From Thermoanaerobaculales bacterium (GTDB lineage: Bacteria > Acidobacteriota > Thermoanaerobaculia > Thermoanaerobaculales > Sulfomarinibacteraceae): a stretch of 64,000 nt of DNA. Where the stretch lies: contig JARFRM010000077.1 in the NCBI GenBank assembly GCA_029287235.1, forward strand, positions 1-64,000, read 5' to 3'. Positions 1 to 64,000 of the stretch are shown here, in pieces. The position numbers and the translations under genes were made by a program. Position 1 is the stretch's first letter, and each line of letters begins with the position of its first letter. The notes under the pieces are model-generated. The model searched no databases, was not told where the DNA came from, and saw only the letters and a program-made list of their open reading frames with translations.

Positions 1-719
1 CCGAGCGCGGCATCGTCTACATCGACGAGATCGACAAGGTCGCACGCAAGGCCGAGAACCCCTCCATCACCCGTGACGTCTCGGGCGAGGGCGTTCAGCA
101 GGCCTTGTTGAAGATACTCGAGGGCACCGTCGCCAATGTGCCCCCCCAGGGCGGTCGGAAGCACCCCCATCAGGAGTTCCTCCAGATCGACACCACCAAT
201 ATTCTGTTCATCTGCGGTGGGGCCTTTGTCGGTCTTGAGGATGTGATTGCCCACCGGCTCAACCAGAAGATGATGGGTTTCGGTGCGGATCTTACGGGCA
301 ACGAAGTCCGCGCCGACGAGCTCCTCGATGAGATCCATCCCGAGGATCTCATCAAATACGGCATGATTCCCGAGTTCGTCGGTCGGATCCCGGTCGTGGC
401 GACCCTCCACGAACTCGATCACGATGCCCTGGTGCGGATCCTCACCGAACCGAAGAACTGCCTCGTGCGACAGTATGAGACCGTGCTCGGGTTCGAGGGC
501 GTCGAGTTGAGCTTCACGCCGGATGCCCTGGATGCGGTCGCCGATGAGGCCATTTCCCGCAAGGTGGGGGCCCGAGGTCTGCGAATCATCCTCGAGGAGC
601 TGATGCTCGACATCATGTATCAGATTCCGGCGCTGCCGGACCTTAAGGAGCTGGTGATTTCTCGAGACGTGGTCGAGCGCCGAGTGACACCGCTCCCGGA
701 TGTGAGAAAGGTGAGCTGA
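1..719 (+). CDS. clpX: ClpX, ATP-dependent unfoldase of ClpXP (5' end cut off by the window)
   Basis: This is the C-terminal part of the AAA+ unfoldase that recognises tagged proteins and feeds them into ClpP. The reading frame is open from base 3 and starts inside the AAA+ module with the Walker B region ([13 protein letters not shown]). It continues through the [14 protein letters not shown] block typical of ClpX and the sensor 2 motif GARGLR near the end. The C-terminal small domain is complete and ends in a TGA at 717-719. The N-terminal zinc domain and Walker A lie outside the window. The lon gene follows after 80 bp on the same strand, the common clpX-lon order of proteolysis loci. Family assignment is secure; only completeness is limited. 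Confidence 0.95.
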
Positions 720-799
720 GTCATATGGGGCGCGACGGCGCGCCTCCCCCCCGCGACCGATTCCTCAAACCCGAGTGATTCCCCAAACGAGAGAAAAAA

Positions 800-3202
800 A
801 TGACAGCAGTCCGCGAAACCCAGACACTCGCCATCGTTCCTTTGCGGGACATGGTGGTTTTTCCGCACATGATGGCCCCCTTCGTGGTCGGCCGGAGACC
901 CTCGGTCCTGGCCCTCGAACGGGCCCTCGAGAGACCCGATAAGAGGCTCTTCCTCGCGACCCAGCGCGATCCGAAGGTGGATGAGCCCACGGCCACCGAT
1001 ATCCATGAGCTCGGTGTGGTGGCGCGCGTGGTGCAGCATCTCCAGCTCGCTTCCGGCAACATCAAGGTCATGGTCGAAGGCCTCGAACGGGCCCGGCTCG
1101 TCGATGTCGTGCCCGACCCCGATTGCCTGGTGGCCAGGGTCGAGGTCGAGTCCGTCGAGGTCGGTGAGGATCAGACCCTGAGCCGCTATATGGCCCAGCT
1201 GACCGAGTTTTTCAAAGAGTACGCCAAGCTCTCTCACCACCTCTCTGCCGAGGGGGTACTCGCCTCTCTCCAGACCGACGATCCGGATCAGTTCGCCGAC
1301 ATTCTCGCAGCCCATCTCAACCAGCCGACGACGGAGAAGCAAAGGTTGCTCGAGCTGCTCAACCCCCTCGATCGGCTTCAGCGACTCAACGATCTCCTTG
1401 ATGTGGAGATCGAGAAGCTCAACATCGACCGCCGTCTCTCCTCCAGGGTCAAGAAGCAGATGGAGAAGGCGCAGCGGGAGTACTACCTGTCGGAGAAGAT
1501 CAAAGCCATCAACGAAGAGTTGGGGCGAAACGACACCACCGAAGAGCTCGCCGAGCTCAAGGAGCAGGTGGACGAGTCCGGGATGACCGAAGAAGCCAAA
1601 GAGAAGGCCGTGATCGAGATCCGCCGCCTCGAAGGCATGCCGCCGGTTTCGGCCGAGGCCGGGGTGTCACGCAACTACGTCGACTGGTTGCTGGCGGTGC
1701 CGTGGTCCAAGGCGTCGCGTGAAATTCGTGACATCTCCCGCGCAGAGAAGGTGCTCGACGAGGACCACTACGGGCTCGAGAAGGCCAAAGAGCGCATCCT
1801 CGAGTTTCTCGCGGTGCGACAACTCGTCCGCAAGACCGGGGGTACGATCTTGTGTTTCGTCGGTCCTCCCGGCGTGGGCAAGACCTCGCTGGCACGGTCC
1901 ATCGCTCGCGCCACCGGCCGGAACTTCGTCCGGCTCTCTCTCGGTGGGGTGCGTGACGAGGCCGAGATCCGAGGTCACCGGCGAACCTACATCGGCGCCT
2001 TTCCGGGTCAGATCATCCAGATGATGCGTAAAGCCGGCACCGTGAATCCGGTGCTCCTGCTCGACGAGGTCGACAAGATGGCGGCCGACTTTCGCGGCGA
2101 TCCCGCCGGTGCCCTGCTCGAGGTCCTCGATCCCGAGCAGAACAACACCTTCCACGATCACTATCTCGATGTCGAGTACGATCTGTCCAAGGTGCTCTTC
2201 ATATGTACGGCCAACGTGACGCATCCGATCCCGCCGGCCCTGCTCGACCGAATGGAAAAGGTCGAGCTCTCCGGCTACACCCACCACGAGAAGCTCGAGA
2301 TCGCGCGTCACTTCCTCGTGCCGCGGCAGACCGACAGGCACGGCCTGAAGAAGTTCGATCTGAGCTTCACCGAGGATGGGTTGAAATTCCTCATCGAAGG
2401 CTTTACTCGCGAGGCCGGAGTTCGAAACCTCGAACGCGAGATCGCCTCGATCTGTCGCAAGCTCGCGCGCAAGGTGCTCAAGGAGAAAATCAAAGCGAAG
2501 GGCGCTTCACTTGAGGTCACGCGGGAGGTCGTCGGCGAACTCCTCGGCAAACCGAGATACCGAACCCAGAAGCGTGAGGAGGATCCCGAGGTCGGGGCGG
2601 CTTCCGGGCTCGCCTGGACCCAGGTCGGCGGCGAACTGCTGACCACCGAGGTGACTCTGATGCGCGGCAAGGGCAACCTGACCCTCACCGGCCAACTCGG
2701 CGACGTGATGCAGGAATCAGCCAGGGCGGCGCTGTCCTTTGTTCGTTCAAAGGCCGACGAGCTCGGGATCGACCCCGAGGTCTTCGCCACCAAGGACATC
2801 CATCTGCACGTCCCCGAAGGGGCGATCCCCAAGGACGGGCCATCGGCGGGGATCACCCTCGCCGTCTCGCTGGTTTCGGCCTTCACCGCGATTCCGGTCC
2901 GCGTCGATGTGGCCATGACCGGTGAGATCACCCTCCGAGGTCGAGTCTTGCCGGTCGGGGGCATCAAGGAGAAGATTCTCGCGGCCTACCGCGCCGGGAT
3001 CCGCGAGGTGATTCTTCCCGACGAGAATGAAAAGGACCTCGAGGAGATTCCCGAGGACGTGCGCGACGAAATGCAGTACCATTTCGTCAGCCACATGGAC
3101 AAGGTGCTCGCGAAGGCCCTGGTTCGCGGTCTGGATACGGATGTAACGGCGCCTGCCGGCGATGTCGAATCGCGGGTGGAACCACCGCCGATGGCGCATT
3201 GA
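800..3202 (+). CDS. lon: Lon ATP-dependent serine protease
   Basis: At 800 residues this is a full-length LonA-type protease that degrades damaged and regulatory proteins in the cytosol. An N-terminal LAN substrate-binding domain (starting [15 protein letters not shown]) is followed by a coiled middle region and the AAA+ domain. Walker A is GPPGVGKT at about residues 355-362 and Walker B is LLLDEVDK. The C-terminal peptidase domain has the catalytic serine in PKDGPSAG (Ser682) and the catalytic lysine in GGIKEKIL (about Lys725), spaced as in known Lon enzymes. The start ATG lies 5-6 bases after an AGAGAAAAAA stretch, a weak ribosome site. The gene follows clpX, and its last bases run almost into engB. 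Confidence 0.97.
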
Positions 3203-3206
3203 CAGA

Positions 3207-3797
3207 GTGGAAATTCGTGAGGTCAACTTTCGTTCCTCGGCGTTGAAAGCGTCGGATCGACCGCAGGAGTTCTTTCCTCAGATCGCGGTTGCCGGACGTT
3301 CCAACGTCGGCAAGTCGAGCCTGCTCAACTGGCTCTTGCGTCAGAATATGGCGCGAGTGGCCAAGGCCCCGGGAAAGACACGAATGCTGAACTTCTTTCT
3401 GATCAACCGGTCGTTCTTCCTGGTCGATCTTCCGGGCTATGGCTACGCCAAGGTCGGTCGGGCGCTTCAGGAGGAGTGGGGCCGGGAGCTCGGGAACTAC
3501 CTCGCGACGGAAGAGAGACTGGCCGGGGTCATCACCCTGGTGGACATCCGACACGGACCCACCGATCTCGATCTCGGACTTCAGGAACTGTTGCTGGCCC
3601 ATGGTCGGGAACGCCTCGTCGTGCTGACCAAGGCCGATAAGGTCAAGCGCGGCAAACGGGCAAGCATGCAGTTTCGGGTACAGAAAGAGCTCGGCCTGGC
3701 GCGTCCCCCCGCGGTGGTCAGCGTCAAGACTGGAGAAGGTCGCAAAGAGCTGCTCGGCCTTATCGACGAACTCGTCGAAGCATGGCGATCGAAATAA
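3207..3797 (+). CDS. engB: EngB/YsxC ribosome-biogenesis GTPase
   Basis: This TRAFAC-class GTPase is needed for late assembly of the large ribosomal subunit. The visible G motifs are G1 [10 protein letters not shown]3 DLPGYGYAK and G4 TKADK, and the length of about 196 residues is normal. I chose the GTG at 3207, five bases after the lon stop, because it gives the usual short N-terminus ([12 protein letters not shown]). An in-frame ATG at 3162 would overlap lon and add 15 atypical residues, and neither start has a strong ribosome site. The tight spacing suggests co-transcription with lon and with rho downstream. Confidence 0.93.
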
Positions 3798-3810
3798 CGG
3801 AGAAACAGAC

Positions 3811-5175
3811 ATGGGACGCAAGAAGAAAAACTCAACCGAAGACCCGGTGGTGATCCCCCTCGACCTCGATGACGAAATCGAGGAACGGGAGCAGGCGGCG
3901 GCTGCTGCCGCGGCCCAGGAGGGTCGACTCGACCTCACCCAGCTCAAGGAGATGACCATCAACGAGCTCTGTGGTGTGGCCAAGTCGCTCACCGTGGAAA
4001 ACCCGGCCGGGATGAGACGACAGGACCTTATTTTCCGTATCCTTCAGCGACAGACCGAGCGTGAGGGTCTGATCTTCGGTGAGGGAGTGCTCGAGGTTCT
4101 TCCCGAGGGTTTTGGATTCCTGCGCGCTCCCGAGTACAACTATCTTCCGGGTCCGGACGACATCTATGTTTCGCCGTCGCAGATCCGTCGATTCAACCTG
4201 CACACCGGCGACACCGTTTCGGGTCAGATCCGTCCGCCCAAGGAGGGTGAACGGTACTTCGCACTCATCAAGGTCGAGGCCATCAACTTCGAGCCGCCCG
4301 AAGTGGCCATGGAAAAGGTGCACTTCGACAATCTGACTCCGCTCTATCCGGAGGAGCGGATCACCCTCGAGGTCGAGGAAAACATGACCTCGCGGATCAT
4401 GGATCTGACGACCCCCCTCGGCAAGGGCCAGCGCGGTCTCCTGGTGGCGCCGCCACGCACCGGAAAAACCATGATGTTGCAGGCCATTGCCAACTCCATC
4501 ACCACCAACCATCCCGAAGTGACCCTCATCGTGCTGCTCATCGACGAGCGGCCCGAAGAGGTCACGGACATGCAGCGTTCGGTGCACGGCGAGGTCATTT
4601 CATCGACCTTCGACGAGCCCGCCACCCGCCACGTCCAGGTCGCGGAGATGGTGATCGAGAAGGCCAAACGGCTGGTCGAACACAAACGGGACGTGGTGAT
4701 CCTCCTCGATTCCATCACCCGTCTTGCTCGCGCCTACAACACCGTAGTGCCCCCCTCCGGGAAGGTGCTCTCCGGTGGCGTCGACTCCAACGCGCTGCAG
4801 AAACCCAAGCGGTTCTTCGGCGCCGCCCGCAACATCGAGGAGGGAGGCAGCCTGACCATCGTCGGCACCGCACTCATCGATACCGGTTCCCGAATGGATG
4901 ACGTGATTTTCGAGGAGTTCAAAGGGACCGGTAACATGGAGGTCCACCTCGACCGAAAGCTCGTCGAGCGGCGGGTGTTTCCCTCCATCGACATCCACAA
5001 GTCCGGCACCCGGAAAGAGGAACTCCTCATCGACGAGTGGGAGCTCCGCCGGATCTGGGTCCTGCGCAAGGTGCTGTCGTCCCTTTCCCCGGTCGAGGCG
5101 ATGGAGCTCTTGCAGGAGCGCCTCGGCGGATCGCCGACGAATCGGGAGTTTCTCGAAGCGATGTCCCAAGGGTGA
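3811..5175 (+). CDS. rho: Transcription termination factor Rho
   Basis: Rho is the hexameric RNA-dependent ATPase that terminates transcription on untranslated RNA. At 454 residues it has an acidic, alanine-rich N-terminus of about 45 residues. The Rho N-terminal helical domain follows ([13 protein letters not shown]), then the OB-fold RNA-binding domain with [12 protein letters not shown], then the RecA-like ATPase with Walker A APPRTGKT at about 213-220. The Q-loop and R-loop region ([20 protein letters not shown]) is intact. An ACGGAGAAACAGAC ribosome site precedes the ATG. A dispersed inverted repeat lies directly downstream. Rho is expected to handle many terminators here, since few intrinsic terminators are visible in the window. 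Confidence 0.97.
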
Positions 5176-5186
5176 CGCTTCGCGCC

Positions 5187-5280
5187 GAGCTATTAGCCGT
5201 AAGCCATGAGCTGTTAGCCCATCGCAGGGGTTCCGCGGATCCTCGAGCGGATATTGTGATAGAGCTAAGAGCTAAGAGCC
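5187..5280. repeat. Dispersed TTAGCNN inverted repeat, copy A
   Basis: This is a degenerate inverted repeat. The left arm (about 5187-5230) consists of TTAGC-type heptads ending in CCATCGCA. The right arm (about 5253-5280) begins TTGTGATAG and continues AGCTAAGAGCTAAGAGCC, which is close to the reverse complement of the left arm. It lies between rho and mqnC and could fold in RNA as a long imperfect hairpin. The same architecture recurs at four other places in the window. Confidence 0.8.
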
Positions 5281-5320
5281 GTGCTTGACACGCGAAGACG
5301 ACAAGGAGAGACTCGGTCGC

Positions 5321-6388
5321 ATGACGGTTGCATCAATCCTCGACAAGGCGGTGGTGGGCGAGCGAATCGACGCGGGTGAGATCGAGCGGCTCTTCTCCGA
5401 GGGCTCTCTCCTCGAGCTCGGCCAGGCGGCGGACGCCGTTCGGCGGCAAAAGACCGAGGAGGGCGTCGCCTCCTACATCATCGACCGCAACATCAACTAC
5501 ACCAACGTCTGTATCTATCGCTGCCGGTTCTGCGCCTTCTATCGCACCAAAGAAGCGAGTGACGCCTATGTCCTCCCGTTTTCCGAGATCGCCGACAAGA
5601 TTGCGGAAACCGTGGCGTCAGGTGGTACCGGAATCCTCCTTCAAGGCGGTGTCCACCCCGACCTCCGTATGGAGTTCTACGAAGATCTGCTTCGGCAACT
5701 CAAGACCAACTTCCCCGAGGTCCATCTGCACGCGTTTTCGGTGCCGGAGATCTGGTTTCTCGCCAAGGTGGAGAAACTCCCGGTGTCCGACGTGATCTCG
5801 CGACTCATGGCGGTGGGGCTCGAGTCGATCCCTGGAGGCGGGGCCGAGATCCTCGAGGACACAACCAGGCGGCGGATCTTGTCCCGCGCCAAGGCCAACA
5901 CCGATCAGTGGCTCGAGGTCCACCGAATCGCCCACGATCTCGGGCTGCGGACCACAGCCACCATGATGTTCGGGGTCGGTGAACCGACCGCGGCTCGGGT
6001 TGACCATTTTCTCGGTATCCGCGGCCTGCAGGACCGCACCGGTGGTTTCACCGCGTTCATTCCCTGGACCTTTCAGGACCGGAGCACCGACCTCGAGGGA
6101 GAGGTGGAGCCCGCCGGTGGTTTTGACTATCTGAAGACTCTCGCCATCGCCCGGCTCGCCCTGGACAATGTCGATCACGTCCAGGGATCGTGGGTGACCC
6201 AGGGGGCCAAGATCGGCCAGCTGTCGCTCTTTTTCGGCGCGGACGATCTGGGATCCATCATGCTCGAGGAAAACGTCGTCGCCTCCGCCGGCGTCGAGTT
6301 CAGGATGACGCAGCCCGACATGGAGAGAACCATCCGCGAAGCGGGTCTCACGCCTCGACAACGCCGCACCCTTTACGAACCGCTGTAG
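5321..6388 (+). CDS. mqnC: MqnC, cyclic dehypoxanthine futalosine synthase (radical SAM)
   Basis: This radical SAM enzyme cyclises dehypoxanthine futalosine in the futalosine pathway to menaquinone. The cluster motif is CIYRCRFCAFYR (CX3CX2C), preceded by NINYTNV. The blocks QGGVHPDL and IPGGGAEIL fit MqnC better than its paralogue MqnE, whose corresponding block is usually GPGGGAEIF. I chose the ATG at 5321 because AAGGAGAG lies about 10 bases upstream; a TTG at 5285 would add 12 residues. Length is 355 residues, normal for the family. No other menaquinone gene is nearby. Copies of the dispersed repeat sit on both sides of the gene. Confidence 0.92.
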   Translation: MTVASILDKAVVGERIDAGEIERLFSEGSLLELGQAADAVRRQKTEEGVASYIIDRNINYTNVCIYRCRFCAFYRTKEASDAYVLPFSEIADKIAETVASGGTGILLQGGVHPDLRMEFYEDLLRQLKTNFPEVHLHAFSVPEIWFLAKVEKLPVSDVISRLMAVGLESIPGGGAEILEDTTRRRILSRAKANTDQWLEVHRIAHDLGLRTTATMMFGVGEPTAARVDHFLGIRGLQDRTGGFTAFIPWTFQDRSTDLEGEVEPAGGFDYLKTLAIARLALDNVDHVQGSWVTQGAKIGQLSLFFGADDLGSIMLEENVVASAGVEFRMTQPDMERTIREAGLTPRQRRTLYEPL

Positions 6389-6407
6389 TTCCCACAGCGG
6401 ACAGAGG

Positions 6408-6513
6408 CCTTAGCTATTAGTCCTTAGCCGTTAGCTCCATCACAACAAAACTGATCCTGTCCCGAAGGCGATTGCGATGGAGCTAATAGCTAACTGCTGA
6501 TTGCTAAGAGCTT
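6408..6513. repeat. Dispersed TTAGCNN inverted repeat, copy B
   Basis: This is the best-preserved copy. The left arm 6408-6444 reads as TTAGC heptads and ends CTCCATCACAA. The right arm 6471-6510 begins TTGCGATGGAGCTAATAGC, the reverse complement apart from single changes. About 26 bases separate the arms. It fills the space between the convergent mqnC and rng genes and ends three bases before the rng stop codon, so it could act as a bidirectional terminator hairpin. Confidence 0.85.
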
Positions 6514-6515
6514 TC

Positions 6516-7997
6516 CTACCCGATAATCTCGAACTGCTCCTGATGCAGGACGGGGTTCTCACGCAGGATGACCTGGACTCCGTGGACCTCTTCGAGCTCT
6601 CGAAGGAGTTCTCGGAACGGCCCCTGCAGATAGTGAGATACCTCAGGGTGGACCACCAGAGAGACCTGCTCACCGAGCTCGGCGGCCAGGGCCGCGAGAA
6701 GCTCACGGCGAATCTCGAGACAGATCGTCGCCAACGCCTTGATCCGCCCTGAGCCATGGCAGTAGGGGCATTCGCGACTCAGGGTTCGATCCAGGCTCGG
6801 TCGGGTGCGCTTTCGAGTCAGCTGGATCAGTCCGATATCGGACATGGGGAGAAGTTGGGTCCGCGCCGAGTCGGCCTCGAGCTCGGTCTCCAGGGCCTGG
6901 TAGACCTCGAGGCGGTGAGCCGATTCCTCCATGTCGATGAAGTCGATGACGACGATTCCCCCAAGGTCGCGAAGCCGGAGCTGACGGACGATCTCTCCTA
7001 CTGCCTCGAGGTTGAGGGTGAAGACGGTCTCCTCGAGCGATTTCGTACCCACATACTTGCCGGTGTTCACGTCAATCGCCACCAACGCCTCGGTTTGATT
7101 GACCACCAGATAGCCACCGGATTTGAGCCACACCTTGGGACGCAACGCCTTCTCGAGCTCGCGGTCGAGACCGAAGGCGCTCATGAGGTCGGTGGACTTG
7201 CGGTAGAGCTTGAGGCGGGGCACCAGCGTCGGATCACTCGTTTCGAGAAATTCGAGGACCTCCTCGAAGGCCTCTTCGTCGTCGACCCACGCTTCCTGCA
7301 CCGCCGAGGTGAAGGTGTCGCGGACCGCCCGCAGAACCGGGCTCAGTTCGTGGTGGACGAGGTAGGGCGCGTGGGTCCGATCGGCGCTGGCCTGGATCTG
7401 GTCCCAACGCTGGACGAGATAGCGCCGATCCGACTCCAGTTCGACCCCTCCCTGACCCTCGCCGGCGGTGCGGACGATCCAACCACCACCCCCGAACTCC
7501 TCGATGATCGTCTTGAGTCGAGCGCGTTCGTCGTCATCGGTGATCCGCCGCGAGACTCCGAGTTGATCAACCGTCGGCATGTAGACCAGGAAGCGTCCGG
7601 GCAGGGTGATGTGCGTGGTCAGGCGGGCGCCCTTGGTGCCGATGGGGTCTTTGACGACCTGGACGAGAATCTCCTGACCCTGACGCAGCAGATCGCCGAT
7701 GTCGGTGTCCACCACCTCGCTCGGTCCCGGATCTTCATCAACCCGGAAGATGTCGGTGAAGTCATCCAAGATCCCGCCGGCTTCACGGACATAGAGAAAT
7801 CCATCGCGGGAAAGCCCCACATCGACGAACGCCGCTTGCATCCCTGGGAGGACGCGGGTCACCCGGCCCTTGTAGAGATTTCCCACCACCGATGACGATC
7901 GGTGGCGTTCCGCCCGGTAGCTGACCAGCCGTGACTTCTCGCGCAGAGCCACCCGGGTTTCGAAAGGGTTGACCGAGAGAAAGAGAATGGAGGTCAT
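6516..7997 (-). CDS. rng: Ribonuclease G (RNase E/G family)
   Basis: This is an endoribonuclease for rRNA and mRNA processing. An N-terminal S1 domain (NLYKGRVTRVLPGMQAAFVD) is followed by the catalytic DNase I-like domain with metal-binding aspartates in VAIDVNTGKYVG and GIVVIDFIDM. The zinc-link motif CPYCHG comes next. At 493 residues it is the size of E. coli RNase G and lacks the long scaffold tail of RNase E. The chosen ATG overlaps the rodA stop codon (TGATG), which implies translational coupling; the frame is open further upstream, but that part is antisense to rodA. It is the last gene of the mre operon, recalling the mreBCD-rng linkage of proteobacteria. Confidence 0.94.
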   Translation of the reverse strand: MTSILFLSVNPFETRVALREKSRLVSYRAERHRSSSVVGNLYKGRVTRVLPGMQAAFVDVGLSRDGFLYVREAGGILDDFTDIFRVDEDPGPSEVVDTDIGDLLRQGQEILVQVVKDPIGTKGARLTTHITLPGRFLVYMPTVDQLGVSRRITDDDERARLKTIIEEFGGGGWIVRTAGEGQGGVELESDRRYLVQRWDQIQASADRTHAPYLVHHELSPVLRAVRDTFTSAVQEAWVDDEEAFEEVLEFLETSDPTLVPRLKLYRKSTDLMSAFGLDRELEKALRPKVWLKSGGYLVVNQTEALVAIDVNTGKYVGTKSLEETVFTLNLEAVGEIVRQLRLRDLGGIVVIDFIDMEESAHRLEVYQALETELEADSARTQLLPMSDIGLIQLTRKRTRPSLDRTLSRECPYCHGSGRIKALATICLEIRRELLAALAAELGEQVSLVVHPEVSHYLQGPFRELLRELEEVHGVQVILRENPVLHQEQFEIIG

Positions 7998-9073
7998 CAC
8001 TGATTCACCAGACGATGTCGCCAGACCGATTGGACGACACCCAGTGCCGCACAGGTCGACAACAGAGACGAGCCGCCGTAGGAGAAGAGCGGCAGGGTGA
8101 TTCCAGTCGTCGGCAGCAGACCCAGGACCATACCGAGGTTGATCACCACCTGGAATGCGAGCCAGGAACCGACCAGGATCGCCAACACGAGGCCATGACG
8201 ATTCTCCGCCACCGCGGCCGCCATTCCGATCCGGTAGAGCATCAGAGCGTAGCCGAGCAGCAGGCCGGTCGCGCCGACAAAACCGGTTGCCTCGGCCCAC
8301 ACGGCAAAGGCGAAGTCGGTGTGCTGAGCCGGGAGATATCGCAGGAGGGATTGTGAACCGTGACCGACTCCCTGACCGGCGACGCCGCCGGAGCCGACGG
8401 CGATCTTCGACTGCCGCACCTGATAGCCGTGACCGTAGGGGTCGCGTTCGGGGTCGAGCACGGTCAAGACCCTTTCCTTCTGAAAATCCTTGAGCACGGT
8501 GTGCCACGCGCCGAAGCCGATGATCATGGCGAGCAAGATGAGGCCGATCCACGCCCAACGGGGGAGACCGCCAAGCCAGAGGGCGGTGACCGCCACCGGA
8601 AGATAGGTCAGGGTGACCCCGAGGTCGGGCTCGAGCGCGACCAACCCCGCGGTGGCGCCCACCAGGGCGACAACTACAGCCGCCTCCTTGGCCGAAAGCC
8701 CCCCACCGCTGCGGCGGCCGAGCCAGGCGGCCACCATCAAGATCGTCGCCACCCTTGCGAACTCACTCGGTTGGAGGGTCAGCGGGCCGACCGCGAACCA
8801 GCCACGGGTCCCGCTGCGAATCTCGCCGAAGAACAGGACGGCCACGAGGGCCGCCAATCCGCCGATGTATACAAGAGGAGCGAGACGGGCGTAGAGATCG
8901 AGGCGAACGCGGGACAGTGCGAGCAACGTCAACATGCCGCCGCACGCCCAGAGCAGCTGCCGGGCCAAGAGTTGGGTTCCGACGACTTCAGTCACGGCAT
9001 TCTGGGTCACCAATGACGCTCCGAGGATGCCGACCACGGCGAGGATCAACCATGCGTCGATGCGGTGTTCCAT
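7997..9073 (-). CDS. rodA: RodA, SEDS-family peptidoglycan glycosyltransferase
   Basis: This is a multipass membrane protein of 358 residues that polymerises glycan strands during lateral wall growth, working with the PBP2 encoded just upstream. It has about ten hydrophobic segments. SEDS-family features include the loop with RSGTRGWFAVGPLTLQPSEF and the C-terminal block GLLPTTGITLPLFSYGGSS. It starts nine bases after mrdA ends, and its stop overlaps the rng start. RodA is preferred over FtsW because of the mreBCD-mrdA context. Confidence 0.95.
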   Translation of the reverse strand: MEHRIDAWLILAVVGILGASLVTQNAVTEVVGTQLLARQLLWACGGMLTLLALSRVRLDLYARLAPLVYIGGLAALVAVLFFGEIRSGTRGWFAVGPLTLQPSEFARVATILMVAAWLGRRSGGGLSAKEAAVVVALVGATAGLVALEPDLGVTLTYLPVAVTALWLGGLPRWAWIGLILLAMIIGFGAWHTVLKDFQKERVLTVLDPERDPYGHGYQVRQSKIAVGSGGVAGQGVGHGSQSLLRYLPAQHTDFAFAVWAEATGFVGATGLLLGYALMLYRIGMAAAVAENRHGLVLAILVGSWLAFQVVINLGMVLGLLPTTGITLPLFSYGGSSLLSTCAALGVVQSVWRHRLVNQ

Positions 9074-9082
9074 GGCGTGATT

Positions 9083-10873
9083 CTACTCCCCTGGACCCTG
9101 AGAGGCCTGTGACTCCCGGGCTTCGTCGAGTGCGGCTGAAAAGATGGCTGCCGCCGTCGGAGCCGCGATGCTGCCGCCACCCCCCCCATGCTCGACGACC
9201 AGGGCGATGACGAGCCGTGGGTCATCGATCGGCGCCCAGCCGACAAACCACGCGTGGTGCTGGAGGTGGGGCGCCAGGTCATCCGAGTCGATTCCCTCTG
9301 TCAGACGGACGACCTGGGCGGTGCCGGTCTTGCCCGCCACCGGGAGTCTCGCCAACGAGCGGGCGGTTCCATGTTCGCCGTGAACCACCAACTCGAGACC
9401 GCGGTTGATCTTGGCAAGATCATTCGTGTTCAACGCAAGATCGACCGGGCTTGGATTGTCGGGGTCCACCACCACATGTGGGGTGACCAGCCGGCCGCCG
9501 TTGGCGAGCACGGCGAACGCTCGGGCGAGTTGGATAGCGGTGGTGAGTACGGGGCCCTGGCCGATGGACACCGAGACCGCTTCACCGGGGTACCACGGCG
9601 TCCCACGCACCCGCCGGCTCCATTCGGGGTTACCGACGAGACCGGCCGCCTCGGATGGGAGGCCGATACCGGTGCGCCGGCCGAGTCCGAAAATCTCGAG
9701 CCACAGAGCCATTCTGTCGATGCCCAACCGTTGACCGAGCTGGTAGTAGTAGACATCGCACGATGCCTCGAGGGATCGAGAGAGATCGACCATGCCGTGA
9801 CCCCACCGACGCCAGCAGCGGAACCGGTGGCCGTAGAGGACCACGCCCCCGGTGCACTGGACAGTCCAGTCCGGGGAGACGACGCCCTCCGCCAGGGCGG
9901 CCAGCGCGAGAAACGGTTTGATGGTCGAACCGGGCGGGTAGGTTCCTTGAAGGCAACGATCCTGGAGAGGGTGTCGTGGATCTTCGGCAAGCCTCTTCCA
10001 ATCCTCGGGTGAGAGCTTGCCGGAGAAGAGCCCCGGGTCGAAGGACGGCGCCGAGTACAGGACTCGAACAGCACCGTTCCTGGGGTCGATGGCCGCCACG
10101 GCTCCGCTACGTTCACCAAGAGCTTCGGCGGCGATCTGTTGGAGCTCGGCGTCGAGAGTGACGGCGAGATCCTTGCCCGAGCTCGAGGAACTCTCGCGTA
10201 CCACGCCGAGTTGGCGACCGACGGCGGACACCACCACCCAACGTTCGCCGGGCCGGCCGGAGAGGAAATCTTCGGCCAGAGCCTCGATGCCGATGGCGCC
10301 CACCCGGGAGTTCGGGTCAAGCTGGGGGTCGAGGTCGATATCCTCCTGTGAAACCAGTCGCAGATGACCGACGGCGTGAGCGGTGGCCGGGCCGAGGGGG
10401 TACTCGCGGCGGAAACCGGCGACCACCGAAAGCTCCGGGTGGTCACTCTGGTGGGCTCTGATCCGCGTGACCTGCTCCCAGTCGAGGTTCTCCCCGACCA
10501 CCATCGGCGCGAGTCGATCGATACCCCGCTGATTGACCCGGCGGTGCAGGTCCGAGGCTTCGCTGACGCCGAGCGAGGCGACAAAGAGCACGGTCTCGCC
10601 GAGATTGCGGGCTTCATCGGGGAAGAGGAGGAGGTTCCAGGTCGGCAGGTTGTCCGCCAGGACGTGGCCTCTGCGGTCGTAGATCCTCCCCCGGACCGCC
10701 GCCAACGGAAGCCGGCGAAGGCGGTTGTTCTCGGCCATTCGCCGCCAGTGCGACCCCTCCAAGAGCTGCAGCTGAGCGATCCTGAGGTGGAGGGCGCCGA
10801 AGACGAGGAAGACGGCGAGCAACAGCACCATGGAGCGCTGCCGAATAGGTCTGAGGTCCTCACGGATTTCCAT
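9083..10873 (-). CDS. mrdA: Penicillin-binding protein 2 (elongasome transpeptidase)
   Basis: This monofunctional class B PBP of 596 residues cross-links peptidoglycan in the elongasome. One N-terminal membrane anchor (residues about 15-32) is followed by the dimerisation domain and the transpeptidase domain. The active-site serine is in GSTIKP (Ser316, Lys319), the second motif reads SCD in SCDVYYYQL, and the third is KTGT at about 515-518. It lies between mreD (12 bp) and rodA (9 bp). SCD in place of SxN is seen in other PBP2 proteins, so it is probably active. Confidence 0.95.
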   Translation of the reverse strand: MEIREDLRPIRQRSMVLLLAVFLVFGALHLRIAQLQLLEGSHWRRMAENNRLRRLPLAAVRGRIYDRRGHVLADNLPTWNLLLFPDEARNLGETVLFVASLGVSEASDLHRRVNQRGIDRLAPMVVGENLDWEQVTRIRAHQSDHPELSVVAGFRREYPLGPATAHAVGHLRLVSQEDIDLDPQLDPNSRVGAIGIEALAEDFLSGRPGERWVVVSAVGRQLGVVRESSSSSGKDLAVTLDAELQQIAAEALGERSGAVAAIDPRNGAVRVLYSAPSFDPGLFSGKLSPEDWKRLAEDPRHPLQDRCLQGTYPPGSTIKPFLALAALAEGVVSPDWTVQCTGGVVLYGHRFRCWRRWGHGMVDLSRSLEASCDVYYYQLGQRLGIDRMALWLEIFGLGRRTGIGLPSEAAGLVGNPEWSRRVRGTPWYPGEAVSVSIGQGPVLTTAIQLARAFAVLANGGRLVTPHVVVDPDNPSPVDLALNTNDLAKINRGLELVVHGEHGTARSLARLPVAGKTGTAQVVRLTEGIDSDDLAPHLQHHAWFVGWAPIDDPRLVIALVVEHGGGGGSIAAPTAAAIFSAALDEARESQASQGPGE

Positions 10874-10885
10874 TACCAGGCCCGG

Positions 10886-11380
10886 CTACCGGAGCTTCCG
10901 GGCTCGGCGCGCTTGCCATCGACTCGGCAGATCGAGGGCGATGACCCAACCGACAACCCCGCACCACAGTGATGTCAGCCCCACGCTGAAGAGAAGATAG
11001 CGCATGGTCAGATCGGTCGACAGACCGAGCGGGATGAGTGCGATGTGACGCGCGAGGATCATCAGGGTGGATCCGAGGGCGCCGAAGGCCCACCATGCTC
11101 GTGGTGATCGGTCGGCGACCAACGGGGCGACCGCGCTGACGGCCACCGCGGCAGCGCTCCACGCGATGGCGCCCGGACCCACGACCGGCTCGAAGAGCAG
11201 ATCCCACACCAGGCCCAGAGCGAGGGCGAAGTGAGGCCAGCGCCGCTCTTCCATGAGCAGCGGCGGACCGACCACGAAGACCATTGGAAGCAGAATCGTC
11301 GAGAGCCACCCTGGAGAGGCGGGCCATCCCAAGACCACCTGGGCGATGAAAATCAAGACCAGGAGAAACGCCGTTCTCAT
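10886..11380 (-). CDS. mreD: MreD, rod-shape determining membrane protein
   Basis: This is a small hydrophobic protein of 164 residues with about five membrane helices. Its size and its place between mreC and mrdA match MreD, the inner-membrane partner of MreC. The start is set at the ATG that overlaps the mreC stop (ATGA); a longer frame would add 12 residues from within mreC. MreD sequences diverge strongly, so the call rests on topology and gene order more than on motifs. Near its N-terminus is the hydrophobic run AFLLVLIFIAQVVLGW. Confidence 0.85.
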   Translation of the reverse strand: MRTAFLLVLIFIAQVVLGWPASPGWLSTILLPMVFVVGPPLLMEERRWPHFALALGLVWDLLFEPVVGPGAIAWSAAAVAVSAVAPLVADRSPRAWWAFGALGSTLMILARHIALIPLGLSTDLTMRYLLFSVGLTSLWCGVVGWVIALDLPSRWQARRARKLR

Positions 11381-12207
11381 CGCACCGGATCCCGAGATTG
11401 AAGTCCATCCATCCAACCCTCGAGCAAGAGCACGACCCGTGCGGTGGCAAGGGTGGCCGCCGGCTGGGCGCGAACCTCAAGGAAAGCGTTGGCGCTCTCT
11501 CGGACGGCGGTGACCCGGCCCACGGGAAGCCCCGGCGGATAGATCCCATCAGCGCCGCTGGTGACCAGCTCATCGCCCCGCAGCAACTGCGCCTGGCGTG
11601 GAATGAACTGGATTTCGAGCTCCCCCGTATCACTGCCGATGGCGAGCCCCTGAACCTGCCCGTTCTGGGTCTGGATCGCGACCGCCGCGACCGGATGGGT
11701 GATGAGCTCGATCCAACATCGTCGTCCCTCCGAGCGGATGACGCGGCCGATGACTCCGCGGCTCGCCACGACGGGTGTGTCGGCCGAGATGCGGAGATCC
11801 GTCCCCACGAGCGCGATCATGCGCCCTCGTGCGAGATCCCGGAAAGTGGTCCGGGCCGGCACCGCGGTGGAGGTGAGATTCGGCACCATCGAGACGAGGG
11901 AACCGAGCTCGAGCTGGGCCGCCATATCCTCGGCCATGATCCGACTGAAGGCCTCTGCGGTCTCGAGGTCGAGCTGGAGCTTTCGATTGGTGACGACCAG
12001 TCGGGCGGAGTCGGAAACTCCGGTGACGAGGTCGCCGATGAACGAACCGACGGCTTCGCCGGCCCACAGCATGGGCGAGACCGCAGCTCGCGCCCAAGAC
12101 CAGAGCAGCGGCTCACCGCCGGGAGCGTGCACCTGTACTGCTGCGAAAAGCTCGAGCAGAATCCACAGGAGCACGGTGCGCAGAACGAGGATGCGCCGAT
12201 CCGTCAC
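11377..12207 (-). CDS. mreC: MreC, rod-shape determining periplasmic scaffold
   Basis: MreC (276 residues) links MreB filaments to PBP2 in the periplasm. An N-terminal membrane helix (about residues 8-28) is followed by a coiled coil (LVVTNRKLQLDLETAEAF) and the beta-barrel domain with the typical blocks GVIGRVI and LVTSGADGIYPPGLPVGRV. The stop codon overlaps the mreD start. A 105-bp gap separates it from mreB; that gap contains a short GC-rich inverted repeat but no ORF. Confidence 0.94.
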   Translation of the reverse strand: MTDRRILVLRTVLLWILLELFAAVQVHAPGGEPLLWSWARAAVSPMLWAGEAVGSFIGDLVTGVSDSARLVVTNRKLQLDLETAEAFSRIMAEDMAAQLELGSLVSMVPNLTSTAVPARTTFRDLARGRMIALVGTDLRISADTPVVASRGVIGRVIRSEGRRCWIELITHPVAAVAIQTQNGQVQGLAIGSDTGELEIQFIPRQAQLLRGDELVTSGADGIYPPGLPVGRVTAVRESANAFLEVRAQPAATLATARVVLLLEGWMDGLQSRDPVR

Positions 12208-12312
12208 GCTCGCAGGGTCAACCTTTCACCGCCCGTCGGCGGTCTGTTCGCTCTCAATAGCCAGCCCCGACGTCTCGCCCCGGGGCGGACAAAACCGGTG
12301 AGAATTCCTCGC

Positions 12313-13338
12313 TCAAGCAATCGCGATCTTGCGCAGCAGATCGATGTTGGTGAGCATGAGACCGGTCCCTCGGACCACCGCCGATGACGGTTCCTCGCAG
12401 TGGGCAACGGGAAGACCGGTTTCCTCACGCAGGCGCTTGTCGAGGTTCTTCAGCAGCGAGCCACCACCGGCGAGGATGATCCCTTTGTCCATGATGTCCG
12501 CAGAAAGCTCGGGCGGTGTCCGCTCCAGAGCGTTGCGTACGGCATCGACGATGGTGGCGACGATCTCGGTGAGAGCCTCGCGAATTTCCTCATCGGTGAT
12601 CGTGAGGTTCTTGGGCACTCCCTCGACGAGATCGCGGCCCTTGACCTCCATGCTGAGCGGTTCGTCGAGGGGGTACGCGGAACCGACCTCCATTTTGATG
12701 AACTCGGCGGTGCGTTCACCGAGCAACAGGTTGTACTTCTTCTTGAGGTACTGAATGATCGCCTCATCCATCTCATTGCCGGCAACCCGGACCGAGCGCG
12801 AGTACACCACCCCCGCCAACGAAATCACCGCGACATCCGAAGTGCCGCCGCCGATGTCGACGATCATGTTCCCCGATGGTTCGGTGATGGGCAGACCGGC
12901 GCCGATGGCGGCGGCCATGGCCTGCTCGATGAGGTAGACCTCACTGGCGCCCGCCTTGAGGGCGGTGTCCTTGACGGCGCGTTTCTCGACCTGGGTGATC
13001 TCCGAGGGCACCGAGATGACGATTCTGGGTCGCACGAGGAAGGATCGACCGTGTGCTTTCTTGATGAAGTGCTCGAGCATCTTCTCGGTGACCTCGAAGT
13101 CGGCGATGACGCCGTCCTTCATGGGTCGGATGGCCTGGATGTTGGACGGGGTTTTGCCCAACATGTCTTTGGCCTTGGCCCCCACCGCCTCGACCCTGTT
13201 GGTGATTCGGTTGACGGCGACGATGGATGGCTCGACGACGGCAATACCTCGACCCCGGACATAGACCAAGGTGTTGGCGGTCCCCAGGTCGATGGCCAGA
13301 TCAGACGAAAACAGCCCGAGCAGGCTGGACAACGGCAT
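12313..13338 (-). CDS. mreB: MreB, actin-like rod-shape filament protein
   Basis: MreB (341 residues) is the bacterial actin that guides the elongasome. It shows the phosphate 1 motif DLGTANTLVYVRGRG, the phosphate 2 motif DIGGGTSDVAVISL and the adenosine motif ILAGGGSLLKNL. The N-terminal MPLSSLLGLFSSD resembles the membrane-binding segment of Gram-negative MreB. The ATG at 13338 overlaps the stop of the upstream fecR-like gene (TGATG), and a GGAGG site lies within that gene's last codons, so translation is coupled. Confidence 0.97.
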   Translation of the reverse strand: MPLSSLLGLFSSDLAIDLGTANTLVYVRGRGIAVVEPSIVAVNRITNRVEAVGAKAKDMLGKTPSNIQAIRPMKDGVIADFEVTEKMLEHFIKKAHGRSFLVRPRIVISVPSEITQVEKRAVKDTALKAGASEVYLIEQAMAAAIGAGLPITEPSGNMIVDIGGGTSDVAVISLAGVVYSRSVRVAGNEMDEAIIQYLKKKYNLLLGERTAEFIKMEVGSAYPLDEPLSMEVKGRDLVEGVPKNLTITDEEIREALTEIVATIVDAVRNALERTPPELSADIMDKGIILAGGGSLLKNLDKRLREETGLPVAHCEEPSSAVVRGTGLMLTNIDLLRKIAIA

Positions 13339-14765
13339 CAATAAACCTCCACGAAGACCCGCTCCCGGCGGTTGGTCTCGTTGCCTGCCGGGTCGGTCGC
13401 CACGACTTCGATGTTGTTCCACCCCTCCCGGGGGATCTCGATGGTCTTGCGAAAATGGCCGTCGGCATCGGTGACGACATTTTCACCGTTGACGGTCACC
13501 GCAGCGCCGGATTCGGTTCGCCCCTGGATGATGAACATCGACCCGAGTTGCTGGGTTGGTAAGAGCGTCAGCGAGGGGGCGGTGCGGTCGGCGAGGACGG
13601 CGCGTTGAAGGGACGAGAAGACTCTCATGCGCCGGATTTGGCTCCATTCACTTTCGACGCCGTTCTCACTGATGACGGATGCTCGCCAGAAATAGGTTCC
13701 GGGAGCGACGATCTGGAGACGGGCGCTGTCGCCGCGGATCTCCGCGCTCTCGACCTCCATTGCGTCCGGGACGAATCGTCGGGATCTGCCGACCTGCAGA
13801 TGAACCACCTGATCATCGAGGCGGCCCCGCCACTCGAGAGTGATGACCTTTTCCTGCCTGATATCGATGCTCGTGTTGTTTTGCGGCGCCAGAAGCTGCG
13901 GGGGATCCGGAATCTCTCGCATGGACGAAAGGCTGCCGCCGCCGCTCGTCTCCACCTGTTGCCGGCTCGCGAGCAAGATCTCTTCCCCTCCGGCAGCCCG
14001 CACTCGCGCTCCTCCGTCGAAGGCCGCGACCCGGGTCGTACCGCCTTCACCCTCGTCCACGTCCACTGCGACCCGGCTGTCGCTGGCGATTTCGGTCTCG
14101 GTGGTGTCGGTGGTCACCCTCGATGACGATCCGGAGGTCATGACGTGAATCTGGCCGACCCGCATCTTGACTGTGCCGCTTGACGAGTCGGATTCGGTCT
14201 TGTGCTGGATCTCGAGCAGCGAGTTGGGCGAGATTCGATAGAGACTGCCGTCGGTGAAGAGGATCTCCGCTGAACCGTCACGTCCGCTGCGGACGAAATC
14301 ACCGTTGAAAACAGGCATGCGCTGCTGAGCGTTGTCCCATTCCGGGGTGCCTGCTCGCTGCAGCTGGACACGCCCTTCGAGGCTGAAGAACTCGCCAACC
14401 CCGGTGAGTTGATGGGTGCCGGCGCCGGCCAGGGCCAGGAAACGAAGGCGGGCACTCTCGGCATCGGATTCCGCCTCCGACCACCGCTCTGTGAGGTACA
14501 TCTCGCGTGCGGTATCGAGCTGGGCCGAAGCCTGTCCCAACTCGCGTCGCAGGTTCTGCGGCAGAACTTGAGACTCGGCTTTGGACTCGGCGATTTCAGC
14601 GGCCTCGATTGCCTTACGAGCCCGTCCCTCGGGGGGGAGATTGAGACGCTGGTACGCGAGGAAGACCAGACCGGCGGCAACAACGCCGGTGACCACAATG
14701 GCGATGATTCGCCGGATGCTCGTGATCTTGATCAGATACCAGTCAACCTGGATCGAGCTTCGCAC
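13338..14765 (-). CDS. Membrane-anchored FecR-domain protein
   Basis: This predicted inner-membrane protein of 475 residues has one N-terminal helix (about residues 12-35) and a large periplasmic part. A helical segment (residues about 40-110) is followed by a FecR-type domain. The FecR region contains the block RDGSAEILFTDGSLYRISPN and a repeated-beta region ending near GGEEILLASRQQ. After it come a region resembling a fibronectin-like fold (TYFWRASVISENG) and a C-terminal Ig-like module (GRTESGAAVTVNGENVVTDADG). I chose GTG at 14765 because GGAGG lies nine bases upstream. Its coupling to mreB suggests a wall or envelope role, but the exact function is unknown. It is not a typical FecR anti-sigma protein: no sigma factor is adjacent. 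Confidence 0.75.
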   Translation of the reverse strand: MRSSIQVDWYLIKITSIRRIIAIVVTGVVAAGLVFLAYQRLNLPPEGRARKAIEAAEIAESKAESQVLPQNLRRELGQASAQLDTAREMYLTERWSEAESDAESARLRFLALAGAGTHQLTGVGEFFSLEGRVQLQRAGTPEWDNAQQRMPVFNGDFVRSGRDGSAEILFTDGSLYRISPNSLLEIQHKTESDSSSGTVKMRVGQIHVMTSGSSSRVTTDTTETEIASDSRVAVDVDEGEGGTTRVAAFDGGARVRAAGGEEILLASRQQVETSGGGSLSSMREIPDPPQLLAPQNNTSIDIRQEKVITLEWRGRLDDQVVHLQVGRSRRFVPDAMEVESAEIRGDSARLQIVAPGTYFWRASVISENGVESEWSQIRRMRVFSSLQRAVLADRTAPSLTLLPTQQLGSMFIIQGRTESGAAVTVNGENVVTDADGHFRKTIEIPREGWNNIEVVATDPAGNETNRRERVFVEVY

Positions 14766-14892
14766 GCGGTTGATCCTCCATCTCGCACCGTAACATGCTC
14801 GTTCATAAGCAGCAAGAAGGCCCGGTCGCTTGCACCACCCCGCCGGCTCGGGTAGACTTCGCTGTCCTGATTCGGTCCTTGGGAGGACGTTC

Positions 14893-16845
14893 ATGGCTCT
14901 GAAATGGCTTCGCGACAATCTCCGCCACCTCAAGTTCATTCTCTGGGGGGTGGTGGCCGTTTTTGTCCTTTTGGTTTTTGTCGATTGGGGTGCGGGTGGT
15001 TCCGGCCCGGGCAGCACCGCCGATGCCGCCGTCCGGGTGGGCGACAACGTGGTCACAAGGCAGGAGTTTCTCGCCCAGATGCGCCGCTTCGAGCAACAGT
15101 ACTCGCAGCAGTTCGGTGATCGCTGGGAAGAGATCAAAGCCCAGGTCAATCTCTTCGACGAGACCCTGGCCTACTTCACCAACCGGACGCTTCTCCTCGA
15201 GGAGGCCGAGCGTGCGGGGGTCCACGTCTCGGACCAGGAACTCCGTGACGACATCATGGCCACCGCCATCTTCCAGGGTGAAGACGGCGAGTTCGTCGGC
15301 CAGGAAGCCTATCAGCGGATCCTTCGCGGGTACTTCCAGATGACCCCGCAGGAGTTCGAACAGTCCCGCTCGGAGGATCTGTCCCTCGAAAAGCTCACCG
15401 CCATGATGCGTCGTGGGGTGTATGTCGCCGATGCCGAGGTCGAGCGCAGCATCCGGCGTGAGCGGGAGCTCGCGGATTTCGATGCGATCATGCTTCCGTA
15501 TGAGCGGTTCCTCAGTGAGGTTTCCATCACCGAGGACGAGGCCCTCGCCCACTATGAGGCCTCGGCGGATGACTACCTCCGCGATGAGCAGCGGGTCATC
15601 CGATATCTTGTCGTCGAGACCTCCAGACTTCGCCGGCAGCTTCCTGTGGACGACGCGGAGCTCCAGGCGTACTACGACGACCATTTGGACGAGTTCCTCG
15701 AGGAGGAGCAGGCCCAGGCGGCTCATGTCCTCATCCGGGTTTCACTCGATGCCGAAGTCGAGACCCAGGCAGAGGCCGAATTGCGTGCCAATGGCGTCGC
15801 CCAGATCGCCCGTGCCGGGGGCGACTTCGCTGCTCTCGCCGAGAAGCACTCCGACGACCCGGGATCGAAAGACAAGGGTGGCGACCTCGGTTGGTTCGGC
15901 CGTGGGCGCATGGTTCCCGAGTTCGACGAGGCGGTTTTCGGCGCCAAGCCCGGCGAGATCGTCGGTCCGGTGCGGAGCCAGTACGGCTTCCACATCATCA
16001 AGGTCGATGGATTCCGGCCGGAACGTCAGCGCCCCTTCGAGGACGTTGTCGAACAGGTCCGGTTCCGCGTTTTGGAGGGTCGAGCCTCGATTGAGGCCGA
16101 GAAGCGTGCCCGCGAGCTCGCCCGCCGACTCGAGGAGAATCCTCCGATGGACGACGATGGTTGGCAGCTCATCGCCGATGAAGATGAGGCCACGGTGCTC
16201 AACGAGAGCCCACCCACCACCGGCAGCCAGGCCATTCCGGGCACCGGCGAAGGCCCCGAGTTCACCCTCGAGGTCTTTGCGGTGGACGAAGGCTCCGTCG
16301 GCGGCCCTCGGGCCATCCCACGCGGTTGGATGGTGTGGCAGCTCAAGGAGGTTCGGCCGGCTGGTGTGGCCCCGTTCGAAGATGTACGCCAGCAGGTCGA
16401 ACAGAGCCTGCGCCGCGGCCTCGCCCTCGATATCGCCACCGTACGGGCCACAGAACTGGCTCAAGCCTGGAGCGAGGGCCAGGATGTAGAGACCCTGACC
16501 GAGACCTTCAACGGCACCTTCGCCGAGGCGCGGGACCACCGTTGGGGTTCGCCCGTCGGTACCATCGGTTCGGCGGCCGCCCTCGACGAGGCGGTCTTCA
16601 CGGGTGCCGAAGGCGGCATCATCGGCCCGATTCCGATGGGCGATCGTGGGGCGGTGGTTGCGCGTGTCGAGACCCTGCGGCTCATCGGTCCGGGAGAGCT
16701 GGCGAGTGAGCGCGATCCCGTCCGTGCCCGACTGTTGGCCGAGCGTGCCCAACAGTTGCTCATCTCGATCCTCAACGAACGCCGGCGCGACACGATGATC
16801 ACGGCAGACGAGGCCTTCCGACAGGCCTTCAACCGTCAGAGTTAG
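14893..16845 (+). CDS. PpiD/SurA-type periplasmic peptidyl-prolyl isomerase
   Basis: This 650-residue protein has an N-terminal membrane anchor (about residues 13-33) and a SurA-N-like chaperone domain. The parvulin domain holds the conserved blocks AHVLIRV, KHSDDPGSKDKGGDLGWFGRGRMVPEF (given in part) and YGFHIIKVDG. The layout matches PpiD, which assists folding of exported proteins. A GGGAGG site lies eight bases before the ATG at 14893, and a TAGACT box near 14852 may be its -10. It is divergent from the fecR-mre operon. ruvA starts 16 bp after its stop. Confidence 0.88.
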   Translation: MALKWLRDNLRHLKFILWGVVAVFVLLVFVDWGAGGSGPGSTADAAVRVGDNVVTRQEFLAQMRRFEQQYSQQFGDRWEEIKAQVNLFDETLAYFTNRTLLLEEAERAGVHVSDQELRDDIMATAIFQGEDGEFVGQEAYQRILRGYFQMTPQEFEQSRSEDLSLEKLTAMMRRGVYVADAEVERSIRRERELADFDAIMLPYERFLSEVSITEDEALAHYEASADDYLRDEQRVIRYLVVETSRLRRQLPVDDAELQAYYDDHLDEFLEEEQAQAAHVLIRVSLDAEVETQAEAELRANGVAQIARAGGDFAALAEKHSDDPGSKDKGGDLGWFGRGRMVPEFDEAVFGAKPGEIVGPVRSQYGFHIIKVDGFRPERQRPFEDVVEQVRFRVLEGRASIEAEKRARELARRLEENPPMDDDGWQLIADEDEATVLNESPPTTGSQAIPGTGEGPEFTLEVFAVDEGSVGGPRAIPRGWMVWQLKEVRPAGVAPFEDVRQQVEQSLRRGLALDIATVRATELAQAWSEGQDVETLTETFNGTFAEARDHRWGSPVGTIGSAAALDEAVFTGAEGGIIGPIPMGDRGAVVARVETLRLIGPGELASERDPVRARLLAERAQQLLISILNERRRDTMITADEAFRQAFNRQS

Positions 16846-16861
16846 CCCGGATCCGGCCGAG

Positions 16862-17428
16862 ATGATCGGACGACTCGAAGGCCGCGTCATCGAGGTCGAT
16901 CCCGGCCGGATCATCGTCGACGTCGGCGGCGTCGGTTATCTGGTGTCCACGACCCTTCGGGCGGTGGCCGAGCTCGCCGGGATCGAACGCGCGACCTTGC
17001 TCATCCACACCCGGGTCAAGGACGACGGCATCGAGCTCTTCGGTTTTCCCAGCAAGGGCGAGCTCGAGGCCTTCGATCGCCTCATCGCTGTGGCAGGTGT
17101 CGGACCGCGGATCGCGCTGGCGGTACTGTCGTCGTTGGCTCCCGACGAGCTCGCCTCGGTGGTCGCGACCGGTGACCTCGCACGGCTGACCATGACCCCG
17201 GGGGTGGGCAAGAAGACCGCCCAGCGGATCCTGCTCGAACTCAAGGGCAAGCTCAGCGTCACCCGTCCGGAGGGCGGAGACCTCCGAGGCGATGCCGCCT
17301 CGGCGCTCGTCAACCTCGGGTACAGGCAGAACCAGGCCATGAAGGCCGTCGAGGACGTCTTAGCCGACAACCCCGCCGATGACGTCGGTGAGGTCCTGCG
17401 ATTGGCGCTTCAGCGCCTGACGCGCTAG
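16862..17428 (+). CDS. ruvA: RuvA, Holliday junction-binding subunit
   Basis: RuvA tetramers bind Holliday junctions and recruit RuvB. The 188-residue protein shows the N-terminal OB fold (MIGRLEGRVIEVDPGRIIVDVGGVGY) and helix-hairpin-helix motifs in the middle (VAGVGPRIALAVLS and TPGVGKKTAQRILLELKGKL). The C-terminal RuvB-binding three-helix domain is present. It starts 16 bp after ppiD. Unusually, ruvB is not adjacent: about 1.2 kb with an antisense secreted-protein gene lies between. Confidence 0.97.
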   Translation: MIGRLEGRVIEVDPGRIIVDVGGVGYLVSTTLRAVAELAGIERATLLIHTRVKDDGIELFGFPSKGELEAFDRLIAVAGVGPRIALAVLSSLAPDELASVVATGDLARLTMTPGVGKKTAQRILLELKGKLSVTRPEGGDLRGDAASALVNLGYRQNQAMKAVEDVLADNPADDVGEVLRLALQRLTR

Positions 17429-17854
17429 CGTCCCGCTCCCGTACCCGTGCCCGTGCCCGATGATGATGGTGTTCCGGAGACCCACCGCCGCCGACCTTGT
17501 CGGCGGCTGATCGTCTTCGGTGCTCGGATCCTCCGAATGTCGGACATTCGCCGAATCCTGCGCGCCGAAGCCGAGCCGTGCCTACGGCACGCCCGTGGGT
17601 CTTGCAGTGTGCAATCCGGCGCGATTGTCGTGGACGAACCCACCCCCTCACCCCCCACCCGCCCGCCCTCAGAAATCCACGAGGAGCCTCGCTTGGCTCG
17701 GCAACCCGAGGATATCTTGGGGGTAGGGAGAAGACTCATCCCAGGTTTCGGGAACGGTCAAGTGTGAACTCGTCGTCGTGGCCTCGGGGGCCGAGAGGTA
17801 TGTGGCCAGGCTCCCTGTTCCACGGTTCTCCGGTTTGGTGAAGAGGGGCTTTTC
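17429..17854. other. 426-bp gene-free stretch with hexamer repeat and hairpins
   Basis: No credible gene is visible: the open frames here are GC-rich, arginine- and proline-heavy and match no family I recognise. The stretch opens with a short CCCGTG hexamer repeat (17438-17459). It then holds a perfect 9-bp inverted repeat GCCGCCGAC-CTT-GTCGGCGGC (about 17483-17503), a near-palindrome GAATGTCGGACATTC (about 17537-17551) and a small CGTGCC/GGCACG hairpin (about 17577-17591). These could end ruvA transcription, but none has a T-tract. Confidence 0.5.
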
Positions 17855-18369
17855 TTAGATCGGGTTGTGATTCGGCATCGGTGACTTCGTGGGTTCCGAC
17901 ACGGTCACCGAGATACTTCCCGCAAGCGACGCGCCGATTCCGTCAACAATCTCGATGTCGATGGTGACCGACTTCACATTCCGATCATCACCCCTGATGA
18001 CGTCGATCTCGCAGGACGGTGGGTTGTCTTCGCCGAAGGCCTCCCGGTGAAAGCTCGCGCAGTCGGTCAGCGTCCCGCCACAGGTGTGACCGGTTCCCAA
18101 AATACAGGCATTCGGCCCGATCGCTCCGAGGCTGTAGTCGATGGGTGCTGGCCTCCGGGTCCGAGCTCGCACGAGCCGTCGACGCACACCGGGTCGCCCG
18201 ATCCCGCACACGGGTCGCCGGCTGCGCTGCCACCGACACATGACCAGGTTGCCGGATCATAGGCCGGGCCGTAGTCACAGGCGACGTCCGCTGATAGCGG
18301 CATGGCCGCCGTTACGACGGCACAGATCACAAGAGCGCGGTGCACCATCCAGAGCTTCGTGACGGCCAT
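17855..18369 (-). pseudogene. Small secreted cysteine-rich protein gene, apparently frameshifted
   Basis: A strong AAGGAGG site lies five bases before the ATG at 18369. The first frame encodes a signal peptide (hydrophobic ALVICAVVTAAMPLSADVA) and a cysteine-rich start (DPCAGSGDPVCVDGSCELGPGG). That frame then degenerates and stops near 18067. Another frame continues plausibly as PAPIDYSLGAIGPNACILG to the stop at 17855, with further cysteines and a beta-like tail. The switch falls near 18150-18160 within GGACCCGGAGGCCAGC. A single missing base would join the halves into one secreted protein of about 170 residues. It may be a decayed gene or a sequencing error. No homologue is recognised. Confidence 0.6.
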
Positions 18370-18649
18370 TGCAACCTCCTTGGGCACTTACGTGAGCACG
18401 TCGAGTGCATTGATCCTGAAGGCGGTCTTGCTCGAAGATTTGTCCTATTCTGACATGATATCCGGGAATCGAGAACCTGCAATCTCCTCGCCGACAAGGA
18501 AAATGTGGTGGTTGGGTGCCTCGCCACACCGAGGTTTCGCAACACTCTTGAGGTGGTTCAGATCCGAGGTCTTCGCGATCTCCTCTCGGTTCTTTGAATT
18601 CGTGCTTATGACGTTTCCACCCTCGAACCCCCAAAACCCTTCGGTCCCG

Positions 18650-18655
18650 TATACT
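18650..18655 (+). promoter_or_regulatory. -10 box of ruvB, likely leaderless transcript
   Basis: TATACT ends eight bases before the ruvB ATG, and no Shine-Dalgarno sequence lies between them. Transcription would begin at or within two bases of the start codon. No good -35 is visible. Confidence 0.5.
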
Positions 18656-18663
18656 CTCAGTCC

Positions 18664-19692
18664 ATGACATCCGAAGTCCTGACCCCCGACGCCGGACCGG
18701 GCGAGAAGCGTTTCGAGGAGACCCTCAGGCCGCGCCGGCTGGAGGAGTTCATCGGCCAGGCGAGACTCGTGACCAACCTCGGGGTCTTTATGAGTGCGGC
18801 CCGGGATCGCTGCGAGTGTCTCGATCACGTGTTGATCTTCGGCCCGCCGGGTTTGGGCAAGACGACCCTGGCCCACATCGTCGCCAACGAGATGGATGCG
18901 GAGGTCCACGTGACCTCCGGTCCGGTGCTCGAACGACCGGGGGATCTCGCGGCCATGCTCACCAATCTCCAGCCCGGCGATGTCCTCTTTGTCGATGAGA
19001 TCCACCGACTCCCCGCGGCCGTCGAAGAAATTCTCTATCCGGCCATGGAGGATTTCGAGCTCGACATCGTCATCGGTCAGGGACCGGCAGCGCGGAGTGT
19101 TCGTCTGACCCTCCCCCACTTCACCCTCGTCGGCGCCACCACCCGCACGGGCCTGCTGACGGCCCCGCTGCGGGACCGCTTCGGTATCGTGCATCGGCTC
19201 GAGTTCTACCCGCCCGACGAGCTCGCCTCCATTGTCGAGAGATCGGCTCGAATCCTCGGCATCGAGGTCGAGAACGACGCCCGGGACGAGCTCGCGAAGA
19301 GGGCTCGTGGAACACCGAGAATCGCCAACCGCCTGCTGCGCCGGGTCCGGGACTTCGCTCACCACCTGGGCGCCGCCGGGGTGACTCTGAAGGCGGCCAC
19401 CTTCGGACTCGAGCAGATGGAGGTGGACGCCTTCGGTCTCGACCACCTTGACCGCAAGCTGCTCACCACCATCATCGAGGTCTACAACGGCGGTCCGGTG
19501 GGGCTCAAGGCGCTGGCGGCCTCCCTCGGCGAGGACCGCGGCACACTCGAGGACATCAACGAGCCCTACCTTCTGCAGATCGGTCTGCTCCAACGGACCC
19601 CTCGGGGTCGGATGGTGACGCCGCGGGCGTGTCGCCATCTCGGACTCGCGACGCCGGCGACCGGCGGCGCCCTCTTCGAGGAGGCGGATTGA
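18664..19692 (+). CDS. ruvB: RuvB, Holliday junction branch-migration ATPase
   Basis: This AAA+ motor of 342 residues drives branch migration with RuvA. Walker A is GPPGLGKT (about 60-67), Walker B is [10 protein letters not shown], sensor 1 lies in [20 protein letters not shown] and the arginine finger region follows. The C-terminal winged helix ends with [16 protein letters not shown]. The N-terminus [11 protein letters not shown] is typical. The gene has its own likely leaderless promoter, consistent with separation from ruvA. A TTG start for the following lipid kinase overlaps its stop. Confidence 0.97.
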
Positions 19693-20621
19693 GATCAGTT
19701 CCCATCATCGTCAATCCGACCGCAGGAGGGGGTCGGTTGCTGCGTTCCTTTGCGGATCTGGACGCAGCCGCGCACCGATGCGGTGTCGAGCTCGACTGGT
19801 GTCACACCGAGTTTCGAGGGCACGGAACCGGGTTCGCTCGCGAAGCGGCCGAGGAGGGTCACCCGCTGGTCTTTGCCTATGGTGGTGACGGCACCTACAA
19901 CGAGGTGGCGCGTGGCCTGCTCGGGAGCGACACCGCGCTCGGTGTGCTTCCCGGAGGAACGACCTCGGTCCTCGCCTACGAGTTCGGGATTCCCCGACCG
20001 GCCCCGGCCGCCATCGAGGCCCTCATCGTCGGTCGCGACCGGGCGATGCGGGTGGGACGAACCGACCGGGATGAGATCTTTCTCCTCATGCTGTCCTCCG
20101 GACCCGATGTCGTCGTGCTCGAGCATCTCGAAGCCGGCATCAAGAAGATCGGTCGTTCGGGGGTCGCACTCCAGGCTCTTCGCGAGCTCCTCCGCTTCAG
20201 ATCCATGCCTACGCTCGAGATCGCAGCTGCGGGAAAGACCATCACCGCGGGTTGGGCCATCGTCGGAACGAGTCGCTGTTATGCCGGGCCATATCACGCC
20301 ACTCCCGGGGCCAGCCCTTTCGCCCCGTCCTTCGAGGTTGTGGCTCAGCGGACGGTGGGGCGACGCTTTGCCGTGCCCTTCGCCCTCGGGATGCCCTTCG
20401 GGCGCCATGTCCGAAGGCGCGATGTGTGGCGTGCGATGGTGGATGAGGTGGAGATTCTGCAGGCTGGCGGAGGTCGTGTCCGGTACCAGCTCGACGGCGA
20501 TCTCGCCGGCGAACTGCCGGTCAAGGCGTGGATCGATCCGGAGTCGCTCCTCGTTCGCCTCCCGGGCGCGGCCCTCGATCCAGTCTTGACCCGGAGCACG
20601 GCGCCCGCTGCTGTGGGGTGA
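19689..20621 (+). CDS. Diacylglycerol/lipid kinase family protein (YegS/BmrU-like)
   Basis: This cytosolic or membrane-associated lipid kinase of about 310 residues shows the nucleotide motif GGDGT (residues 65-69, within [15 protein letters not shown]), the N-terminal IVNPTAGGG and the [13 protein letters not shown] block of the DAGK catalytic fold. The substrate may be diacylglycerol, ceramide-like lipid or another lipid; the sequence does not decide it. I chose the TTG at 19689 overlapping the ruvB stop (TTGA) because the protein then begins [13 protein letters not shown], as family members do. An ATG 20 codons upstream lies within ruvB. Confidence 0.85.
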
Positions 20622-20709
20622 GCCGCCAAGGCGCACGGTGATGATCAACGCCATGACGCTCACGAGGACGTGGGCTCTGTCGCTGAAACTGTCCCTGCGG
20701 CTGCCGCTG

Positions 20710-21642
20710 CTACCCCAATCCCTCGAAGAGATCGGTGGAGATGTAGCGCTCTGAGGTCGACGGGGCGATGAAGACGATGATCTCGTCGGCGAACTCGGGC
20801 CGAGCCGCGAGCTCGAGCGCCGCGGCGCAGGCTGCGCCGGTGGAAATCCCGGCGAGAACTCCCTCCTCTCGGGCGAGCCGGCGGGCGGTGGCGAAGGCCT
20901 GTTCGTTGGAGACCTGGATCACCTCATCGATGAGCGGGGTCTCGACGTTGGCGGGGATAAAGCCTGCGCCGATGCCCTGGATGCGGTGCGCCCCCGGCTC
21001 CCCGCCGGAGAGCACCGGCGAGTCCGTCGGTTCAACGGCGACGATGCGGGTGGCGGGACGGAGGTGCTTCCAGACCCTGCCGACACCGGTGAGCGTTCCA
21101 CCGGTCCCGACCCCGGCGACAAAGGCCGCCATCCGGCCGTCGGTGTCCTGCCACAGCTCCCGGGCCGTGGTGGCGCTGTGGATCTCGGGGTTGGCCGGGT
21201 TGGAGAACTGCCCCGGCATGACCGAGTCTGAGATCTCTTCGAGCAGCTCTTCGGCTCGGGCGCCGGCCCCTTTCATCCCCTCGGCTGCGGGGGTCAGAAC
21301 AAGTTCTGCGCCGAGCAGGGCGAGCACCTTTCGCCGTTCGACCGACATCGACTCGGGCATGGTGAGCACACAACGATAGCCGCGGGCGGCGGCGACCATT
21401 GCCAGGGCGATGCCGGTGTTGCCCGAGGTCGGTTCGATGATGGTCGAGCGCCCGCGGACCAGGAGACCGTCGCGTTCGAGAGCGTCGATCATGGCGACCC
21501 CGATTCGGTCCTTCACCGAATGCGCGGGGTTGAAGAACTCGAGTTTGGCGACCACTCGGCCCGGGAGATCGGCGCCGATGCGGTCGAGCTCCACGAGAGG
21601 GGTATTGCCGATCAGCGCGGTGACGTTGCTGGCGATTTTCAT
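20710..21642 (-). CDS. cysK: Cysteine synthase (O-acetylserine sulfhydrylase), PLP-dependent
   Basis: This enzyme makes L-cysteine from O-acetylserine and sulfide. The PLP lysine is Lys44 in [11 protein letters not shown], the substrate loop is TSGNTG and the phosphate loop is [13 protein letters not shown]. The length of 310 residues is standard. The ATG at 21642 has AGGA seven bases upstream. An Rrf2 regulator gene ends 10 bp upstream, so the two are one transcription unit. CysM cannot be fully excluded, but the sequence around the active site fits CysK. Confidence 0.93.
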
Positions 21643-21652
21643 GGGTTTGTCC

Positions 21653-22039
21653 TCAGATCGAATAGTCGTGCGCGGCGCGCGCTTGCCGTTCCCACCGGGC
21701 GAGATCGGCGACGCTGATGGTGGTGGTGCTGGCCTCCACCGCGGTGTCAATGGTGTGTGCGAGCCGATCCAGGGCCGGCGGGAGGGACGTGTCTGTACGA
21801 CGGTCGAAAATGACGGCGGAGACCGAGATGGTCTCGGGGGGATGGGCCAGGCTGACGCCCCCCCCGGGACCGCGTCGAGAGTGCACCCATCCGGCGCGGG
21901 CGAGCTCCGCCAGGAGACGGGAAAGATAGGCCGACGGGATGTTACGCCGGGAGGCGATCTGGGCGGTGGATCGCCCCTCCGGAAAGCTCCGGGCCAACTC
22001 CATGAGGGCCTCGAGCCGATAGCGCTCGGTCTGATTCAT
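21653..22039 (-). CDS. Rrf2-family transcription regulator, CymR-like
   Basis: This 128-residue winged-helix regulator has the Rrf2 recognition helix region ([25 protein letters not shown]) and the wing [12 protein letters not shown]. It has no cysteine at all, so it cannot bind the Fe-S cluster of IscR or NsrR. That matches the CymR branch, which represses cysteine genes and senses O-acetylserine through CysK. Its position directly before cysK supports this role. The start ATG at 22039 lies beside an unusually AT-rich block that probably contains its operator. Confidence 0.85.
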
Positions 22040-22080
22040 GATAAACATAATCAATAATATCATTAATTGTATTCCGGGAT
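22040..22080. promoter_or_regulatory. AT-rich imperfect dyad, candidate operator of the cysK regulator
   Basis: This block contains CAATAATATCATTAATTG, an imperfect dyad, and is far more AT-rich than its surroundings. It lies between the divergent Rrf2-cysK unit and pta. Rrf2 proteins bind AT-rich dyads, so autoregulation is plausible. This is inference. Confidence 0.4.
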
Positions 22081-22148
22081 GACTGAGATCATTTTTGGTG
22101 CAGGGTGCGGGTCGTGATTCGGGGTACAATGTCTGCCCGGAGGGGCGA

Positions 22149-23138
22149 ATGGGCTTTCTGGAATCACTGGAACAACGGACGAGGGCCGTCGGTGGCACCA
22201 TTGCCCTTGCCGAAGGCGATGATCCGAGGATCATCGAGGCGGCCGCGGAGCTCGCCGCGCGCGACCTCTGCAAGACGATCATCCTCTGCCCGGAGGCCGG
22301 TCGTTGTGACGATCACGCGAAGCTCGAGAGTGCCGGCGTCGAGGTCCTCGACCCACTGACGGATTCTCGGCGCACCGAGCTTGCCGGACTGCTGCACCAA
22401 CGTCGGGCGCACAAGGGCCTGACCATGGATGAGGCGCTCGAGGCGGTCGACGATCCACTGTATTTCGCCTCCCTGCTGGTCGCGGCCGGCCACGCCGACG
22501 GCTCCATCGGCGGTGCGGTCCGGACCACCGCCGACACGGTGCGGGCGGCGCTGCACTGCATCGGTGCGGCTCCGGGCCTGAGGACCGTGTCGTCGGCCTT
22601 TGTCATGGTCCACCCGGATCCGAGCTGGGGCGATGACGGGATCATGGTCTTTGCCGACTGTGCGGTTATGCCCGATCCCGACCCCGTTCAGCTGGCGGAG
22701 ATCGCGGTGTCGGCGGCGGAGACCTTCCGATCCATCGTCGGCGGAGAGCCCCGTGTCGGACTGCTGTCGTTTTCCACCAAAGGATCGGCGGACCACCCCC
22801 TGGTCGCCAAGGTGCGTGAGGCGCGTGACGAGCTCGAACGGCGCGGATCGGTCTTCGCCTTCGACGGAGAGCTTCAGCTCGACGCCGCGCTGATTCCGCG
22901 AATCGGCGCCAAGAAGGCGCCCGACTCGGCCGTTGCCGGCCGGGCCAACGTGCTCGTTTTTCCGGATCTCAACTCGGGCAACATCACCTACAAAGCGGTG
23001 GAGCGACTCGGCGGCGCCCGGGCCCTCGGCCCGCTCATGCAGGGTCTGGCCAAACCCGCCAACGACCTCAGCCGCGGGTGCTCGGCGGCCGACATCGTTC
23101 AGACCACTTTTCTGACCCTGCTCCAGGCCCGGGGCTGA
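22149..23138 (+). CDS. pta: Phosphate acetyltransferase
   Basis: This enzyme interconverts acetyl-CoA and acetyl phosphate. The 329-residue protein matches the single-domain PTA type, with the blocks ADGSIGGAVRTTADTVRA, GLRTVSSAFVM, LSFSTKGSADHP and the C-terminal NVLVFPDLNSGNITYKAVERLGGA. A GGAGG site precedes the ATG at 22149 by six bases. A phosphate butyryltransferase is the main alternative, but the conserved blocks fit Pta better. No ackA is in the window. purD begins four bases after its stop. Confidence 0.9.
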   Translation: MGFLESLEQRTRAVGGTIALAEGDDPRIIEAAAELAARDLCKTIILCPEAGRCDDHAKLESAGVEVLDPLTDSRRTELAGLLHQRRAHKGLTMDEALEAVDDPLYFASLLVAAGHADGSIGGAVRTTADTVRAALHCIGAAPGLRTVSSAFVMVHPDPSWGDDGIMVFADCAVMPDPDPVQLAEIAVSAAETFRSIVGGEPRVGLLSFSTKGSADHPLVAKVREARDELERRGSVFAFDGELQLDAALIPRIGAKKAPDSAVAGRANVLVFPDLNSGNITYKAVERLGGARALGPLMQGLAKPANDLSRGCSAADIVQTTFLTLLQARG

Positions 23139-23141
23139 TCC

Positions 23142-24437
23142 ATGCGAGCCCTGGTCCTCGGCTCCGGCGCCCGCGAGCACGCCATCGTCCACGCGCTCCG
23201 AGACTCACCATCGGTCGACGGTCTCTACGTCGCCCCGGGCAACCCCGGAATGGAGACCGAAGCCGAGATCCTGGACCTCGACCTCGCCGATCTCGAGGGA
23301 GTCGCCGACGCGGCGGAAGAGCTCGGCATCGACCTCACGGTGGTCGGACCCGAGGTGCCCCTGGCTGAGGGGATCGGCGATGTCTTTGCCCGTCGCGAGC
23401 TGCGCCTCTTCGGACCCGTCGCCGCCGCCGCCGAACTCGAGGCCAGCAAGGTCTTCGCCAAGGAGTTCTGTCTTCGTCACTCCATACCGACTGCCGCCGC
23501 CGAGATCGTTCGGACCGCGGATGATGCCGCCCGAGCCGCGCGCCGGTTCGGTTTTCCGGTGGTGCTCAAGGCGGACGGACTCGCCGCCGGCAAAGGCGTG
23601 CTGATCGTCGGTTCCCAAAACGAGCTCGCGGAGGCGTTGGATGATCTCTTCGTGAACCGTCGGTTCGGCGCCGCCGCCGATCGGGTGCTTGTTGAAGAGT
23701 GCCTCGAAGGGCCTGAGGTCTCCTTTATGGTGATCTGTGACGGCACCCGGATCGAGGCCTTCGCCACATCACACGACTACAAACGAGTCGGCGACGGTGA
23801 CTCGGGCCCCAACACCGGCGGCATGGGCTCGCACTCGCCAGCCTTCGCCCTGTCCAACACCCTCCGTGAGCAGATTCTCGATACCGTGATCATGCCCACC
23901 GTGACCGGGATGGCCGCTGAGGGTCGCGAGTACCGCGGCATTCTCTACGCCGGCCTGATGTTGACCGCCGACGGTCCCAAGGTGCTCGAGTTCAACTGCC
24001 GTCTCGGCGACCCTGAAACCCAGTCCGTCCTCCGACGCCTCGATGGTGATCTTGCCGCGGTTCTTCGCGATGCCGCTGACGGCCGGCTCCAACCGGGCGC
24101 CCTGGGGTGGAAGACACAGGTCGCCGTCTGCGTCGTCCTTGCTGCCGAGAACTATCCCGGCAGCCCTCGCGTCGGTGATGAGATCACCGGCCTGCCCGAG
24201 GCCGAGGCTATGCCCGGTGTGGTTGTATTCCACGCCGGTACCAGACGCGACGCCGAGCGGCTGCTCACCGCGGGAGGCCGGGTGCTGTCGGTGACGGCCA
24301 TCGGCGAAACCCTCGCCGGCGCCGTTGATCTCGCCTATCGCGCGGCCCGCCGTATTCGTTTCGACGGAGCGCACCTCCGATCGGACATCGGCGTCGATAC
24401 GCTGAACTTGCAGAAGATTGGAAAATCCGTTGGCTGA
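23142..24437 (+). CDS. purD: Phosphoribosylamine-glycine ligase (GAR synthetase)
   Basis: PurD (431 residues) is an ATP-grasp enzyme for the second step of purine synthesis. It starts with LVLGSGAREHAIVHAL. The ATP-grasp core includes FPVVLKADGLAAGKGVLI, SFMVICDG and the GDSGPNTGGMGSHSP loop. The metal-binding EFNCRLGDPETQ lies near residue 285. It follows pta by three bases and overlaps the start of purE, so it belongs to a pta-purD-purE-ricT operon. Confidence 0.96.
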   Translation: MRALVLGSGAREHAIVHALRDSPSVDGLYVAPGNPGMETEAEILDLDLADLEGVADAAEELGIDLTVVGPEVPLAEGIGDVFARRELRLFGPVAAAAELEASKVFAKEFCLRHSIPTAAAEIVRTADDAARAARRFGFPVVLKADGLAAGKGVLIVGSQNELAEALDDLFVNRRFGAAADRVLVEECLEGPEVSFMVICDGTRIEAFATSHDYKRVGDGDSGPNTGGMGSHSPAFALSNTLREQILDTVIMPTVTGMAAEGREYRGILYAGLMLTADGPKVLEFNCRLGDPETQSVLRRLDGDLAAVLRDAADGRLQPGALGWKTQVAVCVVLAAENYPGSPRVGDEITGLPEAEAMPGVVVFHAGTRRDAERLLTAGGRVLSVTAIGETLAGAVDLAYRAARRIRFDGAHLRSDIGVDTLNLQKIGKSVG

Positions 24438-24951
24438 TCTCGATGTCTTGATGTTGATGGGCTCGGCGAGTGACTGGAAGCACCTCGAAGGCGCCGTACG
24501 GGTGATGAACGATCTCGGTCTCTCGTCGCGGGTCAAGGTCTCCTCCGCTCACCGGACTCCCGAGCGCACCATCGCGCTCGTTCGACAGGCCGAGGCCGAT
24601 GGCTGCCAGGTCTTCATCTGTGCCGCCGGAATGGCGGCCCACCTCGCCGGCGTGGTGGCGGCTCACACCACCCGGCCGGTGCTCGGTGTCCCTCTTCCCG
24701 GTGGAGTCCTGGACGGGGTTGATGCCGTCTTGTCGACGTTGCAGATGCCGGGTGGAATACCGGTGGCGACCTTTGCCGTCGGTTCTGCGGGCGCCAAGAA
24801 CGCTGCCATCTTTGCCGGGCAGATTGTCGCTTCCCATCGACCCGAGGTCGCCGAGGCTCTCGCCGCGGCCCGGCGGGCGGGTGCCGATGGAGTCGAGGCC
24901 GCCGATGCCAAGATCCAGGTCGAGCTCGATCAGAACAGGACGACTCCGTGA
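24418..24951 (+). CDS. purE: PurE, N5-carboxyaminoimidazole ribonucleotide mutase
   Basis: Class I PurE (up to 177 residues) moves the carboxylate on CAIR precursors in purine synthesis. The motifs are MGSASDW, SSAHRTPER and GMAAHLAGVVAAHT. The start is uncertain: TTG at 24418 overlaps purD by 20 bp, and a second TTG at 24430 would give a more usual N-terminus (ADLDVLMLMGSASDW). No ATG is available. A purK partner is not in the window. The stop overlaps the GTG start of ricT. Confidence 0.93.
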   Translation: MENPLADLDVLMLMGSASDWKHLEGAVRVMNDLGLSSRVKVSSAHRTPERTIALVRQAEADGCQVFICAAGMAAHLAGVVAAHTTRPVLGVPLPGGVLDGVDAVLSTLQMPGGIPVATFAVGSAGAKNAAIFAGQIVASHRPEVAEALAAARRAGADGVEAADAKIQVELDQNRTTP

Positions 24952-25673
24952 GTACTTCATTCGCTGAAATCCCGGTGACGTCGCGGGTCGAGGATCTGAT
25001 TCCGGTGATCATCGACACCGATCTGCCGGCCATGCCCTGCCGCACCGGCGCCCTTGAGGTTCGGCACGACACGTACTATCTCGTCGAGACCCCGGACGGC
25101 CAGTTTCTCGGCCGGGTCAGCCTGTTCGCGCTGCCGATCTTTCGCAAAAGGTCAGGGCCGACCGGACGGATCATCCGACTGGCGTCGGCCGAAGATCAGA
25201 AACGGAGCGCGGACACCCGCCACATTGAACGCGAGATCGAGGGCTATCTTCGTCGTCGCACCCGCGAGCTCGGTCTCGACATGCGGACGATCAAAGCAAG
25301 ATTGCCGTTGACCGGCCGTAAGGCGATGGTCTACTTCACCGCCGAGAGCAGACTCGATTTCCGTCCTCTGCTGCGCGAACTCGGACGCCGATATCGGCGC
25401 CGGATCGAGATGCGCCCCCTGGGGGTGCGCGACGGCGCACGGGTGTGTGGCGGTCTCGGTCCGTGCGGCCGCTGTCTTTGCTGTGCGACCTTTATGGACC
25501 GGTTTCACTCGGTCACCGTGCGGATGGCCAAACGGCAGCGCCTCAGCCTCAACCCGACGAAGATATCGGGTTTGTGCGGTCGGCTGATGTGCTGTTTGGC
25601 GCACGAGGTCGATCAGTATCCCGAGGTCGGGAAACGCCCCCGGCGTCAGCGCCCGGCTCCACCGCGGAAGTGA
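24948..25673 (+). CDS. ricT: PSP1-domain protein RicT (YaaT-like)
   Basis: The 241-residue protein carries the PSP1 C-terminal domain. Visible blocks are VYFTAESRLDFRPLLREL, CGGLGPCGRCLCCATF and LSLNPTKISGLCGRLMCCL. These cysteines match those that bind [4Fe-4S] clusters in the Bacillus RicAFT complex, which affects RNase Y and mRNA maturation. RicA and RicF are not encoded nearby. The GTG start overlaps the purE stop (GTGA). The next gene is hfq, another RNA-handling protein, which suggests a small RNA-metabolism neighbourhood. Confidence 0.88.
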   Translation: MSTSFAEIPVTSRVEDLIPVIIDTDLPAMPCRTGALEVRHDTYYLVETPDGQFLGRVSLFALPIFRKRSGPTGRIIRLASAEDQKRSADTRHIEREIEGYLRRRTRELGLDMRTIKARLPLTGRKAMVYFTAESRLDFRPLLRELGRRYRRRIEMRPLGVRDGARVCGGLGPCGRCLCCATFMDRFHSVTVRMAKRQRLSLNPTKISGLCGRLMCCLAHEVDQYPEVGKRPRRQRPAPPRK

Positions 25674-25691
25674 CACGCGACAGGGTGCGGA

Positions 25692-25719
25692 GGTTTTGTT
25701 ACCCTTGGTTCACAAAACC
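25692..25719. promoter_or_regulatory. Hairpin between ricT and hfq
   Basis: A perfect 8-bp inverted repeat GGTTTTGT/ACAAAACC with a 12-base loop lies 60 bases before the hfq start. The arms can be extended by imperfect flanking GAGG/CCTC pairs. It could terminate ricT transcription in part or control hfq; the sequence alone does not decide. Confidence 0.45.
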
Positions 25720-25778
25720 CCCTCTTCATGCACCCGGGCTCTTCCCTCCGCCCTGCATGGGGTGATAGGAGCGACAAC

Positions 25779-26120
25779 ATGTCGGACCGCAAACTCATCC
25801 GTCCGTCGATGACCGAAATGATGGACAGATTCCCGACGCGAGGCACCACCGGACGGCGCAAGCAGGTTCCGGCCGAGCAGACCAATGCCGAGAGTTTCTA
25901 TTATCTCAAACAGATGCAAAATCGCACCACCATGGTGGTGTTGCTCACCGATGGGACCGAACTCACCGGTTGGATCGAGTGGTACGACAAGGGCTGCATC
26001 AAGCTGAATCGCGACAAAGCACCGAACCTCCTGATCTTCAAACACTCCATCAAGTTCATGTTCAAAGAGGAGGAGCTCCACCAGCGCCGCCGTCGCCGCC
26101 CGCCGCATAAGAGCGTGTGA
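25779..26120 (+). CDS. hfq: Hfq RNA chaperone with long N-terminal extension
   Basis: The core Sm fold spans about residues 37-97, with the Sm1 block LKQMQNRTTMVVLLTDGTELTGWI and the Sm2 block containing IFKHSI in place of the usual YKHA. Hfq hexamers pair small RNAs with mRNAs. This protein (113 residues) has about 36 extra N-terminal residues and a basic arginine-rich tail (HQRRRRRPPH) after the core. An AGGAG site precedes the ATG at 25779. It lies downstream of ricT and converges with udk. I am confident of the Sm-like fold; Hfq identity is likely but the extensions are atypical. Confidence 0.85.
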   Translation: MSDRKLIRPSMTEMMDRFPTRGTTGRRKQVPAEQTNAESFYYLKQMQNRTTMVVLLTDGTELTGWIEWYDKGCIKLNRDKAPNLLIFKHSIKFMFKEEELHQRRRRRPPHKSV

Positions 26121-26147
26121 GTACCAGAGACCGGCGCCCGACACCCG

Positions 26148-26777
26148 TTATTTCGAACCCTCCAGCACCTTCTCGATCCGGCTGATGACCAGGTCGAGGG
26201 CGACGGTGTTGAATCCACCTTCCGGGATGATGAGGTCGGCGTATCGCTTGGAAGGTTCGACAAACTCGAGGTGCATGGGGCGGACGGTCTCGCTCCATTG
26301 ATCGATCACCGATTGGACAGACCGTCCACGCTCGGCGAGGTCGCGACCCAAGCGGCGGATGAAACGAATGTCCGGGTCGGTGTCGACGAAGAGTTTGACA
26401 TCGATGAGTTCCCGCACGGCGGCCACCGCCAGGATCAGGATGCCCTCGAGCAGCACGACCGGCCGCGGTTCGGCGACCTCGACCTCGTTTGTTCGGATGT
26501 GGTTGGCGAAGTCGTAGATCGGCAGGGGCGCCGACCGGCCCGAAATGAGAAGACCGAGGTGCTTGACCAGGAGCTCCTCTTCGATGGCGTTGGGGTGATC
26601 GAAGTTGTGACGGGTCCGCCGGTCCGGATCGAGATTCGAGAGATCCCGGTAGTAGCGGTCCTGGTGGACGGAGACGATCCGGCCCGGCCCGACCCGACGG
26701 ACGATCTCATCGGCCACGGTGGTTTTTCCAGAGCCGCTGCCGCCGGCGACGCCGATCACGAGGTCCGGTGTTCTCAT
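26148..26777 (-). CDS. udk: Uridine kinase
   Basis: Udk (209 residues) phosphorylates uridine and cytidine in pyrimidine salvage. Walker A is GGSGSGKTT near the N-terminus. The substrate blocks HQDRYYRDLSNL, NFDHPNAIEEELL and LPIYDFANHIR are present, as is the LID region FIRRLGRDLAERGRS. It starts 15 bases after the TPR gene and converges on hfq. Confidence 0.93.
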   Translation of the reverse strand: MRTPDLVIGVAGGSGSGKTTVADEIVRRVGPGRIVSVHQDRYYRDLSNLDPDRRTRHNFDHPNAIEEELLVKHLGLLISGRSAPLPIYDFANHIRTNEVEVAEPRPVVLLEGILILAVAAVRELIDVKLFVDTDPDIRFIRRLGRDLAERGRSVQSVIDQWSETVRPMHLEFVEPSKRYADLIIPEGGFNTVALDLVISRIEKVLEGSK

Positions 26778-26792
26778 GCGGCCCTCGGCCGG

Positions 26793-27731
26793 TCAGAGGT
26801 ACTTGACGGTTTCACTCGCGGTCGCCGCGTCGGGACCATCGGGGGCGACCTCCAGGTACTTCTCGAACTGGGCCTTGGCTCCCTCGAGATCGCCGGTGCG
26901 GAGCAGCAGCATGCCGTACTCGAAGAGGCACTTGGCAAAGTCGGGATCGACCGCGAGGCACTCCTCGAGCAGAGGACGCGCGCTGTCGTCGTCCATCTTG
27001 TTCAGAAATCCTGCCGCCCGGTTGAAGAGCGTGGCCGGATCATCCGGATTGAGTTCCTGATACTGTGCGAGATAGGCTTGCTGTGCTTCGGTGTCGCCGA
27101 GGTTGCCGGCCGCGTTGGAGGCCACCGCGAGGCACTTGGGGGACTCGTCGTCCTCCTCGAGACAGCGCCGTGCACTGGCCAGGGCGCGCTCGTTGTCGCC
27201 GGAGTCGAAATCGATAGAGGCCATCAACTCGAGCGCTTCGATGAGATCGGGCATCGCTCTCAACGCGTCTTCGAGCCGGGCCCGGGCCTCTGCGGTCCGG
27301 CCCTCATCGAGCAAAGTCCTTGCCTCGCCGAACTCCTTGTACCCCGGCTGCTCCAAGAGCTGCTGTTGTTGCGTGGCCGCTTGTTCCTTGGGAGTCGAGA
27401 GTTCGAAGGTGAAGTCGTTGTCGGTGGTTCCGACGGCGACCTTGATCTGCTCCTCGTGGCCGAGGAAGCCCGGTGCCGTCACCGTGAAGAGATAGGTCTT
27501 GGTGGCATCGAGGATGAGGACTTTGAACTTGCCGTCTTCATCGGTCTCGATGATCTTGTTGAACTTGGGTAGATCTTCCGACGTGATGGTGATCGTGGCG
27601 CCGACGACGGGCGCACCGTCGGTTCCGACAACCGTGCCTCCGACACGGGCCTGGGGCCCGGCGGAGGCGGTTCCGATCACCAGGCCGATGGCAGCCACGA
27701 TGGCGACGAATGTCGTGATGTGATGGCGCAT
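26793..27731 (-). CDS. Secreted protein with carboxypeptidase-regulatory-like domain and TPR repeats
   Basis: The 312-residue protein begins with a signal peptide (hydrophobic AIVAAIGLVIGTASA). A beta-sandwich CarboxypepD_reg-like domain follows (GGTVVGTDGAPVVGATITIT, DEDGKFKVLI). From about residue 125 to the end there are about four TPR helices (for example ALASARRCLEEDDESPKCL and AKAQFEKYLEVAPDGPDA). A GGAGGAGAC site precedes the ATG. It is probably periplasmic and a scaffold for protein contacts; the specific role is unknown. It lies in one direction with udk. Confidence 0.8.
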   Translation of the reverse strand: MRHHITTFVAIVAAIGLVIGTASAGPQARVGGTVVGTDGAPVVGATITITSEDLPKFNKIIETDEDGKFKVLILDATKTYLFTVTAPGFLGHEEQIKVAVGTTDNDFTFELSTPKEQAATQQQQLLEQPGYKEFGEARTLLDEGRTAEARARLEDALRAMPDLIEALELMASIDFDSGDNERALASARRCLEEDDESPKCLAVASNAAGNLGDTEAQQAYLAQYQELNPDDPATLFNRAAGFLNKMDDDSARPLLEECLAVDPDFAKCLFEYGMLLLRTGDLEGAKAQFEKYLEVAPDGPDAATASETVKYL

Positions 27732-27783
27732 GTCTCCTCCAAACCGCCTGCTGGTCTCAGGATACTCCCATTCCGAAGCCGTC

Positions 27784-28689
27784 TCAACGGGGCCGAAGAC
27801 CGAGCATGGCTCGGGACACGTGGTGGGCGACGGTGGGGTTCTCCCGGAGACGACGCATGGAGTAGGGATACCAATCCCGTCCGAAGGGCACGTAAACCCG
27901 AAGTCGATGCCCTCGATCGAGGATGATTCGGCGAAGCTCGGGATCGACCCCTAGGAGCATCTGAAACTCATACTCCGCCGGTTCGAGACCGAGGCGATCC
28001 ACCGCCGCCATGCCGGCCCAGACCAGGTGAGCGTCGTGGGTGGCGATGCCGACGTAGGCGCCACCCTGCAGGAGCTTGTCCAGGGCGTAGATGAAGTTGG
28101 CGCGCACGGTTTCATACTGCTGCCATGCGATGGTTCGTGGTTCGCGATAGATGCCCTTGCACAGACGAATGTTGGGGCTCAGGGGCAACAGGTCGCCGAT
28201 GTCGGCGATGGTCCGGTTGAGATAGGCCTGGAGAACCACACCCACGTGTCCGACCTCAGAAAACAGGCGGCGGTAGATTCGGAGGGTCCCGTCGGTGCAG
28301 GTGTGGTCCTCCATGTCGATGCGGACGAAGTTGTCCAGCTCGGCCGCCCTGCTCAGGATGGATCTGATGTGACCGCAACACATCTCCTCGTCGATTTTAA
28401 GACCCAGCATGGTCGGTTTGATGGAGACGTTGGCGTCAAGCTTCTCGCGATCAATCGTATCTAGAAGTCCGAGATACTGTAAGACCGCCGCCTCGGCCTT
28501 CGCGGGGTCATGAATCTCCTCACCGAGCACGTCGACCGTAGCCATGGCCCCTTCAGCGTTGAGTTCACGGATGGCGTTGACGGCGTCGGCGACTTCTTCG
28601 CCGGCGACATAGCGCTGGGCCACTCTTCCGACGATGGGTTTGGGAACAAAGGGCATGCCATACCGAATGAGCTGGTCGAAGAGATTCAT
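27784..28689 (-). CDS. Proline dehydrogenase (FAD-dependent, single domain)
   Basis: This 301-residue protein has the TIM-barrel ProDH fold that oxidises proline to pyrroline-5-carboxylate. Conserved blocks are VSIKPTMLGL, FVRIDMEDHTCTDGTL, LCKGIYREP and the C-terminal RLRVYVPFGRDWYPYSMRRL. It corresponds to PutB/PRODH rather than bifunctional PutA, since no P5C dehydrogenase domain follows. The ATG at 28689 has AAGGAGA upstream and overlaps the comF stop (TGATG). No P5C dehydrogenase gene is in the window. Confidence 0.92.
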   Translation of the reverse strand: MNLFDQLIRYGMPFVPKPIVGRVAQRYVAGEEVADAVNAIRELNAEGAMATVDVLGEEIHDPAKAEAAVLQYLGLLDTIDREKLDANVSIKPTMLGLKIDEEMCCGHIRSILSRAAELDNFVRIDMEDHTCTDGTLRIYRRLFSEVGHVGVVLQAYLNRTIADIGDLLPLSPNIRLCKGIYREPRTIAWQQYETVRANFIYALDKLLQGGAYVGIATHDAHLVWAGMAAVDRLGLEPAEYEFQMLLGVDPELRRIILDRGHRLRVYVPFGRDWYPYSMRRLRENPTVAHHVSRAMLGLRPR

Positions 28690-29414
28690 CACATTCTCCT
28701 TGGATCGGGCGCGTGGGCGATGGCGATGCAGTAGACGGCTTCGGCGCCGGCTGAGAGCAGCGAGTTGGTGGCGCGGCGCAGGGTGGTTCCGGTGGTGCTG
28801 ACATCATCGACGAGCAACACGCGCTCCCCTTGAACCGATGGTTTCGCCGAGAAGCTTCCCGGAGGAAGTTGCATTCTCTGGATACGCGTGTGTCCGGCCT
28901 GACGGTGGAGACCGTGGCGGCGAAGGGCGGGCTTCAGGGGCCGGTGGATGGTCGCCGCAAGATCGGCGCCGACCAACGCCGCCGCGCTCGAGCCTCGACG
29001 CAGGCGACGGAGGCCGTGTGACGGAACGGGGGCCACCATCGTGATCCCATCAAACCAGGGCGCGAGGCCGATCCGAGCGGCCATGCGTTGGCCCAGCGGG
29101 CGTGCGATCTCGTCGTGGCCTCGGTGCTTGAGCGCCAGCACGGCCTGCCGCAGAATGCCGTCATAGGAGCCCCACAATATCGTGCCCTCCTGCGGCGGCG
29201 GTGATGCGACGCAGCCGAGACAGGGCTCCGTCGCGCTGTCGGCCGGCACACCGCAGCGCGGACAGCACGGCTCGGACATGGGCAGGAGCCGACTGCGGCA
29301 ACTTCCACAGAGGCCCCGGTCCTCACCGGAGAGCACGGCGTCACATGCCACGCACAGAGCGGGCAGAAGAATCCCCTTGAGGGCAGCACTCACACCGACA
29401 CGCACGGGACTCAT
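28689..29414 (-). CDS. comF: ComF family phosphoribosyltransferase-like protein
   Basis: The protein (about 241 residues) has an N-terminal double zinc-ribbon region with CVAC, CGSC, CPRC and CLGC pairs and a C-terminal PRTase domain with VLLVDDVSTTGTTL. ComF-family proteins are needed for DNA uptake in naturally competent bacteria; their enzymatic role is unsettled. The start at 29414 is preferred over a TTG at 29426. Its stop is coupled to the proline dehydrogenase start, an odd pairing. No other com genes are seen here. Confidence 0.88.
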   Translation of the reverse strand: MSPVRVGVSAALKGILLPALCVACDAVLSGEDRGLCGSCRSRLLPMSEPCCPRCGVPADSATEPCLGCVASPPPQEGTILWGSYDGILRQAVLALKHRGHDEIARPLGQRMAARIGLAPWFDGITMVAPVPSHGLRRLRRGSSAAALVGADLAATIHRPLKPALRRHGLHRQAGHTRIQRMQLPPGSFSAKPSVQGERVLLVDDVSTTGTTLRRATNSLLSAGAEAVYCIAIAHAPDPRRM

Positions 29415-29515
29415 CCTAGCCCGCAATGAGTGTCAGGACAAGGCTGTTCGCCGGGATTCTCCTACCTGTTGCGAGAGGCTCTCGGCGGAAGTGATGAAGA
29501 GTGATTTCAGCGGGG

Positions 29516-29521
29516 TATACT
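29516..29521 (+). promoter_or_regulatory. -10 box of yjbQ, likely leaderless transcript
   Basis: TATACT is followed by exactly six bases and then the ATG at 29528. No ribosome-binding site is present. Confidence 0.5.
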
Positions 29522-29527
29522 CGGGCA

Positions 29528-29959
29528 ATGCATGTTCACCACTGCGAGCTCGTCATCGAGACAAGGGGTCACGGGCACACAGTCGATCTCAGCCCGAAGA
29601 TCGAAACGTGGCTGGCCGAGCTGGGTGGTCGGGACGGCCTGCTCAACATCTTCGTTCCTGGATCAACGGCAGCGGTGACCACCATCGAGTATGAGGACGG
29701 CGCGCTCCAGGATCTCCACGAGGCCCTTGAAACCATTGCGCCCTCGGACCGTGAGTATCACCACGATCGACGGTGGGGCGACGGTAACGGCTTCTCCCAT
29801 CTCCGCGCCGCCCTTCTCGGGCCGTCCGTCACCATGCCGGTGGCGGCCGGTTCGACGGTTCGAGGAACCTGGCAGCAGGTCGTGGTGGTGGACTGTGACA
29901 ATCGGCCCCGCCGCCGACGGGTGGTGCTGTCTTTTGTCGGTGATCTGGAGAAAGACTGA
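29528..29959 (+). CDS. yjbQ: YjbQ/UPF0047 family protein
   Basis: The 143-residue protein matches the secondary thiamine-phosphate synthase enzyme family (YjbQ). The blocks LLNIFVPGSTAAVTTIEYED, REYHHDRRWGDGNGFSHLRA and GTWQQVVVVDCD are typical, and the conserved histidines are present. E. coli YjbQ has weak thiamine-phosphate synthase activity, but the physiological role is unclear. The start ATG CAT GTT at 29528 follows the -10 box by six bases. The stop overlaps the next gene (TGATG). Confidence 0.9.
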   Translation: MHVHHCELVIETRGHGHTVDLSPKIETWLAELGGRDGLLNIFVPGSTAAVTTIEYEDGALQDLHEALETIAPSDREYHHDRRWGDGNGFSHLRAALLGPSVTMPVAAGSTVRGTWQQVVVVDCDNRPRRRRVVLSFVGDLEKD

Positions 29960-30339
29960 TGCCGCATCTCGTCCTTTGTGGAACCGTCGATTTCCGCCGC
30001 GCCACGAAAGAGCTCGATCTCGGGGTGGTTCGGTGGGGTCGAGCGGTCATCAAGAGCAGCAACCTGTGGCGGCGGTCGGATGGCGATGCTCTCCTCGTGG
30101 ACGGGGTGGTGGTGGAGTTGGGTCGTCCACTTCACCCGGTCGCGCTGGTGGCCGTTCGTGATGGTGACACCGTCGTCAGGCTTTGGCCGGTGGTCGAGGT
30201 GGAGAGGACCCAGGCGGTTCAGCGGTGGCTCGGTGTGATCGCGAGCGGGCTGCAGCGGCTTGGCTGCGGCGCGGTCCGCACCACCAACATCGGTGCCGAG
30301 GTCCTCGGCGGCCTCGATCTCGAGCTCGATCTCGACTGA
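29959..30339 (+). CDS. Hypothetical protein translated with yjbQ
   Basis: The 126-residue frame begins with an ATG that overlaps the yjbQ stop, so it is probably translated by coupling. The protein has no signal peptide or membrane helix and alternates beta-like stretches (ALLVDGVVVELGRPLHPVAL) with a short helix near residue 85. I recognise no family. The even codon pattern and overlap argue that it is real. Confidence 0.6.
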   Translation: MPHLVLCGTVDFRRATKELDLGVVRWGRAVIKSSNLWRRSDGDALLVDGVVVELGRPLHPVALVAVRDGDTVVRLWPVVEVERTQAVQRWLGVIASGLQRLGCGAVRTTNIGAEVLGGLDLELDLD

Positions 30340-30387
30340 CCACCGGGTCTGAGCCGGCCGGACGAGCCACGACCGAAAGGCGGGAAG

Positions 30388-30662
30388 CCATTAGCTGTAA
30401 GCATTTAGCCATTAGCTCCATCGCAAGTTTGACTCGTGTGCGGGTTTGTATGATGACGCTGACAGCAAACAGCAAACAGCAAACAGCAAACAGCAAACAG
30501 CAAACAGCAAACGGCTAACAGCTAACGGCTAACAGCTAACGGCTAACGGCTAACAGCTAACAGCTAACGGCCAACGGCTAACGGCTAGCAGCTAACGGCT
30601 AGCAGCTAACAGCTAGCAGCTAACAGCTAACGGCTATGCAGCTAACAGCTAACGGCTATGCA
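30388..30662. repeat. Dispersed TTAGCNN inverted repeat, copy C, with a 200-bp heptamer array
   Basis: The left arm (30388-30425) is TTAGC heptads ending CTCCATCGCAA. The right arm begins near TTGTATGATG and then expands into about 28 tandem 7-bp units from 30462 to 30662. The first units are CAAACAG and later ones CTAACAG, CTAACGG and CTAGCAG. The array runs into the 3' end of the gene on the minus strand at 30668. There are no spacers, so it is a minisatellite and not a CRISPR. Confidence 0.9.
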
Positions 30663-30667
30663 GCGCC

Positions 30668-31219
30668 TTACGGAACCAGTTCCTCTTCGACCTCGAGAGC
30701 GCGTTCTTTCTGCGCGGCCTCGAGGTTCTGGAGCCGGTCTCGAACCCCTTCGGTGGCCAGACCGCTCGGTGCGGAAGTGGCGTCCCCGACAGCTGTGGTG
30801 GTGAGGGCGTGGCGAGCTTCGCCAAGTTTGCGGCGGGCCTTGTCCAAACCCGTTGATGTCGGTCGTACGGCGTAGCCGCGGAGCTCACCGGACGCCGCTC
30901 TCAGAGCGACCGAGGCGTGCAACTCCGGGCTCGGTGATGCCGCCCCGGCGGCCCATCCGGCCGCGGTCTCAGAGATCACCTTGAGATCTTCGATGTGGTT
31001 GGGAATGGCGGTGGGATCTGCGGCGAGTCCCTCGAGCACGATGATGAGCTCGAATGCCCGGTCCCGATCGAAACGGAGCCCTTCGACACCCTCCTCGCGG
31101 AGTTCGGTGGCGATGATCGCGAGCGCCTCGCGCTTGGCGGTCACGTCACGACTCTGAAGAAAGACCACCACGGCCATGGAAAACACAACCACCAGGATCA
31201 AGATACCGGAGATCTTCAT
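30668..31219 (-). CDS. Hypothetical membrane-anchored protein
   Basis: The 183-residue protein has one N-terminal membrane helix (ILILVVVFSMAVVVFL) and a mainly helical soluble part ending in a coiled-coil-like, acidic tail. No family is recognised. The ATG at 31219 has a TATACT box six bases upstream and no ribosome site, so the mRNA is likely leaderless. The gene ends at the edge of the heptamer array. It is divergent from the secreted protein gene at 31363. Confidence 0.6.
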   Translation of the reverse strand: MKISGILILVVVFSMAVVVFLQSRDVTAKREALAIIATELREEGVEGLRFDRDRAFELIIVLEGLAADPTAIPNHIEDLKVISETAAGWAAGAASPSPELHASVALRAASGELRGYAVRPTSTGLDKARRKLGEARHALTTTAVGDATSAPSGLATEGVRDRLQNLEAAQKERALEVEEELVP

Positions 31220-31225
31220 GGTCCG

Positions 31226-31231
31226 AGTATA
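31226..31231 (-). promoter_or_regulatory. -10 box of the membrane-anchored hypothetical gene, likely leaderless
   Basis: On the minus strand TATACT is followed by CGGACC and the ATG, a spacing of six bases. Confidence 0.5.
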
Positions 31232-31362
31232 TGTCGGTCGTCTTGTGACGGGAGATGCGAGGGCGTGGTGTCCTCTTTCGAGGACGTGTTCGCCGACCGG
31301 CGATCCAGCATCAGCACCGCAGTCTGGCACGGGAATTGCGGTCACCGCAAGCGGAGGTCGTC

Positions 31363-32283
31363 ATGATTCGCGTTGATCGCCCGATCGTCACCCTTGCCTT
31401 TCTGGCTCTTTTCTCAACCGCGCTGCCTGCGTCGGCCCAGCTCTCGTTGCAGTGGATGGTTCCCGCGGCCGCCAACACTGCGGGCCTCAACGGGACTGAC
31501 TGGCACACCGACCTGTCGCTGCACAACCCTCACTCCTTCGATCTGCCGGTGGTGCTCCAGTTCCTTCCCAGCGACACCGACAACCGGACCGCCGACACCC
31601 TCTTCGTCACTCTCGCACCGTGGGAGACCTTCAATCTGTGGGATGTGCTCGGACCCGACTACTTCGCCATCAACGGCGCCGGGGCCGTCCTTGCCTTCGC
31701 CGACTGGGACCTCGCCTGCGACCCCATGGAAGACTGTGATTTCCTGGTCACCTCGCGCACCTACACCCGCGACCCCGATGGTGGGATCGGTGAATACGGC
31801 CAGACCATCCCGGGTTCGAGCACCTGGCAAGGCATCGACTGGGACACCCTCGGCTATGCGGCGGGGATCCTCAACGACGGCACCGGCTTCCGAGCCAACA
31901 TCGGGATCGCCTCATGGAGCTCGGACTGGACCTCGGTGGCGGTTGATGTTCAGGATGCCGATGGTGTCATCGTCGAGAGTCTCACATACGAAGTGCCGCC
32001 CTTCGGTCATCTTCAGGAACGACTGGCGGCCTCGATCGAGGGGGGCAGCCTTGTCTTCTGGATCGAGGACGGGCCCGACGATACGCTGGTCTACGGCTAT
32101 GTCTCGGTGGTCGACCAGGTCACGGGTGACGCCAGCTTTCAGTTGGCCCAGCCCTCCACGGTTGGTTTTTTCGCCGCCAAGGCGGGTCTTCGCGCGGGCA
32201 ATCGGCGCACAGGTCCGGCGGTGGACACCATCCGCGGACCCCGCGTGGTCGTCGACAGCGCGACCGAACGTCTCCCCAGGTGA
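31363..32283 (+). CDS. Secreted protein of unknown function
   Basis: The 306-residue protein has a clear signal peptide (hydrophobic LAFLALFSTALPASAQ). The mature part is rich in beta strands, with a WMVPAAANTAGLNGTDWHTD block near its start followed by SLHNPHSFDLPVVLQFLPSD. I recall similar openings in paralogous exported proteins of Acidobacteriota, but no function is known to me. GGAGG lies eight bases before the ATG. It may be a surface or matrix protein; this is inference. Confidence 0.7.
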   Translation: MIRVDRPIVTLAFLALFSTALPASAQLSLQWMVPAAANTAGLNGTDWHTDLSLHNPHSFDLPVVLQFLPSDTDNRTADTLFVTLAPWETFNLWDVLGPDYFAINGAGAVLAFADWDLACDPMEDCDFLVTSRTYTRDPDGGIGEYGQTIPGSSTWQGIDWDTLGYAAGILNDGTGFRANIGIASWSSDWTSVAVDVQDADGVIVESLTYEVPPFGHLQERLAASIEGGSLVFWIEDGPDDTLVYGYVSVVDQVTGDASFQLAQPSTVGFFAAKAGLRAGNRRTGPAVDTIRGPRVVVDSATERLPR

Positions 32284-32425
32284 GCGCGGCATCGAAGCCA
32301 TGATATCGGCGGCGCGCAGGCTACAATGGCTTCTGGGTCGATCTCGACGATGAGACAATACGGTTTCGGCTTGTTCTTCGGCCATGCCGGATGTGTTTCG
32401 GTACCCGTGATCGACCGGGGGGCTG

Positions 32426-34555
32426 ATGGTCCAGTTTGACAACCAGTATCGGCAGATAAAGGTCAAAATCGTCTATTACGGGCCGGCGCTCGGCGGCAAG
32501 ACCACGTGTCTGCAACACATTCACCGGGTCACCGATCCCCAGCGTCGAACCCGACTCTACTCACTGAACACGGCCTCGGACCGGACGCTGTTTTTCGATC
32601 TCCTGTCCCTGAATCTCGGACGCATCCGCGGTTACCGGCTCACCATCCAGCTCTACACGGTTCCGGGACAGGTCCAGTACAACGCCACCCGACGGACGGT
32701 CCTGGCGGGCGCCGACGGGGTGGTCTTCGTTGCCGACAGCCAGCGGAATCAGCACCAGGCCAACCTCCAGTCGTTCGAGAACCTCAAGGAGAATCTCGAC
32801 GCCAACGGGATCGATCCCGACACCCATCCCCTGGTGCTGCAGTACAACAAACGGGACCTCTCGGATCTCTCGCCCGTGGCCGAGCTCGAGACCGATCTCA
32901 ACGGAGCAGGGATTCCATCCTTTTCCACGGTTGCCATCACCGGAGACGGGGTGATGGAAGCGTTTGCCACCATCACCGAGAACACCCTTGTTTCACTTGC
33001 CGATCGGCTCGGCATCGACACCACAGGCCACGCGATCGAGAGGCTCAAACAGCAAGCTCAGGCGGCCCTGGAACAGTTCGTGAGAGCCGCGCCGTCAGAG
33101 GCGCCTGCCGACGACGTCGAGATCACCGTTCCCGAACACCAGCCTGACGAAACCGGTCCGCTGCCCCAGGAGACCCTGGTCAGCGAGGCCGTCCGCGCCA
33201 ATCTGGCCATGACCGATCTCAGCTCGAGGCTCGAGATCGCCAGCCGACAGCTCATGCGAAAAGAGCTCGTGACCCGAGCCATCATCGATTTCGGTCGCAC
33301 GATCGCTCACCAACACGACCCGGCCGATGTCTTGCGGTTGTTGATCAAGACCGCGGTGTCGCAACTCGGGGTCCAGGCCGCCACCGTGTTGATCGTCCCG
33401 GCCGCCGGCCAGCTCCGTGAGGCGGTTGTCCACGGGGTCGAACGCGACCCATTGCTGGCCTCGTCGGTGGAGTCGAACACGGTGGCCGGTGCGGTGGCCG
33501 AGGCCGGCGAGCCGATCCTCATCGCCAGCGATCTCGAGGGGGGAACCGCCGACTCGGTTCAGATCGCGGTGGAGAAGGCCGGCTTCGCATCGGCCATCGC
33601 GGTGCCCATGGTGGCGCGAGACCGACTCATGGGTGTGCTCACGGTCTATGGCGGGCCCGATCGCCGGCCCCTCGACGAAGTCGAGTTCGAGCTCGCGAGC
33701 ATCCTCGGCGCCACGGCTGCCATGGGCTATGCCAACGCCCTCGCGTTCCGCCAGCTCGAGCAATCGAACACCGGCCTCGAGACCACCGTTGATCAACGGA
33801 CGGATGAGCTCAGGACCACCCTCGACGAGGTCCAGCGCCTCAATCAGGAACTCACCCGTCTCGACACGATCAAGAATGGGCTCATCGCCCGGGTTGCGGC
33901 CCAGCTCGATGAGCCGGTGGCGGCCTTGACCACCGCCGCCGGCGCCCTCGACAGTCTCCGTGACGCTCCGGCCGAGAAAACGGTACGATTCGTCGACATC
34001 ATCCGAACCCGGGCCGAGACGCTGTCGGAGATCATGGAGAGCGTTTCTCAGGCGTCGCTCCTCGTGACCGAGTCCCAGGGTGCCGAGGGTCGGCCGACGC
34101 CACTGGCGGAGCTTCTCCGCCGCTCGGTCGCACCCCTGCGTGATCTCGCCAGGCAGCTCGAGGTCGAGATCAAGGTGCTGAGTCCGGGCAGCCTGGAAAC
34201 GGTTCGCTGCGATGCCGACGCCATGACGACCGCTCTTCGAGCGGTGATCAAGAACGCCGTTGAACACAATCAAAAAGGCGGTGAAGTTCGGCTTGAGGTT
34301 CGTCGGGTGCAGCGCGGATCCCTCCCCTGGATCGAGTTCAAGATCGCGGACACCGGTGATGGCATCCCCGAAGCGGATCTCGATCGGATCTTCGAACCCT
34401 TCTGGCAGGGATCGCCGGGCGCGAGGGGTGAGTCCCGGGGGATCGGTCTTGGGCTGATGATCGCCAAGCTGGTCGTGGATCGCCATGACGGACGAATCAC
34501 CGTCGCCGGCCGTTCGCCGGGGGGCACCGAGGTCGTGATCATCCTGCCCCAGTGA
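32426..34555 (+). CDS. MglA-type GTPase fused to GAF and histidine-kinase-like ATPase domains
   Basis: The 709-residue protein starts with a complete MglA-family small GTPase. Its P-loop is GPALGGKTT (19-27), followed by the TVPGQ switch (78-82), NKRD (141-144) and the MglA-typical SDRTLFFDLL. A linker leads to a GAF domain (about 296-440) and a coiled coil (441-480). The histidine-kinase-like tail comes last. The dimerisation helix reads KNGLIARVAAQLDEPVAAL, with alanine at position 492 where the phospho-histidine should be. The ATPase domain is intact, with N-box IKNAVEHN, DTGDGIP, FEPFW and GIGLGL. It may be an ATP-binding sensor switched by the GTPase rather than a kinase. A GGGGGG site precedes the ATG. 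It converges with a DUF4388 gene 12 bp away. Confidence 0.88.
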   Translation: MVQFDNQYRQIKVKIVYYGPALGGKTTCLQHIHRVTDPQRRTRLYSLNTASDRTLFFDLLSLNLGRIRGYRLTIQLYTVPGQVQYNATRRTVLAGADGVVFVADSQRNQHQANLQSFENLKENLDANGIDPDTHPLVLQYNKRDLSDLSPVAELETDLNGAGIPSFSTVAITGDGVMEAFATITENTLVSLADRLGIDTTGHAIERLKQQAQAALEQFVRAAPSEAPADDVEITVPEHQPDETGPLPQETLVSEAVRANLAMTDLSSRLEIASRQLMRKELVTRAIIDFGRTIAHQHDPADVLRLLIKTAVSQLGVQAATVLIVPAAGQLREAVVHGVERDPLLASSVESNTVAGAVAEAGEPILIASDLEGGTADSVQIAVEKAGFASAIAVPMVARDRLMGVLTVYGGPDRRPLDEVEFELASILGATAAMGYANALAFRQLEQSNTGLETTVDQRTDELRTTLDEVQRLNQELTRLDTIKNGLIARVAAQLDEPVAALTTAAGALDSLRDAPAEKTVRFVDIIRTRAETLSEIMESVSQASLLVTESQGAEGRPTPLAELLRRSVAPLRDLARQLEVEIKVLSPGSLETVRCDADAMTTALRAVIKNAVEHNQKGGEVRLEVRRVQRGSLPWIEFKIADTGDGIPEADLDRIFEPFWQGSPGARGESRGIGLGLMIAKLVVDRHDGRITVAGRSPGGTEVVIILPQ

Positions 34556-34567
34556 AGGGCGCATCCA

Positions 34568-35947
34568 TCAATGCTCGTGAGGGGCTGGGGACTCTGTCGG
34601 GCCTTGCACGGCTCGGCGGGCGGCATGCGCTGCGCGCTGGAGCTGGTGTGGGGTCGCGAACTCGAGGACGGCCTCTTCGTTGGGCACTGTCATGGGCCAC
34701 ACCGCCGCCGATGGGATGAGGTTCCGACTCACGTGGAGACAGGACCCGAGCTTGGTGGGGACCTTGCCATCGAGGACCAGACGGAAGTCCTCCGGAAAGT
34801 CGGCGAGCTGGCCCAATCCCGCACCGATCCGACGCGGAAGCTCGGTGAGCAAGGTGCGGCGGATACCGATGTGGGGGACCGGAAGTGCGGCGAGGACCCA
34901 GAGCACCAGGTCGGTGGGAACGGTGATCAGGTGGGCGGCGAGCTGGGCGGCGCCGGGGTCGAGCCCGAGGACCTCGGCCGCGGCCGCGGCGCCACGAGCC
35001 CAGACGATGGTGACCCGGCGAGTCAATCGGTCGAGAGTTGCGGCGCGTGCGCGCTGCCACCTCTTGGCCTCGGTAAGTTCGGGCCAGAGGTTGAGTGACG
35101 CGGCGAAGTCGTTGACGGCGTCGAGACCCGGCGGCGGCGGGAGGTCCGGTGATCGGATGGATGTCGAGAGCACCATCAAATTCCAGGTTGCCTGCGGCAG
35201 GCCGAAGAGCCGCACCTTGTCGGGGGTTGCCAGGGCCGCTTTCATGACCTCTCCCTGGTCCGCGGGCTGGGGGACCAGACCGGTACTCGAGGCCAACCAC
35301 TGGGCAAGGCTCGCCATGACGTTGCGAACGATGTCATGCAGGGCGTTGAGTTGGTCGCCGTCAACCGGGTCGTCGCTGGGAATCCCCAGCTCGACGAGTT
35401 GCCAGAAGAACTCCTCCACCGCGTCCTCGTCCAGTGGCAGTGTCTGAGCCGGTGAGGTCGTGCGTGGGCCCCGGGACTCGTCCACGCGGCGGGCGGAGTC
35501 GAGGAGCAATCGGCTGGGCGTGAGGCTGAGGTAGAGTCCGGATGGTTCTCGAATGGGATGCCCGGGATCAAGCTCGAAACAGAGCTCGGTGGATTCGAGG
35601 ATTCGCCCCATCATGAGCTCGGCGAGAACGGTCAGACTGGCCCCGAGTGCGGTTTCGGTGATGGCGCGCTCGGCCAGGAGAAGATCGGTGAAGAGCTCGT
35701 GCCGCAGCATGGCGGCGGCGAGCAGCCGGCGAGCGGTCTCGGCCGGCATCAGTCCGTCGTGGGCGAGCCAGGTGGCGAGGCGTTCCTCGGGAACGGTGGA
35801 CGAGACAAAGACGATTCGCCCGTGAAGGAAGTCGAGTCGCCGCTCACCCACGCTGGCGGACAGGGTCAACCGCCCGGTTTGGCCGCCGAGTTCGAGCCAG
35901 TGAAGCAAATCGCCGAGATGGAGGCGATCCAGATTGCCACGAATCAT
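34568..35947 (-). CDS. DUF4388 (PATAN-like) domain protein with helical C-terminal region
   Basis: The 459-residue protein starts MIRGNLDRLHLGDLLHWLEL and contains the DUF4388/PATAN features GQTGRLTL, FLHGRIVFVSS and, later, ATWLAHDGLM. Such domains occur in bacterial signalling proteins, often near MglA-type GTPases and response regulators. The C-terminal part (about 230-459) is helix-rich and unrecognised. The ATG at 35947 follows a perfect TATAAT by six bases, so the mRNA is probably leaderless. It is convergent with the MglA fusion and divergent from the RimK-like gene. A link to the MglA fusion is inferred from position only. Confidence 0.75.
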   Translation of the reverse strand: MIRGNLDRLHLGDLLHWLELGGQTGRLTLSASVGERRLDFLHGRIVFVSSTVPEERLATWLAHDGLMPAETARRLLAAAMLRHELFTDLLLAERAITETALGASLTVLAELMMGRILESTELCFELDPGHPIREPSGLYLSLTPSRLLLDSARRVDESRGPRTTSPAQTLPLDEDAVEEFFWQLVELGIPSDDPVDGDQLNALHDIVRNVMASLAQWLASSTGLVPQPADQGEVMKAALATPDKVRLFGLPQATWNLMVLSTSIRSPDLPPPPGLDAVNDFAASLNLWPELTEAKRWQRARAATLDRLTRRVTIVWARGAAAAAEVLGLDPGAAQLAAHLITVPTDLVLWVLAALPVPHIGIRRTLLTELPRRIGAGLGQLADFPEDFRLVLDGKVPTKLGSCLHVSRNLIPSAAVWPMTVPNEEAVLEFATPHQLQRAAHAARRAVQGPTESPAPHEH

Positions 35948-35953
35948 CCGCGG

Positions 35954-35959
35954 ATTATA
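35954..35959 (-). promoter_or_regulatory. -10 box TATAAT of the DUF4388 gene, likely leaderless
   Basis: On the minus strand the consensus TATAAT is followed by CCGCGG and the ATG, again six bases. No Shine-Dalgarno sequence is present. Confidence 0.55.
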
Positions 35960-36021
35960 CCCGGAAGCCCACCTCATCATCAGCGTTCCGCTGCGGGCAG
36001 CAACGCCGACGTCTCGGTGTG

Positions 36022-36027
36022 TAAGAT
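36022..36027 (+). promoter_or_regulatory. -10 box of the RimK-like gene, likely leaderless
   Basis: TAAGAT is followed by GAGGCA and the ATG at 36034. The GAGG touches the start too closely to be a normal ribosome site. Confidence 0.4.
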
Positions 36028-36033
36028 GAGGCA

Positions 36034-36903
36034 ATGCGAATCCTCGTTCTCAGCGCGCGTCCCGACACGGCCAGCAACACCCGCCTCGCCGAGGCGGCCG
36101 CTGCTGCCGGCATCTCCCTCGAACTCGTTGACGCCACCAAACTGGCGGTCGGTCATCACGGCGAGGTCTACCGTGGCGTCGACCCACACTTCGAGCAGGC
36201 CCCGGACGGTGTACTGGCCAGGGTCGGCAACTGGCGGCCGGACAGTATGCTCGCCCTGCTCGAGGTTCTGACATCCCGAGGCGTGGCGACACCGAACCCG
36301 GCGTTGGCGATCCGGATCGGTCGGGACCACTGGCGAACGGCCCAGGTCTTGGCCGAAGCGGGACTTCCGGTGCCCCTCACCCTCGCCGGCGCCGACCCCG
36401 AGGTGTTGGCGGCCGCGGCGAAGATCCATCTGCGATTCCCGGTTGTGGTCAAACAGAGGCGATCCCGGATGGGGATCGGGGTCATCCGCTGTCTGTCGCT
36501 AGATCACCTCGAGGGCGTCCTCGACTCGTTGTGGCGAATCGGTGATGAGCTGGTGGTTCAGCAGTACCACGAGACCAGTGGCTGCAGCCTCCGGCTTTTT
36601 GTGGTCGGATCGAAGGTCGTGGCGGCGGCGCGGTTCTCGGCCGCCGACGGAGAGTGGCGTTCCAACGCAGCCCGTGGGGGCCGGGTCGAAGGAATCAGCC
36701 CCGCAACCGAAGTCATCGGACTTGCGTTGGCGGCCACCCGGTCCGTCGGCCTTGGAATCTGTGGTGTCGATCTCCTCCCGACGAGGGATGGGATTCTGGT
36801 CGGCGAACTCAACCCGACGCCGGGATTCGTCAATCTCGAGCGCGCCACCGGTGTCGACGTGGCCCGCACCATCGTCGATCACATGGTGACTCCGGGTGGC
36901 TGA
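36034..36903 (+). CDS. RimK-type ATP-grasp ligase
   Basis: The 289-residue protein has a RimK-like layout. An N-terminal Rossmann-like part (MRILVLSARPDTASN) leads to the ATP-grasp core with FPVVVKQRRSRMGIGVI, the ADP-binding ELVVQQYHE and the metal-binding GVDLLPTRDG and GELNPTPGF. Such enzymes add amino acids, often glutamate, to proteins or cofactors; the substrate is not predictable here. It is convergent with ferritin, only 10 bp apart, and divergent from the DUF4388 gene. Confidence 0.85.
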   Translation: MRILVLSARPDTASNTRLAEAAAAAGISLELVDATKLAVGHHGEVYRGVDPHFEQAPDGVLARVGNWRPDSMLALLEVLTSRGVATPNPALAIRIGRDHWRTAQVLAEAGLPVPLTLAGADPEVLAAAAKIHLRFPVVVKQRRSRMGIGVIRCLSLDHLEGVLDSLWRIGDELVVQQYHETSGCSLRLFVVGSKVVAAARFSAADGEWRSNAARGGRVEGISPATEVIGLALAATRSVGLGICGVDLLPTRDGILVGELNPTPGFVNLERATGVDVARTIVDHMVTPGG

Positions 36904-36913
36904 TCGTCGGAGA

Positions 36914-37426
36914 CTACTCGCCTGCGGGGTCGGCCGCCGGGGCCGGACGACCGGCGAGCTCACGATCGATCATCAGCAGGCCGTGCGGGCTCGACTCGAC
37001 CATCTTCACCTGATGGAAGAGACTGTCGGCCGTCGCCTCCTCCTCGACCTGCTCGCTGACATACCAGTGGAGCATGACGGTGGTGGCGTGATCGTTCTCG
37101 GCCGTGGCCAGATCCACCAGGCGATTGATTCGTTCGGAGATGGCGCGTTCGTGATTGAGGACCGACTCCACCGCCGCCGAGGGCGACGCCCACTCACGGG
37201 TCGGGCCGTCGAGGGGAAGCAACTCCACCCTGCCGCCCCGCTCAGCGAGGAAGTCGAAGAGCTTCATTGCGTGGATGGACTCTTCCTGGGCCTGGATCCG
37301 CATCCAGTGGGCGAAACCATCGAGGTGGTTGGCCGTGAAGTAGGCTGAAACCGACAGGTAGAGATAGTAGGAAAAGAACTCGGCGTGAATCTGTTCGTTG
37401 AGCGCCTTTTCGACCTTGGGGTTCAT
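36914..37426 (-). CDS. ftnA: Ferritin (FtnA-like iron storage protein)
   Basis: This four-helix ferritin of 170 residues stores iron as ferric mineral in 24-mers. The ferroxidase centre ligands are visible in NEQIHAEFFSYYLYL, AQEESIHAMKLFDFL and the later VSEQVEEEA. No heme-binding methionine typical of bacterioferritin was identified. GGAGAAC precedes the ATG at 37426. A Fur regulator gene is about 4.5 kb away. Confidence 0.92.
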   Translation of the reverse strand: MNPKVEKALNEQIHAEFFSYYLYLSVSAYFTANHLDGFAHWMRIQAQEESIHAMKLFDFLAERGGRVELLPLDGPTREWASPSAAVESVLNHERAISERINRLVDLATAENDHATTVMLHWYVSEQVEEEATADSLFHQVKMVESSPHGLLMIDRELAGRPAPAADPAGE

Positions 37427-37555
37427 TTGTGTTCTCCAATCGAGAGTGTGATCGTGGATTGTGCGGGCCACCGGGCGCCGCGCCCGCAAAGAATAACCCA
37501 CGGAAGAGTGCCTGTCATCCCGATCGAGTCCCCGGGATCAATGAAAATCGTGGAA

Positions 37556-38491
37556 CTATGAATCGTCTTCGCCGAGGGGTGTCGGTTTCAACCATGGCGC
37601 GAGCAAGGGTTCCATCCACGGCCGGATGTTGTTGAAACTTCCGGCGCGCGCCCACTGAAGACCGGCGGCCCTGTCGTCGGGCAGGGGACGGCCGGCGAAC
37701 CAGAATGCGGTGCATACCAGGAGGCCAACCGTGATCAAGTGGGCGAGAACACGCCACCGGACGGGGGCGACGGGATGCGTCAGCGGCGGCGGGTAGCCGA
37801 TCCAGGCCACAGCGAGGACCACCAACATCGGCACGGCCGCGACGATGCACGTTTCCACCTCGACTCCGCCGCGGATGATGGTGGTGGTCGCGACCCAGGC
37901 CAGCGGCGCAGGCACCATGTGGAACGCGGTCACCGCCAGCCGACGGGAACGGCTCATGTGATGTCGCGTGATCCGGGCGAGGGCGATGAGCCGCAGCACG
38001 ATGGGCACCGCCGCCGCGGCCCCGAGGCCGGCGGAGATCCAGCGGAGCTCCGGGGGAAGATCGTGGAACCGGAGCCATCGTGCGAGATGGCTGAGCTCGG
38101 GATCAAGGGCGGGCTGCCAGGCGACGCCGATCACGATGGCCATCCAGGCACACTGGACCACAAAGAGTTGTGATGCGAGGGCCTTCAGGCGGAGCGAGAG
38201 GGGGATTGCCAGGGCGGCCAGCAACAGGGGTGCGATCCACGACCCGAGCCAATAGCCGGTGGCGGCCGGCAGTGACGCGAAGTTGAGAACCGGCTGGTTG
38301 ACCAGCGCCCATGCCTGACGATTCCACGGCACGCTGACTCCGATCCAACCGGCTCCGGCCAAGAGTGCGCCGACACCCTGGCCTGCCGCTGCGGTGAAGA
38401 GCGACAGAGGAAGCGCAACGACAGCCGCCAGCCAGCTCGCCAGCAGGCCCGTCGGCGCCATGGGATCGGGCCATCGGTTCACCGGCGGCAT
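37556..38491 (-). CDS. Polytopic membrane protein of unknown function
   Basis: The protein (up to 311 residues) has about six to seven hydrophobic helices, for example LLLAALAIPLSLRL and CIVAAVPMLVVLAVAWIGYP. I recognise no family; a Yip1-like permease fold is possible but unsupported. The ATG at 38491 lies inside a palindrome shared with the divergent gene. A second ATG at 38461 would give MAPTGLLASW and room for a promoter. Neither has a strong ribosome site. Confidence 0.65.
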   Translation of the reverse strand: MPPVNRWPDPMAPTGLLASWLAAVVALPLSLFTAAAGQGVGALLAGAGWIGVSVPWNRQAWALVNQPVLNFASLPAATGYWLGSWIAPLLLAALAIPLSLRLKALASQLFVVQCAWMAIVIGVAWQPALDPELSHLARWLRFHDLPPELRWISAGLGAAAAVPIVLRLIALARITRHHMSRSRRLAVTAFHMVPAPLAWVATTTIIRGGVEVETCIVAAVPMLVVLAVAWIGYPPPLTHPVAPVRWRVLAHLITVGLLVCTAFWFAGRPLPDDRAAGLQWARAGSFNNIRPWMEPLLAPWLKPTPLGEDDS

Positions 38492-38506
38492 GCTACCATG
38501 CCGCCG
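38480..38506. promoter_or_regulatory. Palindrome carrying both divergent start regions
   Basis: CCGGCGGCATG-CTAC-CATGCCGCCGG is a perfect 11-bp inverted repeat. It contains ATGs for the membrane protein gene on the minus strand (38491) and the secreted protein gene on the plus strand (38498). It also carries -10-like hexamers in both directions, TACCAT on plus and TAGCAT on minus, suggesting a symmetric bidirectional promoter with the true starts slightly further inside each gene. Confidence 0.55.
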
Positions 38507-40528
38507 GAAATGAAAGTCCAAACCGCTCTGCTCAAAGGTGTTCTCGGTTGCGCGACGGCTGTTCTGACGGCCGCGCTCTTCGCCGGGACAGCGCATGCGC
38601 AGGCCCTGCTCGTCGAGCCGCTGCCCGGAGGCACCGTGCTCGTCGTAGTGAATCAGCCCCTAGCTGACGCCACGACCCTTGTATGGCCGCAGAACACCGA
38701 TAATGGCGAGGAGGCCGTGAGGCGGCTGATCACCGGCCGGCTCGGTCTCGTGGCCGACATCGAGGCCGCCCTTGGGGCAGGCGGTGATGACGAGGAACCT
38801 CGCCCGGCACCACCCGTCATCGTCGCGGTCGGTGGGGCTTCGGGGGAAGAGCTGTGGTCGTTGCTCGATCGCCTTCTCGGTGATCATTCCACAAGCCCGT
38901 CGATTCCGGGCGCGGCCACGACCCTCGAGGAGGGTGGCCTCGACCGTCGGCTCGGCCCGCAGGGGAGCGAGGCCATGCTTCGGCTCGAGGTCTTACTCCC
39001 TCCCCCGGGAGATTCCCGGCGAAGCTCGGTGGAGGTGTTGTGGGAGCTGCTGCCAACGCTCCTGGCGGATCTCGTGCCTAACCTTCAGAGCCGAGTGGAA
39101 GGTGCGCTCGGGGTCCTCGAGGGGGGGGTGGATGCCGATTTCGCGGAGAACGCAGTCAGCGGGCTTCGGCTCGAGCTGGCTCGACTGGCGTCAGACCCAG
39201 CCCTCCAAGCCGATGATGTGGCCACGGCCCGTCGGCGTCTCGAGGTGCGTCGTTACGCGGTCCTCGAGGAGCACCCCAACGCCGCAGTGCGGGTTCTGGA
39301 GCACTGGCTCGCCGGTGGCGAGGCGGCGGTGCGGGAGTTCATCTTCGGGATTCAGGGGGTGACCCTCAAGAGCGTCCGTGAGGCCGCCGCCGGATGGTTG
39401 CCCACACACCCGGGAAGGGCCCAACTGATCCTGCCTCCCCGGGTTTTCAACCCTCGTTTTGCCGTGGGACCGCAAACCCATCGAATGGGCAACGATCTGA
39501 CCGCAGCGATTCTCGAACGTCGCGGTGCGCCCCTGGCGGTGGTCTGCCTGCGCCCGGTGATGGTCCCGGATCTCGACGGCGAGGTGACGGCCACCGTTCT
39601 CGCTCGGTTGGCCCGGGAGCTGCGTTCGGCGCCGAGCCGACCGGGTTATGTACGAGTCCGGAGCGCCCCGCCCTTGATCGAAGTGGCCGGACCGGCCGAT
39701 GGATTCGGCGAACTCATGGAGCAACTGACCGACTCCTATCTCGCGGTGGCTACGGACCGATCACCCGCGGCCGCCGCCGGCAAAGGCGCCCGACGTCGCG
39801 CGCTGGATCTCATGGCGGGGCTCCTCGGCGTCACCGAAGCGGATGACCCATCGCCCGCGACCCTGCTCCGGCCCGGGAATCTCGCTCTCGGAGTGGTGGC
39901 CAATGATGCCGAAGCGGCGGCCGAGGCCTTGTTCAAGTTCTGGTCGGTGGAGTCGGCCGACGATGGGATGACCGATGTCCAGAACGTTGCCGCCGTTCCG
40001 CGAACCCGGGTGGCGGCGCCGGGTAACGAATCGGTCCTAGTGGTGGCGCTTGAAACCGCCTTTGGCGGGAACGAGGCCGTGTCCATGGTGGTGCGCGAGG
40101 TGCTCGCCGCTCGGGCCCGTGATCTCTGGCCCGAAGACCGGGTCGAGGTGCTGCACCCGTATGTTCCCGGCCGGTCCTTGTTGCTCCTCGAGCTGGGGTC
40201 GCCCGGGACCGTGGACCAGGTCGAGAAGCTGGTCGACGGGGGCTGGACGTCGTTGACCTCCGCCGTTGACGAAGAGGAGTTGGCCCCCATCAAGCGTCGG
40301 GTGGCGGCGTCGGCGAGTGCGGAGATGAGCGGAGTCGCCGGTCATGCCCGACGCTGTGCAGCCACCGCCGCAGGCGCCGCGAGGTGGCACCAACCGGCCG
40401 AGTTCGAACTCGAGATCCTCACCGTGGGTCCCGAGATCGTCAACGCGGTCTTGCAGGGTTTCTCAGATCTCGCGACCCTCCAGACCACCGCCGCCGGGAC
40501 GCTGCCCATCAGCGACCTCAAGAGGTAA
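38498..40528 (+). CDS. Large secreted protein, possibly an inactive M16-like peptidase
   Basis: The 676-residue protein has a signal peptide (hydrophobic GCATAVLTAALFAGTAHAQA). If the ATG at 38510 is used it begins MKVQTALLKG, which looks more natural. The two-part layout recalls M16 metallopeptidase halves: a segment EAAVREFIFGIQGVTLKSVR precedes a WLPTHPGRAQLIL end as in M16 non-catalytic domains. No HXXEH zinc motif is visible, so any M16 relation would be a non-catalytic one. It runs toward tyrS with a 50-bp gap. Function unknown. Confidence 0.6.
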   Translation: MPPEMKVQTALLKGVLGCATAVLTAALFAGTAHAQALLVEPLPGGTVLVVVNQPLADATTLVWPQNTDNGEEAVRRLITGRLGLVADIEAALGAGGDDEEPRPAPPVIVAVGGASGEELWSLLDRLLGDHSTSPSIPGAATTLEEGGLDRRLGPQGSEAMLRLEVLLPPPGDSRRSSVEVLWELLPTLLADLVPNLQSRVEGALGVLEGGVDADFAENAVSGLRLELARLASDPALQADDVATARRRLEVRRYAVLEEHPNAAVRVLEHWLAGGEAAVREFIFGIQGVTLKSVREAAAGWLPTHPGRAQLILPPRVFNPRFAVGPQTHRMGNDLTAAILERRGAPLAVVCLRPVMVPDLDGEVTATVLARLARELRSAPSRPGYVRVRSAPPLIEVAGPADGFGELMEQLTDSYLAVATDRSPAAAAGKGARRRALDLMAGLLGVTEADDPSPATLLRPGNLALGVVANDAEAAAEALFKFWSVESADDGMTDVQNVAAVPRTRVAAPGNESVLVVALETAFGGNEAVSMVVREVLAARARDLWPEDRVEVLHPYVPGRSLLLLELGSPGTVDQVEKLVDGGWTSLTSAVDEEELAPIKRRVAASASAEMSGVAGHARRCAATAAGAARWHQPAEFELEILTVGPEIVNAVLQGFSDLATLQTTAAGTLPISDLKR

Positions 40529-40541
40529 GTTCTCGATGTAG

Positions 40542-40571
40542 GTAGGAGTGCGCGCCCGCAAGGCGGGCTGG
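40542..40571 (+). repeat. Short REP-like hairpin before tyrS
   Basis: GTAGGAGTGCGCGCCCGC-AAG-GCGGGC contains a perfect 6-bp stem with a 3-base loop. Sequences of the GTAGGAG-plus-hairpin type are widespread dispersed repeats in GC-rich genomes. It ends just before the tyrS ribosome site GGAGGG, where it could affect translation. Confidence 0.45.
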
Positions 40572-40578
40572 AGGGTGC

Positions 40579-41808
40579 ATGAAGCTGAGTCTCGAAGAAC
40601 AACTGGCGTACCTGACCAAGGGATGCGTCGATGTGGTGCCGGCCGCCGAGCTGAAATCCAAGCTCGAGAAGTGCGCGAGTACGGGAAGGAAGCTGACCAT
40701 CAAGGTCGGGTTCGACCCTTCGGCGCCCGATCTCCACCTCGGCCACACGGTGGTGATCCGCAAGATGCACCACTTCCAGCAGCTCGGACACAAGGTGGTT
40801 TTTCTCATCGGCGACTTCACCGGCCTCATCGGTGATCCGACCGGCAAGAAGAGCACCCGCCCGCAGCTGACCGAGCAAGAGATCAAGGCCAACGCCGCCA
40901 CTTACGAGCGCCAGATATTCAAGCTCTTGGATCCCGAAAAGACGGTCATCGACTTCAACTCACGTTGGCTCGGCGCACTCAGCTCCTCTGATTGGATCCG
41001 TCTCGCGGCCAAGGTCACCGTCGCCCAGATGCTCGAACGCGACGACTTCAAAAAGAGGTACGAGGCCCAACAACCGATCTCGCTGCACGAGTTCCTCTAT
41101 CCGCTGGCTCAGGGCTACGACTCGGTGGCCCTCGAGGTCGATGTGGAGCTCGGTGGCACCGACCAGCTCTTCAACCTCTTGGTCGGACGCCACCTCATGC
41201 GCGAGGACGGACAGGAACCGCAAGTGGTCATGACCTTGCCGCTGCTCGAGGGTCTCGACGGGGTCGAGAAGATGTCCAAGTCCCTCGGCAACTATGTCGC
41301 GGTCGAGGATGCACCGTTCGAGATGTTCGGCAAGCTCATGTCGATCTCGGACGAGCTCATGTGGAAGTACTGGCTGCTTCTCTCGGATCGCTCGGAAGCC
41401 GAGATAGAGGCGGATCGGGCACGGGTCGCTGCCGGCGAACTCCACCCGATGGACGCCAAGAAGCAGCTCGCGAGGACCATCGTCGAGGAGTTCCATTCAA
41501 CCGACGAAGCTGCCCAGGCCCAGCACGAGTTCGAGCGGGTTTTCTCTGCCCGCAACCTGCCTCAGGACATCCCCGAGATCGAGCTCGGGGTGGATTCAGT
41601 GAGTGTCCTGTTGGCCAAGGCGCTGGTTCTCGCGGGACTGGCCCCGTCGAATTCGGAGGCCCGCCGACTCATCACCCAAGGCGGGGTCAAAGTGGAAGGC
41701 GAGGCGGTGCGCGACATCAAGGCGACCCTCGATGCGAACTCCTCGGCTCCAATCCTTGTTCAGGTCGGCAAACGGAAGTTTGCGAGGTTGACCCTCCGGT
41801 GTCCGTGA
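40579..41808 (+). CDS. tyrS: Tyrosyl-tRNA synthetase
   Basis: This class I synthetase of 409 residues charges tRNA-Tyr. The HIGH motif reads HLGHT (53-57), the KMSKS motif is exact (231-235), and VGFDPSAPDLHLGH and FLIGDFTGLIGDPTGK are typical of the TyrZ-like branch. The C-terminal S4 RNA-binding domain is complete (LITQGGVKVEGEAV). GGAGGG lies five bases before the ATG. A strong bidirectional terminator follows. Confidence 0.97.
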   Translation: MKLSLEEQLAYLTKGCVDVVPAAELKSKLEKCASTGRKLTIKVGFDPSAPDLHLGHTVVIRKMHHFQQLGHKVVFLIGDFTGLIGDPTGKKSTRPQLTEQEIKANAATYERQIFKLLDPEKTVIDFNSRWLGALSSSDWIRLAAKVTVAQMLERDDFKKRYEAQQPISLHEFLYPLAQGYDSVALEVDVELGGTDQLFNLLVGRHLMREDGQEPQVVMTLPLLEGLDGVEKMSKSLGNYVAVEDAPFEMFGKLMSISDELMWKYWLLLSDRSEAEIEADRARVAAGELHPMDAKKQLARTIVEEFHSTDEAAQAQHEFERVFSARNLPQDIPEIELGVDSVSVLLAKALVLAGLAPSNSEARRLITQGGVKVEGEAVRDIKATLDANSSAPILVQVGKRKFARLTLRCP

Positions 41809-41826
41809 TTTCATTTCCGCACAACA

Positions 41827-41861
41827 GCAAAAAATCCCCGCACATTGGCGGGGATTTTTGC
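41827..41861. terminator. Bidirectional intrinsic terminator between tyrS and fur
   Basis: The inverted repeat AATCCCCGC/GCGGGGATT has a six-base loop and is flanked by A and T runs, so both strands give a stable stem followed by a U-tract. It separates the convergent tyrS and fur genes. Confidence 0.9.
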
Positions 41862-41877
41862 TGGTTGATCCGCGGAA

Positions 41878-42345
41878 TCAGAAGAAGGACGTCTCTTGCT
41901 CCACCTTCTGTCCCTCTTCGCTCAGACCCTGGATCTGAATCGAGATGAAAGCGGCGCGGAACCGGTGGTCCTGGCAGATCCGACGGAGACGCTCGTCGAG
42001 GTCGGAGTCCCAGAACTCGATGATCTTGCCGGTCGCGGTGCACACCATGTGATGATGACCGCCACCCGGTTCCATCTTCTCGTAGTAATAGTGCTCACGA
42101 CCGAGTCGGCTCTTGCGAACCAGGCCGCACTGCACCAGGAGATCGAGGGTGCGGTAGACCGTCGCCCTCGACACCTTGCGCTGCTTGACCTTCATCCGCG
42201 CCAGCAGATCGTCGGCGTCGAGATGCTCGTTGGTGTTGAAGATCTCATCCAGAAGAGCGAGCCGCTCCTGGGTGACCTTGAGATTGTTCTCTCTCAGGTA
42301 CTGGATGAAGAGCTTTTGGGCACGTTGCGACAGCTTTGAGGTCAT
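41878..42345 (-). CDS. fur: Fur-family metal-dependent repressor
   Basis: The 155-residue protein has the Fur winged helix (RKVSRATVYRTLDLLVQCGLV) and the dimerisation domain with the histidine cluster GGGHHHM (His97-His99). The usual structural-zinc CXXC is incomplete: Cys102 is followed by Thr105, and no C-terminal CXXC pair is present. The fold is Fur-like, so iron regulation is likely, but Zur, Mur or PerR cannot be excluded. It converges with tyrS and is divergent from the cytochrome operon. Confidence 0.88.
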   Translation of the reverse strand: MTSKLSQRAQKLFIQYLRENNLKVTQERLALLDEIFNTNEHLDADDLLARMKVKQRKVSRATVYRTLDLLVQCGLVRKSRLGREHYYYEKMEPGGGHHHMVCTATGKIIEFWDSDLDERLRRICQDHRFRAAFISIQIQGLSEEGQKVEQETSFF

Positions 42346-42357
42346 AAATCTAATCCA

Positions 42358-42374
42358 GACTCATTTTCATTGTC
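42358..42374. promoter_or_regulatory. Candidate Fur operator upstream of fur
   Basis: GACTCATTTTCATTGTC on the plus strand reads GACAATGAAAATGAGTC on the minus strand. It contains two AATGA hexamer-like repeats like those in Fur boxes and lies 13 bases before the fur start in an AT-rich pocket. Autoregulation is inferred. Confidence 0.35.
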
Positions 42375-42530
42375 TCAACCCACGGTAGTGTAGATGCGAC
42401 GTCGTGTCAAGAGGTTGCGGTTGAGTCGAATTTTCGGGCCCCACGGGTTGGTGGGGGAGGTGCTGAACGCGCTCGCGATTCAAATTTCAACTGACGATTG
42501 AACAAGCATACAAGCTTTAGTTTCAAGGCG

Positions 42531-42559
42531 TTGCGAGCCATCCTCGCCGATGGTAGGGT
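42531..42559 (+). promoter_or_regulatory. Possible promoter of the bd-like oxidase operon
   Basis: TTGCGA and TAGGGT are separated by 17 bases, 32 bases before the ATG at 42592. The -10 is weak. The remaining 42346-42530 stretch between fur and this site holds no ORF that I trust. Confidence 0.3.
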
Positions 42560-42591
42560 GAGTCGGACCAAAAGATCGGCGAGGAGGACGC

Positions 42592-44121
42592 ATGGATTAT
42601 CCGATTTGGAATGTTGCCATGGGTGGTGGCGTGCTCATGGCGTGGGTCGCGATCACCCACGTCATCGTCTCCCATTTCGCCATCGGCGGCGGACTGATCA
42701 TCGTCATCACCGAAACCCTGGCGGTGAAGCGCTCGGACCCCGAGCTGCGAGAGCTCGCCCGGCGCTCTTCGTTGGTGCTGATCCTGGTGTCAACAGTCTT
42801 TGGTGCCATTTCGGGAGTCGGTATCTGGGTTGTCGCGGGCCTGATCTCCCCGGGCGCCATCTCGGCTCTGATCCACAACTATGTCTGGGGTTGGGCCATC
42901 GAGTGGGTCTTCTTCATTCTCGAGATCGTCGCCGCCCTGGTCTACTACACCACCTGGGACAAGATCTCCAAGGGCGCCCATCTCCTGGTCGGTTGGCTCT
43001 ACTTCATCGGCGCCTATTTCTCGCTGGTGGTCATCAACGGAATCATCACTTTCATGCTCACCCCAGGAGGATGGCTCGAAAGCCATGCCTTCTGGGATGG
43101 TTTCTTCAACCCGACCTACTGGCCCTCACTGGTGCTGCGCACAGGGATCGTCGTGCTGATGGCGGTGGCCTTCATGCTTTGGCCGGCCTTCAAGGCGAGT
43201 CCTGATCGCCGTCCCGATCTCGTTCGCTATCTCGGCTGGTGGTTCCTCGGCGGCGTGTTCGTGAGCTATGCGGGCTACCGCTGGTGGGAAGCAGTCCTGC
43301 CCGATACGGTCACCGCGCTCTTCCTCGGTGAGGCCCCGACCCTGGCCGGTCTCGCCGCGACCCGTTCGTTCACCCTCTGGTCGCTGACGTTGGGCTTGGC
43401 GGTCACGGTCGTTGCGCTGCTGCTCGCGCCCAAGCTGGCCCGCGGCCTGACCGCGATCCTGCTCATGGTCGGTGCTTTCGGTTTCTTTGGCGGCTATGAG
43501 CGATTGCGCGAGGGCACCCGCAAGCCGTTTCTGATCCACAGCCACCTCTTTTCCAACGGTCTTCTGGTCAGCCAGATCGACGAGATCAACGCTCGGGGGA
43601 TCGCCGCCCACTCGGGCTGGGTGGCGGCCGGAGATCCTGCGCCCGAAGCGTTCGGAGGCCGTATTTTTGTCGCCCAATGTGCGAGCTGTCACACCATCGA
43701 CGGATATCAGAGCATCCGTGAGGCGCTTCCGACGGTGGCCGATATGGAGCTCGTTGCCGCCGACCAACCTAGCGGGATGGGCGCCGTCCACTATCGCGAA
43801 CAGTGTTCGAGATGCCACGGCGACATCGAGTATCAAGAGATGGCGGAAATGATGCCGACCCTCGAGGAGATCCGCGAGGATCCCGAGTTCATCCGTGAGC
43901 TCAACCTCGGGATGATCACCATGACGCTCGTCGAGCTTCGCGACATGGGTGAGGAATTTGCCGATTTCGAACCCGGGAAACAGTTCGATATGCGCACCCT
44001 CGACCGATCGTACATGCCGCCCTTTGTCGGCACCGAGGAGGAGGTAGAGGCTCTGGCTCTCTACCTGGCGTCCCTCGATCGAGGCGAAACCGATGTTGTG
44101 GCGACCGGAGGTGAGAAATGA
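42592..44121 (+). CDS. CydA-like bd oxidase subunit I with C-terminal diheme cytochrome c domain
   Basis: The 509-residue protein has about eight membrane helices in its first 320 residues, resembling cytochrome bd subunit I. His28 in SHFAIGGG aligns with the heme b595 ligand region, and Glu104 and Glu111 in AIEWVFFILE match the acidic pair near the high-spin hemes. The quinol-site GRQPW motif is not seen. A periplasmic tail carries two heme c motifs, CASCH (363-367) and CSRCH (405-409). Electrons may thus come from cytochrome c rather than directly from quinol. GAGGAGGAC precedes the ATG, and the stop overlaps the next gene (ATGA). Confidence 0.82.
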   Translation: MDYPIWNVAMGGGVLMAWVAITHVIVSHFAIGGGLIIVITETLAVKRSDPELRELARRSSLVLILVSTVFGAISGVGIWVVAGLISPGAISALIHNYVWGWAIEWVFFILEIVAALVYYTTWDKISKGAHLLVGWLYFIGAYFSLVVINGIITFMLTPGGWLESHAFWDGFFNPTYWPSLVLRTGIVVLMAVAFMLWPAFKASPDRRPDLVRYLGWWFLGGVFVSYAGYRWWEAVLPDTVTALFLGEAPTLAGLAATRSFTLWSLTLGLAVTVVALLLAPKLARGLTAILLMVGAFGFFGGYERLREGTRKPFLIHSHLFSNGLLVSQIDEINARGIAAHSGWVAAGDPAPEAFGGRIFVAQCASCHTIDGYQSIREALPTVADMELVAADQPSGMGAVHYREQCSRCHGDIEYQEMAEMMPTLEEIREDPEFIRELNLGMITMTLVELRDMGEEFADFEPGKQFDMRTLDRSYMPPFVGTEEEVEALALYLASLDRGETDVVATGGEK

Positions 44122-45212
44122 ACACCGATCTGATTCCGGCCCTCGATGCCGCCGGCATGCCCGGGCCGCCGTGGCTGTTTCACTTCCTCCTGGTCTTCAC
44201 TTTCTTCCTCCATCTGATCTTCATGAATCTGACCTTGGGCGGGACGCTCATGGCCTTTGTCGCCAACCTCCGCGGCGGCGGTCGAACGGCCGACCCGAAT
44301 GCCGTCCTCGCCAAACGCCTGATGGGGGTCAACACCTACGCCATCTCCCTCGCCATCACCACCGGCGTCGCGCCCCTGCTCTTTGTCCAGGTTCTGTACC
44401 AGCAGTACTTCTACAGTGGGACCATTCTCCTTGGTTGGATCTGGTTCAACATGCTGGTTTTGCTCATGATCGGCTACTACGCGGCGTATCTGCACAAGAA
44501 GTTCCGTGGTCCGTGGCTCGGGGTCTCGGCTCTGACTTTCTTCGGCATCGCCATGACCCACGTGGCGGTCCATCTGATCCACGTCCAGCCCGAGAAGTGG
44601 GCCCGGTTCGACGCCAACGCGTTGGCTGTCCTCGGTGACCCGACCTACTGGCCGAGACTTCTCCACTTCGTCCTCGCCGCCATCACATTCGCCGCCCTGG
44701 TCGCGGCCTGGTGGGCGGTCCGCCGGGCGCGTGCGGGCGTCGATGTCGAAGTCAACACGGCCATCGCCGCGACCGCTTGGCGATGGGGCCTGTGGTCAAC
44801 GGTTCTGATCATGGTCGATGGTTTCATTCTGCTCGGGGTGCTGCCGAAACCGGTTCTCCTCGGGGTGATGCGGGGCGGCCTCGCGACTCTCGGACCGCTG
44901 ACAATCTCGATTCTGTTTGGAGTCGGTTTGCTGATGATGCTTGCCCGAGCCAAGAATCCGGTGGAGAATCCCGGGCTGGTGTCCGGGACCTTGGCGGCAT
45001 TGACCCTCACCATCGCCGTCATGACCGTCACCCGTCACCAGGTGCGGGTGCTCTACCTCGACCCCTTCACCTCGCAGTTCCATCCGACCATCGTTCCGCA
45101 GTGGGGGAATTTCATTCTCTTCGCGCTCCTGCTGGTTGCAGGGTTGGCGACGGTCTTCTGGATGATCCGACGGGTCCTGACCAGCCCCGCCGAGGGAGAC
45201 GAAGCAGCGTAG
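44118..45212 (+). CDS. Membrane partner subunit, CydA'-like
   Basis: The 364-residue protein has about nine hydrophobic helices. Its N-terminal segment FLHLIFMNLTLGGTLMAFV resembles the heme-ligand helix of CydA, with His32 at the matching position, so this may be a second CydA-like subunit rather than a normal CydB. Translation is coupled to the upstream gene through ATGA. The two together look like a CydA/CydA' type pair. I see no heme c motif here. Oxygen reduction is plausible but unproven. Confidence 0.75.
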   Translation: MNTDLIPALDAAGMPGPPWLFHFLLVFTFFLHLIFMNLTLGGTLMAFVANLRGGGRTADPNAVLAKRLMGVNTYAISLAITTGVAPLLFVQVLYQQYFYSGTILLGWIWFNMLVLLMIGYYAAYLHKKFRGPWLGVSALTFFGIAMTHVAVHLIHVQPEKWARFDANALAVLGDPTYWPRLLHFVLAAITFAALVAAWWAVRRARAGVDVEVNTAIAATAWRWGLWSTVLIMVDGFILLGVLPKPVLLGVMRGGLATLGPLTISILFGVGLLMMLARAKNPVENPGLVSGTLAALTLTIAVMTVTRHQVRVLYLDPFTSQFHPTIVPQWGNFILFALLLVAGLATVFWMIRRVLTSPAEGDEAA

Positions 45213-45219
45213 CGCGCAA

Positions 45220-45336
45220 AGCTTTTAGCTATTAGCCTTTAGCTCCATCGCAGGGTTGACTCCCTCGAAGTGATCTGTAATGAACTAACAGCTAACAGCT
45301 AACAGCTAACAGCTAACAGCTAACAGCTAACAGCTC
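45220..45336. repeat. Dispersed TTAGCNN inverted repeat, copy D, with heptamer array
   Basis: The left arm (45220-45252) consists of TTAGC heptads ending CTCCATCGCA. The right arm (45282-45336) is a uniform run of about seven CTAACAG units. It lies between the cytochrome subunit gene and bolA. The last unit supplies the bolA stop codon on the minus strand. Confidence 0.9.
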
Positions 45337-45635
45337 TCGGCCCGGCCGCGTGCCGCGGCCCACTGTTCCGGGGTGAGGGTTCGCATCTCGAGGGCGTGGA
45401 TGTCGGTGGTCATGAGTTCGCCGAGGGCCTGGTAGACGAGTCGCTGGGCCGCCACCCGCGACAGCCCCTCGAAGCGGGCCGAAACCACGACCACCCGATA
45501 GTGGCCGCCTCCGCCCTGGGCGCCGAGATGGCCCGCATGGAGAACGCTGTCATCGACAATCTGGATGTGCTCGGCCCCGAGGGCTTCCTCGAGGGTGGCG
45601 CGGATGATTTCCGCCCGGTCTTCTCGTCGTGGCAT
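45327..45635 (-). CDS. bolA: BolA-family protein
   Basis: The 102-residue protein matches BolA-like small stress and Fe-S trafficking proteins. Typical features are the N-terminal helix IIRATLEEALGA, the DDSVLHAGH segment and FEGLSRVAAQRLVYQALGELM, ending with IHALEMRTLTPEQW. BolA proteins usually partner with monothiol glutaredoxins; none is nearby. The last residues (ESC) and the stop are encoded by the flanking heptamer repeat. Confidence 0.9.
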   Translation of the reverse strand: MPRREDRAEIIRATLEEALGAEHIQIVDDSVLHAGHLGAQGGGGHYRVVVVSARFEGLSRVAAQRLVYQALGELMTTDIHALEMRTLTPEQWAAARGRAESC

Positions 45636-45733
45636 CAGCCCTCCAAGTCGCGGCGAAATGGTTCAACTGAAGGAACCGCGGGAAGGGAGGGTCTCTTCCC
45701 GCGGCACGGTCGTCTGCGGGAGTGGATCGCGAC

Positions 45734-45934
45734 TTACTTGGGATCGACGCTCTTGGAGCTCGGATCCGAGCCGGTTTCGTTTTCGTCGCCGTTCCCGGTC
45801 TTGACCGAGTCTTTGAAGTTCCGAATTCCCTCACCAAGTCCCTTGCCGAGGCGGGGAAGCTTGTTGACGCCGAAAATCAAGATGACGATCGCAAGGATGA
45901 TCAACAACTCGGGCAAACCGAGTGATCCGAACAT
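45734..45934 (-). CDS. tatA: TatA-type twin-arginine translocase subunit
   Basis: This 66-residue protein has one N-terminal membrane helix ([16 protein letters not shown]), the FG hinge, an amphipathic helix ([17 protein letters not shown]) and a short acidic tail. This is the TatA/TatE layout that forms the pore for folded proteins. GGAGGTCGAA precedes the ATG at 45934. No tatB or tatC is nearby. Confidence 0.92.
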
Positions 45935-46014
45935 TTCGACCTCCGTTCGGGGCGCGAGGCGCGTGTGTCTCACCGGAAATCCCCGGGGAGGTTCGCGAGT
46001 TTTCGCCCACTCGC

Positions 46015-46944
46015 TTAGTCTAGCAGAAAAGCGGTGATGTCCGGGGGGGCCCCAATCCTGCCGAGGGGCGCGGCAAGATCCCTCGCGAGCTCGGTCAACC
46101 AGCGACGGTAGTCGGTGCGGCCTTCGAGGGTGAAACGAGCAAAGGTGCCGAGGACTTTCAAGCCTCGTTGGATCCGGACAGCCGCGGCCCGCTCCCGCCA
46201 GCCGGGCTCGGCGTTCGTTCGGTCGGCCCACGAGGCCAGCACCGACCGGCGCTCGGATGGTGAGATCAGGCGTGTGGCGGCGCGTTCGGCGACCAGTGAA
46301 ACAACATCGTAGGTATCCGGTCCCAACAGAATGTCCTGGATATCAATGACTCCCACCCGGTCGTCTGGCTGAATCAGGAGATTGTTGAGATGGTAGTCCC
46401 GGTGGCACACCCGAACGGGGTGGTTTCCCACCACCGTTGCAAGGTCGTCGAGCCAGCGAGCCAGCCCAGTCGACGGGGTCTTCGATCGAAAGTGGCGGAC
46501 GAACCAGAGCTCGAAACCGGCCAGCTCCCAGCGCAGACGCGATCGATCCAGCGGGGGGTTCCAAGGCGGGAGGTCTTCGGGTCCGCACCGCGCCAGGACC
46601 TCGAGTGGTTCAAGCATGCGCTCGAAGATCGATCGTCTCTCGCCGGCGGGAGTGATCTCGAGGGTGAACTCGGCGTCGGCAGACCCGAGATCTCCGAGCA
46701 ATGCCCATCCGGTCTCGAGATCGCCAAGGAGAAGATCCGGCACCTTCAATCCGAGTCCGCGGCACCACGAAAGGACCTCAAGATCGTGTTGCAGCTGAGA
46801 GCGTACCGCCAATGGGTACTCCACCAATATCGCGGTCCGATCGTCGCCATTCCACAGCCGGCTGTAACGGCGCGGCGAGGCGTCTCCGGTGAGAAGCTCG
46901 GCCCGGCGCCACCCGGCCAGTCGCGGTGGTAGAGAAATCGGCAT
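46015..46944 (-). CDS. APH-fold kinase, AmgK-like
   Basis: The 309-residue protein has the aminoglycoside phosphotransferase fold with the catalytic loop [11 protein letters not shown] and the metal-binding [20 protein letters not shown]. These match the AmgK family, cell-wall recycling kinases that phosphorylate N-acetylmuramate and GlcNAc at the anomeric position. The usual partner murU is not adjacent, so sugar-kinase function is probable but not proven. It is divergent from the small gene at 47056. Confidence 0.8.
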
Positions 46945-47055
46945 CGAGGTCTGATCTCCGTCTTGACGCTACACCACACAGTGCCGGGGAGCAACGGTCG
47001 CTTTGGTCGCCTGGTCGACCCGGTTGGTGTAGCATGATCGCTTGCTGGAGGATTG

Positions 47056-47424
47056 GTGGACGACGCGCGAACCAGGAAACTGCACAGACTCCTTGAACGA
47101 CTCGGGCAGGCGATTCATCGTTCGGTCGTCGACTCGGATGAGGTCAACAGTTGTCTCGCCGAGCTCCATGCGGGAGGATGGGAGGCGGTGATGTTCCTCG
47201 AGGCCTCCCTCGGCTGCCGAAACGACGGTGGCCTCGATCTCGATGAGGGAGCGCTGCGCATCCACGTGAGCCGCGCCCAGCGGGAGGTCGAGTACCTCAT
47301 CGACTCGGGCGATGCTCGATGGCTCGCCGCCATCGGCATCTCCCCCACCAGACACCGAAGCCATCCACAGCGCGCACTTCCGCCTTTGAATCAGCCGTAT
47401 CCACCGAGATGTGAAGACGGTTGA
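47056..47424 (+). CDS. Hypothetical small protein upstream of rlmN
   Basis: The 122-residue protein begins with GTG at 47056, with GGAGG four to five bases upstream (a TTG at 47053 is also in frame). The first two-thirds look alpha-helical (TRKLHRLLERLGQAIHRSV, GGWEAVMFLEASLG); the C-terminus is proline-rich and probably disordered. No family is recognised. Its end overlaps the rlmN start, suggesting coupling. Confidence 0.6.
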   Translation: MDDARTRKLHRLLERLGQAIHRSVVDSDEVNSCLAELHAGGWEAVMFLEASLGCRNDGGLDLDEGALRIHVSRAQREVEYLIDSGDARWLAAIGISPTRHRSHPQRALPPLNQPYPPRCEDG

Positions 47425-48526
47425 GAATCGGGACTCACCGGTGACGAACGATCCTCCTGATCCGCGGCCCAATCTTGTCGGCGTTCCGCCATCGAGAATC
47501 GCGAACCTGATCGAACCGTACGTGGATCGACCGTTCCGCGCGCGCCAGGTCGGGCAGTGGATCATCGATCGCAACGCCACCGGCTTCGCGGAGATGACAA
47601 ATCTCACGAAGGAACTGCGGGACGAGCTTGGGAGGCGCTTCCGGATCGCCGACCCCGAGATCCTCGAGGAGAGCGCCAGCGGCGATGGATCCGTCAAGTG
47701 GCTCCTGAGGCTCACCGACGGCCTCACCATCGAGGGCGTCTCCATGCCTGTGGATGGCAAGCTGACCATGTGCCTGTCCTCCCAGACGGGCTGCGCCGTG
47801 GGCTGCACCTTCTGTGTCACCGGTGCGCTTGGGGCCGGCCGCAATCTCACGCCGGACGAAATCGTCGGTCAGTATCGAGTCATGCTGCGGCAGTTGAAAG
47901 CTCCCGTCGAGAGGGTCAATATCGTCTTCATGGGAATGGGTGAACCGCTGCTCAACACCACCCATCTCGGCGCCGCTTTAGAAACCCTCTACGAGCGGGT
48001 GAGCCCCAAGCGGATCACGGTCTCGACCTCCGGTGTGCTGCCCGGGATTACCTGGTTGGCGGGGCTTCCCCGACGGCCCAAGCTCGCGGTCTCGCTCAAC
48101 GCGCCCGATCAGGAGCGGAGACAGAGGCTGATGCCGATCGCACGGCGGTACCGGTTGCCGGAGCTCATGGCCGGGCTCCGCGGCTTCCCGCTCGAGCGCG
48201 GACGGCGGATCACCTTCGAGTATGTCCTGATCAGCGACCTCAACGATCAGGTGGCCGATGCCCAGGCCGTTGCCCAGCTCATCCGCGGCATCCCGGCGAA
48301 GGTCAACGTCATTCCCCTCAACGAGGATCCGCAGTATTTCCCCGAGCATCGCCGACCGGACGACGAGACCGTCAACCGGTTCGCCGCCACCCTGCGGGAC
48401 GCCGGTCTCACCGTCACCGTGCGCTGGTCCAAGGGCCTCGACGTCGATGCCGCCTGCGGCCAACTCAAAGGCCGCCATCAAGGAAGAGGGTCCCGGAAAT
48501 CCGAAGGGGTTGTGGACAGCTCTTAG
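47411..48526 (+). CDS. rlmN: RlmN, dual 23S rRNA and tRNA adenine-C2 methyltransferase
   Basis: This radical SAM enzyme of up to 371 residues methylates A2503 of 23S rRNA and A37 of some tRNAs. The cluster motif is CAVGCTFC, with SSQTGC before it, FMGMGEPLLN and the C-terminal VDAACGQLKG holding the second catalytic cysteine. I kept the GTG at 47411; a GTG at 47441 would give a shorter N-terminus. The last codons and the stop TAG lie inside a dispersed repeat copy. Confidence 0.95.
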   Translation: MKTVENRDSPVTNDPPDPRPNLVGVPPSRIANLIEPYVDRPFRARQVGQWIIDRNATGFAEMTNLTKELRDELGRRFRIADPEILEESASGDGSVKWLLRLTDGLTIEGVSMPVDGKLTMCLSSQTGCAVGCTFCVTGALGAGRNLTPDEIVGQYRVMLRQLKAPVERVNIVFMGMGEPLLNTTHLGAALETLYERVSPKRITVSTSGVLPGITWLAGLPRRPKLAVSLNAPDQERRQRLMPIARRYRLPELMAGLRGFPLERGRRITFEYVLISDLNDQVADAQAVAQLIRGIPAKVNVIPLNEDPQYFPEHRRPDDETVNRFAATLRDAGLTVTVRWSKGLDVDAACGQLKGRHQGRGSRKSEGVVDSS

Positions 48527-48625
48527 CGGTTAGCCATTAGCTCTTAGCCCATCGCAGGCTTTCTCCTGGCGCTGTAGAGCCGTGCGATGGAGCTAATGGC
48601 TGAAAGCTAATAGCTAAGAGCTTTG
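48518..48625. repeat. Dispersed TTAGCNN inverted repeat, copy E
   Basis: The left arm 48518-48557 is TTAGC heptads ending CCATCGCA. The right arm 48581-48625 begins GTGCGATGGAGCTAATGGC. The copy lies between the convergent rlmN and pgeF genes and overlaps the end of both: the rlmN stop and the pgeF stop (on the other strand) are both encoded by its heptads. Confidence 0.88.
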
Positions 48626-49263
48626 CGATGGTTGAGATACGCCATGGCCCACTGGCGGCCGGCGGATTCGCCGTCTCTTCTGAAAGAGGCGAGCTCGGGT
48701 GTCTCGGCGGTGCAGCCGCCGATGGTCTCGATATTCTCGGCGGGCAGACCGAGGGCCTCGAGGCGAGCGTTGAGAAAGCCGCGGAGATCGACGTGATTGT
48801 CCGCCAGCCAGCGGGACTCGTCGAGGTCGAAACGGCGAAGAGCCTCGGGCACCTCGGGGCCGACCTCGTAACAACTGCCGCAGACCGCGGGGCCAAGGGC
48901 AGCGCCGATCCTCTTCCGTGAGATCTCGTAGTGTCGGGTCATGCGGTCGATCGCGGCTCCGACGATATCGACGGCGCAGCCCCTCCACCCCGAGTGGACC
49001 GCCGCCACGACCCCGTCTGCCGCGAGCAGCACCGGAACACAGTCGGCGGTCCACACCAGGAGACCGACCCCGGGGCTCGAGGTGATCAATCCGTCACCCG
49101 GCCCGACATCGACCACCTCTTGACCACCGGCGGAGAGCTCGTGAATCGTCCCGCCATGGATCTGTTCGCAGTGCCTGAGTCGAAGAACCCGATTGTCGAG
49201 GATGGCGGTGAGTCGATCCGGCTCCTTGGCCGCGCCCGTGGCCGGACCGAGCGCGAAGGTCAT
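48607..49263 (-). CDS. pgeF: PgeF/YfiH multicopper polyphenol oxidase-fold enzyme
   Basis: This family includes PgeF, which removes wrongly incorporated serine from peptidoglycan precursors; members were earlier called laccases. The conserved parts are EQIHGGTIHE, WTADCVPVLLA, AAVHSGWRGCAVDIVGAAID, LGPAVCGSCYEVGPEV and DLRGFLNARLEALGL. I favour the ATG at 49263, with GAGG seven bases upstream, giving 218 residues. A longer frame reaching 49464 would add 67 residues without family resemblance. The last residues KALSY come from the repeat. Confidence 0.88.
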   Translation of the reverse strand: MTFALGPATGAAKEPDRLTAILDNRVLRLRHCEQIHGGTIHELSAGGQEVVDVGPGDGLITSSPGVGLLVWTADCVPVLLAADGVVAAVHSGWRGCAVDIVGAAIDRMTRHYEISRKRIGAALGPAVCGSCYEVGPEVPEALRRFDLDESRWLADNHVDLRGFLNARLEALGLPAENIETIGGCTAETPELASFRRDGESAGRQWAMAYLNHRKALSY

Positions 49264-49630
49264 GGTGACCTCTTCGCCTTTGCGCACCAGGGCCCGATCC
49301 CGACCCACGGTTTCTTCGCGCCAGGCGTTGGTCTGGTGAGTATCTGTCAAGGTGTCCGCCCTCACCCCAATGGTACAATGCGGCCCCCGGAGGCAGCGTG
49401 TTCCAACCGATTCATCAGGGCCGTCGAACACCCTTCGATGCCGGGCTCGATGTCCCATCAGCAAGCTGCCCAGGGCGGTTTCCCGGGTTTCGTCTCAATC
49501 CACCGGGCACCCCAACCAAAATGGTTGGAAAACATGAAGTCAGCCTCAACGAACATCTCTTTGTGAAATCCTTCGTGTCTTCGTGCCTTGGTGGTTGTGA
49601 CGGGCCCCGGTTCCCGTGGGAGACCCTCGC
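49264..49630. other. 367-bp stretch between divergent pgeF and ftsE
   Basis: No convincing gene is present. A GGTACAATG near 49368 looks like a -10 box for ftsE, which would give a leader of about 250 bases. Within the leader, 49567-49600 contains a short tandem-like TTCGTGTC/TTCGTGCC/TTGGTGGT run of lower GC content than its surroundings. A small open frame (49398-49634) ends near the ftsE start but shows no recognisable features. Confidence 0.4.
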
Positions 49631-50299
49631 GTGATCCGGATCCGCGGCGCCACCAAGGACTACGATCGGCGTCAGATCCTGCGCGGTCTCGACCTCTCCG
49701 TCGATGCGGGGGAGATGGTGTTTCTGACCGGTCCGTCAGGGGCCGGCAAGACCACGCTCCTGCGTCTTCTCTATGCCGCCGAGCGACCGACCTCCGGTGA
49801 GATCTGGGTGGCCGGGAGCCGGGTCGACACCCTCGCGCGGTCCGAGCTGCCACAGCTTCGAAGAAAGATCGGAGTCATTTTTCAGGACTTCAAGCTCCTC
49901 AGGCGCAAGACGGTTCTTGAGAACGTCACCTTTGTACTTCGCTTTCACGGGATTGCCCAGCGCGAGGCCCATCGACGCGCTTACAGGGTGCTCAAACGTC
50001 TCGGTCTTCATCATCGGCAATCGGCCCTCCCCGAGGCCCTCTCGGGGGGCGAGCAGCAGCGGGTGGCCATCGCCCGCGCCCTGGTCTACCAGCCCCGGCT
50101 GATTCTGGCGGACGAGCCCACCGGCAACCTCGACGCCGATCTCGCTTCGGAGCTCCTCAGCCTGCTCTGCGACATCAACTACCAGGGTGCGACCGTTGTC
50201 CTCGCCACCCACGACCACGCCCTGCTCGAGTCGCTGCCGGCCAGAACCCTGGTGCTGCGTCGCGGGGTGATCGACTACGACGGGATGTGGCCACCATGA
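49631..50299 (+). CDS. ftsE: FtsE, ATPase of the FtsEX divisome regulator
   Basis: This ABC ATPase of 222 residues acts with FtsX to control peptidoglycan hydrolases during division. Walker A is GPSGAGKTT, the signature is LSGGEQQR and Walker B is LILADEP. FtsE hallmarks include the N-terminal VIRIRGATKDYDRR and the GVIFQDFKLL block. I prefer the GTG at 49631, which has GGGAG eight bases upstream, over a GTG at 49616. The stop overlaps the ftsX ATG. Confidence 0.93.
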   Translation: MIRIRGATKDYDRRQILRGLDLSVDAGEMVFLTGPSGAGKTTLLRLLYAAERPTSGEIWVAGSRVDTLARSELPQLRRKIGVIFQDFKLLRRKTVLENVTFVLRFHGIAQREAHRRAYRVLKRLGLHHRQSALPEALSGGEQQRVAIARALVYQPRLILADEPTGNLDADLASELLSLLCDINYQGATVVLATHDHALLESLPARTLVLRRGVIDYDGMWPP

Positions 50300-51147
50300 T
50301 CCGGCACGCGCTGGCCGAAGGCTGGCTCCTGTTGCGGAGTCGTGGTCTGATCAGCCCGGTCCTCGCCCTGGCCCTCGCCATTCCCATCAGCCTCGCCGGC
50401 GTGACCATCAGCGTCCGCCAGTGGTTGGCGCCGGTGATCGAGCTCGGCGACCGGGAGAGCGTGGTCAGTATTCTGCTCCACCCGAGGCTGGATGGTGCCG
50501 AACGTCGGACCTGGATGAGTGAACAGGCGGCGACACATCCTCAGTGGCAGCTGGCGACGGTGGAGCCCGATGAGCTTGCCGAGCGTCTGGCGACCTGGTT
50601 TCCCTACCTCGAGGAGATCCTCGATCGCGAGGGACCCGAGATGCTGCCGACCATGGTCGAGATCAGAACCCGGGACCCTCAGGGAGTTCTCGTGCTCAAG
50701 GAGGACCTTTCGGTCCTTGCCGTCGGGCCGACCTCATCGGTCAACCAGGTTGTGGGTCGGGTTGCGCGGCAGTTCGCCCTGATGCTGATCTCGGTGGTGG
50801 TTGCGCTGATCGCCGGGGCGGTCCTGTTGGCGGCCGTCTGGGTTCACCTCGAACTCCACCGGCATGCAGAGGAGATCGCGATCATGCGGCTCATGGGTGC
50901 CACCGAGGCCACGGTCAGGGGACCGTTCCTGGTGGCGGTGGCGGCGCCGGCACTGCTGGCCGCGGCGGCATCGGTGGTGTGTACGGTTCTGGCGGTGGGC
51001 TTTATGGCGCGGCTGGCCGCACCGCTCGGGTTGACGACGGCCGGGGTGTCACCCCTGATTCTCTTCGTCCAGGTTGTCGGTGCCGTGGGCTTGCCCATGG
51101 CGGCGGCCTTCATCACCCTGGAGCGGTACGCATCGGCTGACGACTAG
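50296..51147 (+). CDS. ftsX: FtsX, membrane subunit of FtsEX
   Basis: This 283-residue protein has one N-terminal helix (LISPVLALALAIPISLAGV), a periplasmic loop of about 120 residues and three C-terminal helices. A cytosolic-face EEIAIMRLMGATEATVRGPFL block is typical of FtsX. The ATG overlaps the ftsE stop (ATGA). No ftsY or rpoH is nearby. Confidence 0.92.
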   Translation: MIRHALAEGWLLLRSRGLISPVLALALAIPISLAGVTISVRQWLAPVIELGDRESVVSILLHPRLDGAERRTWMSEQAATHPQWQLATVEPDELAERLATWFPYLEEILDREGPEMLPTMVEIRTRDPQGVLVLKEDLSVLAVGPTSSVNQVVGRVARQFALMLISVVVALIAGAVLLAAVWVHLELHRHAEEIAIMRLMGATEATVRGPFLVAVAAPALLAAAASVVCTVLAVGFMARLAAPLGLTTAGVSPLILFVQVVGAVGLPMAAAFITLERYASADD

Positions 51148-51180
51148 TCGGCAGCAATCCATCCCCGAGACCCACGACGA

Positions 51181-51203
51181 AAAACGCGGCCCGAGGGCCG
51201 CGC
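51181..51203 (-). terminator. Intrinsic terminator of the Exb operon
   Basis: On the minus strand CGCGGCCC/GGGCCGCG forms a GC-rich stem followed by TTTTT. It lies 27 bases beyond the stop of the TPR gene, the last gene of the operon. Confidence 0.8.
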
Positions 51204-51229
51204 GGTAGGTTGCTGGAAAGCTCTTGGAC

Positions 51230-52477
51230 TCAATTGCATGTCTCTGCGTACTGACGCTGGAGCACCGTCAGCTGTTCCCGCATCTGCCGGGCGCTCTCCA
51301 TATCTCCGAGCTTCTCGAACTCTTCGGCCTGCATGGCGAGGGCGTCGATCTTGTTTTTGAAATCCCTGCAGGCCGTTTCATGCTCGATGTTGCCGGCCTT
51401 GGCCTCTTCCTTCTGGTCCATGGCGGCGGCCTGGCGGGTATTGCCCGCCTCGACGTAGGCCCGCTTGGCCTTCATGAAGTCGCGGTTCTTCTCGTGCACG
51501 TAGCCCATCTGGTTGTAGATTTTCTTGCGAAGATCGGCGTTGCCGCTGCCCAGATCGAGGGCCTGTTGCAGTGAGGACAATGCACTGCTGAACTGACCGA
51601 GCGAGGTGTAGCTCTGGCCGATGTAGTAGTAGACGAGGGCGTTGCGTGACTGCTGGGCCTTTGCCTTTTCGAACCAGGTCAGGGCTTTCGAGTACTGCTT
51701 GGCGCCGAGCCATGATTCACCCGCGAGGAGATTGTGCTCAAACGTCGGATTCTTACTCGCAAGTGCCTCCGAGATTCTCGCAGCGTCGGTGTAGTAGGTG
51801 GATTTTTCGCTGGAGGATCCACTTCGTCTCGCGGCGGCGGTGGCGGCGCGAACCGCATATCGACCACTCGCATCATTGTTGGGGTTGAGCTCGTAGGCGC
51901 GCTTGAAGGCGGTGTAGGCTGCCTTGTCGTCGCCGAGATCGTCCTGCGCCACCCCGAGAGCCTGATAGAGGTCAGCATTCGATGAGTCGGCACGGACCTG
52001 GGAACTCAGGACACTCACCGCCTCGCCGGCGCGGTTGGTCTCATTTGCCGCGTTGGCGAACAAGAGGGCGTATGTCGACCGGTAGTTGTTCGGGAGGCTG
52101 TTGAAGCTCACCCCCTTGAGGACCGAATAGGCTTCGTTGTATTGCTTGGCCTGGTTCAGGGTCTGGCCGAGGGTGATTGTGTACATCGGATTCGGGGTTT
52201 CGTTGGCCGAGTCCAACTCCACCGCCTTTTGAAAGCTGCCCAGGGCGGCCGAGAGGTTGTTTTGGGCGCGTCTGCAGAGCCCGAGCATATAGTGGGTCGC
52301 GGGCTCGTTTGGTTGTTCCTTCAAGACCGCCTCGAACTCCGTGGCCGCGGTGTTGTAGTCCTTGGCCTTGAATGCGTTCATTCCCGCAGCGTAGTCTGCG
52401 TGGACTGGGTGATAGGACACTCCGATCGCGATGATGAGCGCGATGCCGATCGTCCACCGGCTTGCTGTTGATTTCAT
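51230..52477 (-). CDS. Secreted TPR protein
   Basis: The 415-residue protein has a signal peptide (hydrophobic IGIALIIAIGVSYHPVHA) followed by many TPR-like helical pairs, for example NTAATEFEAVLKEQPNEPAT, ALGVAQDDLGDDKAAYTAFK and YIGQSYTSLGQFSSALSSL. The C-terminal 60 residues are helical and contain two cysteines. It is likely a periplasmic scaffold. It closes the exbB-exbD-exbD-tonB-DUF4388 operon, 25 bp after the DUF4388 gene, with a terminator downstream. Function unknown. Confidence 0.82.
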   Translation of the reverse strand: MKSTASRWTIGIALIIAIGVSYHPVHADYAAGMNAFKAKDYNTAATEFEAVLKEQPNEPATHYMLGLCRRAQNNLSAALGSFQKAVELDSANETPNPMYTITLGQTLNQAKQYNEAYSVLKGVSFNSLPNNYRSTYALLFANAANETNRAGEAVSVLSSQVRADSSNADLYQALGVAQDDLGDDKAAYTAFKRAYELNPNNDASGRYAVRAATAAARRSGSSSEKSTYYTDAARISEALASKNPTFEHNLLAGESWLGAKQYSKALTWFEKAKAQQSRNALVYYYIGQSYTSLGQFSSALSSLQQALDLGSGNADLRKKIYNQMGYVHEKNRDFMKAKRAYVEAGNTRQAAAMDQKEEAKAGNIEHETACRDFKNKIDALAMQAEEFEKLGDMESARQMREQLTVLQRQYAETCN

Positions 52478-52502
52478 GAGTTGGTGCCTCCCTGGTTATT
52501 CG

Positions 52503-53342
52503 TCACCCCGCCGGGACGCCGCTGACGTCCCCGAGTAGCGGTCGCACTTGCTCGTCGAACATGGCGGCAATGTCTGAGCCCTTGAGCAGGGTAATCGCAT
52601 TGCTGTGCTGCTCGACCATGGATCGGATCGCGTCAAAACCGGCTCCCTGCTCGATGAGAACCCGGGTGCCGGCGTACTGTTTTTCGATCGTGTGTTCACC
52701 GCTTTCGCCGACCACATCGAGAGCGACTGACCTGATCCGGTTGGCGAGCCCGATTAAGGTCACCGGACTCGGGCCCTGGTGATTGGTCTCGGTCCTCGAC
52801 TCGTCGGTGGCGGAGCGCAGAGCGACCAGCCCCGAGGTGATCATTCCGAAGAGAAGCTTGGAGACGTCGAACGCGGACCAGTGCAGCTGTTCGGCAATCT
52901 CCTCAATGGTGTGTTCATTGTCGATACGGGTGACGAGGATCCACTCGTGGGGACTCAGGGTGACCTGGTCCGACTGATCCCCCGAGGAAAAAAAAGGGAT
53001 CAGATCAAGCGAGGGGATCTTTCGTGACAGGACTCGCCACTCGTCGAGGCGGCGTGCCGCCTCCATCATGAGATTTGCATTGGAGAGATGTATCGTGACC
53101 GCTTCGGTTTCTTCACCGGGGTTGAAGGTGAAGTCGCCCTCAGCCCAGATCGCCATCTCATAGACCGCGTTGTCGCCGCGCAGGGCGCCGACGACCGCAT
53201 CGACGATCTGGCCATCCCGAAGGAAGATCTTTCCCAGCTCGTCGTGGCGAGCAACCGAAAACACACCGGTCTTCCCCGAGACGCTGACCATCTGAATCAC
53301 GTCAGGTAGAGAGAGCTCGGAGAGAGACCCTTGCAATGCCAT
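52503..53342 (-). CDS. DUF4388 (PATAN) domain protein
   Basis: The 279-residue protein opens with MALQGSLSELSLPDVIQMVS and GKTGVFSVARHDELGKIFLR, the hallmark of DUF4388/PATAN domains. DGQIVDAVVGALRGDNAVY follows. A winged-helix-like middle (TIEEIAEQLHWSAFDVSKLL) and a helical C-terminus come after. Such domains bind signalling partners in bacteria with Ras-like GTPases. It is embedded between tonB (19 bp) and the TPR gene (25 bp), so it is co-transcribed with the Exb motor. A second DUF4388 protein lies at 34568-35947. Confidence 0.82.
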   Translation of the reverse strand: MALQGSLSELSLPDVIQMVSVSGKTGVFSVARHDELGKIFLRDGQIVDAVVGALRGDNAVYEMAIWAEGDFTFNPGEETEAVTIHLSNANLMMEAARRLDEWRVLSRKIPSLDLIPFFSSGDQSDQVTLSPHEWILVTRIDNEHTIEEIAEQLHWSAFDVSKLLFGMITSGLVALRSATDESRTETNHQGPSPVTLIGLANRIRSVALDVVGESGEHTIEKQYAGTRVLIEQGAGFDAIRSMVEQHSNAITLLKGSDIAAMFDEQVRPLLGDVSGVPAG

Positions 53343-53361
53343 GGACTATCCGTCGGCGACC

Positions 53362-54087
53362 TTACTGCAGGTTGAACCGTACAGTCAGAATGTACAGTAC
53401 CTCCACCGGCTTCCCATTGAGGGTCGACGGCTTGAACTTCCATTTCCGAACCGCGTCCTCGGCCGCTTCCGTGAGGCCGAGAGGCAACGGTCGCAGTACC
53501 TTGACCGCCTGGACGTTGCCGGTCTTCCCGATGGTGCACTCGAGGACCACGACTCCCTGGATCCGAGCGCGACGGGCCGCTTCCGGGTAGACCGGGTTGG
53601 GTCCGCTGAGCTTCTCGGGCTCGGTGATGTTCCCGCCCACGACGAAACGCACCGGCCCTTCCGGCTCCGGCGGTGGTGGCGCGTCCGGAATGCCGAGGAC
53701 CAGATTGTCATCGGGAACGAAATCGATGTCTTCGTCAGGCTCGTCATCGCGGATCGGTTCCGGCTCGTCGGGCGTGGGATCCGGAATCGGAACCTTCTTG
53801 CTCTTTGGTTTCGGAATCTGCTGGAGCTCCTGCTTGGGAGGCTGTTTGAATTTGACCTGTTTGACCACGTAGATCTTGGTCTTTTTCTCGGTCGCATCCT
53901 TGAGACCGCCGGCAAAAGTCGGCCAGTGAAACGCGAAGATGAAGATGTGCAAGACGACGGCCACGCCGACCGCGATGCGGGTGAGCTTCTTGTCCTGCTG
54001 CTCTTCCTGCGCGATGATCTCGATGACCGTCGGTTTCATCTTGGGCTCAGGCGCCTTGGATGCTGGTGCTTTGGGCGTCTCGGTCAT
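53362..54087 (-). CDS. tonB: TonB energy-transducing protein
   Basis: TonB (241 residues) has a cytosolic N-terminus of about 35 residues, longer than usual, then one membrane helix (AVGVAVVLHIFIFAFHW). The proline/lysine and acidic linker spans about residues 75-150. The C-terminal TonB fold has NPVYPEAARRARIQGVVVL and AVRKWKFKP. It transmits proton-motive energy to outer-membrane receptors. It follows the two exbD genes by nine bases. Confidence 0.93.
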   Translation of the reverse strand: MTETPKAPASKAPEPKMKPTVIEIIAQEEQQDKKLTRIAVGVAVVLHIFIFAFHWPTFAGGLKDATEKKTKIYVVKQVKFKQPPKQELQQIPKPKSKKVPIPDPTPDEPEPIRDDEPDEDIDFVPDDNLVLGIPDAPPPPEPEGPVRFVVGGNITEPEKLSGPNPVYPEAARRARIQGVVVLECTIGKTGNVQAVKVLRPLPLGLTEAAEDAVRKWKFKPSTLNGKPVEVLYILTVRFNLQ

Positions 54088-54096
54088 ACTGCCTCC

Positions 54097-54594
54097 TCAC
54101 CCCATTCCCAGGAGGTTCCAGATGTTCTCGATTTCCCGCTGGGTCGGGATCGAGATGGTCTTGATCTCGGTCAGCGGCTCGCCTTTCACATCCTTGTACA
54201 TGGGGTTGCCTAGGTCGTCGGTCCACTCCTCGTTGGCTCGGCGGAGAAGGTCGAAGATCGAGATCATGTCGCCGTAGGTGGCGTCGGGATCGGTTCGCAG
54301 GATCACCGGTTTGTCGGGGTTCTGCTGCAGTTTCTCGAGCACATACGGCAGCAGTCCGTCGACCGGAATACTCTTCTTGTCGACCTCGATGGCTCCACCC
54401 GGCATCACGTGGACCTCGATGGCGTCTTCCTGCTTGATCTCCGGGGTGTCGGTCTCCTCAGGCAGCGCGAAGTCGAGACCACGGGTCGCCGAGAATGCCG
54501 AGGTGATCATGAAATAGATGATCAGCAGGAACGAGATGTCGGCCATGGACCCGGTGAAGATCTCGGACGCGATTTCTTTCTTTTTTATTTTCAT
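54097..54594 (-). CDS. ExbD-family motor protein (second copy)
   Basis: The 165-residue protein has one membrane helix with the conserved aspartate (SMADISFLLIIYFMI) that carries protons in ExbD/TolR. The periplasmic domain contains the typical PVILRTDPDATYGDMISIFD block. The N-terminus is basic (MKIKKKE). A C-terminal extension of about 30 residues (PLTEIKTISIPTQREI) is unusual. It lies between the first exbD (13 bp) and tonB (9 bp). Confidence 0.92.
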   Translation of the reverse strand: MKIKKKEIASEIFTGSMADISFLLIIYFMITSAFSATRGLDFALPEETDTPEIKQEDAIEVHVMPGGAIEVDKKSIPVDGLLPYVLEKLQQNPDKPVILRTDPDATYGDMISIFDLLRRANEEWTDDLGNPMYKDVKGEPLTEIKTISIPTQREIENIWNLLGMG

Positions 54595-54607
54595 CGTCGT
54601 CCCCCGG

Positions 54608-55051
54608 TTACAGTTCCGCCGCCGTCAGCTGCTCAGACAGGAGGAAGATGTATTTCACCTTCGACTGCTTGAGCGCATCGAGAACCTCGTCAACCCGACC
54701 ATAGGGCGCATCCTTGTCGGCTTTGAGGATGAACTCCCTGTTCGGGTTTTTCGCCACCTCGGTCGAGGCGAAGGTGATCACCTCTTCGATGGTGCTCACG
54801 GGAAGCGCCATCTCCTCGCCGGTGGAGACCCGAATCGTCGAACCCCTGTCAGGCGGCGCGATCGAGATCACAGCTGCCTTCTCGGGAATCTTCTTTCGAA
54901 TCCAGGTTTCGGGTAGGTTCATCTGCGTCTTGTCGACCTCGACCTTGTACGTGAGGACGAAGAACACGATCAAGAGGAAGACGATGTCCGCCATGGAGGC
55001 GGTGAAGATCGCCGCCCCGGTTCCTCGGTCTCTGCCGCGAATCAGTGCCAT
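54608..55051 (-). CDS. exbD: ExbD-family motor protein (first copy)
   Basis: The 147-residue protein has the proton-carrying aspartate in SMADIVFLLIVFFVL and the periplasmic domain REFILKADKDAPYGRVDEVLDALK. Two non-identical ExbD proteins with one ExbB suggest a mixed 5:2-type motor with one copy of each. It starts 15 bases after exbB. Confidence 0.93.
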   Translation of the reverse strand: MALIRGRDRGTGAAIFTASMADIVFLLIVFFVLTYKVEVDKTQMNLPETWIRKKIPEKAAVISIAPPDRGSTIRVSTGEEMALPVSTIEEVITFASTEVAKNPNREFILKADKDAPYGRVDEVLDALKQSKVKYIFLLSEQLTAAEL

Positions 55052-55066
55052 CGCGGACTCCCTTCC

Positions 55067-55705
55067 TCAGGCCTTGTTCTCACCGCTCCCGTCCATCTCG
55101 GTGAAGGTTTCCAGGAGCATGTTGGTCGCGGTCTCGATATCGCGTACGAAGCGCGTGATCTTCGTCGTGTACCAGTTGTAGGCGAGCTGCGCCGGAATCG
55201 CGATGATCAGACCGGTGGCGGTGGTGATCAGCGCTTCGGAGATACCGACGGCAACCGCTGCCGGGTTGGTCAGACCCTGCTCCGCGAGAGTGGCGAAGGA
55301 TTTGATCATCCCGGCGACCGTCCCGAGGAAGCCGAGCATGGGCGCCACGTTAGCCGTGGTCGCGAGAACGCCCATTCGCTTTTCCAATCGGTCGAGCTCG
55401 TACAGAGCCGCGTTCTCGATGGTCTTCTCGATGTCTTCACGGCTGTGGCCATAGCGCAGCAATCCGGCTTTCATCACCGAAGCCACGGGTCCGCGATTAC
55501 TCTCACAGACTTTGATGGCTTCCTTGACGTTCCGGTTGACCAGCAGCGCCTTGCGGATCTTGGTCAAAAATTCATTGACATTGATCCGCGCCTTGGTCAG
55601 CACGATGAATCGCTCGATGATGACGGTTAACGCCAGCAACGAGAAGAAGAGTAGCGGCCACATGAAGATCCCACCCTGGCGGAATAGATCTGCTACCTGT
55701 CCCAC
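55067..55705 (-). CDS. exbB: ExbB/TolQ-family motor protein
   Basis: The 212-residue protein has three membrane helices: WPLLFFSLLALTVIIERFIV near the N-terminus, and two around VAPMLGFLGTVAGMIKSF and LITTATGLIIAIPAQLAY. Both conserved blocks, GFLGTVAGM and TATGLIIAIP, line the ExbB channel. It is the first gene of the operon, with AGGAGG before the ATG. The 55706-55918 region upstream has no gene and should contain the promoter. Confidence 0.94.
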   Translation of the reverse strand: MGQVADLFRQGGIFMWPLLFFSLLALTVIIERFIVLTKARINVNEFLTKIRKALLVNRNVKEAIKVCESNRGPVASVMKAGLLRYGHSREDIEKTIENAALYELDRLEKRMGVLATTANVAPMLGFLGTVAGMIKSFATLAEQGLTNPAAVAVGISEALITTATGLIIAIPAQLAYNWYTTKITRFVRDIETATNMLLETFTEMDGSGENKA

Positions 55706-55918
55706 GTTATTGCCTCCTCCTAGTTAGAGTTCGACGATCCGGATGAGTTCCAATCCGACCGACGGTCTATTGTGAACGAGCGAATTGACCGACACAAGTG
55801 GCAATGCCACATGCGACCGTCCATCATTCGAATCCTGCATTCTTAAATGATGAAGGCAGTGCATCCTAGCATGAGGATTTCGTGACCGTCAACGAAGAGA
55901 GGTACGGTTTTACAGTGC

Positions 55919-56410
55919 TTACAATTGACGTCCGCGAAACGCCGCGGTCGCTCGACTGTGGATGTGGGTCAGGGCGACGCCGGCGGCATCCGCCGCATCG
56001 CTCGGCGGAGCCTCGGCCAAGCCCAACAGCCGAACGACCATAAAGGCCACCTGATGTTTCTCGGCGTTGCCGTGACCGACCATGGCGGATTTGACCTGGG
56101 CGGGGGTGTAGGGGTGAACGGGAATCTCGGCTCGACCGAGGGCGGCGAGGACGACACCGCGACTTTCGGCGAGGATGAGGCCGGATTTCGGATTCCGCCC
56201 GGTGAAACCGGATTCCACAGCTGCGCAGTCGGGAGCGAGCTCGGTGATGATGCCGGTGAAGAGCCGATCGAGATCGGCCAGTCGCGACGCGTGCTCCGTC
56301 CCCTTGGGTCGGACGATCCCGAACGCCTCGAGATGGGTCCGGTTGCCGCTCGCGATGATCAGCGCCCATCCGGTGGCTCGGCTCCCGGGGTCGACTCCTA
56401 GGATGCGCAC
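55919..56410 (-). CDS. ruvC: RuvC, Holliday junction resolvase
   Basis: RuvC (163 residues) cleaves Holliday junctions moved by RuvAB. The acidic catalytic residues are Asp7 (RILGVDPG), Glu66 (AAVESGF), Asp138 and Asp141 (SDAADAAGVALTH). A GTG start has GGGAGAAG upstream. It follows yebC, the classic yebC-ruvC pairing, but is about 36 kb from ruvB. Confidence 0.95.
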   Translation of the reverse strand: MRILGVDPGSRATGWALIIASGNRTHLEAFGIVRPKGTEHASRLADLDRLFTGIITELAPDCAAVESGFTGRNPKSGLILAESRGVVLAALGRAEIPVHPYTPAQVKSAMVGHGNAEKHQVAFMVVRLLGLAEAPPSDAADAAGVALTHIHSRATAAFRGRQL

Positions 56411-56461
56411 ATCAGCTTCTCCCGGTCGGGTCGGAGCGTCATCGGTCTGCGACGGAGGGGA

Positions 56462-57211
56462 TCAGGCGCCGTCCAGCAAAGAATCGTCGATGTCGAAGTT
56501 GGCCCAGACATTCTGCACGTCATCCTGGTCTTCGAAGGCCTCCATGAGCCGGATCATCTGCGCGGCCTTCTTACCCTCGAGCTTCTGGGTGGTGGAGGGC
56601 TCCATGTCGATCTCTGCTCCCTCCACGACGACACCGCCGGCCTCGAGACTCTCCTTGACCATGTGGAGCTCCTCCGGCGCCGTATAGACCCGGTAGTAAT
56701 CACTGTCAGTCGTGTCGAGATCCTCGGCCCCGGCCTCGAGGGCCTGCTCCAACAGGGTGTCTTCGTCGAGCTCGTCGGTCCGTGCCACCAGAAGCAACCC
56801 CTTGCGGGTGAAGAGCCACGACACGCAGCCGTTCTCGCCCAGGTTGCCGCCGTTCTTGGTGAAAATATGACGGACCTCCGGCGTGGTCCGGTTGCGGTTG
56901 TCGGTGAGGGTCTGCAGAAGTACCGCCGCTCCGCCCGGGCCGTAGCCCTCGTACTGGACCTCCTCGTACACGACTCCGGGGATCTCGCCGGTGCCGCGTT
57001 GAATGGCCCGTTTGATGTTGTCGGCCGGCATATTCGAAGCCTTGGCGCTGGCGACCGCTGCTCTGAGCCGGGGGTTGCTCTCGACATCGCCACCAGACTC
57101 ACGGGCTGAGACCGTGATCTCCCGAATGAGCTTGGTAAAGAGCTTTCCCCGCTTGGCGTCGGCGCGGCCCTTCTTGTGTTTGATGGTGCTCCACTTGTTG
57201 TGGCCGGACAT
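56462..57211 (-). CDS. yebC: YebC/TACO1-family regulator
   Basis: This 249-residue protein starts with the invariant [19 protein letters not shown]. It is in a family that acts as transcription regulators or as factors that relieve ribosome stalling at proline stretches. GGGGAGG lies four bases before the ATG at 57211. ruvC lies 51 bp downstream in the same direction. Confidence 0.95.
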
Positions 57212-57370
57212 CGTGCCTCCCCATTTGCGCCCTCGGTTCGGAACGTCAAGCTCGGGCATTATAACCGTCTCGCACTCCGAGAAGGAGTGCGACCGCGGTT
57301 GACTTTGGGAACCGGTCGCAGATAATGAGAATGGGCCCTTCAAACCGGGGAGCATCCAGGGACGATATCA

Positions 57371-60088
57371 ATGAGCGCCAATATCTTACTCATCGAGTAC
57401 GAGCAGAGTTCCGTCGATGACTTTCGGAACGCACTCGCCGGGCGAGGTCACCGCCTCGAAGTTGCCGGTGATCTGAACGCCGCAGTACAGGTTTGCGCCC
57501 ATTTCGAACCCAAGATCGTCGCCATCACTTCAGCGTTGCCGCAGGTCACCGTCGGTGATGCGATCACCCAGCTTCGAGCTCGTGCGGGTCTTCGGGTCAC
57601 GCCCTTTTTGATCCTCATGCCGGGATACCTGGGGGAGGATTCGGTCGCCGACGCCGAGGCTCACGGCGCCCAGGACATTCTCGCGCCGCCGTTCACCGAA
57701 GACGAGATGCAGCAGAAGATCGACGCTCTCCTGAGGGCCTCGGCCGAAATCCTGACCACCCAGGCGGTGCCGCAAGAGACCCTCGACGCCCTGCGCCGTG
57801 GGAACACCGACGACGACGGGGAGTCCTTCAGCTCCGATGATCTCTTCGCCGACATCCTCTCGGATGTCGAGCGCGCGGGGGTTTCAGAAAGCGCAACCCC
57901 GGCCCAGGGGCCACCGGCCGAGAAACCGACCGCAGCCAACGACACGAGCGTCGACGATGCCCTGGCGGATGTCCTCGGTGATCCGGTGGCGGCTCGCGAG
58001 AGCTCGCGCGCCAAGACCAACGCCGAAGTCGACGCCATGCTGTCGGAGACCCTGGCGGGGCTCGAGGTCTCATCCTCCACACCGACCACCAAGAAGGCCC
58101 CGGAGGCTGAGAAGATCGAGACACCGGAGGCCGGGACCCCATCGGTCGCTTCGTCGTCTCAGAAGGGCGCCCCCGCGGTTGAGCAGCCGAAGCCGGAGAC
58201 CGTCGAGAAAGACTCCTCCGCAGAACCGGCGGAAGAGGACGGTGCGCCTCCGGTGCCTGCAGGTACGACCTTCGGACAGTACGTCCTCGAGGAACACATT
58301 GCCACCGGAGGGATGGCTCAAGTCTACAAAGCCCGGATGTTGGGCCTCGAAGGGTTCCAGAAGACCGTCGCCATCAAACGGATTCTGCCCCACCTGACGA
58401 ACAATGAAGAGTTCGTCAAGATGTTTGTCGACGAGGCGAAGCTGGCGGCCCAGCTCAACCACCCCAACATCATTCACATCTACGATCTCGGGAAGATCGA
58501 CCGGTCCCACTACATCGCCATGGAGTACATCGAGGGGAGAGACCTGCGGTCGATCCTCGATGGGTGCCGTAACCGGGGTGTCGGGATCCCGGTGCCCCTC
58601 GCGCTGCACATTGCCCATTTGCTGGCGGGCGCACTCGACTACGCGCACAAGAAGCGTGACTTCGACAATCGCGACCTCGGGTTGGTTCATCGGGACGTAT
58701 CGCCCCAGAATGTCCTGATCTCCTCGGTCGGCGAGATCAAGCTCTGCGATTTCGGGATCGCCAAGGCCGCCTCCAAGGCGTCGCACACCCGTGCCGGGGC
58801 GCTCAAGGGCAAGCTCCAATACATGTCACCCGAACAGGCCTGGGGCAAGGACATCGACCACCGATCGGATGTCTTCTCCCTCGGCCTCGTGCTTTACGAA
58901 ATGTTGACCGCCCACAAGGTCTTCACCGGTGACTCGGAGCTGTCGATTCTCGAGCAGGTCCGCAACCCCGAAGTCGCTCCACCGTCGACGTTGCTGCCGG
59001 TGATTCCGGCGGAGATCGACCGGATCGTTTTGAAGGCCTTGAACCCGGAGCGGACCGGTCGCTACCAGACGGCGCTCGATCTCCAGCGCGAATTCGAGGC
59101 GATCCTCAAGAGCCACGGCTGGGAGCCGGACACCGCCTCGCTGGTCGGCTTCATCGGCGAGCTCGAATCGGGCTCCGAGATCACGGACTTCCCGGCCGGA
59201 GAGGTTGCGGCGCCGGTTGACGATGGTCCGCCGGCCGAACCACCGAAAGAGCCGCCGGAGACATCACCGGAACCACCGCCGGATGATGCGATGGACCTAC
59301 CGCTGCTGGCCGAGCCGATATCGGAATTGGCGGCAGCCGAGACCGAATCGACGGGCGGAGCCGGAAAGTGGTTGTGGATCGCGATCGCGATGGTGCTGGT
59401 CGCGCTCATCGCCGGGTGGTGGTTCTTCATGGGTCCGGGTGCGGGCGGGGGTGACGCCTCCGCTCCACCGACACCCTTACCGGCCGCTGTTGAGGCGACT
59501 CCGACACCGGATGCGGGCATCGAGGACGGCTTGATGGATGAAGCCGAGCTTTTGGAACGCGCCCGCGAGGTGGCGGCCGCCGAGATGACGAAGCAGGAGC
59601 AGGAGCTCAGAGACCGGCTCGAAAAGGAGTTCCCGACACCCACACCGCTGCCGCCCACCGAGACACCGACCGAGACACCGACCGAGACACCGGTTCCGAG
59701 CCCGACACCGACCCCGCCGCCACCGACGCCCACGAGGGTGCCTACGGCGACCCCGATTCCCATGACCCCGACGCCGGTCGTCTCAGAAGGTGACATCGTC
59801 GAAGCGGGACCGGGCGTGGTGGCGCCGGTTCTGATCCACCGGGTCGATCCGGAGTACCCGCCCATCGCGCAACGCGCCGGAGTCTCAGGTGATGTTGTCG
59901 CTCAGCTTCTCGTCGGCATCGATGGTCGGGTGGAAGATGTTCGGAATATCACGGCCTCGAGCAAGGGCGTAGGATTCGAGCGCTCGACCGAGGCGGCGAT
60001 CCGCCAGTGGCGATACCGACCCGCGAGCAAGAACGGGGTCAAGGTTCGAGTGTGGGTCCAAATCAAGGTCAATCTCACGTTGAATTGA
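57371..60088 (+). CDS. Transmembrane Ser/Thr kinase with pseudo-receiver and TonB C-terminal domain
   Basis: The 905-residue protein has four parts. First, a receiver-like domain (1-125) that lacks the key residues: threonine (Thr53) replaces the phosphorylated aspartate, and the conserved lysine before PF is a proline. Second, a charged linker leading to a complete Hanks-type kinase (about 301-575) with GGMAQVY, Lys336 in VAIKRI, HRDVSPQN (Asp442) and DFG (460-462). Third, a single membrane helix (about 667-688) and a periplasmic linker rich in proline and threonine (repeats of TETP). Fourth, a TonB C-terminal domain (about 820-905) with PEYPPIAQRAGVSGDV and AIRQWRYRP. The kinase is expected in the cytosol and the TonB fold in the periplasm. 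The Exb/TonB operon lies 1.7 kb upstream on the other strand. Confidence 0.9.
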   Translation: MSANILLIEYEQSSVDDFRNALAGRGHRLEVAGDLNAAVQVCAHFEPKIVAITSALPQVTVGDAITQLRARAGLRVTPFLILMPGYLGEDSVADAEAHGAQDILAPPFTEDEMQQKIDALLRASAEILTTQAVPQETLDALRRGNTDDDGESFSSDDLFADILSDVERAGVSESATPAQGPPAEKPTAANDTSVDDALADVLGDPVAARESSRAKTNAEVDAMLSETLAGLEVSSSTPTTKKAPEAEKIETPEAGTPSVASSSQKGAPAVEQPKPETVEKDSSAEPAEEDGAPPVPAGTTFGQYVLEEHIATGGMAQVYKARMLGLEGFQKTVAIKRILPHLTNNEEFVKMFVDEAKLAAQLNHPNIIHIYDLGKIDRSHYIAMEYIEGRDLRSILDGCRNRGVGIPVPLALHIAHLLAGALDYAHKKRDFDNRDLGLVHRDVSPQNVLISSVGEIKLCDFGIAKAASKASHTRAGALKGKLQYMSPEQAWGKDIDHRSDVFSLGLVLYEMLTAHKVFTGDSELSILEQVRNPEVAPPSTLLPVIPAEIDRIVLKALNPERTGRYQTALDLQREFEAILKSHGWEPDTASLVGFIGELESGSEITDFPAGEVAAPVDDGPPAEPPKEPPETSPEPPPDDAMDLPLLAEPISELAAAETESTGGAGKWLWIAIAMVLVALIAGWWFFMGPGAGGGDASAPPTPLPAAVEATPTPDAGIEDGLMDEAELLERAREVAAAEMTKQEQELRDRLEKEFPTPTPLPPTETPTETPTETPVPSPTPTPPPPTPTRVPTATPIPMTPTPVVSEGDIVEAGPGVVAPVLIHRVDPEYPPIAQRAGVSGDVVAQLLVGIDGRVEDVRNITASSKGVGFERSTEAAIRQWRYRPASKNGVKVRVWVQIKVNLTLN

Positions 60089-60101
60089 ATGTGGAGGAAA
60101 G

Positions 60102-60332
60102 ATGGCTTCAAACCTGACCGACGACCAACGAGAGTTCTACGAGGAAGCGCGCCAACGTACCAAGGCGGAGGTCGACGAATTTCAGAATCAGATCGACGCC
60201 GAGCTCGCAAAGGTGAGAGAGCGGATCCAGGGACTGAAACAAGGGGTCGAGGCGGCCCGCCAGATGTATGATGCTGCCTGTCTCATGCTCGGCGAGCCGA
60301 ACGAGCTGGCAGACGCAGAGACCGAGGACTAG
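60102..60332 (+). CDS. Small coiled-coil protein
   Basis: The 76-residue, strongly acidic protein is mainly one amphipathic helix (AEVDEFQNQIDAELAKVRER). GGAGGAAAG directly precedes the ATG, 13 bases after the kinase stop, so it is co-transcribed with the kinase and could be a partner or substrate; that is inference. No family is recognised. The following 60333-60464 gap holds a GC-rich hairpin (ACCCCGG/CCGGGGT) without a T-tract. Confidence 0.7.
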   Translation: MASNLTDDQREFYEEARQRTKAEVDEFQNQIDAELAKVRERIQGLKQGVEAARQMYDAACLMLGEPNELADAETED

Positions 60333-60464
60333 GGTCTTCGATCTCATAGTTGGCGTGACCCCGGCAGGTCCGGGGTTTCGCTGACTGGGGAACTCGACTC
60401 ATCTCTCGGGTGAAACGCGACGGTCGGGCGGAAACCGTTCCCCCCGTCGATTGGGAGAAATAGG

Positions 60465-61277
60465 GTGGCAAAGCCGATGGCCCAGACCGAGGGCGTGCCC
60501 AAGGGGCTGTGGATCAAGTGCAACGCGTGTCGGGAGATTCTCTATCACCGAGAGGTCTCGGGCAACCTGGACGTGTGTCCGCGTTGCGGTTATCACTTTC
60601 GAATCAGTGCCACCCAACGACTCGAACTCCTCTTCGACAACAAGCGCTACAAGAAGTTCTTCGGCCAGGTTCGCTCCGCCGATCCGTTGGACTTTGCCGA
60701 CTCCAAACCGTATCGAGACCGGCTCGAGGTCTACAACCGCAAGTTTGCCGGGTCGGACTCCATCGTGGTCGCCCAGGGAGAGATCGAGAAACAGTGCGCC
60801 ATGGTGGCCGCCATGGAGTTCGGTTTCATGGGCGGATCCATGGGATCGGCGGTGGGTGAGAAAATCGCCCGCGCCATCGAGCGTTGCCTGGACAAGAAGC
60901 TGCCGTTGATCGTTGTTTCGGCCTCGGGTGGTGCGCGGATGCAGGAAGGCATTCTGTCGCTGATGCAGATGGCGAAGATTTCAGCCGGATTGGCGCGGAT
61001 GCGAGACCGGCATCTCGCCTACATCTCGATCCTTACCGATCCGACCACCGGTGGCGTCACCGCCAGCTATGCCATGCTCGGCGACGTCAACATCGCCGAA
61101 CCCGGTGCGCTGATCGGTTTCGCCGGCCCGCGGGTGATCGAGCAGACGATTCGGCAGAAGCTCCCCGAGGGTTTTCAGCGATCGGAGTTCCTTCTCGAGC
61201 ACGGCATGCTCGATCTCGTGGTGACGCGCCGCGAGCTCAAGGCGACCGTCGCGCGATGCCTCAAGTACTTCCGCTGA
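60465..61277 (+). CDS. accD: AccD, acetyl-CoA carboxylase carboxyltransferase beta subunit
   Basis: AccD (270 residues) transfers the carboxyl group from biotin to acetyl-CoA in fatty acid synthesis. An N-terminal zinc ribbon (CNAC and CPRC pairs) is followed by the crotonase-like domain with SASGGARMQEGILSLMQMAK and SYAMLGDVNIAEPGALIGFAGPRVIEQTI. GGGAGAAATAGG precedes the GTG at 60465; an ATG four codons on is possible. accA is not in the window. folC overlaps its end by 22 bases. Confidence 0.96.
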   Translation: MAKPMAQTEGVPKGLWIKCNACREILYHREVSGNLDVCPRCGYHFRISATQRLELLFDNKRYKKFFGQVRSADPLDFADSKPYRDRLEVYNRKFAGSDSIVVAQGEIEKQCAMVAAMEFGFMGGSMGSAVGEKIARAIERCLDKKLPLIVVSASGGARMQEGILSLMQMAKISAGLARMRDRHLAYISILTDPTTGGVTASYAMLGDVNIAEPGALIGFAGPRVIEQTIRQKLPEGFQRSEFLLEHGMLDLVVTRRELKATVARCLKYFR

Positions 61278-62470
61278 GTCTTCAAGGTCGTCGGCCCGGG
61301 CGGATCCGCCCCGAGCTCGGCCCCCTTCGAGATGTCCTGGCCGATCTCGGTGATCCCCAGTTGGTCTGTCCGTCGATCCTCATTGTCGGGACCAACGGCA
61401 AGGGCTCCACCGCCGCCATGCTTGAAGCGGTGCTCGAGGCAAACGGTGTGGCCACGGGGCTCACGACCTCACCTCACCTGGTCTCGGTGGAGGAGAGGAT
61501 CCGGATCTGTGGCGAGGCCATCGATCGCGCTCGCCTCGAGGGCTATCTCGAGCGTTTGAAACCGTTTGAGGACCTGACTTTCTTCGAGACGGTGACCACT
61601 GCGGCCTTCCTCGCCTTCGCCGAGAGTCGTGTCGAGGTGGCCATACTCGAGGCCGGTATGGGTGGGAGCTGGGATGCAACCAGGGTGGCCGAGAGCGAGA
61701 TAGCCGGCATCACCAATGTCGGTTCGGACCACGCCGCCTGGCTCGGGGCAGAAGAGGTCGACCGAGCTCGTGACAAGGGGGAACCCTTGCGGGCCGCAGC
61801 GATTGCGGTGACCGGACCCGGACTCGCGCCGGAGCTCATACCGGCCCTCGGAGCGCCGAGCGCAGTGCCGGCTTCAGGGATTGTCGACCTGAAACCTCGA
61901 GAGCACGGTGATATCCGAGTTTCCTGGGGTGAGTCCGTCTTCGAGGTTTCTGTGCCGCTTCCGGGTGCTCACCAGATCGACAATCTTCATTTAGCTCTCG
62001 CTCTGGCTCGGGGAGCGGAGATCGCGGAGTTGGTCCCACGGCTCGAGCCCGATCGCATTTTGCAGGGGCTCGACGCGGTCCGCTGGCCGGGCCGTCTCTC
62101 CGAGATCTGCGTCGGCGGCCGGAGAATTCTCGTCGACGGCGCTCATAATCTCGAGGGCGCCGAAGCTCTGGTCGCCCATCTCGCACGCCGAGGAAGAAGG
62201 CGAAATCTCCTCTTCTCGTGTCTCGAGGACAAGCCGCTCGAAGCCATGGCTCGCGCCCTCGAGCCCGTCGTCGATGCGGTTGTGGTGTGCCAGCTGGACG
62301 ATGACAGAGCAATGCCGCTGGATCGCCTCGCCGCCGCCTTTCCCAATTCCACCCGGGCACCGGGGCCCATGGCGGCCCTCCAGGCTCTCACAGATCCGGT
62401 GGTTGCGGCGGGGAGCCTCCGGTTGGTGGGCGCCCTGCTGGAGGCCGCCGAAGGAGGTGTCGGATCATGA
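61256..62470 (+). CDS. folC: Folylpolyglutamate/dihydrofolate synthase
   Basis: FolC (404 residues) adds glutamates to folates and may also join dihydropteroate and glutamate. It is an ATP-dependent Mur-ligase-fold enzyme with the P-loop VGTNGKGST, the LEAGMGGSWDATR block and the ITNVGSDH loop. The start ATG at 61256 lies inside accD, giving translational coupling; the longer open frame upstream is antisense-like noise over accD. The N-terminus is shorter than in most FolC, lacking the usual first helix. The accD-folC order is common. Confidence 0.9.
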   Translation: MPQVLPLSLQGRRPGRIRPELGPLRDVLADLGDPQLVCPSILIVGTNGKGSTAAMLEAVLEANGVATGLTTSPHLVSVEERIRICGEAIDRARLEGYLERLKPFEDLTFFETVTTAAFLAFAESRVEVAILEAGMGGSWDATRVAESEIAGITNVGSDHAAWLGAEEVDRARDKGEPLRAAAIAVTGPGLAPELIPALGAPSAVPASGIVDLKPREHGDIRVSWGESVFEVSVPLPGAHQIDNLHLALALARGAEIAELVPRLEPDRILQGLDAVRWPGRLSEICVGGRRILVDGAHNLEGAEALVAHLARRGRRRNLLFSCLEDKPLEAMARALEPVVDAVVVCQLDDDRAMPLDRLAAAFPNSTRAPGPMAALQALTDPVVAAGSLRLVGALLEAAEGGVGS

Positions 62471-63810
62471 ACAGCACCTGCATTCGTCGCCGGGCGGAGC
62501 TCGAAGAAAGGGAAGCGCGAAGCCTCGCCCTCTTCGGCGTACGGTCAAACGAAGCAGTCCGCCGCCGGTCCACCGGTGAGCCCGAGGGGAGCTTCCGCCT
62601 CGCCTTCCAGCGCGATCGCGACCGGATCCTTCATGCGCGGTCGTTCCGTCGGCTCAAACACAAGACCCAGGTCTTCGTACCCCACGTGGCGGACCATCCC
62701 CGGACCCGACTGACGCACACCCTCGAGGTGTCGCAGCTCGGGCGCACCATTGCGAGGGCGCTCGGGCTCAATGAAGACCTGGCCGAGGCGATCGCCCTGG
62801 GACACGATCTCGGTCATACCGCATTCGGTCACACCGGAGAAACCGTCCTCGACGAGATCCTGCACGGCCGTAACCCCGAGGTCGATCTGCCGCCCGCGGT
62901 GGTCGCCGCCGCCGGTGCGTTCAAACACAACTATCAATCCCTCCGGGTCGTGGATCTCCTCGAGTGGCGTTATGACCATCCGGGCCTTGATCTGACCGAT
63001 CAGGTTCGAGAGGGCATCCTCAAGCACACCCGTTGGCGGGTGGGATTCGACTTTCCGTTGCCCCACCCCGAGGGGCTGGAGCTCGATCGCCCCTGTCATC
63101 TCGAAGGTCAGGCGGTGGCGGTGGCTGATGAGATCGCTCAGCAGACCCACGACCTCGAGGACGGCCTGCGCGCAGGTTCGGTGGCTTTCGAGGCCGTTGA
63201 AGAGCTCGAGATTTCGCAGCGGATCATCGCCAAGCTCGGCGATCAGTATCGATCGGAAAACCGTCGCTGGCTTCGTCAGAGCACGCTGATTCGAGAACTC
63301 ATCGGCTTCTTTGTCACCGACGTCGTCGATGCCTCGGCCCGCCGCATCGAGGCTTTCCTCGATCGCCACCGGATCGGCGACCATCAGGCTTTTGTGGAAC
63401 GCGCTCGCGAGGTCTCTCAAACCACGATCTGGTTCTCCCGCGACACCCAGAAGCTCTTTGACGAGCTCAAGGCCTTCATCTATCAGTTCATCATCAACCA
63501 CATTGACGTCAACCGGCAGGACTGGCGTGCCCGCAAGGTCATCACCGCCCTCTACAGGGCCTTCTGGACCAATCCCCTGACCCTGCCCAGTTATGTCCTC
63601 CTGCGAGCCCGCGCCGAGCTCGGTTTTCCCTACTTGCGCGATGTTCCGTTGGGATCGGTTGCGGATGAGGTGACCGGTCGATACCATGCGTCGTCGGGCT
63701 TTGCCCGGCTGATCACCGACCACATCGCCGGGATGAGCGATCGGTTCGCTCTCGAGGAGTTCAACTCCCTCGAAGCGCCATCGCTCGGTCAGAGATTCGG
63801 AGGAAAGTGA
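62467..63810 (+). CDS. dgt: Deoxyguanosinetriphosphate triphosphohydrolase-like protein
   Basis: The 447-residue HD-domain protein belongs to the dNTPase family that splits dGTP and other dNTPs into nucleosides and triphosphate. The HD motif is GHDLGHTAFGHTGE, with the upstream histidine in TRLTHTLEVSQLGRTIAR. RLKHKTQVFVPHVADHPRTR is characteristic. The ATG overlaps the folC stop (ATGA). rpiB starts two bases after its stop. Confidence 0.93.
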   Translation: MNSTCIRRRAELEEREARSLALFGVRSNEAVRRRSTGEPEGSFRLAFQRDRDRILHARSFRRLKHKTQVFVPHVADHPRTRLTHTLEVSQLGRTIARALGLNEDLAEAIALGHDLGHTAFGHTGETVLDEILHGRNPEVDLPPAVVAAAGAFKHNYQSLRVVDLLEWRYDHPGLDLTDQVREGILKHTRWRVGFDFPLPHPEGLELDRPCHLEGQAVAVADEIAQQTHDLEDGLRAGSVAFEAVEELEISQRIIAKLGDQYRSENRRWLRQSTLIRELIGFFVTDVVDASARRIEAFLDRHRIGDHQAFVERAREVSQTTIWFSRDTQKLFDELKAFIYQFIINHIDVNRQDWRARKVITALYRAFWTNPLTLPSYVLLRARAELGFPYLRDVPLGSVADEVTGRYHASSGFARLITDHIAGMSDRFALEEFNSLEAPSLGQRFGGK

Positions 63811-63812
63811 CC

Positions 63813-64000
63813 ATGATCGCCATCGCGTCGGATCACGCCGGCATCGCCCTGAAAACCGATATTTGCCGATTCCTGCAGAGTTTCGGCTTTGAGGTCGAGG
63901 ACCTCGGGCCCGAAGACACACTCTCGGTGGACTACCCCGACTATGCCCACCTCCTGGCCCGGGCGGTGTCCGACGGGAGGATCGAGAGGGGCATTCTGGT
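63813..64000 (+). CDS. rpiB: Ribose-5-phosphate isomerase B (3' end cut off by the window)
   Basis: The first 62 codons are present. The N-terminus MIAIASDHAGIALKTDICRF and the later DLGPEDTLSVDYPDYAHLLA are typical of RpiB, which interconverts ribose-5-phosphate and ribulose-5-phosphate. GGAGGAAAG lies seven bases before the ATG. It is the last gene of an accD-folC-dgt-rpiB run. The catalytic C-terminal parts are outside the window. Confidence 0.92.
   Translation, partial: MIAIASDHAGIALKTDICRFLQSFGFEVEDLGPEDTLSVDYPDYAHLLARAVSDGRIERGIL

Follow-up and report, generated by a model that had tools for sequence, protein, structure and literature searches.

What does a TonB C-terminal domain do at the far end of a serine/threonine kinase? 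The question is raised by a single open reading frame in the window analyzed here, a 64,000-nucleotide stretch (positions 1 to 64,000 of contig JARFRM010000077.1, assembly GCA_029287235.1) from a Thermoanaerobaculales bacterium of the Acidobacteriota. Its product joins a pseudo-receiver, a Hanks kinase, a single transmembrane (TM) helix, a Pro/Thr-rich linker, and a TonB C-terminal domain (TonB_C), in that order (Table 1). An earlier note, made from the letters alone, had proposed this five-part layout for one polypeptide, and Pfam, TM prediction, structure models, and orthologs confirm it. The start (MSANILLIEYE) is in register with the starts of aligned orthologs. An assembly join within the reading frame, including the join between two genes in the linker that the earlier note had raised against its own reading, is excluded, since the same one-frame domain order recurs in tens of independent assemblies. 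No paper on a Ser/Thr kinase joined to a TonB C-terminus was found in the open literature searched. The arrangement is real, conserved, and undescribed in that literature; its mechanism is one that we infer.

Table 1. Features of the kinase locus, its neighbors, and related loci. Coordinates without a contig or locus name are those of the window.
Feature	Position	Strand	Basis
Rec-like/Ser-Thr kinase/TM/linker/TonB_C protein, 905 aa	57371..60088	+	ORF call, Pfam, orthologs
Pseudo-receiver, aa 1-125, T53 at phospho-Asp site, P106 at Lys site	57371..57745	+	Pfam, model, alignment
Low-complexity cytosolic linker, aa 140-235	57788..58075	+	Conservation line
Hanks-type Ser/Thr kinase, aa 304-581, catalytic residues intact	58280..59113	+	Pfam, motif alignment
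Single TM helix, ~aa 668-688, no His	59372..59434	+	TM prediction, ortholog comparison
Periplasmic helix (predicted), aa 724-753	59540..59629	+	AlphaFold pLDDT 83-92
Pro/Thr-rich periplasmic linker, aa 755-806	59633..59788	+	Sequence, periplasmic conservation
TonB C-terminal domain, aa 818-905	59822..60085	+	Pfam, AlphaFold, structure match, E. coli TonB match
Small coiled-coil partner gene, 76 aa	60102..60332	+	Ortholog synteny, alignment
Presumed accD (named from sequence knowledge), conserved downstream neighbor	60465..61277	+	Neighbor conservation
DUF4388 protein, frequent neighbor	52503..53342	-	Pfam, synteny
True TonB with TM His, conserved divergent neighbor	53362..54087	-	Pfam, NCBIfam, synteny, TM check
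ExbD/TolR-like	54097..54594	-	Synteny, NCBIfam
ExbD/TolR-like, second	54608..55051	-	Synteny, NCBIfam
ExbB/TolQ-like	55067..55705	-	Synteny, NCBIfam
Pseudokinase-TM-TonB_C protein	Own genome contig C297; L188 2203-4233	+	Motif and domain search; orthologs L192-L221
Cobalamin riboswitch directly after small gene (f12/f38)	L174 5260-5447, L180 4547-4727, L178 4703-4887		
Cobalamin riboswitch directly after small gene (f12/f38)	L109 9792-9976, L177 9071-9257, L176 4860-5034		

The C-terminus has the TonB fold that the earlier note expected. Pfam TonB_C matched aa 827 to 901 (2.1e-16, 60.5 bits versus a cut-off of 24.6), the last 102 residues matched E. coli TonB directly by sequence (8.8e-10), and this region of the AlphaFold model had a pLDDT above 90. 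The periplasmic model also matched solved TonB C-terminal domains, including those in complexes with BtuB, FhuA, and FoxA, with target-normalized TM-scores of ~0.8. Near-invariant positions among orthologs are Y143, P144, A147, G154, G166, P198, and G203, in the numbering of the periplasmic fragment. On the cytosolic side, Pfam Pkinase matched aa 304 to 533 (9.7e-39), and the VAIK, HRDVSPQN, and DFG motifs, carrying the Lys, HRD, and DFG residues of a Hanks kinase, are intact and invariant across the family alignment; the kinase, already read as intact in the earlier note, is thus predicted to be catalytically competent. Its best whole-domain relative in NCBIfam was the PASTA kinase model NF033483 (294 bits versus a 450-bit cut-off), in a match that ends at aa 687, and Pfam matched no PASTA repeats in the protein.

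The N-terminal domain is a receiver in fold, without the Asp that would be phosphorylated. Pfam Response_reg matched aa 5 to 117 under its cut-off (E 1.9e-4, 22 bits versus 30.2); despite this, modeling indicates that the receiver is real as a fold, with a mean pLDDT of 90 for an AlphaFold model built from 52 orthologs and matches to the receiver domains of KdpE and PhoB. Asp occupies position 53 in 0 of 52 class orthologs, where T or S is most frequent (Thr in the window protein); Glu is often found there in more distant relatives, and Asp is present at the phospho-acceptor site of L160, a receiver-kinase without TonB_C. Position 106 is Pro in the window protein and K or R in most relatives; thus, both the missing Asp and the missing Lys had been read correctly, with the loss of Lys being local and the loss of Asp alone a family trait. 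The otherwise variable linker between receiver and kinase carries two conserved short motifs, S-x-x-LFxDxL (~aa 155 to 163) and TLxGL (~aa 227 to 231), which are possible docking sites.

How widely is this fusion kept? When 84,980 species genomes were scanned, each of the best 80 loci bore the title of an Acidobacteriota group or of an uncultured bacterium, and phylum-level sampling covered the Acidobacteriota only. All 40 nearest genomes, the window's own included, gave a match, that in G035 (74% complete) being merely of paralog strength (3.9e-44). Among 76 complete class orthologs, with duplicates and contig-end truncations taken out, the fusion with TonB_C is kept in 72 and missing in four (L094, L097, L102, and L114). 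More widely, most loci with the small downstream gene described below carry a kinase with TonB_C beside it, and other versions are a kinase that stops at the TM helix (family f31, L154 and L157; L156 has a similar layout), a kinase with a short soluble tail (f45 and f70; L173 and L160), receiver-TonB_C without a kinase (L163, L164, and L167), and TonB_C alone (L169 and L170). In family f23 (L181), the receiver is a separate gene (3433-4269) just upstream of kinase-TonB_C (4245-6557), and in family f21 (L190), the kinase with TonB_C is present and the small gene was not detected. TonB-less kinases are nested among TonB-bearing ones, with three changes on a quick tree with a distant outgroup and long branches, a pattern consistent with secondary loss of TonB_C. 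Together with its presence in 72 of 76 orthologs, this nesting indicates that the fusion is old and maintained. The view that the arrangement is not a standard one holds for the literature searched but not for the class, in which it is the rule and not the exception. Every one of the 52 genomes checked encodes TonB-dependent receptors and ExbB-type proteins, also where the kinase lacks TonB_C, so receptor absence was uninformative as a test. Some lineages without TonB_C keep the kinase and small protein as well as receptors and ExbB, so at least part of what the pair does must be independent of the TonB domain.

The small gene begins 13 bp past the kinase stop, and a homolog lies directly downstream of the kinase in 76/76 non-redundant loci having downstream sequence. 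Its product has ten invariant alignment positions and a mean column identity of 63%, versus 23% for the periplasmic part of the kinase. It gave no NCBIfam hit and no Pfam match above cut-off, and its PDB matches were at coiled-coil level only. Across 199 Acidobacteriota genomes, 58 have both the kinase ortholog and the small gene, 5 the kinase only, 15 the small gene only, and 121 neither (Fisher p 7e-30, in a test that ignores shared ancestry).

Neighboring genes bear on the question of a transport partner. An ExbB-ExbD-ExbD-TonB operon lies ~2 kb upstream of the kinase in divergent orientation, within a block (YebC-RuvC-ExbB-ExbD-ExbD-TonB-DUF4388-TPR) common to many class members; accD, folC, and dgt lie downstream of the kinase and small gene in the class. 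The DUF4388 gene often stays by RuvC-YebC-kinase where ExbBD/TonB is absent. Other members have no ExbBD-TonB there. Genes for BtuF-like, FecCD/BtuC-like, and ABC ATPase proteins lie downstream of the small gene in 32 of 69 loci, and L057 and L058 have both sets. A complete TonB-dependent receptor gene, which the earlier note had suggested seeking nearby in relatives, is encoded downstream in families f12 and f38 and not in the window's own family; in the same two families, the small gene is followed by a cobalamin riboswitch (118 to 122 bits), after which comes the btuF-like gene. This gene order supports a putative link with TonB-dependent B12 uptake. Because the B12 transport genes have a riboswitch of their own ahead of them, they are separately regulated and co-regulation with the kinase is not required; the gene order may simply be inherited, with no functional meaning.

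A paralog in the same genome carries the same C-terminal domain on a pseudokinase, with HGF replacing HRD and GFG replacing DFG. A search with the pseudokinase of G009 gave pseudokinase-type matches in 38 of the 40 genomes, the window's own included, and none at 1e-20 in G004 or G035; in G037, G038, and G039, the most distant of the set, identity was only 31 to 37%. TonB_C was found in the extracted reading frame in 29 genomes, and these 29 pseudokinases read HGF wherever the printed stretch covers the site and GFG, GFV, or GLG in place of DFG. Within a genome, the TonB_C domains of kinase and pseudokinase are 27 to 46% identical, with the exception of G009 at 80% (L189 2670-4562, minus strand, and the L025 kinase), where a recent domain replacement is likely. 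Concerted evolution of the two domains as a general rule was rejected on the identities in the other genomes, and the 64 to 71% matches that had suggested it trace back to the query genome, G009, the only one with such a pair. The pseudokinase-TonB_C protein may be a co-receptor of the catalytic kinase. A short-chain reductase gene follows the pseudokinase gene (L188 4792-5562 and relatives) in roughly half the members of the window's family but in none of the sister family, and a coupling between the two is at most a weak candidate. The genome also encodes, on contig C33 (L003 1-1731, plus strand), a BlaR1-type M56 peptidase with STN and TonB_C.

Is the TonB domain of the kinase powered? A Ser/His pair conserved in the TM helix forms the contact of TonB with ExbB and of TolA with TolQ (PMC12215075). 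A single hydrophobic helix, clearly strong enough to span the membrane, lies between kinase and linker; its sequence is not conserved among orthologs, and it contains His in 0 of 79 of them versus 19 of 19 neighboring true TonBs. The protein is therefore classed here with the transmembrane Hanks kinases and not with the TonB energy transducers, and its TonB domain is, to judge from the helix, probably a passive sensor or tether rather than a motor arm. The span between TM helix and TonB_C (109 to 260 residues, median 141) exceeds that of the neighboring TonB in 14 of 16 pairs, so that reach to the outer membrane is possible; we infer a domain that is unpowered yet long enough to get there. The nearby ExbB-ExbD-ExbD-TonB genes in many orthologous loci, and the TonB-like C-terminal domain itself, would suit a working TonB driven by ExbBD, through which the kinase controls transport from the cytosol, but the missing His, the unconserved helix, and the many TonB_C-bearing loci without adjacent ExbBD make such a hybrid very improbable. 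Thus, of the role proposed in the earlier note, an envelope that reports to a cytosolic kinase stands, whereas the energized output arm is not supported. We favor, with moderate confidence, a trans-envelope receptor kinase with an unpowered TonB domain that most likely grips a TonB-dependent receptor. TonB_C would grip an outer-membrane or periplasmic partner without ExbBD power, partner binding or tension would alter kinase clustering and activity, and the pseudo-receiver and small coiled-coil protein would serve as docking or regulatory parts. Given a membrane-spanning kinase-TonB_C with an adjoining coiled-coil gene, the outer envelope probably reports to the cytoplasm.

The partner is less certain, with a TonB-dependent receptor and the cell wall both unproven candidates. 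Loaded TonB-dependent receptors expose their TonB box, and a receptor would for this reason be the likeliest partner, giving kinase-based cell-surface signaling. More doubtful is the specific proposal that the unpowered TonB_C samples the TonB boxes of loaded receptors, which in some families would include the receptor encoded next to the kinase behind a cobalamin riboswitch, and signals their occupancy through the kinase, the small protein, and the pseudokinase as co-receptor. Alternatively, TonB_C may bind peptidoglycan or a non-receptor protein, as an envelope tether of a kinase that would read the cell wall as PASTA kinases do and have no part in TonB-dependent transport. The relation to the PASTA kinase model (below its cut-off), the roles of the TonB-like proteins GltJ/AgmX and SjdR in gliding and septum structure (PMC8262864), the versions without kinase and without TonB_C, and the neighboring accD, whose part in fatty acid synthesis would suit control of envelope growth, all fit such a tether. 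We nevertheless consider it rather unlikely, as the domain resembles transport TonB more closely than it does the AgmX tail (NF033768, AgmX/PglI C-terminal; 19.0 bits, below a 40-bit cut-off) and transport genes recur near the kinase. Improbable in our estimation is a system whose conserved core pairs the small protein, as chief substrate or effector, with the kinase or the Rec-TonB protein, TonB_C being an accessory localization tag. The invariable position and stronger conservation of the small gene, and its persistence beside kinase-only, Rec-TonB-only, and TonB-only versions, agree with this; however, near-invariant TonB_C positions are unlike a dispensable tag, and the same facts are also compatible with the receptor kinase.

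Signaling in Acidobacteriota has been little studied, and kinase sets in the phylum can be large, with 51 Pkinase matches by Pfam in the window's own genome. The highly conserved small protein and the conserved pseudokinase-TonB_C family are newly pointed out here. To our knowledge, the known routes from a loaded TonB-dependent receptor to the cytoplasm run via anti-sigma factors. If the receptor-kinase reading is true, a kinase bearing a TonB domain would constitute a second, phosphorylation-based route.

Among known systems, the PASTA kinases (PknB/PrkC/Stk1, NF033483) share the cytosolic Hanks kinase, one TM helix, and an extracytoplasmic C-terminal binding domain, but here TonB_C replaces PASTA, a pseudo-receiver is added at the N-terminus, and the model score is below cut-off. 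The TonB energy transducer shares the TonB_C fold, Pro-rich periplasmic linker, and one TM helix, and differs in its TM His and in having no large cytosolic kinase in front. GltJ/AgmX gliding proteins are likewise non-transport membrane proteins with a TonB-like C-terminus (PMC8262864), but they have no kinase, and the AgmX tail model falls below cut-off on the window protein. The BlaR1-type M56 peptidase-STN-TonB_C proteins also place TonB_C on a membrane protein of signaling type, with a peptidase instead of a kinase. No sigma, anti-sigma, or FecR gene was among the neighbors identified at kinase loci. In the general FecA-FecR scheme, as presented in PMC11637429 and PMC7186176, a TonB-dependent receptor signals by way of an inner-membrane protein that crosses the membrane once. 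The likeness to that system would lie in the proposed signaling logic only, with a putative partnership here, a kinase as output, and TonB_C, rather than the FecR C-terminal domain, as the binding module.
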